DNA of 42,847 nt from Chryseobacterium gleum (lineage in GTDB: Bacteria; Bacteroidota; Bacteroidia; UBA10329): the NCBI GenBank assembly GCA_945903645.1, contig CAMDOM010000025.1:1-42847 (forward strand), read 5' to 3'. The position numbers and the translations under genes were made by a program. Positions 1 through 42,847 of the stretch are shown here, in pieces (the first letter of the stretch is position 1; each line of letters begins with the position of its first letter). The notes beneath the pieces were generated by a model. It worked only from the letters and a program-made list of their open reading frames with translations. It had not been told where the DNA came from and ran no database searches.

Positions 1-1722
1 CACCATATATCCGTTGTAGTTTCCCGCTTCTTGTTTCCAAATTGCCTCGCCATCGGAATTGGTTTTTAGGGTAGTGATAATCGAATAATCGTTGGTGCGA
101 CTGCCGCGGTTATATACCAATTGCAGCAATTCGAGGCGTGCATTTGCCACGGGCAAACCGCCATCGCGGGTTAACACCTTCATCACGGTTTCTCCTTCTA
201 GCTTTTGGCGTTTCACCAACGTGAGGTCTGAAACGGTAATCACCGCAAAGGCCACAGCATTCTTGTTAAAACTGAAATCAGAGTCAGTACCAGCAAAAAT
301 CACGTAGGTCCCAATCGGCAAACCATCCAAAGGCAGTTCCACGCTATGCGACCTGAAATCGCCCGGATTTGGCAGGGCAAAAGTTTTGGAACTTATGGTA
401 GTGCTGTTCTTTTTGAGCCATTGAATCATCTTGTCACCATAGTTTTCGCGAGAATTAGAACGAAAAGCCAACGGGTTAATTTTCGCAACCTGCACATGCG
501 CTGGCCAAGCTTTTGCATTGGGAGCTCCAACATTCTTATATGCCATCAAGAACCGAAATGGACGATTGGGGATAACTCCCTCTTCAGCAGTAATGCCCCA
601 TTCTCTCGCCTCTATGGAAGTCATCAATGCGCGGCAATTAGCTGCGCCCAAAAAGTCTGATTCTTTGGTGGACAGACCCTTGATAGCAGCTTCACATAGA
701 GTATAGGCCTTCTTCCACATCCATTTTAGGGTGTCGTTTTTTGCCGACTCTTGGCCGCCCAATTGCTGCAATAATAGGGCAATATGGGAGGTTATTTCTG
801 CTTTTTGGCAAGCATCATTGCTGGTTTCAAGCAAATGTTCAAGCGCCTTGAGATAACGAGCATCTTTATCATCGCGCTGCGATCTGCGATGCATAAATGC
901 CAAGCGGTCTAAATCTTCTATTGTGCTGCTTGATGCAGATGTTTTTCTTGCCTCGCGCAGCAAGTCTTGATATAGTTGAATGGTGCGAATGGATGGCTGC
1001 AATCCAGCATGGGTTGGTGCTTTCCACTGCAAAAACAGTTCTGCATCACCCAATAAATCTGCCGAATTGAAGATGCCAGCAAGGTCGAAATTGAGCAAAT
1101 CGCGTTCTTCCGAACTATAGAAATCCATTGCACGCGATAGCAGTAAATTGTACAATGAAGGTCGTAGGTCACGGTATTTTGCATCACCTTGCAGTATGGC
1201 TACATAAGCTTCCAGTTTTGCCGTTCTTAGTGTGTCTGCACTTTGCAATGATTGGGTAAAATGCTCATCCGCAGCTTGGGCAATGCGTTTTATATCCCAC
1301 GTGAGCAGACCGCCATCATTGCCAATGGTGGCGGTGCGCTGCTGAATTTGCCAACTGTTGTTGCGGTAATATGCCCAATACATTTCGCCTAAAATGGAAT
1401 GAACAATCTGTTGTGTTGGAGCGGGAAGGGTTTTGGCTTCTTTTTCGATGCGTTCAATGCTCAGCACCAAGCTTTCTTCCTCAAACTGCGCATTGAATTT
1501 CACTTCGTTGATTAAGGCTTTCACTAACTGTGGGCCATTGCCTTCTTTTACAGCTAACGCATGGATTTTCCGCACTGCTTCGAGGGCAGATTTTGGTTGA
1601 CCAACGCTTTCAAAAGCTTCTACCTCTTGCCAAAGGCCAGGATAGTTTTGGGCAGAACAGCCAACTGAGGCAAATAGAAATAGTAGTATGGGAAGGATGC
1701 GCATAGGCGTGTTTTTGAGCAT
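1..1722 (-). CDS. Alpha-2-macroglobulin-like secreted protein, N-terminal part (runs off the window)
   Basis: An open frame of 574 codons reads from here to the window edge without a stop, so only the N-terminal part is visible. It starts with a signal peptide (hydrophobic stretch LPILLFLFASVG, then CSAQN). The following 400 residues are helical, with a WQEVEAFESVGQPKSALEAV stretch and EMYWAYYRNN, as I recall from large Bacteroidota alpha-2-macroglobulin-family proteins. Residues about 450-574 turn into beta-rich sequence with macroglobulin-type MG2 character (PLDGLPIGTYVIFAG, then VITVSDLTLVKR). Such proteins are thought to be envelope-anchored protease traps, but the thioester region lies outside the window and cannot be checked. 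Two in-frame ATGs are possible (1722 and 1704); a TAA sits two codons upstream of the first. A cysteine near the cleavage site could make it a lipoprotein, though the lipobox is weak. Confidence 0.75.
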   Translation of the reverse strand, partial: MLKNTPMRILPILLFLFASVGCSAQNYPGLWQEVEAFESVGQPKSALEAVRKIHALAVKEGNGPQLVKALINEVKFNAQFEEESLVLSIERIEKEAKTLPAPTQQIVHSILGEMYWAYYRNNSWQIQQRTATIGNDGGLLTWDIKRIAQAADEHFTQSLQSADTLRTAKLEAYVAILQGDAKYRDLRPSLYNLLLSRAMDFYSSEERDLLNFDLAGIFNSADLLGDAELFLQWKAPTHAGLQPSIRTIQLYQDLLREARKTSASSSTIEDLDRLAFMHRRSQRDDKDARYLKALEHLLETSNDACQKAEITSHIALLLQQLGGQESAKNDTLKWMWKKAYTLCEAAIKGLSTKESDFLGAANCRALMTSIEAREWGITAEEGVIPNRPFRFLMAYKNVGAPNAKAWPAHVQVAKINPLAFRSNSRENYGDKMIQWLKKNSTTISSKTFALPNPGDFRSHSVELPLDGLPIGTYVIFAGTDSDFSFNKNAVAFAVITVSDLTLVKRQKLEGETVMKVLTRDGGLPVANARLELLQLVYNRGSRTNDYSIITTLKTNSDGEAIWKQEAGNYNGYMV

Positions 1723-1792
1723 AGATGATTAACGCTACGATATTCCACACAGAAACAATATTTGCTTTGTGAAGATTAGGTTATAGTCGGTT

Positions 1793-2125
1793 TTATGATG
1801 TAGGAATCCGGAATAGGAGCTCGCTCAATTCCTTGTCGCTTAGGGTTTCTTTTTCCGACTTATCATAGATTGCAATAAGGAAAATGGTTTCTTCGATGTA
1901 AAGTAAATTGGCAATAACCCTCGCTCCACCGCTCTTGCCTTTTCCTTTAGAGGCAATTGCCAATCGAATCTTGAAACAGTTGTTCCCAATAGAAGTACCT
2001 TGTTCAGGCGAAACTTCCAAAGCATCTACAAGTTTCGAAAACTCCTCTTTAAGCGAAGGATATCGCTTCACTAACCGTTTAAGCTGTCGGTCAAACGGAG
2101 GGATGGTAAAAACCTCAAAGCTCAT
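1793..2125 (-). CDS. RelE/ParE-superfamily toxin of a type II toxin-antitoxin pair
   Basis: The 110-residue protein has the layout of RelE/ParE toxins. An N-terminal helix pair (FDRQLKRLVKRYPSLKEEF) is followed by a beta-sheet core with a conserved-looking Arg-Val (GGARVIANLLY) and a final strand IFLIAIYDKSEKETLS. Family members are ribosome-dependent mRNA interferases or gyrase inhibitors; the sequence alone does not say which. The gene overlaps the preceding small gene by 11 nt, the usual antitoxin-first arrangement, so the two are presumably co-translated and autoregulated. Length is normal and nothing looks broken. Confidence 0.82.
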   Translation of the reverse strand: MSFEVFTIPPFDRQLKRLVKRYPSLKEEFSKLVDALEVSPEQGTSIGNNCFKIRLAIASKGKGKSGGARVIANLLYIEETIFLIAIYDKSEKETLSDKELSELLFRIPTS

Positions 2126-2321
2126 TTAGCAGATCCTTTGCAGGACGTGCTTTCAGCTTGCCAGCCCGAACAAGTATGAGATTTTCTACCGCCTCTTGAA
2201 TCTCTTCTACAAGGAGCGTTTTTTCGTCAGAGATAGTTTGAGCTTTCACGTAAGGAAGGCTGCACAATACGCGCATTAAGCTTGGAGCCTCGCTGTCTTT
2301 TATGTCCAGTAACACCTTCAT
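2115..2321 (-). CDS. Antitoxin partner of the RelE/ParE-like toxin
   Basis: The 68-residue protein is encoded directly upstream of the toxin and overlaps it by 11 nt. It starts MKVLLDIKDSEAPSLM and ends in a charged helix rich in Lys and Glu (LVRAGKLKARPAKDLLNEL). I do not see a clear ribbon-helix-helix or HTH DNA-binding motif. Small proteins of this shape are common antitoxins next to RelE/ParE toxins in Bacteroidota, and the call rests mainly on size, position and overlap. If it is an antitoxin, its C-terminal helix should wrap the toxin. Confidence 0.7.
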   Translation of the reverse strand: MKVLLDIKDSEAPSLMRVLCSLPYVKAQTISDEKTLLVEEIQEAVENLILVRAGKLKARPAKDLLNEL

Positions 2322-2372
2322 TGCAAGTTTATTTAATTAAAATTGGGCGATACGAAGGTAGGAAAAGTGGTG

Positions 2373-3575
2373 TTAAGGTTTGACTGCGCTATTTCCCGAA
2401 GACCCAAACACCCGCTTTAACCATCTCGGAAACACTACAGAACCGATGAACAGATAAGGATAATAACTGATGAGGCGCCAAATTATGGCCAAGGATGCAG
2501 CCAAACCGAGTGGGATGAAATCCTGAAAAAACCCACGGAAGGCAAACTCGGCAAAGCCACTACCACCTGGTGTGGGTGTAAGCAGCAGAATGCTCCACAT
2601 TACCAACTGCCGGCCGTAAATGAGCATGTGTTCGCCCACAGGAGTGAAAGCGAGAATGATGCAATTGACCACCCAAAAACGACCCGTCCAACTTAAAACA
2701 GTGGATCCATAGGCCTTGAGCCAAAAACCTACAGAGCGCCCTTTGAACTCGGCCGAGGCTATCACCATTTCATCGCCTGTGCGGTCGGCCCAATCGTGCC
2801 ATTTGCGCAGTAGCGGAAGCGAAAACAGTTTAATAATGAGCCATTTGAACCCTTTTGGATTTATAAAGATGCCATAGATAAGCAGAAGGGAATAGAGCGC
2901 TAGCACGGTGTAGGCAGTAATAAATATGCCGGCCGTGCCAAGGGTTTCCCCAAACAATTCCATCTCCATAGCCACAGGAAATAAACTTGCAGTGCCCACC
3001 AAAAGGATAACTAATGGCACAATAAGTACATAAAACAACTCATCAAGCAGGGCGGTGATGAGCACAATAGCAGTGCTTTTTCCTGTGTTTACTCCCTCTT
3101 TGTTGAGAATGAAAAGAGCCACAGTAGTGCCGCCTACAACCGATGGAGAAATGGCCGATGCGAACTCCCACAACATGATGACGTCAAAACTCTTTCGCCA
3201 CGAAATAGCATTGTCCGTAAGCAACCGAACGCGATACATGTAGGCCACATCACGCACAAGCATCAGTAGGAACGATGCGAAAATCCAAACCACGGAAATC
3301 CATGTCCAGTTTATCCCAGTCAGAATATCCTGATAAGAGATTCGGTCGTGCGTACCGTCCTTTCCAGCAAGAAGAAACTCTCCTTCATCCTGAGTGGTGT
3401 TTTCATTTGAATCCACCCAAGTATAGGGCCCAACACCATCGGCAGAAAGTGTAAATCGCTCTTCGCTCAAGCTGGTGTAGAGCATAAAAGACGCGGCAAC
3501 AAGCCCAATAAGAATGGGAATGAGAATCCTTCGCGGACTTAGGGCAAGTACTAAATCTTGGGCTCGAAATGCCAT
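2373..3575 (-). CDS. Flippase-like / lysylphosphatidylglycerol synthase transmembrane family protein
   Basis: A 400-residue polytopic membrane protein with about eight hydrophobic segments. The pattern (WEFASAISPSVVGGTTVALF in the middle, and TPTPGGSGFAEFAF near the C-terminus) matches the MprF N-terminal/UPF0104 family. Members are flippase-like proteins thought to move modified lipids across the inner membrane. There is no soluble aminoacyltransferase domain, so this is the stand-alone membrane form. A loop after the first membrane segment holds an extra-cytoplasmic-looking acidic insert (DGVGPYTWVDSNEN). The frame stays open to a TTG at 3650, but that would place it 8 nt from the divergent gene and over its promoter, so I take the ATG at 3575. 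Confidence 0.8.
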   Translation of the reverse strand: MAFRAQDLVLALSPRRILIPILIGLVAASFMLYTSLSEERFTLSADGVGPYTWVDSNENTTQDEGEFLLAGKDGTHDRISYQDILTGINWTWISVVWIFASFLLMLVRDVAYMYRVRLLTDNAISWRKSFDVIMLWEFASAISPSVVGGTTVALFILNKEGVNTGKSTAIVLITALLDELFYVLIVPLVILLVGTASLFPVAMEMELFGETLGTAGIFITAYTVLALYSLLLIYGIFINPKGFKWLIIKLFSLPLLRKWHDWADRTGDEMVIASAEFKGRSVGFWLKAYGSTVLSWTGRFWVVNCIILAFTPVGEHMLIYGRQLVMWSILLLTPTPGGSGFAEFAFRGFFQDFIPLGLAASLAIIWRLISYYPYLFIGSVVFPRWLKRVFGSSGNSAVKP

Positions 3576-3616
3576 GGAGTGGTGGCTCGAAAGTACGGAA
3601 GAATGAGGCGGTGGGC

Positions 3617-3624
3617 TATCTTCG
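3617..3624 (+). promoter_or_regulatory. Putative Bacteroidota -7 box (TATCTTCG)
   Basis: TATCTTCG fits TAnnTTTG with one change and lies 34 nt before the ATG at 3659. It probably drives the ArsC/Spx-like gene and the EamA transporter gene that follows. I see no convincing -33 TTTG. Confidence 0.45.
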
Positions 3625-3658
3625 CGCTTTGGTTCAACCGTTTTCCTCAAATCTCGCC

Positions 3659-4009
3659 ATGCGCAAAATCTATTATTTGTCCAGTTGTTCTACGTGTCAG
3701 CAAATCATAAAGCAATTGGATTTGGTAGCCAAAAGCTTTGAAATGCAGGATATTAAAGAGAAAAACATTACTGCAAATGAGTTGGATGCAATTTCTTCCA
3801 AAGTGGGTTCTTACGAAGCACTTTTTAGCAAACGCGCAATGAAATTTCGTGGTATGGGCTTGGATAAAATTACACTAACCGAGAAGGATTATCGCAATTA
3901 TATTTTGGAAGAATACACTTTTATGAAGCGGCCATTTATTCTGATTGGTGACGAAGTTTTTGTAGGCAACTCCAAAAGCACTATTGCCGAAGCAGTCAAG
4001 CGGCTCTAG
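3659..4009 (+). CDS. ArsC/Spx/YffB-family thioredoxin-fold protein
   Basis: The 116-residue protein begins MRKIYYLSSCSTCQQ, with a CxxC at residues 10-13 at the end of the first strand, as in the ArsC/Spx family. The middle holds the family's helical segment and the C-terminus has RPFILIGDEVFVGNS, the usual Arg-Pro-hydrophobic strand before the last helix. It could be a glutaredoxin-dependent arsenate reductase, a Spx-like regulator or a YffB-type protein of unknown role; no arsenic-resistance genes are nearby. The frame is open further upstream, but the extension has no family resemblance and overlaps the divergent gene, so I use the ATG at 3659. The next gene starts 1 nt after its stop, so they are probably co-transcribed. 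Confidence 0.8.
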   Translation: MRKIYYLSSCSTCQQIIKQLDLVAKSFEMQDIKEKNITANELDAISSKVGSYEALFSKRAMKFRGMGLDKITLTEKDYRNYILEEYTFMKRPFILIGDEVFVGNSKSTIAEAVKRL

Positions 4010-4010
4010 C

Positions 4011-4901
4011 ATGCCAAAGCACGTTTGGGCGCACCTCGCCTTGCTTGGCGCCAATCTTATTTACGGAGCAAATTATACCATTGCCAAAGAGGTGATGCCC
4101 GATTATGTGCAACCTATGGGCTTGGTAGTGCTGCGTTGCTTGGGCGCTGTGCCGCTCTACTGGTTGGTCGGTCTGCATTTCAAAGAAAAAATGCAGCGCG
4201 AAGATTTCCCTAGGCTTATAATCTGCGCTGTTTTTGGCATTGCAATCAATCAATTGCTTTTCCTCAAAGGGTTGAATCTCACGGTTCCAATAAACGCTGC
4301 GGTTATTATGACGTCCACCCCAATCTTGGTGTTGATTGTGGCAGCGGTGCTTATTCGAGAACGAATCACAGTGCTCAAAGCATCTGGAATTGCGCTTGGA
4401 ATGGCAGGTGCGCTGCTCATTTTGCTCGCTGGCAAAGAAGTGAGTTTTAGCTCCAATACGTTTGTAGGTGACTTGCTCATCTTCTTCAACGCCACGTTCT
4501 ATGGGGTTTACCTCGTAATGGTGAAACCACTTTTGGAGCACTATCATCCCATCACCGTTATGAAATGGGTGTTTTTGTTCGGATTTGTGATGGTGCTTCC
4601 TTTTGGATTCACAGAAATGAATGAAGTAAGTTGGACAAGTATGCCACCGCGCATCATGGCAGCCACGGCATTTGTGGTGTTCGGATTAAGCTTTTTCGCC
4701 TATTTGTTCAACTCCATTGGCCTGCGACAATTGAGCCCTTCGGTGGTGAGCATCTACATTTATCTTCAACCGCTTTTGGCCAGCATGTTTGCAATTATTG
4801 CAGGAAAGGATTTGCTAACGGGCGTGAAAGTAGCCTCGGCTATGCTAATCTTTTTGGGTGTTTACTTGGTAAGTGCACGCAAACAAACGGCTCAAGCTTA
4901 A
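4011..4901 (+). CDS. EamA-family (DMT superfamily) transporter
   Basis: The 296-residue protein has about ten membrane helices in two EamA repeats. The first begins LALLGANLIYGANYTIAKEV and the second begins around FVGDLLIFFNATFYGVYLVM. The family comprises inner-membrane drug/metabolite exporters for amino acids and similar small molecules; the substrate cannot be read from the sequence. The start is the ATG one nucleotide after the stop of the ArsC-like gene; a TTG further up would only add a linker peptide. Its stop codon overlaps the stop of the convergent purQ. Confidence 0.86.
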   Translation: MPKHVWAHLALLGANLIYGANYTIAKEVMPDYVQPMGLVVLRCLGAVPLYWLVGLHFKEKMQREDFPRLIICAVFGIAINQLLFLKGLNLTVPINAAVIMTSTPILVLIVAAVLIRERITVLKASGIALGMAGALLILLAGKEVSFSSNTFVGDLLIFFNATFYGVYLVMVKPLLEHYHPITVMKWVFLFGFVMVLPFGFTEMNEVSWTSMPPRIMAATAFVVFGLSFFAYLFNSIGLRQLSPSVVSIYIYLQPLLASMFAIIAGKDLLTGVKVASAMLIFLGVYLVSARKQTAQA

Positions 4902-4905
4902 GCTT
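4894..4905. repeat. 12-bp perfect palindrome holding both convergent stop codons
   Basis: AAGCTTAAGCTT is self-complementary, and its central TTAA supplies the TAA stops of both the EamA gene (+) and purQ (-). The two reading frames overlap by 4 nt. No U-tract terminator accompanies it. Confidence 0.8.
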
Positions 4906-5596
4906 TTTCGAGCACTGCTTCGAGCATCGACTGGAATATGGAACGGCCATCGGTATTGCCCAGTTCAGTATCAGAGGCGCGCTCTGGGTGAGGCATCATA
5001 CCAAATACGTTGCGGGTTTTGTTGCAAACTCCAGCAATGTAATCGGTTGCACCGTTCGGGTTTGCTTCATCGGCCAGTTTGCCATCGGCATCGCAATAGC
5101 GAAACAACACTTGGTCGTTGGCTTCCATGTCGGCCAATGTGGCTTTATCGGCATAAAAACGGCCTTCGCCATGGGCAATAGGAATGGTGAGGACTTTCCC
5201 AACGGCAATAGTGGAGGTGATAACTGAATTGGATGTTTCGCAGCGGATGTTCACATTGCGGCAAATGAATTTTTGCGTGTCGTTGTGCAATAATGCTCCG
5301 GGTACAAGTCCTGCTTCGCAAAGAATTTGAAATCCGTTGCATACTCCAAATAGCAGTCCGCCACGATTTGCGTGTGAAATTACCTCCGTCATAATGGGCG
5401 AAAACTTGGCAATTGCTCCAGAACGCAGATAATCGCCAAACGAAAATCCACCAGGCAAAACAATCATGTCGCAGCCTTGTAAATCGTGGTCTTTGTGCCA
5501 AAGTTCCACTACTTCTTGCTTCATAATGTGGCGCAACACATAAATCATGTCTTGGTCGCAATTGGATCCTGGGAATATCACAACACCAAACTTCAT
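4898..5596 (-). CDS. purQ: Phosphoribosylformylglycinamidine synthase subunit I (glutaminase subunit)
   Basis: This is the glutamine amidotransferase subunit of FGAM synthase, which feeds ammonia from glutamine to PurL in purine synthesis. The class I amidotransferase features are all present: GGFSFGDYLRSGAIAKFSP near residues 49-67, the nucleophile Cys86 in LLFGVCNGFQ, and the catalytic His203/Glu205 pair in MMPHPERAS. At 232 residues it has the expected length. The ATG at 5596 gives the canonical MKFGVVIFPGSNCDQD start; the open frame further upstream crosses the promoter and is not used. Because a separate PurQ exists, the genome should have a small-type PurL and PurS elsewhere. Confidence 0.95.
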   Translation of the reverse strand: MKFGVVIFPGSNCDQDMIYVLRHIMKQEVVELWHKDHDLQGCDMIVLPGGFSFGDYLRSGAIAKFSPIMTEVISHANRGGLLFGVCNGFQILCEAGLVPGALLHNDTQKFICRNVNIRCETSNSVITSTIAVGKVLTIPIAHGEGRFYADKATLADMEANDQVLFRYCDADGKLADEANPNGATDYIAGVCNKTRNVFGMMPHPERASDTELGNTDGRSIFQSMLEAVLEKA

Positions 5597-5613
5597 AGCT
5601 TCTATCTTTCCCG

Positions 5614-5621
5614 CAAAAATA
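5614..5621 (-). promoter_or_regulatory. purQ promoter -7 box (TATTTTTG)
   Basis: On the minus strand TATTTTTG matches TAnnTTTG exactly and ends 17 nt before the purQ ATG. It supports the short purQ start. Confidence 0.6.
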
Positions 5622-5659
5622 GGACTTACCCAAGCGTGAAGGCTTTGCTTGCGTGTAGG

Positions 5660-5667
5660 TATTTTTG
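5660..5667 (+). promoter_or_regulatory. -7 box (TATTTTTG) before the GH1 gene
   Basis: An exact TAnnTTTG match ending 20 nt before the ATG of the GH1 gene. It lies back to back with the purQ box, 38 nt apart. The TTTG at 5644-5647 is too close to be an ideal -33. Confidence 0.5.
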
Positions 5668-5687
5668 AACGATTTTGAACAGCAACC

Positions 5688-7130
5688 ATGAAAAGACGTG
5701 AATTGATTAAAAATATAGGCCTTGCATCTGCAGGTATGGCCTTGGCGCCCTATGCAAAAGGGCTAGGCGTTGGGCCACAACCGGGTCTTGGCTTTTCTCG
5801 GGACGATTTTGGGAAAGATTTTCTTTGGGGCGTTGCTACGGCTGCCTATCAGATAGAAGGTGCTTGGGATACAGATGGCAAAGGACCATCCATTTGGGAC
5901 ACATTTTCACATAAAAGAGGAAAAATTCACGAGAATCAGAATGGTGATGTGAGTTGCGATTTCTATCACAATTACGTCTCGGATATTGGCCTTGTGAAGA
6001 AAATGAACATGAATGTGTTTCGTTTTTCCACTGCTTGGGCACGTGTTCTCCCAAATGGAACGGGTCAAGTAAACCAAAAAGGCATCGATTTCTACCATCG
6101 CGTTATCGATTCGTGCTTAGAACAAGGCATTCAACCGTGGATGACGCTCTACCACTGGGATTTGCCTCAGGCGCTTGAAGATAAAGGCGGCTGGCAAAAT
6201 CGAGATATTACCAATTGGTTTGAGGAATACGCCAATCTTATTACCAAAACCTATGGCGATAAGGTGAAGAATTGGATGGTGATGAACGAGCAAGCCTCGT
6301 TTACCATAGTGGGCTATTTGCTAGGCATGCATGCTCCGGGGAAAAAATGGCCCAAGAATTTCCTACCCACATGCCATCATTCCACATTGTGTCAAGCAGA
6401 TGGTGGAAGAATAATTCGCGCAAACGTGCCAGGTGCAAATGTGGGTACCACATTCAGTTGTTCGCCCATTGAACCGGTAAACGAAAAAGACAGGCACAAC
6501 GAAACCGCCAAACGATTTGATGCTTTGGTAAACCGCCTTTATATTGAACCACCTCAAGGATTGGGGTACCCGATGGAAGATTTGCCCATGTTGCGCAAAA
6601 TGGAAAAGTATATTCTTGATGGCGACATGAAGCGTGTGGAATTCGACTTCGATTTTTATGGTCTTCAGAATTATTCGAGAATGATTGTGAAGCAAAATGG
6701 AATCATTCCTTGGATGGCAGGAACGCCAATTGCCCCAAAAAATCTAAAGCCACGACCAGAGATTACCGAGATGAAATGGGAAGTGCATCCCGAAGGAATC
6801 TATAAAATGCTCAAGTACTTCGATAAGTATGAGAAGGTGGACAAGATTATCGTGACAGAAAACGGAAGTGCTTTTCCCGATACGGTTGAAGGGGATTTTG
6901 TGCATGATGTGCAACGAAAGAAGTTCTATCAGGACTATTTGCGTCAAGTGTTGCGCGCCAAGCAAGAAGGAGTGAACGTGCAAGGCTACTACTGCTGGAC
7001 CTTAATGGACAACTTTGAATGGGCCGAAGGATATCATCCTCGATTTGGCCTGGTGCATATTGATTTCGAAACGCAGAAACGAACCGTAAAAGATTCTGGT
7101 CTTTGGTTTAAGGAATTTCTTGCTGAGTAA
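5688..7130 (+). CDS. Glycoside hydrolase family 1 beta-glucosidase-like enzyme with Tat-like signal
   Basis: The 480-residue protein is a complete GH1 (alpha/beta)8-barrel enzyme that should hydrolyse beta-linked glucosides or related sugars by a retaining mechanism. Visible landmarks are FLWGVATAAYQIEGAW (residues 45-60), HWDLPQALEDKGGW, the acid/base Glu201 in WMVMNEQASF, the nucleophile Glu391 in IIVTENGSAF, and the sugar-binding NFEWAEGY near the C-terminus. The usual NEP at the acid/base is NEQ here. The N-terminus MKRRELIKNIGLASAGMALA resembles a twin-arginine signal, so the enzyme is probably exported folded. It is divergent from purQ. Glycerol kinase follows 44 nt later with its own promoter. 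Confidence 0.92.
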   Translation: MKRRELIKNIGLASAGMALAPYAKGLGVGPQPGLGFSRDDFGKDFLWGVATAAYQIEGAWDTDGKGPSIWDTFSHKRGKIHENQNGDVSCDFYHNYVSDIGLVKKMNMNVFRFSTAWARVLPNGTGQVNQKGIDFYHRVIDSCLEQGIQPWMTLYHWDLPQALEDKGGWQNRDITNWFEEYANLITKTYGDKVKNWMVMNEQASFTIVGYLLGMHAPGKKWPKNFLPTCHHSTLCQADGGRIIRANVPGANVGTTFSCSPIEPVNEKDRHNETAKRFDALVNRLYIEPPQGLGYPMEDLPMLRKMEKYILDGDMKRVEFDFDFYGLQNYSRMIVKQNGIIPWMAGTPIAPKNLKPRPEITEMKWEVHPEGIYKMLKYFDKYEKVDKIIVTENGSAFPDTVEGDFVHDVQRKKFYQDYLRQVLRAKQEGVNVQGYYCWTLMDNFEWAEGYHPRFGLVHIDFETQKRTVKDSGLWFKEFLAE

Positions 7131-7134
7131 GCTA

Positions 7135-7142
7135 TACTTTAG
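7135..7142 (+). promoter_or_regulatory. glpK promoter -7 box (TACTTTAG)
   Basis: TACTTTAG is a one-base variant of TAnnTTTG, 32 nt before the glpK ATG and just after the stop of the GH1 gene. Confidence 0.45.
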
Positions 7143-7150
7143 CCACCTAA

Positions 7151-8668
<1,518 letters not shown>

Positions 8669-8723
8669 ACAGACCACACATAAAACGCCCGCTTCACTCT
8701 AGATAGGCGAATGAAGTACGGAA

Positions 8724-9482
8724 CTATTTTTTGTCCTCCTCCTGTTCCATGTGAGGATTCAGTTTTACGGGGTTTATCTCCGATTTCTTCTTCAAGCGTA
8801 GATTTATTAGTTCTACGGTTAGTGAGAAGAACACTGCGAAATAGATGTATCCCTTTGGTACTTCTTCGTGAAAGCCTTCGAGCATCAGCATAAATCCGAT
8901 GAGGATAAGGAAAGAAAGTGCCAATATCTGTAGTGATGGATTCTTGTTAATGAATCGACTTATCATGCCAGAAAAAGCCATCATTATACCTAGGGCGATG
9001 ACCACAGCAATAATCATAACCAGCACTTCATCTACCAACCCAACAGCAGTAAGAATACTATCGAACGAGAAAATAATGTCGAGTACAATGATTTGAGCAA
9101 TTACACTACCTACGCTTTTGGCGCTATGTTCTTTAACTACTTCGGCCTTGCCTTGCATTTTGTTGCTAATTTCTATAGTGCTTTTATACAACAAGAAAAC
9201 ACCACCTAGGGCCAAAATAATATCGCGACCGCTGAGGGCAAACGTGCCCATGGTAATTAGAGGTTGGGTGAAGGTAACGATGTAGGAAATGCCCAGTAGC
9301 AGTGCAATACGGAAAAACAGCGCGAAAATTAGTCCGATATTCCTTGCTTTAGCTTGCTGACTTTCGGGCAATTTGTTGGATACAATGGAAATAAAAATGA
9401 TGTTGTCGATGCCCAACACAACCTCCAAAAAAGTTAGTGTAAGCAGGGCAATCCACGTTTCAGAATGCAAGAAAATTTCCAT
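8724..9482 (-). CDS. TerC-family integral membrane protein
   Basis: A 252-residue membrane protein with about seven helices and the TerC signature near the N-terminus (TFLEVVLGIDNIIFISIV) plus a second acidic helix (IIVLDIIFSFDSILTAVGL). These paired Asp-rich helices are typical of TerC/Alx/YkoY proteins, several of which export Mn2+ or take part in metal homeostasis and tellurite resistance; the substrate here is unknown. The frame extends 30 codons upstream, but MEIFLHSETWIALL at 9482 is the family-like start. A possible TAATTTCG -7 box lies at 9518-9525 on the same strand. It is convergent with glpK (55 nt between stops). Confidence 0.88.
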   Translation of the reverse strand: MEIFLHSETWIALLTLTFLEVVLGIDNIIFISIVSNKLPESQQAKARNIGLIFALFFRIALLLGISYIVTFTQPLITMGTFALSGRDIILALGGVFLLYKSTIEISNKMQGKAEVVKEHSAKSVGSVIAQIIVLDIIFSFDSILTAVGLVDEVLVMIIAVVIALGIMMAFSGMISRFINKNPSLQILALSFLILIGFMLMLEGFHEEVPKGYIYFAVFFSLTVELINLRLKKKSEINPVKLNPHMEQEEDKK

Positions 9483-9642
9483 GATAGTTGGGCTCGAATA
9501 GGTTTTGGAAGCCGCCACGAAATTAGAACGGAACAGGAAAGGATTTATATCCGTCTTACTTTCAATTCTCACCAGCAGCAGAATAGTTGTAAAACGTCAG
9601 AATACCGCTAAAAGCGTATGCTTAGCCACGCTACCAAAAGCC

Positions 9643-9650
9643 TAAATTTG
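9643..9650 (+). promoter_or_regulatory. Desaturase-hydrolase promoter -7 box (TAAATTTG)
   Basis: An exact TAnnTTTG match ending 12 nt before the ATG at 9663, implying a nearly leaderless mRNA. It lies inside the longer open frame from 9618, which argues against the longer start. Confidence 0.55.
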
Positions 9651-9662
9651 CCCCCTATCGCC

Positions 9663-10715
9663 ATGGCAGTATTAGCAGACATTCGTATCACAGACCCTGT
9701 TTACGTTAAGCAGGAACAGTTTAGCATCCTCGACCGTTGGCTGCTCCAGTTTATTCGCGAAGAGCGTGATTTGGTTTTTCCAAAATTGATGCTGCGCATA
9801 ATGGTGGTGCTATTACCGATGGTTGTGGTACTCTATTGGCCAGGGATGTTTAACTGGTGGATAGCGGCCATTTATTTACCCATAAACTGGGCTATTTTCC
9901 TTGGGCCATTCATTTTGATGTTGCATTGCACCAGCCATCGCCCGCTTTTCAAAAGGGAATACGATTGGATGAACAAGATTATTCCATGGTTTTTGGGGCC
10001 ATTGTTTGGAGAAACACCCGAAACCTATTTTGCCCATCATATGGGAATGCATCATCCCGAAAACAATTTGAAGGACGATTTGAGCACTACCATGCCCTAT
10101 CAGCGAGATAGTTTTAGAGGCTTTATGCATTATTTCTTGTCGTTTTTCTTCTTAGGAATAAAAGACCTTTACTATTACCTCACACGCAAGAATCGCTTGA
10201 AGTTGAGGAGAAACATCACGTGGGGAGAGGGGTTGTGGTACGTAAGCGTAATTCTTTTATCACTGGTCAATTCCAAAGCCACGTTGGTTGTGCTCATTTT
10301 GCCGCTTGTCTTTGCGCGTTTTATGATGATGGCAGGCAATTGGGGCCAACATGCTTTTATCGATGCCGATACACCTGCCAACTGTTATCGCAACAGCATA
10401 ACTTGTGTGAATACGGTTTACAACCATAAAGCGTTTAACGATGGCTACCATATCGTGCACCATTTGAAGCCTGCCTTGCACTACACCGATATGGCGCAGG
10501 AGTTTATAGACAATCGCCAAGATTATGTGCGAGAGAGGGCTATCGTTTTTCAAGGCATCGATTTTTTTGGCGTATGGTTTCTTCTTATGACCAAAAACTA
10601 CAAAGCACTCGCCAAGCGCTACGTTAACTTGGAGGCAACACCCAAAAGCGAAGCCGACATTATTGCGCTGCTAAAGCAACGCACCGCTCGCATCACTGCG
10701 GAAAAGATGATTTGA
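9663..10715 (+). CDS. Membrane fatty-acid desaturase family protein
   Basis: The 350-residue protein has four or so membrane helices and the three histidine clusters of membrane desaturases/hydroxylases: HCTSH (88-92), HHMGMHH (125-131) and HIVHH (263-267), with an extra NWGQHAF at 226-232. These bind a di-iron centre that uses O2 to introduce a double bond or hydroxyl in a lipid acyl chain. The exact substrate cannot be inferred. The start at 9663 is preferred because a perfect promoter box lies immediately upstream. The final codons overlap the next gene by 4 nt (TTGA), pointing to translational coupling. Confidence 0.85.
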   Translation: MAVLADIRITDPVYVKQEQFSILDRWLLQFIREERDLVFPKLMLRIMVVLLPMVVVLYWPGMFNWWIAAIYLPINWAIFLGPFILMLHCTSHRPLFKREYDWMNKIIPWFLGPLFGETPETYFAHHMGMHHPENNLKDDLSTTMPYQRDSFRGFMHYFLSFFFLGIKDLYYYLTRKNRLKLRRNITWGEGLWYVSVILLSLVNSKATLVVLILPLVFARFMMMAGNWGQHAFIDADTPANCYRNSITCVNTVYNHKAFNDGYHIVHHLKPALHYTDMAQEFIDNRQDYVRERAIVFQGIDFFGVWFLLMTKNYKALAKRYVNLEATPKSEADIIALLKQRTARITAEKMI

Positions 10716-11635
10716 GGATTGCTTTGCGGTGGCGAAGTATTTTTACACTGCTGTTAGCGGCATCAACTCATCCTATCATGGCCCAAAATGTATTGCAAGA
10801 AGTAGCGGTAAACGGACTCACTTTCAATTGCCGTATAGCTGGAAACCCACAAGGTAGGCCCGTTCTTTTGCTGCACGGCTGGCCCGAAACCTCGCACATG
10901 TGGATTCCACTTATGGAGCGATTGGCCGCAGAGGGCTATTATTGCATTGCACCTGATCAGCGCGGATTTAGTCCCAAAGCCCGTCCAACAGAAATAGAAG
11001 CGTACAATATTCGCTTGCTTGCTTACGATGTGGTTGGTCTGGCAGATGCGTTGGGCATTGCCAAGTTTCATCTCATTGGCCACGATTGGGGTTCTGCTAT
11101 TGGCTGGGCTGTGGTAACGTTTCATTCCAAGCGCATACAATCGTGGACAGCCATGTCTGTGCCGCATGTGCAAGCTTTTGGCAATGCCATTCGGTTTGAT
11201 GCCAAGCAACGCAGAATGAGCCGCTATATGGGTTGGTTTCAATGGAAAGGATTGCCCGAATGGGCACTTTTGCGTAAAGATGCCAAGGGGCTGCGCGATG
11301 TGTGGCGCAAGAGTTCGCCCGAGCAAGTGTCGTCCTATTTGGAAGTATTGGGCAACAAAGAAGGATTGAAAGCCAGCCTCAATTATTACCGCGCCAATTA
11401 CAAAACCTTAAAGAAAGGCGAAGGTGCAGAAGCGTATGGAAACATTATAACTCCAACGCTTTTGTTATGGGGAAAGAAAGATTTTGCCATTGGAAAAACG
11501 GGAGTGGATGGCACAGCTGCTTTTATGAAAGGTCCATATCGCTTGGTAGAAATGGAGGCAACGCATTGGTTGGTGCAAGAGGCATTTGAGCAATGTGCCA
11601 CCGAAATTGTGCAGTATTTGGCGCAGCACAACTAG
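10712..11635 (+). CDS. Exported alpha/beta hydrolase (epoxide hydrolase / haloalkane dehalogenase-like)
   Basis: A 307-residue alpha/beta-hydrolase. The N-terminus is a signal peptide (hydrophobic FTLLLAAS, cleavage after PIMAQ), which fixes the start at the TTG overlapping the desaturase stop, or another TTG four codons on; no ATG precedes it. Catalytic elements are the oxyanion HGWPE (55-59), the nucleophile Asp125 in GHDWG, a likely acid at Asp257 and His285 in ATHWL. An Asp nucleophile with HGWPE is typical of epoxide hydrolases and dehalogenases rather than esterases. Coupling to the desaturase hints at oxidised-lipid metabolism, but the signal peptide would place it outside the cytoplasm. 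Confidence 0.85.
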   Translation: MRIALRWRSIFTLLLAASTHPIMAQNVLQEVAVNGLTFNCRIAGNPQGRPVLLLHGWPETSHMWIPLMERLAAEGYYCIAPDQRGFSPKARPTEIEAYNIRLLAYDVVGLADALGIAKFHLIGHDWGSAIGWAVVTFHSKRIQSWTAMSVPHVQAFGNAIRFDAKQRRMSRYMGWFQWKGLPEWALLRKDAKGLRDVWRKSSPEQVSSYLEVLGNKEGLKASLNYYRANYKTLKKGEGAEAYGNIITPTLLLWGKKDFAIGKTGVDGTAAFMKGPYRLVEMEATHWLVQEAFEQCATEIVQYLAQHN

Positions 11636-11642
11636 TGGAAAT

Positions 11643-13088
11643 CTAGTTATTCGGAAGTAGCCGATACGCCCGAATTTCTTTTGAATTAAAGACTATCTCA
11701 CCTAAATATGGGCGAATGGCCGCGTTTTCTTCTATCGCCTTACTGGTGCTCACCAAATAATCTGCGCCTTGATGGATGTATTCTTTCAGCCGCTCTTCGG
11801 GCAATGAGTCGTCCATAAACGCCCAGCCTTTTCTGCGCAGCGCATAATGATGAATGCGTTGCGAAACATCATTACCCGCCACACACAAACTGCCCTTGGG
11901 AATTGCGTTGCGCAATGCTTGGGCATGTATCCATTGGCCTTGGTTCGCACCATTTGCCCAACGCACATCAGCCTTTAGAAAACACGTAATGGGCAAAACG
12001 AGGATGGGCAGCAGTATCCATTTTCGCAACGGTGGTTTCAATCCCAACACAAAATGCGCCCCTAGCGCTACGGTGAGGAATAGAATGGGAACAAAGGGCA
12101 TCATGTAATAATCGTGGCCTTTGCCGATGGCGTGCATCTCAAATAGGTAGTAGGCCACAACCAATGGGGTAGTGAGCAACACAGGCCACAGCGCACTTCG
12201 GGTCCACATTTTGCGCTTGATAAACTGCCAAATTCCTAAGACAAAAAACGGAACGGACGCGTAGTTTAACAGCATTTCGGGCAGCATCATAGTCCACACC
12301 GTTTTCAATATATCCAGTGAATTGCTTGGATTGTCCCAACCACCATTTAGCACCATGTTGCCATCCCACGTGGGAATAACCCATACGTACCAAGTGAGTG
12401 TGGGGATAAAAACAAGCAAAACAATCAGGGCAGTGATTACCGCATTTTTCGGAGCCGTTCGGCACCACGATAGCCATGTTGGTAGGAGTGCAGCTCCAAA
12501 CACTATAAACGGAAGTTTGCAGGCCGCGGCCAATGATAGAAACACAGCGGCTACTGCAAATCGTTGCCACGAAACACGACTATTTGAAATAGCGGCTAGG
12601 CCCAACAGCGCAAACATGAGCGCCATGTTGTCGGGCAATGGATTGATGGAATAGTAGTAGAACAACGGGCTAAAGGCAAGACAATAGCTGGCAACTGCGG
12701 CCAATAATTTGCTTTGCGACAGCTGCATCACCAATTGATAAAAGGCCAGTAACGAAACGATGCTCATAAGAAATGTGAGCACCCGCGAAATGGCGGGATG
12801 GTCGCTTAGCAAGCGATAGGGCCACGAAAAAAGCCACTGCATAAGCGGAAATTCCATGCGCTGCACGGTGCTGCCGTTGTGGAATGTATTGACTTGTGGG
12901 TTTAGAATATTCCCATCGTCAAAGGCAAAGTTGAGTACCGTGGTTTGGGTTTGAGTTTGCCGCCAACTGTGATACCCCGTAAATTCTTGCGCAATGTGAT
13001 GGCCCCGCATCCCCAAACTGAGCGATGCTATAACCACTACTGCCCATCGACTAGAAATGAATTTGGAAGCGCTCATCAGATAAAACAT
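11643..13088 (-). CDS. GT39/ArnT-like membrane glycosyltransferase
   Basis: A 481-residue protein with about ten membrane helices. The N-terminal periplasmic loop (EFTGYHSWRQTQTQT) and first half resemble dolichyl-phosphate-mannose-protein mannosyltransferase/ArnT-type GT-C enzymes, which move a sugar from a polyprenyl-phosphate carrier to a protein or lipid. The C-terminal soluble part is short. Acceptor and donor are unknown. Start at 13088 or the ATG at 13076; a near-consensus box (TACACTTG) lies at 13102-13109 on this strand. The gene converges on the hydrolase with 7 nt between stops. A second, longer GT39-like gene lies at 22.3 kb. Confidence 0.75.
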   Translation of the reverse strand: MFYLMSASKFISSRWAVVVIASLSLGMRGHHIAQEFTGYHSWRQTQTQTTVLNFAFDDGNILNPQVNTFHNGSTVQRMEFPLMQWLFSWPYRLLSDHPAISRVLTFLMSIVSLLAFYQLVMQLSQSKLLAAVASYCLAFSPLFYYYSINPLPDNMALMFALLGLAAISNSRVSWQRFAVAAVFLSLAAACKLPFIVFGAALLPTWLSWCRTAPKNAVITALIVLLVFIPTLTWYVWVIPTWDGNMVLNGGWDNPSNSLDILKTVWTMMLPEMLLNYASVPFFVLGIWQFIKRKMWTRSALWPVLLTTPLVVAYYLFEMHAIGKGHDYYMMPFVPILFLTVALGAHFVLGLKPPLRKWILLPILVLPITCFLKADVRWANGANQGQWIHAQALRNAIPKGSLCVAGNDVSQRIHHYALRRKGWAFMDDSLPEERLKEYIHQGADYLVSTSKAIEENAAIRPYLGEIVFNSKEIRAYRLLPNN

Positions 13089-13261
13089 GCCTTAGCCACT
13101 GCAAGTGTAGGGAAAACCCCAACATATTTTTTCCTCAAATGAGGATGAGTTTTTGGCATAAACTGCTTAGCTTTTCGAAGAATTTACTTAGCAGAAGGCT
13201 ATCGCTCGTTAAAGGAACCTTAGCGTTGCATAGAAAGATGGAATCCTGAAATCGGTCCTTT

Positions 13262-13771
13262 TCAATCTCCAAAAATGAAGACCTCCATGCCTTGGAAGGT
13301 GCTTTGGTGCAGGTTTGTCATACCGTTTTTAATTGCCACATGCATCGAAGGAAAGTTCTCTTTATGAATGATGGAAATGAACTTGTCTGAGATGTTATGA
13401 GCTCGACCAAAGAGCTTTAGGTGCATGGCCAGTTCGGTGGCGTAGCCTTTTCCCCAATGGTTGGGAAGCATGGAGTAAGAAATTTCAAATGCTTGGTGGC
13501 CGCCAAGCTCGCGCGTTAGAATGCCGGCTAGCCCTACAAAGTGGCCTGTGGTTTTTTCTATGGCAGCCAATTGCCCTAAATGGTTGGGGTTGTAGCGTTC
13601 AAATTGCCTATCTAACCAGATGGTGGCAAGCTCATGTTTGTCCTTTTTTAGGTCGAGCCCTATGAACCTAGCGTTGGGATTGTCAACAAAAAACTCGGTC
13701 CAAATGGGGATGTCCGCTTCGGTCAGCTTTCGAAGGGTAAGTCGGTCAGTTTCTTGGTTGAAATAATCCAT
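13262..13771 (-). CDS. GNAT-family N-acetyltransferase (RimJ/RimL type)
   Basis: The 169-residue protein begins with ETDRLTLRKLTEADIP, the standard start of the RimJ/RimL/Acetyltransf_3 group. It has EISYSMLPNHWGKGYATELA as the acetyl-CoA-binding motif A (GKGYAT). The end (FPSMHVAIKNGMTN) is the family's N-x-x-S-x-x-x-x-x-K-x-G motif. It transfers acetyl from acetyl-CoA to an amine, but the acceptor is not predictable. It starts 6 nt after the stop of leuS and is therefore likely co-transcribed with it. Confidence 0.88.
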   Translation of the reverse strand: MDYFNQETDRLTLRKLTEADIPIWTEFFVDNPNARFIGLDLKKDKHELATIWLDRQFERYNPNHLGQLAAIEKTTGHFVGLAGILTRELGGHQAFEISYSMLPNHWGKGYATELAMHLKLFGRAHNISDKFISIIHKENFPSMHVAIKNGMTNLHQSTFQGMEVFIFGD

Positions 13772-13777
13772 TGGGTT

Positions 13778-16588
13778 TTAAACCACCACATTCACTATCC
13801 GTTTCACCACCACGATTACCTTTTTGGGTGTGGCGCCCTCCAAGCGTTGGATTACATCGGCATTGGCCAAAACAATGGCTTCTACCTCGGCAGCCGATAG
13901 CGAAGTGCTCAGTTCCAAGTTCATTTTGGTTTTGCCATTGAAACTGATGGGATAGCTAAAGCTGTCTTCCACCAAGTGTGCGGCCTCAAACTTTGGATAG
14001 CTGGCATAGGAGATGCTGGTGGTATTTCCCAGCTGTTCCCAAAGTTCTTCGGCTATGTGCGGAGCGAAACTGGATAGCACAATAGTGAGCGGTTCTAGAA
14101 TTGCGCGCTTGTTGCACTTCAATTCCGTAAGCTCGTTCACACAAATCATAAACTGGCTAATGGACGTGTTGAGGGATAGCTTTTCAATGTCGTCCTCAAT
14201 TTTTCTGATGGTGGCGTGCAGCGCTTTTAGTTCGGGTTTTGATGGCGCTTCGCTTGAAACGCTGAACTGTCCATCCACTAAAAACAAATTCCAAAACTTG
14301 CGTAAGAAACGATACGTGCCCTCAATGCCGTTGGTGTTCCACGGTTTGGCATCTTCCAACGGCCCGAGGAACATTTCGTAGAGACGCAGTGTGTCGGCAC
14401 CATATTTCGAAATGATATCATCAGGGTTCACCACGTTCCACTTGGACTTGGACATTTTTTCGACTTCCCAGCCGCAGATATACTTCCCGTCTTCTAGAAT
14501 GAACTCTGCTCCATTGTATTCTTCGCGGGACTTCCGGAATCCGTTCAGGTTCAGAACGTCATTCTCAACCACATTTACATCCACATGAAATGATGACACA
14601 TCATACATGTAAGATAATCCTTTGGAGATAAAGGCTCCTGATTGTTTATTCCGATAAACAAAACTACTCCTCCCCTGAATCATCCCCTGATTCACCAGTT
14701 TTTTCGCGGGTTCATCAAAGGGCAAGTAGCCAAGGTCTTTGAGGAACTTGGTCCAGAACCGCACATAGAGTAGGTGGCCTGTGGCGTGCTCCGAACCGCC
14801 CACATAGAGGTCTATGTTTTGCCAGTAGTTCACCGCATCTTTAGTGGCAAAGGTATCGGTGTTTTTGGGGTCCATGTAGCGCAAAAAATACCAGCTGCTT
14901 CCTGCCCAACCGGGCATGGTGCTCAGTTCTATTGGGAATACCTCTCCCCCAACCCCTCTCCCAAGGAGAGGGGAGTTAACCACACCACGCTGTGGGTCGT
15001 ATCCCCATCCTTTAGCTCTTCCCAAGGGTGGTTCGCCTGTTTCGGTGGGTAGGTATTCGTTTATTTCAGGAAGAACCACGGGCAAATGTTCTTCTTTGAT
15101 GGGGTAGGGAATGCCGTCTTTGTAGTAAATCGGGATGGGTTCGCCCCAGTAGCGTTGCCGTCCAAACACGGCATCGCGCAAGCGGTAGTTGATGTTGCCT
15201 TTGCCAATGCCTTGCTCCACCACTTTTTGTATGGCAAGTTTTATAGCGTCTTTCACCTTGAGGCCGTTGAGGAAATCAGAGTTTTCCAACACACCATCTT
15301 TGCTTTCGTTTGCGCCCTGTGTCAAATCTGAACCTGCAATAACTGACGGAATGGGCAGTCCGAAATGCGTGGCGAAGTTCCAATCGCGTTGGTCGCCACT
15401 GGGTACTGCCATCACCGCGCCTGTGCCATAGCCGGCCAACACATAATCGCCAATCCAAATTGGAATAGGAGCGCCTGTAAAAGGATGCTCGGCATAAGCG
15501 CCAGTAAATGCGCCACTCACGGTTTTCACATCGGACATGCGGTCGCGGTCCGAGCGCGATTTGGCTTTGATTATGTAGGCCGAAATCGTTTCCTGTTGTT
15601 CAGCCGTGGTTATTTGCGAAACCAGTTCGTGTTCTGGTGCAAGCGTTAGAAAGGAAACTCCGAAGATGGTATCGGGGCGCGTGGTGAATACTTCGACCTG
15701 TGCGCTATGACTTTTTACTTGAAATTTCAGCAAGGCTCCCTCACTTCGTCCTATCCAATTTCGTTGCTGTTCTTTTAGGCTTTCGCTCCAATCCAAATCG
15801 TCCAAACCATCCAACAAGCGTTGAGCATATGCAGTAATACGCATGCTCCATTGCTTCATTAGCTTGCGCTCTACAGGATGGCCTCCGCGTTCGCTAAATC
15901 CATCTTTCACCTCATCGTTGGCCAGCACAGTGCCCAATGCTGGACACCAATTCACATAGGCATCACTCAAATAAGCAATGCGATAGTTGAGCAAAGTGGT
16001 TTGCTGCGTTGCCTCGTTCCAACCGTTCCATTCTTCGGCAGTAAAAACGGGCGTTTCATCGCAATGGGCGTTCACATTCGCGTTGCCATGCGTTTTGAAT
16101 TCTTCAACCAACAGTGCGATTGGCCTCGCCTCATCTGTATTTTTACAATACCACGCATCATAAAGCTTTAGGAATATCCACTGCGTCCATTTATAGTATG
16201 ATGGGTCGGACGTGCGCACCTCGCGGTCCCAGTCGAAACTGAAACCAATGCTGTCCATCTGCCTGCGGTAAGTGGCAATATTCTCCTCGGTGGTCTTGGC
16301 CGGATGCTGTCCTGTTTGAATGGCATATTGCTCGGCAGGTAGTCCAAAACTGTCGTAGCCCATCGGGTGCAGCACATTGAACCCCTTCAAACGCTTGTAA
16401 CGCGACACGATATCAGAAGCGATATACCCCAGCGGATGGCCCACATGCAACCCAGCACCAGAAGGATAGGGAAACATGTCGAGTACATAATACTTTGGTT
16501 TCGAGCTGTTGTCGTTAGCCGCAAAAGGCTTGTCGTTAGCCCATTTTGCTTGCCATTTCTTGTCAATTTCCTTCGGGTCGTACTGCAT
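13778..16588 (-). CDS. leuS: Leucyl-tRNA synthetase
   Basis: The 936-residue class I synthetase charges tRNA-Leu. It has the HIGH motif as HVGH (48-51), the class I KMSKS at 711-715, the CP1 editing domain in the middle ([32 protein letters not shown]), the [17 protein letters not shown] active-site strand, and a C-terminal anticodon-binding domain. The insertion before KMSKS containing [16 protein letters not shown] looks like that of other Bacteroidota LeuS proteins. Residues 538-550 ([13 protein letters not shown]) come from a palindromic DNA repeat lying in frame just before the MPGWAGSSW strand. The frame is intact, so the enzyme is probably functional. A TACCTTCG box lies 23 nt upstream. 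Confidence 0.96.
14941..14977. repeat. 37-bp palindromic repeat element inside leuS
   Basis: The core is a 9-bp perfect stem (CCCCTCTCC, loop CAA, GGAGAGGGG at 14953-14973) flanked by another pyrimidine-rich half copy (14941-14950). It encodes [13 protein letters not shown] on the leuS strand. From memory, elements with this CCCCTCTCC-GGAGAGGGG core are scattered between genes in many Bacteroidota; no second copy is seen in this window. Confidence 0.6.
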
Positions 16589-16611
16589 GATGGGTCTATT
16601 TTGGAAGGATG

Positions 16612-16619
16612 CGAAGGTA
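16612..16619 (-). promoter_or_regulatory. leuS promoter -7 box (TACCTTCG)
   Basis: A one-base variant of TAnnTTTG ending 23 nt before the leuS ATG, in the 109-bp divergent gap shared with ftsX. Confidence 0.4.
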
Positions 16620-16676
16620 ATGAACCTCTATGCCAGTTTTCAGGTTTTTTGGCAGTTCTTAGCCTTCTAAATATCT

Positions 16677-16684
16677 TACTTTAG
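16677..16684 (+). promoter_or_regulatory. ftsX operon -7 box (TACTTTAG)
   Basis: A one-base variant of TAnnTTTG ending 13 nt before the ftsX ATG. The same octamer precedes glpK. It is the only plausible promoter for the four-gene plus-strand run. Confidence 0.45.
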
Positions 16685-16697
16685 CGCCCTAGAAACC

Positions 16698-17576
16698 ATG
16701 GCTACAGCAGAAGAAAAAGCACATCGCAGAAAAATTTGGAGCAGCAACTTAACAGCAGTTGTCAGCATTTCGCTGGTGTTGTTCATGTTGGGATTGCTGG
16801 GCTTGGTAATGTTGTATGCCGATGCCCTTTCCACGCATGTGAAGGAAAATATTGGGTTTACCATCTATTTAAAAGATGATGCCAAGGAGGCCGACATCCT
16901 GCAGTTCCAGAAATTTTTGGACGCGTCTGACTTTGTGAAGAGCACAAAATTTGTGAGCAAAGAGGAAGCAGCCGAATACTTAAAAGAAGCATTAGGAGAA
17001 GACTTTATGGGATTTATGGGTTACAATCCACTAAAGCGTTCGATTGATGTTCGAGTGAAAAGCGAATTTGCCGATGCCGATGGCATAATTAATATTCAAT
17101 CGGAGTTACTGAAAAACGAGTTCATTCATGAAATTGATTACCCAGTAGATTTGATTCGAGTGATAAACAAGCATGTGCGCAAAGCGGGCATTATTATCGG
17201 AGTATTTTGTTTGTTGCTATCGCTTATTGCAGTGTCGCTTATCAACAACAATATCCGATTGGCGGTCTATTCTAAGCGGTTTCTTATCAATAGCATGAAG
17301 CTAGTGGGCGCTACACAAGCATTTATTCGTAATCCTTTTGTGGTTGAAGGTGTGCTACGTGGAGTGGCTGGAGCGTTGGTGGCCAATGTGCTTTTGGCAG
17401 TGGTTATCTACATGGCCAATAGTCAAGTACCCGAGCTTTTTGGACTTGGAAACGTAAAAATTGTAGGAATCCTATTCGGAGCAGTGCTTTTCCTTGGCTT
17501 GTTCATTTCCTTCTTGTCCACCTCGTTTGCAGTGCGCAAATACTTGCGACTAAGTGTAGATGAGTTGTATTACTAA
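16698..17576 (+). CDS. ftsX: Cell-division protein FtsX (ABC-type permease)
   Basis: A 292-residue protein with the FtsX plan. A cytoplasmic basic N-terminus is followed by one membrane helix (about 18-42) and a periplasmic domain of about 110 residues (YLKDDAKEADILQFQKFL and similar). Three more helices follow, ending RKYLRLSVDELYY. FtsX works with the ATPase FtsE to activate cell-wall hydrolases at the division site. No ftsE is adjacent in this window. It heads an operon with a DUF3098 gene (27 nt gap), uppP and truB, an order I recall from many Bacteroidota. Confidence 0.92.
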   Translation: MATAEEKAHRRKIWSSNLTAVVSISLVLFMLGLLGLVMLYADALSTHVKENIGFTIYLKDDAKEADILQFQKFLDASDFVKSTKFVSKEEAAEYLKEALGEDFMGFMGYNPLKRSIDVRVKSEFADADGIINIQSELLKNEFIHEIDYPVDLIRVINKHVRKAGIIIGVFCLLLSLIAVSLINNNIRLAVYSKRFLINSMKLVGATQAFIRNPFVVEGVLRGVAGALVANVLLAVVIYMANSQVPELFGLGNVKIVGILFGAVLFLGLFISFLSTSFAVRKYLRLSVDELYY

Positions 17577-17603
17577 TCATTAAACCCAAAACCCACCGAT
17601 ATC

Positions 17604-17855
17604 ATGGCACTTGACAAATCCACCACTTCTGCCCCCACATTCACCTTCGGAAAAGAGAACTATATCTTGATGATTATAGGATTGGCTGTGCTTGCCATTG
17701 GCTATGTGCTTATTTCGGGTGGAGGTTCGCAAGACCCAAATGTGTTTAGCGAAGAGATTTTTGATACCCGTAGATTGGTGGTAGCTCCGTTGGTTATTCT
17801 GTTTGGCTTTGCCATTGAGGTAGCCGCCATTCTTTATAAGTCGAAGAGCAAGTAA
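17604..17855 (+). CDS. DUF3098 family small membrane protein
   Basis: The 83-residue protein has two membrane helices (NYILMIIGLAVLAIGYVLIS and APLVILFGFAIEVAAILY) joined by a short loop with GGGSQDPNVFSEEIFDTRR. It matches the Bacteroidota family DUF3098, whose function is unknown. It lies between ftsX and uppP, 3 nt before uppP, so it is co-translated with cell-envelope genes and may have an envelope role. Confidence 0.88.
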   Translation: MALDKSTTSAPTFTFGKENYILMIIGLAVLAIGYVLISGGGSQDPNVFSEEIFDTRRLVVAPLVILFGFAIEVAAILYKSKSK

Positions 17856-17858
17856 GGT

Positions 17859-18635
17859 ATGAATTGGATTGATGCGCTTATCCTCGCTATTGTAGAAGGG
17901 ATTACGGAGTTTTTGCCTGTTTCTTCCACAGGCCACATGATAATCGCTTCGGCCCTTTTGGGGATTAACGGAGAGGACTTTGTAAAGATTTTTGAAGTCA
18001 ATATCCAGTTTGGAGCTATCTTATCGGTGGTTGTTTTATACTGGAAACGCTTCTTCCAATCGCTCGATTTTTACTTCAAACTGGGTGTGGCGTTTATTCC
18101 AGCTGCTGTGCTAGGGTTTTTGCTCAACGACTACATCGATGCCATGCTCGAAAGCGTTACCGTGGTGGCTGTTTCACTATTGGTCGGGGGCATTTTTCTG
18201 CTTTTTGTAGATAAGATTTTCAACCAAGGGGAACCCAAGGAGATAACCTATAAGAATGGTTTCCTCATTGGTTTGTTTCAATGCTTGGCAATGATTCCCG
18301 GGGTTTCGCGCTCTGCGGCAAGCATTATTGGCGGTATGGCGTTGAAATACGACCGCAAAACCGCTGCCGAGTTCTCGTTTTTCCTCGCAGTGCCTACCAT
18401 GTTTGCCGCAGCATCCTATAAACTGCTGAAAGGCTATAAGGAGATTTCAATGGATGATGTGAGCATCCTTGTTTTTGGAAATGTTGTAGCGTTTTTAGTG
18501 GCATTGGCAGCCATCAAGTTCTTCATCAGTTTCCTCACCAAGTATGGATTTAAGGTATTTGGTTGGTATCGCATAGTGCTTGGAGCGGGCATTCTTATGT
18601 TATTAGCTATGGGTTACGACCTCCGCGTGTTGTAA
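17859..18635 (+). CDS. uppP: Undecaprenyl-diphosphatase (BacA/UppP)
   Basis: A 258-residue membrane enzyme that recycles undecaprenyl diphosphate to the monophosphate carrier for peptidoglycan and other surface polymers. The catalytic motifs are intact: the Glu-rich [17 protein letters not shown] (residues 13-29, with Glu13, Glu17 and His26) and [10 protein letters not shown] (147-156, Arg151). About eight membrane segments follow the usual pattern. The ATG at 17859 lies 3 nt after the DUF3098 stop. Its gene product serves the same carrier that GT39-type transferases in this window would draw on. Confidence 0.96.
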
Positions 18636-18652
18636 CCGTATTTTAAATCACG

Positions 18653-19405
18653 ATGTCCTCATCTCCATTCAATTTTCTGGAAGGCGAAACACTTCTGTTC
18701 GATAAGCCTAGTGGTTGGACCTCGTTTCAAATGGTGAACCGCGTGCGCGGCATGATTCGCAGAAACATCAATCAGCGCAACATAAAAGTTGGCCATGCAG
18801 GCACTCTTGATCCATTGGCCACGGGGCTTTTGGTGTTATGCACTGGCAAATTGACGCGTACGATTGAAGCCATTCAAGCAGCGGAAAAGCAATATACTGG
18901 GACTATTTTTCTTGGAGCCAAACGGCCCAGCTACGATATGGAAACACAGGTTGACGTTACGTTTAGCACCGAGGGCATTACCGAATCAGCAATTGTTACA
19001 GCAGCAAAAACGTTTGAAGGAGCGATAGACCAAATACCGCCTGTTTTCTCCGCCAAAATGGTGGAAGGCGAACGCAGCTATGACCTAGCCCGTAAAGGAG
19101 AAGCCAAGGAGTTGAAAGCCAATCGTATCACTATTGGGGCTTTTTTGGTTAATGAGGTGCGCAACGTGGAAGGAGGCTTGGAAGTGGATTTTGATGTCAC
19201 CTGTTCCAAAGGAACCTATATTCGCTCATTGGCCCACGATTTGGGTCAGGAGTTGGGTTGTGGGGGCTACCTCCAAAGCCTGCGCAGAACACGCATTGGC
19301 AAACACAAGGTTGAAGACGCCCTTACTGCCGAGCAATTTCACTTTATCCTTTTTGGCGAAGGCCCAAACAGGGAATTTGACGGAAGGATAAGCGGGAAGG
19401 ATTGA
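18653..19405 (+). CDS. truB: tRNA pseudouridine(55) synthase
   Basis: A 250-residue TruB that isomerises U55 in the T-loop of tRNAs. The catalytic Asp53 is in the diagnostic motif GHAGTLDPLATGLL, preceded by DKPSGWTSF. Other family stretches are YTGTIFLGAKRPSYD and the C-terminal CSKGTYIRSLAHDLG. There is no PUA extension, as expected for this short bacterial form. It is last in the ftsX-DUF3098-uppP-truB run, 17 nt after uppP. Its TGA lies in a palindrome that also holds the convergent gene's stop. Confidence 0.96.
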   Translation: MSSSPFNFLEGETLLFDKPSGWTSFQMVNRVRGMIRRNINQRNIKVGHAGTLDPLATGLLVLCTGKLTRTIEAIQAAEKQYTGTIFLGAKRPSYDMETQVDVTFSTEGITESAIVTAAKTFEGAIDQIPPVFSAKMVEGERSYDLARKGEAKELKANRITIGAFLVNEVRNVEGGLEVDFDVTCSKGTYIRSLAHDLGQELGCGGYLQSLRRTRIGKHKVEDALTAEQFHFILFGEGPNREFDGRISGKD

Positions 19406-19419
19406 GTTTTTCAACTCAA
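19402..19419. repeat. 18-bp hairpin containing both convergent stop codons
   Basis: TTGAGTT, loop TTTC, AACTCAA forms a perfect 7-bp stem. The left arm holds the TGA of truB and the right arm, on the other strand, the TGA of the DAHP synthase gene. There is no long T-run, so it is at best a weak bidirectional terminator. Confidence 0.7.
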
Positions 19420-20519
19420 GAATTCAAAATTCCCGTCTGTTTGTTGATACTTTCTTGGTGAATGGCGCGGAAGAGTTGGACGATAAATTCTTCGCTTAAG
19501 CCAGTAGGTCCAGCCTTTTCTAAATGTCGCGCCATCAGTTCGTTCCATCTTCCTTCCTGAAAAATGGTCATGTTGAATTGCTTCTTGAAATTGGCAATAT
19601 CATCCACCACTTTCATACGGTAGCTAAGCATTTCGAGCAATTGGTCGTCTATTTCGTTGATGGCCGAGCGGAAATCTTCAACGCTTTTTAGCTCCACGCC
19701 TTCGGGCACTTCATCGCGCACCACGAGTTTGCAAATAATGTCGTCTAACTGCAGAGGGGTAACCTGTTGTTTGCTATCACTCCAAGCTACATCTGGAGTG
19801 ATATGCGTTTCAATCATCAGCCCATCAAACTTCAAATCCATAGCCATTTGTGCTACCGATGCAACCAAATCGCGGTTGCCAGCAATGTGGCTTGGGTCGT
19901 TAATGAAGAGCAACTGCGGCATATGTTTGCGAAACTCTATGGCCATTTGCCATTCGGGCCTATTGCGGTATATGCTATGGCCGTATTGCGACACCCCTCG
20001 ATGGACGGCCCCAAGGCGCGAAATGCCGCTAGCAGCCACACGTTCTACTGCGCCAATCCAGAGCGCTACATCTGGATTAACTGGGTTTTTTACCAGTACA
20101 GGAATATCAACTCCAACCAATGCATCGGCAATTTCTTGCACTGCAAACGGATTTGCGGTAGTGCGGGCCCCAATCCAAAGAATATCGATACCTGCTTTCA
20201 GCGCTTCGTCTACATGGCGGGCGTTGGCAACTTCAATAGTTACGGGCAATCCGGTTTCGCGCTGCACACGATTGAGCCATTGCAACCCAATGCTGCCAAT
20301 ACCTTCGAACGTGCCAGGTCGAGTGCGCGGTTTCCAAATTCCAGAACGAAACACATCTGCACCCAACGCTTTGAGTTGATGGGCTGTTTGCAGTACCTGT
20401 TCTTCAGTTTCGGCACTACACGGACCAGCTATAAGAAAAGGACGCTTTTGCGCTGCTGTGGGCCAAGCTTCGTACTTATCCATGATGCCTTGTAATTCTA
20501 TCACGTCTGTGATGTCCAT
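19416..20519 (-). CDS. Bifunctional DAHP synthase / chorismate mutase (type II)
   Basis: A 367-residue fusion. Residues about 20-265 form a DAHP synthase of the AroA-beta (KDO8P-synthase-like) type, with GPCSAET (32-38), FRSGIWKPRTRPGTFEGIG, KNPVNPD and HAV-type metal/phosphate residues. Residues about 280-360 form an AroQ-type chorismate mutase helix bundle (INEIDDQLLEMLSYRM, ending FRAIHQESIN). It should catalyse the first step of the shikimate pathway and the chorismate-to-prephenate branch, allowing feedback by aromatic amino acids through the mutase domain. This fusion is widespread in Bacteroidota. It has its own promoter box and follows the permease gene by 63 nt. Confidence 0.94.
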   Translation of the reverse strand: MDITDVIELQGIMDKYEAWPTAAQKRPFLIAGPCSAETEEQVLQTAHQLKALGADVFRSGIWKPRTRPGTFEGIGSIGLQWLNRVQRETGLPVTIEVANARHVDEALKAGIDILWIGARTTANPFAVQEIADALVGVDIPVLVKNPVNPDVALWIGAVERVAASGISRLGAVHRGVSQYGHSIYRNRPEWQMAIEFRKHMPQLLFINDPSHIAGNRDLVASVAQMAMDLKFDGLMIETHITPDVAWSDSKQQVTPLQLDDIICKLVVRDEVPEGVELKSVEDFRSAINEIDDQLLEMLSYRMKVVDDIANFKKQFNMTIFQEGRWNELMARHLEKAGPTGLSEEFIVQLFRAIHQESINKQTGILNS

Positions 20520-20533
20520 GCTTCTTCAGATTG

Positions 20534-20541
20534 CAAACTTA
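20534..20541 (-). promoter_or_regulatory. DAHP synthase promoter (TAAGTTTG)
   Basis: An exact TAnnTTTG match on the minus strand, ending 14 nt before the ATG, with a TTG 16 nt upstream as possible -33. It suggests that the gene is transcribed separately from rbfA and the permease. Confidence 0.6.
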
Positions 20542-20582
20542 CGTCTGCCTTTAAGAACAATGAATGTGAAGAAGGGTTCAGG

Positions 20583-21818
20583 TTAATCTCGCACTATCCG
20601 AAGCTGCTTTGCAGGCCGTATCACTTTAGCCACCGGTAGCCAAGCAGCTAACAGCCCAATAGAGAAAACCGTAAGCATCACATACACCACATCCAAGGGC
20701 TGCACTTCTAAGGGATATGCTTGAATTATATAGTTGCCCGATGAACTTAGCGGTATAAAACCAAATGTGATTTGTGCCCAGCAGACTAGAAGCCCGAGCA
20801 CCATTCCCGCCAAAGCTCCCGACATGGAAATAAATAGGCCTTCCAAAATAAAAATTCTTCGAACCAACTGCTCGTTTGCGCCCATACTGCGCAAAATGTT
20901 GACGTCCTTTTTCTTGTCGAGAATGAGCATGGTGAGCGAACCAATTACGTTGAAAATAGAAATCATCATAATGAAGGCTAGAATTAGAAACACCGCCCAT
21001 TTCTCGCTCTTCATTATCTTGTAGAGCAACTCGTTTTGCTGATAGCGATCTTTTACCACATAATGGTTTCCGAGCAAGGAAGAAATTTGGTCGCGCACAT
21101 CAGCCATATTAGCTTCAGGATTGAGATACACTTCTATGGAAGAGACCACATTATCATGATTCAACAGCTTTCGTGTTAGCGCAATAGGGGCGATTACATA
21201 GCCGAGGTCGAAATCTTGTTGTATGGAAAAAATGCCCGAAGGAAACACTTGTTGCAGCTGAAATGCTTTGCTTGGGTCTATAGAACCACGCATTCCTCTG
21301 CGTGGTACATATACCTCAATTGGGTTCACGGGGTCGTTGATTCCTGCTTCTAAATAAAACGCTACGCCCGCGCCCATCATCATCCTTGGCGAGCCTTGCG
21401 ATTGCAATATCGCCTCACCATCCGAAAGCTTATTGGCAATGCCTGACTCGGCTATGTAATTTTCCGAAACACCTTTAATTTGGGCAAAGTATTGCTTGTC
21501 GCGGTAACGCAGCAAACAGCTTTCCTCCAACACGTCAACCGTTGCGCTAACGCCTTCAATACCCATAATTTTTGTCAAGGGAAGCGTATCAAGCGCAATG
21601 GTTTTTCCCAAAGCTGGAGTAATGCGCACGGGAGGTTCCGAAATATCGTAAAGGGCAATTACCAACCCTTCAAACCCGTTGAAAACGGATAGCACAATAA
21701 TCATTGCGGCAGTAACCACCGCCACACCACCTACTGAAATGGCAGAAATGATATTGATAGCGTTGTGCGACTTCTTGGAGAAGAGGTAGCGTTTAGCTAT
21801 ATGAAGGGGAAGGTTCAA
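20583..21818 (-). CDS. LolC/E-like ABC transporter permease (FtsX-domain)
   Basis: A 411-residue permease with one N-terminal membrane helix (after RYLFSKKSHNAINIISAISV), a periplasmic domain of roughly 220 residues (MacB_PCD-like) and three C-terminal helices. The FtsX signature includes KKKDVNILRSMGANEQLVRRIF. It matches the lipoprotein-releasing (LolC/LolE) permease type, which with a LolD ATPase pulls lipoproteins from the inner membrane for delivery to the outer membrane. No ATPase is adjacent. The gene starts 19 nt after rbfA, a pairing I recall as common in Bacteroidota, so both are probably one transcript. Confidence 0.88.
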   Translation of the reverse strand: MNLPLHIAKRYLFSKKSHNAINIISAISVGGVAVVTAAMIIVLSVFNGFEGLVIALYDISEPPVRITPALGKTIALDTLPLTKIMGIEGVSATVDVLEESCLLRYRDKQYFAQIKGVSENYIAESGIANKLSDGEAILQSQGSPRMMMGAGVAFYLEAGINDPVNPIEVYVPRRGMRGSIDPSKAFQLQQVFPSGIFSIQQDFDLGYVIAPIALTRKLLNHDNVVSSIEVYLNPEANMADVRDQISSLLGNHYVVKDRYQQNELLYKIMKSEKWAVFLILAFIMMISIFNVIGSLTMLILDKKKDVNILRSMGANEQLVRRIFILEGLFISMSGALAGMVLGLLVCWAQITFGFIPLSSSGNYIIQAYPLEVQPLDVVYVMLTVFSIGLLAAWLPVAKVIRPAKQLRIVRD

Positions 21819-21837
21819 CGGGGATTAGCTGGGCTAA

Positions 21838-22185
21838 TTATCCTCCTTTAATAAGGTCTTCAATACGCTCAATATGGTCAAGCGAATCATCTAAATGGAA
21901 ACTAAGCTCTGGCACAATGCGTAATTGATACCGCACCTGATCGCCTAAGTATTTGCGTATTTCTTTGGTATGGGTTTTCACCACTTTGAGGGTGGCCTGT
22001 TTGTCTGCTACAGCAAAAATGCTGAGAAATACCTTGGCCAATCCAAGGTCGGGACTAATATGCACTTGGGTCACTGTGAGCATGCCACCTTTGGCAAATA
22101 GACCAGCATTGCGTTGGAAATAAATAGCCAAGTCTTGCTGAATAATTCGTGCCACTTTTTTTTGGCGTGTGCTTTCTTCCATCAT
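21838..22185 (-). CDS. rbfA: 30S ribosome-binding factor A
   Basis: A 115-residue RbfA, a KH-fold protein needed for late 16S rRNA and 30S maturation. It shows the family start (STRQKKVARIIQQDLAIYFQ), the central VTQVHISPDLGLAKVFLSIF and the C-terminal QLRIVPELSFHLDDSLDHIE motif. The first codon may be either of two adjacent ATGs. A TACCTTTA box (22190-22197, minus strand) sits 4 nt from the ATG, which would give an essentially leaderless message, or it is chance. Confidence 0.95.
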   Translation of the reverse strand: MMEESTRQKKVARIIQQDLAIYFQRNAGLFAKGGMLTVTQVHISPDLGLAKVFLSIFAVADKQATLKVVKTHTKEIRKYLGDQVRYQLRIVPELSFHLDDSLDHIERIEDLIKGG

Positions 22186-22294
22186 GCGGTAAAGGTAAGC
22201 AGTGGGTTGCGTTGCCTTTCATTCTTCACAAATTCGCAATTCAATTCTGTTTCTCGACCCTGTTCTATGTATCTATGCGTTCTCAAAATACGGT

Positions 22295-23980
22295 TTGATA
22301 TCACGAATCCAGTCCATTGGTTTACTCGCTGCAATTGTAGCAGTCTATAGCATCAGCGCATTTGTTGATGTCATGGAAATTGATGCAGCGCAATATGCAT
22401 CCATAGCCCGAGAAATGCTGGAGCGTGGCGAATATTTGCACGTAACTAATCGCTATGTGGATTATTTGGACAAACCGCCACTGTTGTTTTGGTTGTCAGC
22501 TTTGTCGTTTAAGGTTTTTGGCATCTCCAATGTGGCCTTCAAATTGCCATCGCTATTGTTTGCGTTGCTTGGCATTTTTTCCACCTACAAGCTTGGTAAA
22601 CTCTTGTATACAGAGCAAACAGGAGTTCTTGCGGCATTGATTTTTGCTTCTTGCCAAGCCATGTTTCTTACCACCAATGATGTTCGAACCGATACCATTC
22701 TGACGGGTGCAATAATATTCTCCATTTGGAGTTGTGTTGTTTTCGTAAAGTATGGAAAATGGATTTGGCTGGCGGCTGCAAGCCTTGGCATAGCTGCGGG
22801 AATGCTTGCCAAAGGTCCCATTGGAATTATGGCTCCGGGATTGGCTTTGGGTGCCCACTTCGTTTTGAGACGCGAATGGAAAAATATCTTCAAATGGCAA
22901 TGGATTGTGATGGTACTAGTTGTGGCAGTGCTCATTTCTCCAATGCTTTGGGGGTTGTATCAGCAGTTTGATGCACATCCCGAAAAGGGAGTTTCGGGTG
23001 TGCGGTTCTTTTTGTGGGACCAGAGTTTTGGAAGACTCACGGGCGATAATCCATTTGTAAACAGCCAAAAAACGCCTCAACCTAGTGCGCCCTTGTTTTT
23101 TGTTCATACAGTGATTTGGGCGTTTTTGCCGTGGAGTTTATTCTTAATTCTTGGCTTGGCAAGTCAAACAAAAGCACTCTTTAACGCTCGATTTTTTCTT
23201 TCAAAAAATGAGGAAGCCATCACTTTTGGAGGTTTCGTACTAGTGTTTTTGGGCATGTCGCTCTCGGCCTACAAATTGCCGCACTACATATTTATAGTGT
23301 TTTCACTTGCGGCAATTATTACGGCCAGTTATATTCAAACCACCTTTTCAAGTTTAGGAAATACGCGATTTCAGTCGGGTCTCTTTCGCTTTCATGGAGT
23401 TGTTTTGATGCTGATTTGGCTCGCATTGGTGGTGTTTTGTACTGCATCCTTTCCCTTGCACAATCTACTCTTGTGGATAGTGATTATTGCGTTATTCGGA
23501 TTCTTCGTTTTTGTTTGGAAAGGAAAAATCCCAGTAGAAAAAAAGCTGATTGTAGGAACTGTGGTTACTATGATTGCGGTCAATTTTATGTTGAGCGCCC
23601 ATTTTTACCCAACCTTATTGTCTTATCAAAGCAACACTTCCGCAGGAAAATTCGCTATCGAAAACAGCATTCCATCTGAGCAATTTGTGTCGTATCGCAT
23701 TGGTGGTCACGCGCTAGATTATTACAGCCAGCGAGCAGTGCCTTGGTTGTCAGAACCATCTTCCGTAGAACAACGCATTGCACAAGGGCAAACTTGGGTT
23801 TTCACAGATTTAGAAGGAAAGACTGAACTAGAATCGGCCCAGCTTTTACCAGATTCCGTGATTGTCTGCAAAGATTTTAGGGTAACCATGCTTCGGCTTA
23901 CGTTCTTCATACCTAGTGAGCGAGATAAGATGCTGAACGAGAAATTTCTCTTAGGCTATAATCAACAGACGCTTCCATAG
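22295..23980 (+). CDS. GT39/ArnT-like glycosyltransferase (membrane)
   Basis: The protein has about twelve membrane helices and a C-terminal soluble segment. The N-terminal loop holds the GT-C pattern MEIDAAQYASIAREMLERGEY, followed by YVDYLDKPPLLFWLSAL, typical of ArnT/PMT-type enzymes that use polyprenyl-phosphate sugars. The Asp-Glu-Asp context and DKPPLLFW are well conserved features of the group. Donor and acceptor are unknown. The reading frame has no in-frame ATG near its start; candidates are TTG at 22295 (gives an Arg-containing n-region directly before the first helix) and GTG at 22202, which would nearly abut rbfA. I prefer 22295 with low certainty about the start but not the gene. 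Confidence 0.82.
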   Translation: MISRIQSIGLLAAIVAVYSISAFVDVMEIDAAQYASIAREMLERGEYLHVTNRYVDYLDKPPLLFWLSALSFKVFGISNVAFKLPSLLFALLGIFSTYKLGKLLYTEQTGVLAALIFASCQAMFLTTNDVRTDTILTGAIIFSIWSCVVFVKYGKWIWLAAASLGIAAGMLAKGPIGIMAPGLALGAHFVLRREWKNIFKWQWIVMVLVVAVLISPMLWGLYQQFDAHPEKGVSGVRFFLWDQSFGRLTGDNPFVNSQKTPQPSAPLFFVHTVIWAFLPWSLFLILGLASQTKALFNARFFLSKNEEAITFGGFVLVFLGMSLSAYKLPHYIFIVFSLAAIITASYIQTTFSSLGNTRFQSGLFRFHGVVLMLIWLALVVFCTASFPLHNLLLWIVIIALFGFFVFVWKGKIPVEKKLIVGTVVTMIAVNFMLSAHFYPTLLSYQSNTSAGKFAIENSIPSEQFVSYRIGGHALDYYSQRAVPWLSEPSSVEQRIAQGQTWVFTDLEGKTELESAQLLPDSVIVCKDFRVTMLRLTFFIPSERDKMLNEKFLLGYNQQTLP

Positions 23981-23999
23981 TCTACACTTCGTTAATCCA

Positions 24000-24007
24000 T
24001 ACTTTTG
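24000..24007 (+). promoter_or_regulatory. trpS promoter -7 box (TACTTTTG)
   Basis: An exact TAnnTTTG match ending 23 nt before the trpS ATG, in the 50-nt gap after the GT39 gene. Confidence 0.6.
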
Positions 24008-24030
24008 CCGACCCATCCAAATCAATAGCA

Positions 24031-25008
24031 ATGGCACGAATACTCACAGGAATTCAGAGTTCAGGAAGGCAACATTTGGGCAATATTCTTGGCGCCATTC
24101 GTCCAGCTATTCAATTGGCGAACACCTCTGGAAATGAGTCATTTCTATTTATTGCAGACCTCCACTCGCTTACCACCATTAAAAATGGTCAGCAGCGCAA
24201 GGAAAATGTGCTCGCCACCGCAGCAGCTTGGTTGGCTTGTGGATTAGACACCGAGAAAACGGTGTTCTATCGTCAATCGGATATTCCAGAAGTGTGTGAG
24301 TTAACGTGGTATCTGAGCTGTTTTGCTCCGTTTCCAATGTTGGCCAATGCACATTCGTTCAAGGATAAACAGAAAAATTTGGCCGATGTGAATGCCGGTC
24401 TATTCGTGTATCCAGTGCTTATGGCTTGCGATATTTTGATGTACGATGCCGAAATTGTTCCAGTTGGGAAGGACCAAAAACAGCATTTGGAAATGACTCG
24501 CGATATGGCGCGAGCGGTAAACAATTATTACCAACAAGAGCTTTTCGTTATTCCAGAATCGCGAATAAATGAGAGGATGATGGTAATACCGGGCACCGAT
24601 GGACGGAAGATGAGTAAGTCTTATGGCAATGTTATCGATGTGTTTTTGCCCGAGAAATTGCTTCTGAAACAGGTGAAGGAAATTGTAACCGATAGCACTC
24701 CTCTCGAAGAGCCAAAAAACCCAGACACATGCAATGTGTTTGCGCTATATCAGTTGTTGGGCTCAGCGCAGCAGGTAGCAGATTTGCGGGCGAAATACCT
24801 TGCGGGTGGCTTTGGCTATGGCCATGCCAAACAAGCTTTGTTTGAGTGCATCCTAGAGAATTTCAAAGAAGAACGGCTTCGATTTGATGCCCTTATGGCG
24901 CATCCGGATGAAATAGAACGTCAACTTCAACTTGGCGCAGCAAAAGCACGGCCAACAGCGCATGCTGTGCTTAATCGCCTGCGTTCGGTTTTGGGTTATG
25001 GCGCGTAG
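24031..25008 (+). CDS. trpS: Tryptophanyl-tRNA synthetase
   Basis: A 325-residue class Ic synthetase that charges tRNA-Trp. The HIGH motif is HLGN (15-18) in the start ILTGIQSSGRQHLGN and KMSKS is at 193-197. The tryptophan-pocket strand MACDILMYDAEIVPVGKDQ and the helix KQHLEMTRDMA are present. Length is normal. Its 3' end overlaps the convergent DUF6427 gene by 13 nt, so there is no room for an intergenic terminator. Confidence 0.96.
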   Translation: MARILTGIQSSGRQHLGNILGAIRPAIQLANTSGNESFLFIADLHSLTTIKNGQQRKENVLATAAAWLACGLDTEKTVFYRQSDIPEVCELTWYLSCFAPFPMLANAHSFKDKQKNLADVNAGLFVYPVLMACDILMYDAEIVPVGKDQKQHLEMTRDMARAVNNYYQQELFVIPESRINERMMVIPGTDGRKMSKSYGNVIDVFLPEKLLLKQVKEIVTDSTPLEEPKNPDTCNVFALYQLLGSAQQVADLRAKYLAGGFGYGHAKQALFECILENFKEERLRFDALMAHPDEIERQLQLGAAKARPTAHAVLNRLRSVLGYGA

Positions 25009-25958
25009 CCTATACAAGGTGCCACAAGTAGGGCAATAATTAGCAGGTCAGACCACCACCAAACCTTCACTTTCTCAATCATTGCAGAAATAAGTAGCGC
25101 AATTGGAAAAGCTGACCAAGCGGCAGTTTCTGCCCAACCAATGCGGAATATCAAAGCCGCTACCAGCGCTGTGGCAATCTGAGATACTAGAATAAGCATT
25201 CCATTGCGGGTAAGCACCGCTCCAGAAGCCATTTCTTGCAATATGGAAGGTAAAGAAAATCCGAGCATTACCAGCATTATAATATGGCCAACATGCGGCA
25301 GTTGTGGCACTGTTGGAATTACCCATGCCGATTGGAAAATATGTTGCAACGCCAGCAATGGATTGGCTTGCCAAAGCACTACTAGTAATAAAAAAACCAG
25401 CATCATTGCAGCACCAGCTAGCGGCATCACCACTTCGCGCCATGCACCTGGCCGCAGAATGAAGATGCTAAAGAATACCACCGCAAGCAACATTGCCCCT
25501 TGGCCATAAAGCAACGCTACCAATCCACTAAGCATGCCCATGTGAAACAAGGTATTCAGCACTTTATCTTGCTTGTAGGTAGAAAGGATGAGAAACACCA
25601 TCACTTGACCCAGTACAATAGCCAATAGAACATCAGGACGAATAAGCAATTGCGGAAATAGCATCGCAATACCCACCATTATCAACACAGGTAGCCAACC
25701 TTTAGAGTTTAGCAGCTTGAAGCGTATTCCAATAGCCCGCGATAAAAAGCCTGAAAAGATTAAAAGCAAGCTGCTTAATACAAATTTGGTCCAAGGCCAA
25801 GGTTCAAACCACGAAAAAGCCCAATGCAACGCCAACGGGCTAGGGGAAGAGCTTTCTAAACGGAGAAGATTTGCGCGAAACCCCACAAATGCAAGACAAG
25901 CAAGCACCACCAGAAGCAGTGAAAGCAATCCATTGTCCTTTAAGATGCGTGTAAGCAT
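24996..25958 (-). CDS. DUF6427 family membrane protein
   Basis: A 320-residue protein with about nine or ten membrane helices and almost no soluble domain, with features such as LRPGAWREVVMPLAGAAMM in the middle. It matches the Bacteroidota family I know as DUF6427, of unknown function. In many flavobacteria this family is encoded next to a small DUF6341 protein and near purD, which is the arrangement here, although the small gene is divergent in this window. The stop overlaps the trpS stop region on the other strand. No catalytic residues can be named. Confidence 0.72.
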   Translation of the reverse strand: MLTRILKDNGLLSLLLVVLACLAFVGFRANLLRLESSSPSPLALHWAFSWFEPWPWTKFVLSSLLLIFSGFLSRAIGIRFKLLNSKGWLPVLIMVGIAMLFPQLLIRPDVLLAIVLGQVMVFLILSTYKQDKVLNTLFHMGMLSGLVALLYGQGAMLLAVVFFSIFILRPGAWREVVMPLAGAAMMLVFLLLVVLWQANPLLALQHIFQSAWVIPTVPQLPHVGHIIMLVMLGFSLPSILQEMASGAVLTRNGMLILVSQIATALVAALIFRIGWAETAAWSAFPIALLISAMIEKVKVWWWSDLLIIALLVAPCIGYAP

Positions 25959-26030
25959 AGGTTAGTTCACGTCTTTGAGGTGAATAGTGCAAAGATGCCA
26001 AGCTTTTGCGCACCACCTGAATTCCTTCAA

Positions 26031-26038
26031 TATATTTG
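26031..26038 (+). promoter_or_regulatory. Promoter of the 58-residue gene (TATATTTG)
   Basis: An exact TAnnTTTG match, with TTTG at 26005-26008 as a well placed -33 (22-nt spacing). It ends 19 nt before the ATG at 26058. This is the best-formed promoter in the window and decides the start. Confidence 0.7.
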
Positions 26039-26057
26039 CAACCAAATTAGCAGCATC

Positions 26058-26234
26058 ATGAATCTTCAGGACATCCTTGCACCGATAGCAGATTTTTTTC
26101 AATGGACTTTTGGCCTTTTAGAGGCAGGAAGTGGCGTAATGAATAAAATACTCATCGGAATTATTTTCGCTGCGATTGTCTATTGGACGTTTCAATTGAT
26201 GAAATCCGAGAAAAGCGAGGTTCCAAATCGTTAA
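26058..26234 (+). CDS. DUF6341-like small single-pass membrane protein
   Basis: A 58-residue protein (MNLQDILAPIADFFQWTFGL at the start) with one clear membrane helix (KILIGIIFAAIVYWTFQLM) and a charged tail (KSEKSEVPNR). I recognise the layout of the DUF6341 family that accompanies DUF6427 and purD in Bacteroidota; no function is known. A longer frame extends upstream from 25980, but the strong promoter box lies inside it, so the ATG at 26058 is used. It is divergent from DUF6427 and convergent with purD (10 nt between stops). Confidence 0.75.
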   Translation: MNLQDILAPIADFFQWTFGLLEAGSGVMNKILIGIIFAAIVYWTFQLMKSEKSEVPNR

Positions 26235-26244
26235 TTTGTTGTTG

Positions 26245-27540
26245 CTATTTCGATAGCAACAATTCGCGGAGGTCGGAACCTATGTCTGCCCTATAGTAGC
26301 GACCTTCGTACGTAATGCGTTCGGCATTTGCGAACGACAACTCCAAAGCATCATCCAATGTATCGGCAATGGATGTTACCGCCATAATTCTACCTCCGTT
26401 GGTTACCACATTTCCAAGGGAGTCTGTTGTGGTTCCTGCATGAAACGCTACACTGCCCTCCACATTTTCAAGTCCAGTTATTACGTGTCCTTTCTCATAA
26501 TTACCAGGATAACCATCGGCTACTAACATAACCGTGCACGCGGTTCGTGGGTCTATTTTCAAGGTGATGGTGTCAAGGGTTTGATCACCTACGGCTTCAA
26601 ATAATTCGAGCAAATCGCTTTGAATGCGAGGAACAACAACCTCCGTTTCTGGGTCACCCATGCGCACATTGTATTCAATCACTTGTGGAATTCCATTCAC
26701 ATTCATCAGTCCAATAAAAATGAAACCAATATAGTCAATCCCCTCCTTAGCCAGTCCAGCAATGGTTGGCTTCACTACGCGTTCTTCCACTTTGGCAATA
26801 AATGCTTCGTCTGCAAATGGCACAGGCGACACAGCACCCATTCCACCCGTGTTTAGACCTGTATCTCCTTCGCCAATGCGTTTGTAGTCTTTAGCTGAAG
26901 GAAGAATTTTGTAGTTTTTACCATCGGTAAGCACAAAAACAGATAGTTCGATACCACGCAAAAACTCTTCAATCACCACTTTTTTGGAGGCTTCCCCAAA
27001 TTTTTGCCCCACAAGCATTGATGTGAGCTCAATGCGGGCTTCCACCAACTCATCGCAAATTAGTACCCCTTTTCCTTGAGCCAATCCATCTGCTTTTAGC
27101 ACATAAGGCGCTTCGAGGGTTTCGAGAAATTGAAGCCCTTCTGCTAGAGTTTCTTCCGTAAAACTGTGGTATTGAGCCGTGGGAATTCCATGACGAATCA
27201 TGAATTCTTTGCTAAAATCTTTGCTTCCTTCAAGCAATGCACCAGCCCGTGATGGGCCAATTACCGGAATGTAGCGTAAGGTAGCATCGGCTTTAAAATA
27301 ATCGCTTATACCAGCAACCAATGGAGCTTCGGGACCTACAACTACTAGGGCGATTCCGTTTTGCAACACAAACTGACGAAGCGCTGCAAAATCGAGCGGG
27401 TCGAGGGCTACGTTGGTTCCTACGTTTTGCGTGCCAGCATTGCCGGGTGCAATATAAAGTTTGGTGAGGCGCGGACTTTGGGCCAGTTTCCAAGCAAAGG
27501 CATGTTCCCTACCTCCAGAGCCAAGCAGCAATATATTCAT
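26245..27540 (-). CDS. purD: Phosphoribosylamine-glycine ligase (GARS)
   Basis: A 431-residue ATP-grasp ligase joining phosphoribosylamine and glycine in purine synthesis. It has the N-terminal MNILLLGSGGREHAFAWKL, the ATP-grasp lid and phosphate loop around YVLKADGLAQGKGV, the middle GGMGAVSPVPF, and GDPETEVVVPRI for metal binding. Length is typical. The frame is open 64 codons upstream, but the start at 27540 is canonical and a promoter box lies inside the extension. It is the second purine gene in the window (with purQ), though unlinked. Confidence 0.96.
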   Translation of the reverse strand: MNILLLGSGGREHAFAWKLAQSPRLTKLYIAPGNAGTQNVGTNVALDPLDFAALRQFVLQNGIALVVVGPEAPLVAGISDYFKADATLRYIPVIGPSRAGALLEGSKDFSKEFMIRHGIPTAQYHSFTEETLAEGLQFLETLEAPYVLKADGLAQGKGVLICDELVEARIELTSMLVGQKFGEASKKVVIEEFLRGIELSVFVLTDGKNYKILPSAKDYKRIGEGDTGLNTGGMGAVSPVPFADEAFIAKVEERVVKPTIAGLAKEGIDYIGFIFIGLMNVNGIPQVIEYNVRMGDPETEVVVPRIQSDLLELFEAVGDQTLDTITLKIDPRTACTVMLVADGYPGNYEKGHVITGLENVEGSVAFHAGTTTDSLGNVVTNGGRIMAVTSIADTLDDALELSFANAERITYEGRYYRADIGSDLRELLLSK

Positions 27541-27562
27541 GCGATAATGCTTCTGTGAATGA

Positions 27563-27570
27563 CAAAGGTA
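27563..27570 (-). promoter_or_regulatory. purD promoter (TACCTTTG)
   Basis: An exact TAnnTTTG match on the minus strand with a TTG 19 nt upstream, ending 22 nt before the purD ATG. Confidence 0.62.
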
Positions 27571-27763
27571 GGATAACCAAAATAGGAGACAAGTTGAATT
27601 TTGAAGTAAAGTGGGTAGAACATCGAAGAAAGTGAGTTCCTTTTTCTTCCATATGTGCTCGGAATTTTGCGGTTTATGCACGATTAAACATCTTTCAAAT
27701 CGCTTCGAGAATAAACTTGCATCGCAAAGCAAAAAAGATGTTTCACCTATTGTGAAAACTTTT

Positions 27764-27771
27764 TACTTTTG
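27764..27771 (+). promoter_or_regulatory. tRNA-Gln promoter -7 box (TACTTTTG)
   Basis: An exact TAnnTTTG match 11 nt before the tRNA 5' end. The same octamer serves trpS. Confidence 0.6.
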
Positions 27772-27782
27772 CCGCCCGTTAC

Positions 27783-27855
27783 TGACCCATGGTGTAACTG
27801 GCAACACGTCTGGTTTTGGTCCAGAAGAGTCTAGGTTCGAGCCCTAGTGGGTCAA
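27783..27855 (+). tRNA. tRNA-Gln (anticodon TTG)
   Basis: A full cloverleaf of 73 nt: acceptor TGACCCA/TGGGTCA, D-stem GTGT/ACAC with GG in the loop, anticodon stem TCTGG/CCAGA around loop TTTTGGT (anticodon TTG, reading CAA), five-base variable loop, T-arm CTAGG-TTCGAGC-CCTAG, discriminator A. The CCA end is not encoded. The U1-A72 pair at the acceptor end is typical for bacterial glutamine tRNAs. Confidence 0.95.
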
Positions 27856-27863
27856 CAACATTA

Positions 27864-27897
27864 GAAACCCCGACAGTTTTACTGTTCGGGGTTTTTT
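27864..27897 (+). terminator. Rho-independent terminator of tRNA-Gln
   Basis: GAAACCCCGACAG, loop TTTTA, CTGTTCGGGG followed by six T. The stem has one bulge. The reverse direction lacks a good T-run, so it mainly stops the tRNA transcript. Confidence 0.85.
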
Positions 27898-27925
27898 ATT
27901 GCATTTAAATAAAAATTCATTCTTT

Positions 27926-29401
27926 TTAGTGAGCTTTCTCGCGCAGCAAAGGCACAGAAATAGCCAAATAAGCCACCAAAAACACAATGTTGATGGCGAG
28001 CGCATACGGGCTGGCACTTACGTTTAGCAAAACGCTAATCCACCACAGCGCAACCGCACCTCCAATAAATACGGTCAATTTTCCCACCGCATAAGGCACA
28101 GGGTAATACTTGCGCCCAAGCACATACGACACCGCCATCATGCTCGCATAGCAAATAAGCGTGGCCCAAGCCGAAGCCATATATCCATACGTTGGGATAA
28201 AGGCCACGTTCACACCAAGCGTAATCATCGCTCCAAATAGGGCTATGGCCGCCCCATAGCTTGTTTTACCCGTAAGCTTATACCACACCGATTGATTGTA
28301 GTACATCCCCAAAAAGATGTTGGCCAACAGCAAGATTGGCACCACTTGCAGCCCCGCCCAGTAGGCTTTATTTGGAATAAAATAACGGAACACATTTATA
28401 TACAACATCACAAAAAGAAAGGTGCCCGCAAGCACCCACACAAACCACGTCATCACCTTGGCATACAACTGCTGGCTTCCCTCTTGCTTGTGTTGGGCAA
28501 AAAAGAAGGGCTCGGCTGCATAGCGAAACGCCTGTATCATCAGGGTAATTACAATACTAATTTTATAACACGCGCCATAAATGCCAAGCGTGCTCATGGT
28601 AGCCACTTCACCAAGCGTGGGATACAGTATCCGTTTCAGTAAAATACGGTCCAACGTTTCGTTAATCATTCCAGCCAAACCTGCCACAAGCAATGGCGCA
28701 GCATATAGAAGCATCAAGCGCAGCAACGCCCAATTGGGTTTTGCCCTATCGCGCAGCATGGTGGGTACCAACAGCAGAAATTTAACTCCGCTTGCAATCA
28801 TATTGGCAATAAACACGTAGCCTACACCTGTTTGATGGTCATAGAAGGTATCTGTAAGCCAATTGCTGTCTCCATTGGCCACAATGGGAAGGCAATAGCC
28901 CAAGAAGAACATGTTGAGGCCAATAAATACCAGCACACCGATAAGATTAACAGCCACAAACAGTTTGGCCTTATTCTGCTCGCGCAGCTTCGCCAACGGA
29001 ATGCTTGAAAGGGCATCTAGCCCTACAATAATTGCAAACCATACCACATACTCTTGATTGTTGGGATACAGCAACCAATTGGCAATGGGCTGCGCAAAAA
29101 CTATAGCCGCTAGAATGAATAAAGCCGTGGTTAAAGAAAGTGACGCCAACACAGTGCTGAATACAGAGGATGGATGGTACTCTTTGCTGGCAGAGAAACG
29201 AAAGAAAGCCGTTTCCATGCCGTATGTAAGCATCACTATAAGAAATGCCACATAAGCATACATCTCGGTAATTACACCAAACTGCTGCGGTAAAAAAACA
29301 AACGTGTGAAGCGGAACTAAGAGATAATTAAGAAACCTCCCCAGAATTGAACTGAGGCCATACATAGCCGTTTGACCAGCAAGCTTCTTTAGTACAGACA
29401 A
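27926..29401 (-). CDS. Oligosaccharide flippase family protein (Wzx/MOP superfamily)
   Basis: A 491-residue protein with 12-14 membrane helices and the polysaccharide-biosynthesis/Wzx start (LAGQTAMYGLSSILGRFLNYLLVPL). It probably flips lipid-linked oligosaccharides to the periplasm. The middle has EPFFFAQHKQEGSQQLYAKV, a stretch common to Bacteroidota members. It lies 4 nt after the DUF547 gene, in a row with PorP/SprF and the giant SprB-repeat protein. An isolated flippase without adjacent glycosyltransferases is common in this phylum and may serve O-antigen-like or cell-wall polymers. Confidence 0.88.
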   Translation of the reverse strand: MSVLKKLAGQTAMYGLSSILGRFLNYLLVPLHTFVFLPQQFGVITEMYAYVAFLIVMLTYGMETAFFRFSASKEYHPSSVFSTVLASLSLTTALFILAAIVFAQPIANWLLYPNNQEYVVWFAIIVGLDALSSIPLAKLREQNKAKLFVAVNLIGVLVFIGLNMFFLGYCLPIVANGDSNWLTDTFYDHQTGVGYVFIANMIASGVKFLLLVPTMLRDRAKPNWALLRLMLLYAAPLLVAGLAGMINETLDRILLKRILYPTLGEVATMSTLGIYGACYKISIVITLMIQAFRYAAEPFFFAQHKQEGSQQLYAKVMTWFVWVLAGTFLFVMLYINVFRYFIPNKAYWAGLQVVPILLLANIFLGMYYNQSVWYKLTGKTSYGAAIALFGAMITLGVNVAFIPTYGYMASAWATLICYASMMAVSYVLGRKYYPVPYAVGKLTVFIGGAVALWWISVLLNVSASPYALAINIVFLVAYLAISVPLLREKAH

Positions 29402-29405
29402 AATA

Positions 29406-30101
29406 CTATTTCCCGTTTAGGGTCCAATCGTAGGTGTAGAATGTGAACTTACTGGGCACAGATTTCGATTCAGCGTGATACTTGCTTATGAAATTGGCGG
29501 TCTTTTCCTCACCACCAAAATCTTTGGCATACCACTCAAAGAGTTGCGAAATCTGCATGCTTCCTTTTCCCAAACGAACAAACGATGCATCGTTAATCGC
29601 AGCGCGAGTTTGCTCTTCCAATTGTTTCTCTAATTCAGCACCATTATAGGCAAACGAAGCAAGTTTTGGACATCCTTTGGCTGCGCAAACCAGTGCAAAA
29701 TGCAACCGAGCATCAGGAAATTTCTTGTAGAGTATTTCCTTTTCCAACTGATTTAGAGTTGTTTTTTGACCACACACACCATGCATATTTTTGTCAAAGA
29801 ATCCAGCAACTTTTAGTGGTTCTTCTATTGGATACTGCTCAACCACACTCTGAATTACCAGAATATTGTAGGCATTGATTAAAAATGCTTTCTCGGCATT
29901 GCCTTCAAGCGGTTCGCTTTTATTAATGACCGTTACCAAAGCATTCAGCTTAGCAGGACTGGCTTTTATTGCGGCATAGTCTACCATTCCATTTTTTACA
30001 TGCGCATGAAAAAACACATCCGCTTGCTCCGTAAAGCTCTGCCCAATTGCTCCTTTGCAAAATGAAACGGAAAGGATAAGAATAGATATAAAGCTGCGCA
30101 T
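29406..30101 (-). CDS. DUF547 domain secreted protein
   Basis: A 231-residue protein with a signal peptide (FISILILSVSFCKGAIGQ) followed by the DUF547 domain. Recognisable parts are KAFLINAYNILVIQSV near residue 70, the Cys-containing CGQKTTLNQLEKEIL, and RLHFALVCAAKGCPKL with the paired cysteines. The C-terminal motif is FEWYAKDFGG. The domain resembles cysteine-protease-like folds but its activity is not established. It lies 60 nt after PorP/SprF and 4 nt before the flippase, so it is probably in the same transcript. Confidence 0.9.
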   Translation of the reverse strand: MRSFISILILSVSFCKGAIGQSFTEQADVFFHAHVKNGMVDYAAIKASPAKLNALVTVINKSEPLEGNAEKAFLINAYNILVIQSVVEQYPIEEPLKVAGFFDKNMHGVCGQKTTLNQLEKEILYKKFPDARLHFALVCAAKGCPKLASFAYNGAELEKQLEEQTRAAINDASFVRLGKGSMQISQLFEWYAKDFGGEEKTANFISKYHAESKSVPSKFTFYTYDWTLNGK

Positions 30102-30161
30102 AACGGGTTGGTTTAAGATGTTGCGCTGAGACTAAACCTATATAAGCTTAACGCAATCGCC

Positions 30162-31118
30162 TTATTCAGTAGGAGCGGTTTCTAAAGTTCCGTTGACCCC
30201 AGCTGCTGCATCGGCAGCCGCTTTCTTTTTCCACGGACGGAAACGCACACCAATCATCACTTCGTGGCTACCATCAGAGTAGTTTCTAAGGTTTGACGTG
30301 CTCATATCGTAGCTATAGCCAAACACCAAGAAATCTTTGTAAAGCAATCCTGCCATAAACGATACTGCATCATCATGGCGGTAGGAAGCACCAATCCAAA
30401 ACTGGTCGCGGTAATCAAAACGCACACCAGCATCAAATTGCGGTGGTACTGGAGTCACATACTTCAACAACACATTTGGCATGATTCCAAAACTTCCAAC
30501 ATGAAAGGTGTAGGAACCCATCAGCATAAAGTGCCGCGATAACGTGCTTGTTCCATCGCCTTGCCCTGAATCGAAACCTAGGTTATTGCCAATAATTTGT
30601 GGAGCAGAGAAGCCTACATTAAAGTTTTTATGGTAAAGATTGACACCAAACGTAGCATCGGCAGTAACGGCAGACATCACCGCATTTGGAAATGCTGGGT
30701 CGCCACTTTGATACAAGTCAACCTTGGTTCCATCAATACGAAACTGAAGAACGCCAATACTCAAACCCATACCCAAGCGAAGTTTACTCGATAATTTGAG
30801 TTGATATGCATAAGAAATATGCGCACCAGTTCTGCTTGTTGGTCCTGTTACGTCAGAAAATATGGTGACTCCCATGCCCATGTTGTACCTTCTAAACGGA
30901 CCTTGTGCCGAAAGAATAAACGTGCGCGGTGCATCGGTAATGCCAATCCAATTCAGGCGATTGTTCGATTTTACCTCCCAATAATCGTTTTTACCCGATA
31001 CGGCAGGATTCATCACATAGTCGTTCATCATATACTGGCTGTATTGAGGAATCTGCTGTGCCCACGCCATTGTTCCTGCACCAAGAACTAGAATTGAAAT
31101 GTATAGTAGTCTTTTCAT
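30162..31118 (-). CDS. PorP/SprF family type IX secretion outer-membrane protein
   Basis: A 318-residue beta-barrel protein. It has a signal peptide cleaved at about MAWAQ, then QIPQYSQYMMNDYVMNPAVSG, the hallmark start of the PorP/SprF family, and alternating amphipathic strands to the C-terminus (VMIGVRFRPWKK, then an Ala-rich tail). SprF-type proteins are needed to export or attach the SprB-type adhesin encoded beside them, and the gene is 78 nt downstream of such an adhesin. An upstream in-frame extension exists; the start MKRLLYISILVLG at 31118 gives the signal peptide. Confidence 0.94.
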   Translation of the reverse strand: MKRLLYISILVLGAGTMAWAQQIPQYSQYMMNDYVMNPAVSGKNDYWEVKSNNRLNWIGITDAPRTFILSAQGPFRRYNMGMGVTIFSDVTGPTSRTGAHISYAYQLKLSSKLRLGMGLSIGVLQFRIDGTKVDLYQSGDPAFPNAVMSAVTADATFGVNLYHKNFNVGFSAPQIIGNNLGFDSGQGDGTSTLSRHFMLMGSYTFHVGSFGIMPNVLLKYVTPVPPQFDAGVRFDYRDQFWIGASYRHDDAVSFMAGLLYKDFLVFGYSYDMSTSNLRNYSDGSHEVMIGVRFRPWKKKAAADAAAGVNGTLETAPTE

Positions 31119-31196
31119 GTGTTTTTTATTGAATGTCATCGCTTGTGGAAAATTGGCCTTCCTTGCCAATCGCTGTTGGCAAGGAAGGACTTTTCA

Positions 31197-34100
31197 TTAT
31201 CGAACGATTGTTATAGGTCCAGTAAATGGCTGCTCAAAGTTTTCAGAGCGAATCACGTAATAGTAAGTGCCTACAGGCAGGTCGTTGCCATCATAGCGTC
31301 CATCCCATGGAATAGGATAGCCTTCGGCAGATTGCCATAGCATTTGTCCCCAACGGTTGTAAATCTCTACTACAGCATCACTAAACAATTCGATGTTGTC
31401 GATAATCCACGTATCGTTTATACCGTCACCATTTGGAGTAACGCCATCAGGGAATTTGATTCCTGGCACCACCTCCACCAGCACGCTATCCATATTGGTA
31501 CAGCCATTCTCATCGGTTACAGTAACGTAATACATAGTTGTTTCAAGCGGAGATGCAAACGGGTTGGTAATAGTAGAGTCGCTAAGCGCATCGCCAGGAG
31601 TCCAAGTGTATGTCCACTCGGTTACTACCCCAAGCGCATTCAATCCTATAGTTCCGCCTGTTGGAATGGTTACATCCTCTCCACCATCTACTGGAGGCAC
31701 ATTATACATGGTAACCAGTACTGAATCGGTATCCACACAATTTCCAATGCTTACTGTAAGCAAATAAGTAGTATTCACAATTGGATTGGCCGTAGGGTTG
31801 GCAGCGGTAGCATCGCTTAGCGACTCAGCTGGCGACCATTGGTAAGTGCCGCCACCAGCTCCATTTAGGGTAAGTGAACTTCCAACACAAAGATTGAGGT
31901 CGTCACCTGCTTGGGCTTCAATGTTTACCAAAGTTCCGATACTGTAGGAATCAACAATTGAACATCCAGTAGCGTCTGTAATGGTTACCGCGTAAGTTCC
32001 AAAGAAAGCGTTGTTCAAATCTTCGGTGGTTGCTCCTGTAGGATTCCATTGGAAACTGTAAGTTCCTACTCCACCCGCTGCTGTTAGATTGATAGACCCG
32101 TTGGCTACGTTGCTACATGTAGAAGCGCTGGTAGTAGCATTTGAAACAAGGGCAGGAGGGCCGAGTACAGTTACACTGCTTTGCGTTACGCATTCGTTGG
32201 CATCAATAACTGTTACGGTGTATGTACCAACGCACAATGCTGTAGCTGTAGCTCCAGTCTGATTCGATGGGTCGTTCCACAAGAAAGTGTAAGGCGGTGT
32301 TCCTCCATTTGGAATGGCAGTTGCTGTTCCATCACAAGCGCCACCGCAAGTTTCATCAACTGCCGTAGCACTTGATGTTAACAAGGCTGGCTCGGTAATT
32401 ACAACCGTTGCTTGGGTAGAACAGGCAGGTGCTTGGGCGTCAACCACAGTTACAGTGTAATTGCCTGGGCAAAGTCCTGCTACCACTTGTGTAGTCTGAT
32501 TAAACTGGTCGTTCCAGAAATACTGGTACGGTCCTACACCGCCAGTTGCGAATACAGAAGCTGTACCATCGCAATCGCCATTGCAACTTACTGAAGTGAA
32601 AATTGGCACAGTGGCCACCAACACATTATCGTCATTAATTGTGACAGAAGCATTTGCAGTACATCCAATTCCATCCGTAATGGTTACATCATAGGTGCCT
32701 TCGCAAAGACCAGTAGCTGTTGCTGAAGTTTGCCCATCAGCCCATAAATAGGTGAAAGGCGGAGTGCCACCAGAACCTGTTACGGTAGCTTGTCCGTTAC
32801 AACTTCCACTACATTGAATTTGACTTGTAGCGGTGATGTTTGCATTAAGAACAGGTGGCTCGGTAAGATTAATGTCAACCGTGACCGTACAAAGGTTAGC
32901 GTCTGTAACGGTTACCGAATAAAGACCAGCACATAGGTTGGTAATGGAGCTACCCAAACCAAAGTTTGACCAAAGGATAGCATAAGGAGCTGTTCCACCT
33001 GTTATTGTAACAGTTGCAGAACCGTCACACTCCCCTCCGCAGCTTGGATTGACTACCGAAACAGTAGCGTCCAAAACTGGTGGCTCAATGATGTCTACCG
33101 AAGTTGTTGCAGTACATCCATTGGCATCTGTAACTACAACCGTGTATGTTCCAGCACACAGACCCGCTGCGGCAGCTGTTGTTTGCGCATTAGCATCATT
33201 CCATAAGTAGGTATATGGAGAGGTTCCTCCTTGCGCAATTGCTGTGGCAATACCATCGCATTCGCCTCCGCAGGTAATGTTTGTGGCAACACCAGCAACA
33301 ACTAATGGAAGAGGTTCAGTAACGATAACCGCAGTTGTACTTGTGCAACCGTTGGCATCCGTTACTATTACATTGTAAATGCCAGGGCACAAATCTGTAA
33401 CCGTGTCATTCTGAGTAGCAGCCAAATCCGTCCACTGATAGCTATAAGGACCTGTTCCACCAGTAGCAGATGCATAGGCTTCACCATCGCAATCTCCCGT
33501 ACAACTAACGCCTTGAGCACTGGCTGTAATAACAATAGCTGCTGGTTCACTTATCGTTATCTGCGATGTGTTGGTGCAACCAGCAGCATCTGTTGCAGTA
33601 ACAGTATATGTTCCTGCACACAATCCAGTCACGTTTGCAGAGGTAGCAGCAGCAGGGTCGTCCCATAAGTAAGTGAACCCTCCCGCACCACCAGTGGCAT
33701 TGGCAGAAGCTTCGCCATCACACACACCAAAGCAAGATGCATCAACTGTTGTTGTGGCTATTACGATTGGAGTAGGTTCGTCTATTGTAACAGAAACAGT
33801 AGCAGTACAACCATTTGCATCTGTGATAGTAGCGGTGTAATCTCCAGCGCAAAGTCCAGTTGCCGTGGCTAAACTACCTCCAGAAGGTGACCATGAAACG
33901 GTGTATGGAAGCGTTCCTCCAGAAGCTACAACGGTCACAGCTCCATCGCACACTTCAGCACAAGAAGCATTGGTAATCAACGGCAAACTAACTGAGATTT
34001 CGGTAGGCTCTGTAACGGTTACTTGCGTTACGGTAACGCAACCATTCGCATCTGTGATAGATGCGCTCACTAAGCCCGCGCAAAGGCCAGTTGCCGTTCC

Positions 34101-37100
34101 TGTAGTTTGCCCTGCAGGGTCGTCCCAAAGGATGGAGTATGGGGCTAATCCGCCAGTAATTGTTACTGTGGCCGTTCCATCGCATGTTCCGTTGCAAGAA
34201 GCTTCTGTAGAAACGCCTGTTAATAGTGGCCCGTCAATATTGTTGACAGGAATAACAATTATGGCAGAGCATCCATTACCATCTGTTACGGTAACGGTGT
34301 ATGTTCCAGCCACAAGGTTAGCAGCTGTTGCTGCAGAGGATACATTTGGAACCCATGAATAAGTGTATGGTCCACCATCGCCACCTGATGGATTCACGGT
34401 GATTGCACCATCAGAATTTCCGCATGTTGCAGGAGTAGAAGTATATGCTGGAACAATTTGAGCTGGCTCAGCAATCACAACGGGCTGAATGAAAATACAT
34501 CCAAGGTCATCTATTATTTGAACGTTGTAAGTTCCTGCACAAAGGCCAGTTACACTTGTAGTTGTTTGACCTCCTGGAACCCATAAGTAGGTATAAGGTG
34601 CCGTGCCGCCTAAAGGAGTTACGGTGCCTTCTCCATCGCAGGTTCCGAAGCAGGATGCATCAGCAACTACAACTGTAGCGCTTGTTGCGCCTCCATCATT
34701 ATTTACTGGAATAATGAAGTTTTGAACACACCCGAATTGGTCTATTACATCAACGTTGTAAACACCTGCGCACAAACCTGTAATTGTAGCAGTGGTTTGA
34801 CCATCGCCCCAGAGATATGTGTATGGTTGCACTCCACCTGTTGGACTAACTGTAGCTTGTCCATCGCACTGCCCGCAATTGGCGTTAACAACGGCAGAAT
34901 TTGCTGTTATTTCTAAAGGTTGGAAGATATTTACGGTGGCGGTGGTAACACATCCGCTCGCATCGGTAACATCAACATTATATATTCCTGGGCAAAGGTT
35001 TACTGCAGTAATTGTGGTTTGTCCATTCGGATCATTCCATTGATAGGAATATGGAAATGTACCGCCAGTGGTAAACACTGTGGACGTGGCATCGCAAATA
35101 CCAAAGCAATCTGGGTCGTTAGCAGTGGTAGTAGCGGTAAGCGTTATCGGTTGCGCGATAGTTACAGAAGAAACGGATACACATCCATTCGCATCGGTAA
35201 CGGTTACTTCAAACGTTCCAGCGCAAAGACCAGTGGCTGTTGCTGTAGTTTGCGCCAAGGGATCGTTCCATAAATAAGTATATGGCGCTGTGCCCCCAGA
35301 TGCTGTTACTGTGGCAGTACCGTCACAATTGCCATTACAAGTGGGGTTTACTTGAGTTGTAATAGAAGAAGTCAAGCCATTTGGTCCAGCAATGACTACT
35401 GAACCGGTTTGAGTACAACCATCTGCGTCAGTAGCAGTGATGATGTATGTGCTTGCGCAAAGTCCTGTGGCTGTTAACGTTGTTTGGTTTGCTGGATCGT
35501 TCCAAGAAACTGTATACGGGCCATTTCCTCCAGTTACTGTGGCTGTGGCTTCACCAATACATGTGCCGCTACATTCTAAATCGATAATGTTAGAAAATGT
35601 GATAACAATTGGAGTGGGTTGGGTAATGTTTCCCGAAACACTAAAAGTACAATTGTTTGCATCGGTAACTGTAACGGTGTAGTTGCCAGCACACAATCCA
35701 GTGGCTGTAGCTGTAGTTTGCCCTGCTGGGTCATTCCACAAATACGTGAATGGAGCTGTTCCTGTTTGAACGTTAGCAGTTGCCGTACCGTCACATACTC
35801 CGTTGCACGAAGCATCGGTACTTGAAACGGTGACAGTTAAATTAGGCGTGTCGACAATCGTACCCGCAGCCGCATTGGTGCAACCGTTGGCGTCTGTTAC
35901 TATTACATTGTAGGTTCCTGCACAAAGGCCAGTGGCTGTAGCTGTGGTTTGCCCTGCTGGGTCATCCCACAAATAGCTGTAAGGAGCTGTACCATTCGAA
36001 GCGGCTGCGGTAATAGTACCATTGCACAAACCACATGTAGCATCTGTAGGGGTTGTTGTAATTGCTATTGGAGCTGGTTCGTTAACCGTAGCAATCAAAT
36101 CACTTCCACCCGATCCGCCAAATGTGAGCGACCAATCGAAGATAAATCCATCATCAATGCTCAAGTTATCTGTTACAGTAATGGTCCAGTTTCCATTAAG
36201 CGGACAACCTATAAAACCGTTGAATGATTGCGTAGGCGTATATGTGCCGGGAGTCATGGAATTGTTGGGTAAATTCCCTGCTGTTACCCAGTTACCTAGC
36301 GCATTTTCTTGAAGAATGGTGCCAAATGTTGCTGTTTCTGAGAAACAATATTCAGCACCCGTTCCTGGAATTCCATTTGATCCAGCATCATTCGCACCAC
36401 CTAAATATGTTCCTGTTCCTCCTGGATATTCTTTTAGAACAACGGTTTGCCCATTCGGACATGTGAGCGTCATCTCTAAATCTCCCAAATAGGATTGCTC
36501 CATGTTGATACAGATGTTTTGCAAATCCGTTCCTGTGGTGATTGTGCCTCCCGCAGGAAATCCTGTTATAGCTACCGAGGTGTTGTAAGAAACACCATTT
36601 CCATCAGGCAACGCAAGGGTTCCACCTGCAAACGAACCGCCAAGCGTGATTTCGCTTGCTGTACAACCATTGGCATCTGTAACCACTACCGAATAATCGC
36701 CTGCGGGAAGGTTTGATATATCCTCTGTTGTTTCTCCTCCAGGCGACCACACGTATGTATAGGGCGCAGTGCCTCCAGTTACGGTCATGTCAATAGAACC
36801 ATCGTTAGCGCCATTACATGTAACATCCGTTACCGCTAGGGTGATTACGATTGGATTCGGCTCATTAATCGTTACGGTTTGCTGTTGCGAACACCCAATA
36901 TTATCAGTTACAACAAAGGTGTAGGTTCCAGCACACAAGCCCGATTCTGACAATCCAGTACCACCTGTTTCTTGCCATAAGTAGGAGAAAGGAGCATTGG
37001 CGCCAGTTACCGTAGCAGTTGCAGTTCCATCACAAGTTCCATTGCAACTCATGTCTGTTGCGGTAACCGAAAGTTGAATTTGAATATCGCTTATAGTGAA

Positions 37101-38360
37101 CTGAGCCGTATTAGTGCATCCATTCGCATCAGTTACCAATACTTGATAGTTGCCACCACAAAGCCCCGAAACGCTAGAACCACTTCCTACGTTTGGCGTC
37201 CAAGTGTATGAATACGGTCCAGTGCCACCAACCACAGCAACACTCGCTTGTCCATCACAAATCCCATTACACGTTGCATCAACAGTGGTAGGAGTAATAA
37301 CTATTGGAGCAAGCTGATTTATCACAAAATTGGCGGTGCCTTGGCAGCCATTGCTATCGGTAACTGTTACCGTGTAAGAACCAGGCGCTCTGCCAGTGAT
37401 GTTTTGAGTTACGATATTTCCAGGTTGCCAATTGAACGTAAACGGACCAACTCCACCTGTAAACGAAATAGTAACTGCTCCATTGTTCGCTCCTGCGCAA
37501 GAAACTGGTGTCACAATCCCAGTAATAGCAATTGGAGCAGGTTCGCTGAGGATAACCCCAGGCGGTGTATATGTACATCCCGTAGCATCGGTAATGGTCA
37601 ATATGTAAGTACCGGAACCCACTCCACTTATATTCTGGGTAGTTTGACCCGATGACCAAAGAAATGTATAAGGTGCTGTACCTCCAACTAACCCAGTTGT
37701 GGCAATACTTCCATTCAATCCACCATTACACGTTGGATTCGTTCCTGTTAATGTGGCAGCCCAATCTGGCGATTGAGTTATGGTATATGGAACAACTTCC
37801 GAACAGCCATTCGCATCGCTTACGGTAACGTTATAGGTACCTGAATTCAATCCAGAAACCGCAGAAGTGGCAGATGCAAAGGGCAACCACGAATAAGTGT
37901 AGGGTGCCAATCCTCCAGAAACACTTACTGAAGCGCCACCATCATTGCTGGTTGGACAGGTTTCGTTTGTTGCAGTAACCACAATGTTAAACGGTGCTGG
38001 GTCATTTACCGTGGCAAACGATATTGCAGCTGGGCAACTTCCTCCCAATCCATCTTGGCCAACAACAATGATTTGATAATTCGAAATACCTGCACCCAAA
38101 CCAGTGAAGGTGTAAGTAGTTGTGGGCTGCGGTCCAGAAGAAATGAACAACGGTCCATTAAATAATTGATACGTATAGTCAGGCGAACCGCCTGTAACTG
38201 TGATAGTAATTGTTCCATTACTTGCCCCGTTGCAAGTAACATCAGTGGCCGTCACAGTTTGAATTGTAACTGGGCATTGAGCCTTAGAAAATTCAGCGGT
38301 TAATAAGGTTGAGGTAGCTGCAAAGGCAAGAATTGCAAGTAGACGTATTGGTCTCATCAT
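31197..38360 (-). CDS. Giant SprB-repeat surface protein with gliding-motility-type C-terminal domain
   Basis: A protein of about 2,387 residues. In order it contains a signal peptide (LLAILAFAATSTLL, cleaved near SKAQ), then seven SprB repeats, an embedded P-domain (about residues 572-747), 18 more SprB repeats, two PKD/Ig-like units (WTYTWTPGDALSD and similar), and a gliding-motility-associated C-terminal domain (VTPNGDGINDTWIIDNIELF, then VEIYNRWGQMLWQS). SprB-type proteins are T9SS-exported cell-surface adhesins moved by the gliding machinery. Each repeat is about 75-80 residues with the core T-C-N-G-x-x-D-G, GG-x-x-PY-x-Y-x-W, G-x-C-x-G-x-Y and D-A-N-G-C. Start at the paired ATGs near 38360. 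The PorP/SprF gene follows. Repeats may cause assembly or length errors. I do not call it sprB itself because many paralogues exist. Confidence 0.93.
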   Translation of the reverse strand: MMRPIRLLAILAFAATSTLLTAEFSKAQCPVTIQTVTATDVTCNGASNGTITITVTGGSPDYTYQLFNGPLFISSGPQPTTTYTFTGLGAGISNYQIIVVGQDGLGGSCPAAISFATVNDPAPFNIVVTATNETCPTSNDGGASVSVSGGLAPYTYSWLPFASATSAVSGLNSGTYNVTVSDANGCSEVVPYTITQSPDWAATLTGTNPTCNGGLNGSIATTGLVGGTAPYTFLWSSGQTTQNISGVGSGTYILTITDATGCTYTPPGVILSEPAPIAITGIVTPVSCAGANNGAVTISFTGGVGPFTFNWQPGNIVTQNITGRAPGSYTVTVTDSNGCQGTANFVINQLAPIVITPTTVDATCNGICDGQASVAVVGGTGPYSYTWTPNVGSGSSVSGLCGGNYQVLVTDANGCTNTAQFTISDIQIQLSVTATDMSCNGTCDGTATATVTGANAPFSYLWQETGGTGLSESGLCAGTYTFVVTDNIGCSQQQTVTINEPNPIVITLAVTDVTCNGANDGSIDMTVTGGTAPYTYVWSPGGETTEDISNLPAGDYSVVVTDANGCTASEITLGGSFAGGTLALPDGNGVSYNTSVAITGFPAGGTITTGTDLQNICINMEQSYLGDLEMTLTCPNGQTVVLKEYPGGTGTYLGGANDAGSNGIPGTGAEYCFSETATFGTILQENALGNWVTAGNLPNNSMTPGTYTPTQSFNGFIGCPLNGNWTITVTDNLSIDDGFIFDWSLTFGGSGGSDLIATVNEPAPIAITTTPTDATCGLCNGTITAAASNGTAPYSYLWDDPAGQTTATATGLCAGTYNVIVTDANGCTNAAAGTIVDTPNLTVTVSSTDASCNGVCDGTATANVQTGTAPFTYLWNDPAGQTTATATGLCAGNYTVTVTDANNCTFSVSGNITQPTPIVITFSNIIDLECSGTCIGEATATVTGGNGPYTVSWNDPANQTTLTATGLCASTYIITATDADGCTQTGSVVIAGPNGLTSSITTQVNPTCNGNCDGTATVTASGGTAPYTYLWNDPLAQTTATATGLCAGTFEVTVTDANGCVSVSSVTIAQPITLTATTTANDPDCFGICDATSTVFTTGGTFPYSYQWNDPNGQTTITAVNLCPGIYNVDVTDASGCVTTATVNIFQPLEITANSAVVNANCGQCDGQATVSPTGGVQPYTYLWGDGQTTATITGLCAGVYNVDVIDQFGCVQNFIIPVNNDGGATSATVVVADASCFGTCDGEGTVTPLGGTAPYTYLWVPGGQTTTSVTGLCAGTYNVQIIDDLGCIFIQPVVIAEPAQIVPAYTSTPATCGNSDGAITVNPSGGDGGPYTYSWVPNVSSAATAANLVAGTYTVTVTDGNGCSAIIVIPVNNIDGPLLTGVSTEASCNGTCDGTATVTITGGLAPYSILWDDPAGQTTGTATGLCAGLVSASITDANGCVTVTQVTVTEPTEISVSLPLITNASCAEVCDGAVTVVASGGTLPYTVSWSPSGGSLATATGLCAGDYTATITDANGCTATVSVTIDEPTPIVIATTTVDASCFGVCDGEASANATGGAGGFTYLWDDPAAATSANVTGLCAGTYTVTATDAAGCTNTSQITISEPAAIVITASAQGVSCTGDCDGEAYASATGGTGPYSYQWTDLAATQNDTVTDLCPGIYNVIVTDANGCTSTTAVIVTEPLPLVVAGVATNITCGGECDGIATAIAQGGTSPYTYLWNDANAQTTAAAAGLCAGTYTVVVTDANGCTATTSVDIIEPPVLDATVSVVNPSCGGECDGSATVTITGGTAPYAILWSNFGLGSSITNLCAGLYSVTVTDANLCTVTVDINLTEPPVLNANITATSQIQCSGSCNGQATVTGSGGTPPFTYLWADGQTSATATGLCEGTYDVTITDGIGCTANASVTINDDNVLVATVPIFTSVSCNGDCDGTASVFATGGVGPYQYFWNDQFNQTTQVVAGLCPGNYTVTVVDAQAPACSTQATVVITEPALLTSSATAVDETCGGACDGTATAIPNGGTPPYTFLWNDPSNQTGATATALCVGTYTVTVIDANECVTQSSVTVLGPPALVSNATTSASTCSNVANGSINLTAAGGVGTYSFQWNPTGATTEDLNNAFFGTYAVTITDATGCSIVDSYSIGTLVNIEAQAGDDLNLCVGSSLTLNGAGGGTYQWSPAESLSDATAANPTANPIVNTTYLLTVSIGNCVDTDSVLVTMYNVPPVDGGEDVTIPTGGTIGLNALGVVTEWTYTWTPGDALSDSTITNPFASPLETTMYYVTVTDENGCTNMDSVLVEVVPGIKFPDGVTPNGDGINDTWIIDNIELFSDAVVEIYNRWGQMLWQSAEGYPIPWDGRYDGNDLPVGTYYYVIRSENFEQPFTGPITIVR
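31940..38275 (-). repeat. Array of 25 SprB repeats
   Basis: About 25 units of roughly 225-240 nt, interrupted once by the P-domain. I counted repeats by the conserved Cys in T-C-x-G and the Trp ending PYxYxW. Eighteen units have an extra Cys pair and seven do not (units 1-4, 7, 15, 25). Units 8-24 are more alike at DNA level than units 1-7 (GCCTGTACTTTGC-like segments recur), suggesting later duplications in the C-terminal half. Boundaries are approximate. Confidence 0.85.
36118..36645 (-). other. P-domain (proprotein convertase P/Homo B-like) inside the repeat array
   Basis: The part of the giant protein between repeats 7 and 8. It has NTSVAITGFPAGGTITTGTD, LQNICINMEQSYLGDLEMTL, CPNGQTVVLKEYPGGTGTYL and, near the end, GNWTITVTDNLSIDDGFIFD followed by WSLTFGG. 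The pattern (Gly-Asp-Leu, then Asn/Gly-Trp-Thr, then Asp-Gly and Trp-Ser-Leu) is that of P-domains, beta-sandwiches usually next to subtilisin proteases. No protease domain is present here. Confidence 0.75.
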
Positions 38361-38688
38361 GACGATGGGTTGGGTTTTGTACACTTAGTTTAGAATAGGA
38401 TTCAATCCCCCTATTTTCGGGGGGTTAAAATACAGTTTTTGGCATATTAGACAACGTCTTGACTTTCGTAAGTTTAACAAGCGATTTATGAATATTTATG
38501 GTGGATTAAATTAGCGCTTGAGCGTCATTTTCCCTATCGAAAAAAGTCTATCATGTTGTTTCTACGTTTTACAATTGCTACAAACCAAAACACCTTTTTG
38601 ACTTCAAATCTGATGTGATAAAAATCATATCCCCTATTTGGCGCAGTTTACATTTTTGGTCGCCATCTTTGGCCGTCAACCCAGTTGC
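38361..38688. other. 328-bp divergent intergenic region between the SprB-type gene and the HTTM gene
   Basis: AT-rich, with no ORF I can support. A small stem CCCCC-TATTTTC-GGGGG (38407-38423) lies 47 nt upstream of the SprB-type start, within its likely 5' leader; a similar run on the other strand has no T-tract, so I do not call it a terminator. I see no exact TAnnTTTG for the minus gene; TATTTTAA at about 38428-38435 is only a weak match. For the plus gene CATCTTTG near 38664-38671 is a weak match. Confidence 0.5.
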
Positions 38689-40479
38689 ATGAAACGTATC
38701 TATTCCATACTCGAAGGATTTTTATCTATTGACCTACGCACTTTAGCTTTTGTTCGTTTCCTAACTGGATTTGTGGTCATAATGGACCTCATTTCTAGAG
38801 CAATGGATTTAACAGCGCTATACACCGATGCAGGTGTGCTACCAAGAACTTTGTTGTTGAGTGGATCAAATAATTGGTCGTTTTCGGTTTACTCTATAAG
38901 CGGTTCCTACTTATTTGTTTCAGCCATGTTTATCATGGCTGGCGTTTTTGCGTTGCTAATGAGTTTTGGATATCGCACCCGGTTAATGACCATCCTATCC
39001 TGGATTATGCTCATGTCACTTCAAAACCGCAATCCACTAATCTGCTATGGGGGCGATTCGGTCATTCGAATGATGCTGTTTTGGGGAATGTTTGTGCCTT
39101 GGGGGGCCAAATATTCTATTGATAGTTTAAGGTATGGGTTTAATAAACTGTCGGGGCACCTTCCAAAGAAGATTTTTACCATGGGTTCGATTGGGATGTG
39201 CCTTCAGGTACTTTATATCTACTTTTTTACAGCGCTTTTTAAAAACGGTCCTGAATGGCACTCGGAAGGCACTGCAGTTTATTTTGCTATCGCTATAGAT
39301 GAGTTGGCTTCGCGATTCAATTTCCTTGTTCGAGCACTTCCTTTAGACGCACTGAAAGGAATGACTTGGGCAGTACTCGCTTGGGAATGGGTTGGGCCAA
39401 TTTTGGTGGCTTGGCCCAATTGGAAAATTCGCGTATTCGGATTGCTTGGATTTTTCACGCTTCAATTGGGATTTTTAACCTTTATGGTACTCGGTTTATT
39501 CCCCGTGTTTAGCACCTTAGCCATTTTGGTTTTTGTTCCTTCTGAGATTTGGGACAAACTTGAAGCACGGTTCATTGGTGGGCGTCAACGCGGTCTGCGC
39601 ATGTATTACGACCCAAATTGCGGTTTTTGTCAGCACATGGTTGTTGCTTTAAACCGCTTTCTACTTTTCGATTCCGCACAGGCCTTACCAGCAAGTGATG
39701 ATTCGACCATACATGACGAACTCAGAAAGAACAATTCATGGATTGTCAAAGATTCTGAAGGAAATACATACATGAAAGGCAAAGCTTTGATTGCCGTATT
39801 CAATCATTCACCGATTTTTTGGCCCATTGGTAAACTTCTTAGATTATTCACCCCAATATTAGATTGGACCTATGGCCGCCTTGCCGTAAGTCGACCAGAG
39901 TGGCCCGCATTTCAGTATTTCCCGAACGGAATTATCTCTCGTTATTCAGTTTCTCAATCCTTGCCAGTGATGGTTTTAGCGCTGTGGTGCTTGCTGTATG
40001 TTACGCTTTTCAATTTTCATAAGTTTGACGAGAAGGTACTTCCGGTTCCTAAATCGCTCATTTGGGTTTCTGGAATTTTCAAAGTAGATCAAAACTGGGC
40101 CATGTTTGCTCCTGCGCCCTATAGGGCTGATGGCTGGTTCGTTATTCCTGCACAATTAGCCAACGGAGACTCTGTAGATATATTTAAGAAAGGCGCTCCA
40201 ATAAATTGGGATAGGCCCGAGCGCATTGCCACAACATATAGAAACACCCGATGGAGCAAGTACTTACGCACCATTCGACAACCTAAATATAAGATGGCTA
40301 TGAAACACTATGTGGCCTGGCTATGGCGCGAATGGGACAACAATCACCCCGAAGAACAGCGCTTGAAAGAGTTCGAATTTGTGTTTGTTATGGAAACCAA
40401 TATGGAGAATTGGGAAACCGCTCCACCTAGACGAATGTCTCTTTGGTCGCAGGATTGTAGAAAAATTTCAGATTTCTGA
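38689..40479 (+). CDS. HTTM-domain (vitamin K-dependent gamma-carboxylase-like) membrane protein fused to a DCC thiol-redox domain
   Basis: A 596-residue protein. Residues about 10-290 contain several membrane helices of the HTTM type (LRTLAFVRFLTGFVVIMDL; MLFWGMFVPWGAKYSID), a family distantly related to gamma-glutamyl carboxylase. Residues about 303-400 carry the DCC/DUF393 signature MYYDPNCGFCQ with CxxC at 311/314. A second short membrane region (MVLALWCLLYVTLFNF) and a soluble Trp/Arg-rich C-terminus (KVDQNWAMFAPAPYRADGWF) follow. It may be a membrane enzyme with an attached thiol-disulphide partner; substrate unknown. The ATG at 38689 is preferred over an upstream TTG, which only adds an unconvincing N-terminus. 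Confidence 0.82.
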   Translation: MKRIYSILEGFLSIDLRTLAFVRFLTGFVVIMDLISRAMDLTALYTDAGVLPRTLLLSGSNNWSFSVYSISGSYLFVSAMFIMAGVFALLMSFGYRTRLMTILSWIMLMSLQNRNPLICYGGDSVIRMMLFWGMFVPWGAKYSIDSLRYGFNKLSGHLPKKIFTMGSIGMCLQVLYIYFFTALFKNGPEWHSEGTAVYFAIAIDELASRFNFLVRALPLDALKGMTWAVLAWEWVGPILVAWPNWKIRVFGLLGFFTLQLGFLTFMVLGLFPVFSTLAILVFVPSEIWDKLEARFIGGRQRGLRMYYDPNCGFCQHMVVALNRFLLFDSAQALPASDDSTIHDELRKNNSWIVKDSEGNTYMKGKALIAVFNHSPIFWPIGKLLRLFTPILDWTYGRLAVSRPEWPAFQYFPNGIISRYSVSQSLPVMVLALWCLLYVTLFNFHKFDEKVLPVPKSLIWVSGIFKVDQNWAMFAPAPYRADGWFVIPAQLANGDSVDIFKKGAPINWDRPERIATTYRNTRWSKYLRTIRQPKYKMAMKHYVAWLWREWDNNHPEEQRLKEFEFVFVMETNMENWETAPPRRMSLWSQDCRKISDF

Positions 40480-40497
40480 TGTTGAAAGAAATTTTTT

Positions 40498-40505
40498 TAC
40501 CTTCG
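40498..40505 (+). promoter_or_regulatory. -7 box (TACCTTCG) before the ADIS-repeat gene
   Basis: A one-base variant of TAnnTTTG, 31 nt before the ATG. The same octamer precedes leuS on the other strand. Confidence 0.45.
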
Positions 40506-40536
40506 AACCCTTCTTAAATCCTTCATTCAACAGAAC

Positions 40537-41331
40537 ATGAAAAAAAATTACTTGGTTGGCGGTTTCACCGCAATTGCATTTTTCTCGGTAGTAGGTTATG
40601 ACTACTACACAGGAAACATCTCTAATTTCGCAAAGAAAGTAGTTGAAAATGGTCCATCTGGCATTGCTGACGTTTCTGGCATACAGGATGTAAACCGTGG
40701 AGGCGTTGCTCCACTTGGTGCTATTGCTGATATCTCTGCTTTAGCAGATATTTCTGCTGCTGCTACTGCTGATATTTCTGCTGCTGCCACTGCTGACATT
40801 AGTGCTCTAGCCGATATTTCTGCCGCTGCTACTGCTGATATTTCTGCCGCTGCTACCGCAGACATCTCTGGCTTAGCAACTGCCGATATTGCTGCTGCTG
40901 CCGACCTTTTGGCTAACTCTGATTTACTTGGTGGTATTCAAGACGTTGGTGGTCTTTTGGCTAACTCTGATTTGCTTGGTGGTCTTCAAGATATTTCTGC
41001 TACTGCTGACATTTCTGCTACTGCTGATATTTCTGCCGCTGGTACTGGAATTGAAGATGATTTCCGTGCTGGTAAGGTGAGTGTTTATAACTTCCCAAAC
41101 CCTGCTAACGACATCACCAACTTCCGTTTTCAACTAAATGAGGCTGCTTTGGTTCGTATCGTATTGTATGGTTCAAACGGTCAAATGATTGATATGGCTT
41201 TGAACAAGCAATACGGTGCTGGTGAGTTTATTTACTCGTACGATGTGAGTGCTTTGACTCCTGGAACCTACGTTTATACCTATCAATTGGGAAACAACTT
41301 GCCAATGACACGCAAGTTGATTATCAAATAA
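40537..41331 (+). CDS. Secreted T9SS cargo protein with Ala-Asp-Ile-Ser repeat and type A sorting domain
   Basis: A 264-residue protein in three parts. Residues 1-25 hold a hydrophobic helix (LVGGFTAIAFFSVVG), probably a signal peptide without a clear cleavage site. Residues 42-169 are low-complexity: 17 Asp residues, most in A-D-I-S or Q-D-[IV] units spaced 6 or 8 apart (ADISAL, ADISAAAT), plus a duplicated 16-residue LLANSDLLGG unit. Residues 180-264 form a T9SS type A sorting domain (VYNFPNPANDITNF, then GTYVYTYQLG), which should target it to the outer membrane or medium. No known domain matches the repeat. It lacks cysteine. Even spacing suggests a beta-solenoid-like or calcium-binding structure, but this is inference. 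Confidence 0.9.
   Translation: MKKNYLVGGFTAIAFFSVVGYDYYTGNISNFAKKVVENGPSGIADVSGIQDVNRGGVAPLGAIADISALADISAAATADISAAATADISALADISAAATADISAAATADISGLATADIAAAADLLANSDLLGGIQDVGGLLANSDLLGGLQDISATADISATADISAAGTGIEDDFRAGKVSVYNFPNPANDITNFRFQLNEAALVRIVLYGSNGQMIDMALNKQYGAGEFIYSYDVSALTPGTYVYTYQLGNNLPMTRKLIIK
40660..41043 (+). repeat. ADIS repeat region with nested 66-nt and 48-nt DNA duplications
   Basis: Within the protein repeat, a 66-nt unit (encoding ADISAL then ADISAAAT twice) occurs twice in a row, and a 48-nt unit beginning CTTTTGGCTAACTCTGATTT occurs at 40906 and 40954. The copies differ at few bases, pointing to recent duplication or slippage. Confidence 0.85.
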
Positions 41332-41349
41332 TCCCAATTTAAGATTTTC

Positions 41350-41387
41350 AAAAAGGGCTGAATCTCTTGGAGATTCAGCCCTTTTTT
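41350..41387 (+). terminator. Rho-independent terminator after the ADIS-repeat gene
   Basis: AAAAAGGGCTGAATCTC, loop TTG, GAGATTCAGCCC and a run of six T: a perfect GC-containing stem of 12 bp or more with an A-tract before and a T-tract after, 19 nt downstream of the stop. Confidence 0.92.
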
Positions 41388-41517
41388 GTGGAATAAATTA
41401 CCCTCCACCCAACTGGTTGTATTAGCAACTGGCTGGGTTTGGCATGACAATCCTCATATTACATGGAGAAACACTGGTCTATCATTACGGCTCAAATCAA
41501 CACCTAGAACTTAACCC

Positions 41518-42348
41518 ATAAAAAAAACACTACTGTTCACAATTACCATTCTAGGCTTTGGAGCATATAGTGCCCTTGGCCAAATTTATTACCCAGTCGC
41601 TTCTGCACTACCTGCGGGTTCTGTTGGTCAAGTATATGCTGGTCAGACCATTAATTTCACTGTGCCTGCTACAGCCACAGTAAGCGGTGCCGTAGTTGCA
41701 AACGCGGTTGCTGCTCAATTTCCTCAATTCTCTGCGTTTACTGGTGCAATTAGTGGACAAACCTTTCCATTAACCATTACTTCTACAGCGTTGGCGGTTG
41801 AAGGATTACCTTCTGGCATTAATGCTACTTGCAGTGCTACATCATGTACATTTTTAGCTGGCGTTTCCGGAAATATCTCTCTTGCGGGAACCCCAACTTC
41901 AGGAGGAAATTTTACAGTTAACATTACCTCGCTTACTTCAGGTGAAGCAGATTTGTCGGCATATATTGCTGCTCTTCCAATAAACCCTGGCATTCCTGGG
42001 GTAATTGCAATACCACAACCTGTGCCTACAGTTTTAGATGAGACTGGATACACCATGGTTGTTTCTGGAACTAATGGAATTGAAGAAAATAATGACATTT
42101 TCAGTCTGAGTTTTTTCCCAAATCCAACTGTAAATACTTCTACTTTAGCGATAAATTCTACTATTAATGGAGTGGCAAATGTTGAGATTTACAACGTTAC
42201 TGGATTGCTGATAAGCTCATACTCTGAGGCTATACGCATTGGGTCAAATAGGGTGAATATCGATATGGGAACGTTGCCTACCGGAATTTACATGGTAAAG
42301 ACATTTATCAATGGATGTAAAGCATTAGTTCGTATTCAGAAGAACTAA
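41518..42348 (+). CDS. T9SS cargo protein with Ig-like fold, apparent ATA start
   Basis: The reading frame encodes a typical signal peptide KKTLLFTITILGFGAYSALGQ directly after an ATA codon at 41518, with an in-frame TAA two codons upstream; no ATG, GTG or TTG precedes the signal. I therefore annotate ATA as start (an ATG-to-ATA change), giving 276 residues. The mature part (PVASALPAGSVGQVYAGQTI) and the piece with CSATSCTF then SGNISLAGTPTSGG resemble putative Ig-like domains of Bacteroidota surface proteins. The end (FFPNPTVNTSTL through IYMVKTFINGCKALVRIQKN) is a T9SS type A sorting domain. A later GTG at 41662 would lose the signal peptide. It may be a pseudogene if ATA is not used. Confidence 0.75.
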   Translation: MKKTLLFTITILGFGAYSALGQIYYPVASALPAGSVGQVYAGQTINFTVPATATVSGAVVANAVAAQFPQFSAFTGAISGQTFPLTITSTALAVEGLPSGINATCSATSCTFLAGVSGNISLAGTPTSGGNFTVNITSLTSGEADLSAYIAALPINPGIPGVIAIPQPVPTVLDETGYTMVVSGTNGIEENNDIFSLSFFPNPTVNTSTLAINSTINGVANVEIYNVTGLLISSYSEAIRIGSNRVNIDMGTLPTGIYMVKTFINGCKALVRIQKN

Positions 42349-42357
42349 TCTCTATAG

Positions 42358-42400
42358 AAAAAAAGGAAGGGCGACCAATTTGGCCGCCCTTCCTTTTTTA
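42358..42400. terminator. Bidirectional terminator between convergent genes
   Basis: A7, GGAAGGGCG, an 11-nt loop (with CCA/TGG inside), CGCCCTTCC, T6. The A-tract and T-tract make it work in both directions, for the T9SS cargo gene and for the small minus-strand gene. Confidence 0.9.
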
Positions 42401-42412
42401 TTGTAGCAAAAC

Positions 42413-42562
42413 TCAATAGAGTTGTACTACTTGAGCTTTCGGGAATTTTTCCATCCAATTTGTCAAGGCTTCTTTCGTCTTAACATATATAATGGTGCGG
42501 GCATCTAAGATAAGTTTGAACTTAGGTCCAGGCTCGGTCTTTTGGGTTTCTTCATTTTCCAT
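42413..42562 (-). CDS. Small 49-residue protein of unknown function
   Basis: An ATG-started frame of 49 codons on the minus strand, MENEETQKTEPGPKFKLILD, then ARTIIYVKTKEALTNWMEKF and PKAQVVQLY. The acidic N-terminus and the amphipathic later half (with a Trp) read like a real soluble protein rather than a shadow. It ends 13 nt from the bidirectional terminator. No family recognised. No upstream TAnnTTTG is obvious, and it was found from sequence alone, so it could be missed by length filters. Confidence 0.6.
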   Translation of the reverse strand: MENEETQKTEPGPKFKLILDARTIIYVKTKEALTNWMEKFPKAQVVQLY

Positions 42563-42807
42563 GACGTTCTTCGTTTAAGTTAATAAACACTACAATGGAA
42601 AAATCGTTCCAATGTTGGGCGTTATTTCTTAATAGATGTTAACGTCACTCAACTGGGTAGCATTTTAATCTCTAGACGAAAGGACGGCCTTAAAAGAATG
42701 AGACCGTTGCGTAATCTAAGCATTTCTTACACGTTCTATTTTTAGCGCTTACTTTTTAATAATTTGGATTTTTCTATTGTATTTAGGTTGATTTAGGTAT
42801 TTTTTTC
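42563..42807. other. AT-rich intergenic stretch
   Basis: 245 bp without an ORF I can support. It is increasingly AT-rich toward the right edge, with no clear -7 box or hairpin. It probably holds divergent promoter sequence for the small minus-strand gene and for a gene starting at the edge. Confidence 0.5.
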
Positions 42808-42847
42808 ATGCCTTTTTGGCTTATTTTCATGTTATTACTCACGTCCG
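42808..42847 (+). CDS. Possible start of a secreted/membrane protein cut by the window edge
   Basis: An ATG followed by PFWLIFMLLLTS, a hydrophobic run that would suit a signal peptide or membrane segment. Only 13 codons are visible, so this is a guess from composition. Confidence 0.25.
   Translation, partial: MPFWLIFMLLLTS

Follow-up and report, generated by a model that had tools for sequence, protein, structure and literature searches.

The gene found at positions 40537-41331 of the window, that is, of the whole 42,847-nucleotide stretch analysed here, raises the question of what role a short tandem repeat with regularly spaced aspartates may have in a protein sent to the cell surface. 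This gene, like every feature of the window located below unless another orientation is indicated, lies on the forward strand; it encodes 264 amino acids (P0001), contains no internal stop and is matched by an ortholog over its full length. An antisense ORF at 40605-40865 is the mirror of the repeat and was rejected as a gene. The C-terminal residues 186-264 (41092-41328) match the T9SS type A sorting domain above the curated cut-offs of both Pfam PF18962 (E 1.3e-8, 35.4 bits, cut-off 27) and TIGR04183 (30.9 bits, cut-off 23), and AlphaFold2 builds them as a beta-sandwich with pLDDT around 70-80, the sole part of the protein to be modelled fairly. The same genome encodes the PorU sortase (model NF033707, 1373 bits, cut-off 420), and the sorting domain and sortase together support the T9SS-exported product that the original prediction had proposed. 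The hydrophobic N-terminus described there was also confirmed on the translated sequence (residues 1-22, 40537-40602); it may be an uncleaved anchor or a signal peptide, and shows neither a lipobox nor an obvious cleavage site.

Between these two ends lies the Asp-periodic region (residues 42-169, 40660-41043, boundaries as first drawn), which includes a core tandem array at residues 64-165 (40726-41031). A recount gave the same 17 aspartates as reported earlier, at residues 45, 51, 65, 71, 79, 87, 93, 101, 109, 117, 123, 129, 136, 145, 152, 158 and 164, with successive spacings of 6, 14, 6, 8, 8, 6, 8, 8, 8, 6, 6, 7, 9, 7, 6 and 6. Twelve of the 16 spacings are thus 6 or 8, where at least ten had been claimed. 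The exceptions 7, 9 and 7 do fall in a duplicated LLANSDLLGG stretch, and a further spacing of 14 had gone unmentioned. At least 12 spacings of 6 or 8 were obtained in none of 100,000 composition-preserving shuffles (best shuffle 10). Shuffling is a weak null model where a tandem repeat is concerned, and the ortholog described below is the better control. No family had been recognised for the repeat, and searches of Pfam, NCBIfam and PHROGs likewise gave no match within it. Nor was any RTX or other calcium-binding beta-roll matched in Pfam or NCBIfam, and the units of six and eight residues lack the GGxGxDxxx nonapeptide.

Searching the eight other genus genomes and 395 genomes of the class brought up a sole ortholog, with 60% identity, in a genome of the same genus (G007, the source of loci L035/L044; MAG Tobar13m-G24, Flavobacteriales). 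When the N-terminal 61 residues were compared with the 395 class genomes no other ortholog was found, the next match (E 0.008) being unconvincing, and a scan of genome contigs returned the G007 MAG again and nothing else. Both ends are well kept between the two proteins, with 30 of 36 residues identical at the N-terminal end, where the hydrophobic character is maintained and pS is 0.64 against a pN of 0.09, and 70 of 96 at the C-terminal end. The repeat of the ortholog consists of 16 successive perfect hexads of the form L-G/L-A-N-S/A-D, in which LGANSD and LLANSD alternate and are followed by LGANAD, so that its 17 aspartates stand at every sixth residue without exception. Both arrays keep a small residue in front of Asp and an aliphatic one behind it, and they share the regular spacing and the acidic character, the net charge over 127 residues being about -16 in the window protein and -22 in the ortholog. 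It had been suggested to look for homologues with other unit numbers: in the one ortholog found, the regular Asp spacing is kept and the unit sequence is wholly different. The repeat unit was thus exchanged wholesale, its Asp rhythm and negative charge being retained.

The codons of the repeat allow a recent origin by slippage to be rejected, as synonymous codons vary among units of identical peptide sequence. In a rough Nei-Gojobori count that treats the units as independent sequences, the octads of the window protein gave pS 0.50 against pN 0.08, its two 22-residue super-units differ at 0.48 (48%) of synonymous and 0.04 (4%) of nonsynonymous sites, and in the ortholog the synonymous-site differences reach 44% among five LLANSD units and 55% among six LGANSD units. 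Even TCC/AGC serine exchanges occur between identical units of the ortholog. Since identical peptide units are written with many synonymous codons, the repeat is held by selection at the protein level and not by DNA slippage; the codon pattern thus shows that the peptide sequence itself is selected for.

The original prediction missed a conserved partner gene, and the most informative aspect of the finding is outside the repeat gene itself. Directly upstream, on the same strand, a gene at 38689-40479 encodes a 596-residue HTTM-DCC membrane protein, HTTM being the GGCX/SdpB/LMF1 superfamily; the ORF tool placed its start at a TTG at 38638, whereas the alignment favours the ATG at 38689. The gap between both genes is 57 bp in the window (40480-40536, no stable hairpin) and 33 bp in G007, where the pair has the same gene order, again on one strand, and the HTTM-DCC copy is 68% identical. 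A strong terminator-like hairpin at 41350-41386, 3' of the repeat gene, with 17 bp including A/U pairs, a 3-nt loop and a U tract (-25.9 kcal/mol, z -5.6), closes the two-gene unit, and the two genes are probably co-transcribed. Both are present in the window's genome (G000) and in G007 and both are absent from the other seven of nine genus genomes, several of which are incomplete. Beside the pair, the window contains no positional counterpart of any other gene from the 16-kb contig of G007, the only further match being a SprB-like repeat protein, through its repeats. Across the two orthologous pairs known, the gene pair is thus conserved in non-syntenic surroundings.

The SprB-like protein of the window, encoded on the reverse strand at 31197-38384, has 2395 residues with many similar repeats and a gliding-type C-terminus; its smaller relative (963 aa) on the G007 contig lies two genes from the pair.

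The relation of the HTTM-DCC protein to characterised families is detectable through its homologs. A profile of 20 of them, searched against PDB chains, found only GGCX, with a borderline E of 0.02, and aligned the lysine that is invariant in all 20 (K185, 39241-39243) with K218, the catalytic base of human GGCX. PF05090 (HTTM) matches four of the 20 homologs (best 1.4e-7), the window protein itself having no match; the LMF1 Pfam model matches some homologs (4.1e-9) and the SdpB model matches the G007 copy (8e-8). The HTTM-DCC protein thus probably shares a membrane core with GGCX/HTTM (PF05090), SdpB (TIGR04033) and the lipase maturation factor (PF06762). It differs from GGCX, to which its similarity is borderline, in carrying an inserted DCC1-like thiol-disulfide oxidoreductase domain (39604-39906, PF04134, E 1.1e-6), with a conserved CxxC within the motif DPNCGFC. 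Standalone DCC genes are found less than 2 kb from four HTTM genes, which fits the fusion seen in the window. Our literature search returned nothing that deals with the HTTM-DCC proteins of Bacteroidota or with repeats of this kind.

Relatives of the HTTM protein occur in 28 of the 395 class genomes, and 26 loci outside the genus were read individually, or 28 with the two genus loci. Ten of these 28 loci, in seven families, have an exported, short, low-complexity repeat protein as partner. Outside the genus, eight of the 26 loci have an adjacent exported low-complexity protein (L042, L075, L081, L082, L083, L087, L089 and L090), mostly with Thr/Ser/Gly-rich repeats and mostly without Asp or Glu. 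The partner at L077 and at nine loci of family f41 is a lipoprotein whose repeat or linker is shorter and which also has a domain unmatched in Pfam, most f41 partners being a different lipoprotein with just a short linker. Eight of these 26 Bacteroidia loci, all three from f10 among them, show no such neighbour, and the pairing predicted for another class of the phylum was found at none of three HTTM loci. An automatic count of exported low-complexity proteins gave 8 of 46 adjacent same-strand ORFs compared with 2 of 303 other ORFs (p 1.9e-6). Its eight cases include the two genus pairs from which the idea arose, and relatedness among the genomes means that they do not count as independent; the L081 partner was missed through an overlapping antisense ORF and that of L082 was booked as non-adjacent through a spurious small ORF. 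From gene order, the pairing of HTTM and repeat-protein genes is recurrent in Bacteroidia, and it is not universal there.

Two details of these loci deserve mention in their own right. The f41 lipoprotein, of about 182 residues, is conserved (L076 6122-6670, L078 8536-9084, L091 7590-8144, L093 6244-6777 and others), with a TGTG.NPN linker and a domain of about 110 residues without Pfam match, and is encoded directly upstream of the HTTM gene. At L081, tandem Ser/Thr/Gly-repeat lipoproteins (8935-9294 and 9588-10073) both lie upstream of one HTTM gene.

We tentatively favour the reading that the exported repeat protein is matured by HTTM-DCC as its dedicated enzyme. The repeat protein would be a small T9SS surface protein composed of a membrane or signal segment at the N-terminus, a strongly acidic, short-period and probably flexible repeat of 100-125 residues, and the type A sorting domain. 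HTTM-DCC, an inner-membrane protein, would be the first product of the two-gene unit and the repeat protein the second. The target of the former would be the repeat, or the adjoining conserved segment, at the inner membrane and prior to T9SS export, the HTTM part with the conserved lysine providing a GGCX-like base and the DCC part serving as thiol redox partner. The sorting domain would then be cut by PorU and the protein attached to the cell surface, where the matured acidic repeat, once displayed, may serve as a spacer with ion-binding or adhesive properties. The enzyme-substrate relation, its reaction and the final role of the repeat protein are what we infer from this arrangement. In favour of this reading we count the conserved pair and its joint presence or absence across the genus, the neighbours of HTTM relatives in other Bacteroidia, the superfamily matches, the nearby standalone DCC genes, PorU and the protein-level constraint; against it stand the loci lacking such a partner, the borderline GGCX similarity, the absence of a Pfam HTTM match in the window protein and the small number of orthologous pairs. 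As a T9SS type A cargo (PF18962/TIGR04183), the protein is typical in its sorting domain and in the presence of PorU in the genome; unlike other such cargo, its cargo part is a short acidic tandem repeat lacking any catalytic or adhesin domain, its N-terminal segment has no obvious cleavage site and its gene is paired with HTTM-DCC.

Precedents for HTTM proteins acting on ribosomally made substrates come from other systems. SdpB, of the SDP toxin, is a precedent for such a role. HTTM proteins are widespread in bacteria, with substrates known or proposed for few of them only (SdpC, linaridins). GrmL of grisemycin is presumably also an HTTM protein. It has been called a potential peptide epimerase (PMC10373908), and for linaridin clusters an HTTM protein has been put forward as a putative enzyme of maturation (PMC9927463). 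Our locus resembles linaridin clusters with HTTM proteins (e.g. CrdG) in that an HTTM protein is encoded beside a ribosomally made candidate substrate; unlike in those clusters, this candidate is a 264-aa T9SS surface protein and not a cleaved peptide antibiotic, and no other linaridin genes were seen. A GGCX-like reaction would need a quinone, and the futalosine-type menaquinone route is present in G000, with two PF02621 matches above cut-off (MqnA/MqnD-type proteins), which was counted for the maturation model; of the classical Men pathway, the menA model gave no match in that genome and menB stayed below its cut-off. In contrast with GGCX, the candidate substrate here offers Asp in place of Glu; in most HTTM relatives the partner has neither. 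Since Asp and Glu are largely missing from these other partner repeats, carboxylation of Glu or Asp cannot be the shared reaction. A broader proposal, in which the HTTM proteins of Bacteroidia form a maturation-enzyme family for exported low-complexity repeat proteins and the DCC-fused form of this branch modifies the regularly spaced aspartates of a T9SS-displayed repeat (e.g. to beta-carboxyaspartate, or by epimerization), is considered improbable.

If true, an Asp-modifying HTTM-DCC protein would represent a surface-protein modification system not yet described. The gene pair offers an obvious, highly repetitive and surface-displayed candidate substrate, so that the question of HTTM substrates becomes testable. 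The repeat is of note in itself, given that the two orthologs have exchanged nearly every other residue of the unit and kept the Asp rhythm and the charge.

Among other explanations, a plain acidic stalk, flexible and leading from the membrane segment to the sorting domain, is only a little less likely than the maturation model; HTTM-DCC would then have another job involving no modification. Such a stalk would suit the low pLDDT of the repeat in both orthologs, their wholly different units and the net negative charge of both arrays. Nevertheless, identical units have been kept despite near-saturated synonymous change, which is stricter than a generic linker needs, the HTTM-DCC/repeat pair is conserved outside any synteny, and HTTM genes repeatedly adjoin repeat proteins at the loci described above.

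It seems unlikely, on the other hand, that the repeat is a beta-solenoid, either a left-handed hexapeptide helix or similar, with Asp ladders for Ca2+ or surface binding, although its protein-level constraint, the uniform spacing of six in the ortholog the partial fit of the L-G-A-N-S-D hexads to the hexapeptide pattern and the sub-threshold Hexapep and LpxD matches of the ortholog, given below, would agree with one. The original prediction had placed Asp on one face of a beta structure; AlphaFold2, run on both orthologs, built no solenoid, drawing residues 64-127 of the window protein as a low-confidence helix (pLDDT around 55, two-sequence alignment) and the perfect hexads of the ortholog, modelled alone, as coil (pLDDT around 42). 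As AlphaFold2 tends to over-predict solenoids for perfect repeats (PMC11795689) and built none here, this is evidence against a solenoid, short of excluding it. In phmmer searches of the PDB the window protein matched the internalin-type LRR 4r58 (E 8.5e-11 for the whole sequence, about 4e-4 per stretch) and the ortholog the LpxD hexapeptides (E 0.037). The orthologous arrays thus point to different solenoid types and cannot be both, so these weak resemblances are read as matches of composition; neither protein passes the respective curated model. An internalin-type LRR was rejected, as the position expected for Asn and two of those for Leu are taken by Ala, Pfam yields no LRR match and the ortholog has a period of 6/12. 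A hexapeptide beta-helix was also rejected: the ortholog reaches 14.7 bits against the PF00132 cut-off of 27 (E 0.026), and the window protein, which has no Pfam match in its repeat, gives none to this model up to E 10. Besides, the units of 6, 8, 7 and 9 residues in the window protein, resembling the 22-residue internalin LRR, do not fit a coil of 18 residues. That the repeat forms an Ala-rich helix or coiled rod is very improbable in spite of the single helix drawn by AlphaFold2, as Asp and the hydrophobic residues show no 3.6-residue periodicity and the Asn/Ser/Gly-rich ortholog was modelled as coil.

A second T9SS cargo gene follows at 41512-42348. In frame upstream of its first GTG, a textbook signal peptide is encoded (IKKTLLFTITILGFGAYSALGQ); downstream of the in-frame TAA (41512-41514) this reading could start only at an ATA, 41518-41520, which would represent either a non-standard start or a sequencing error.
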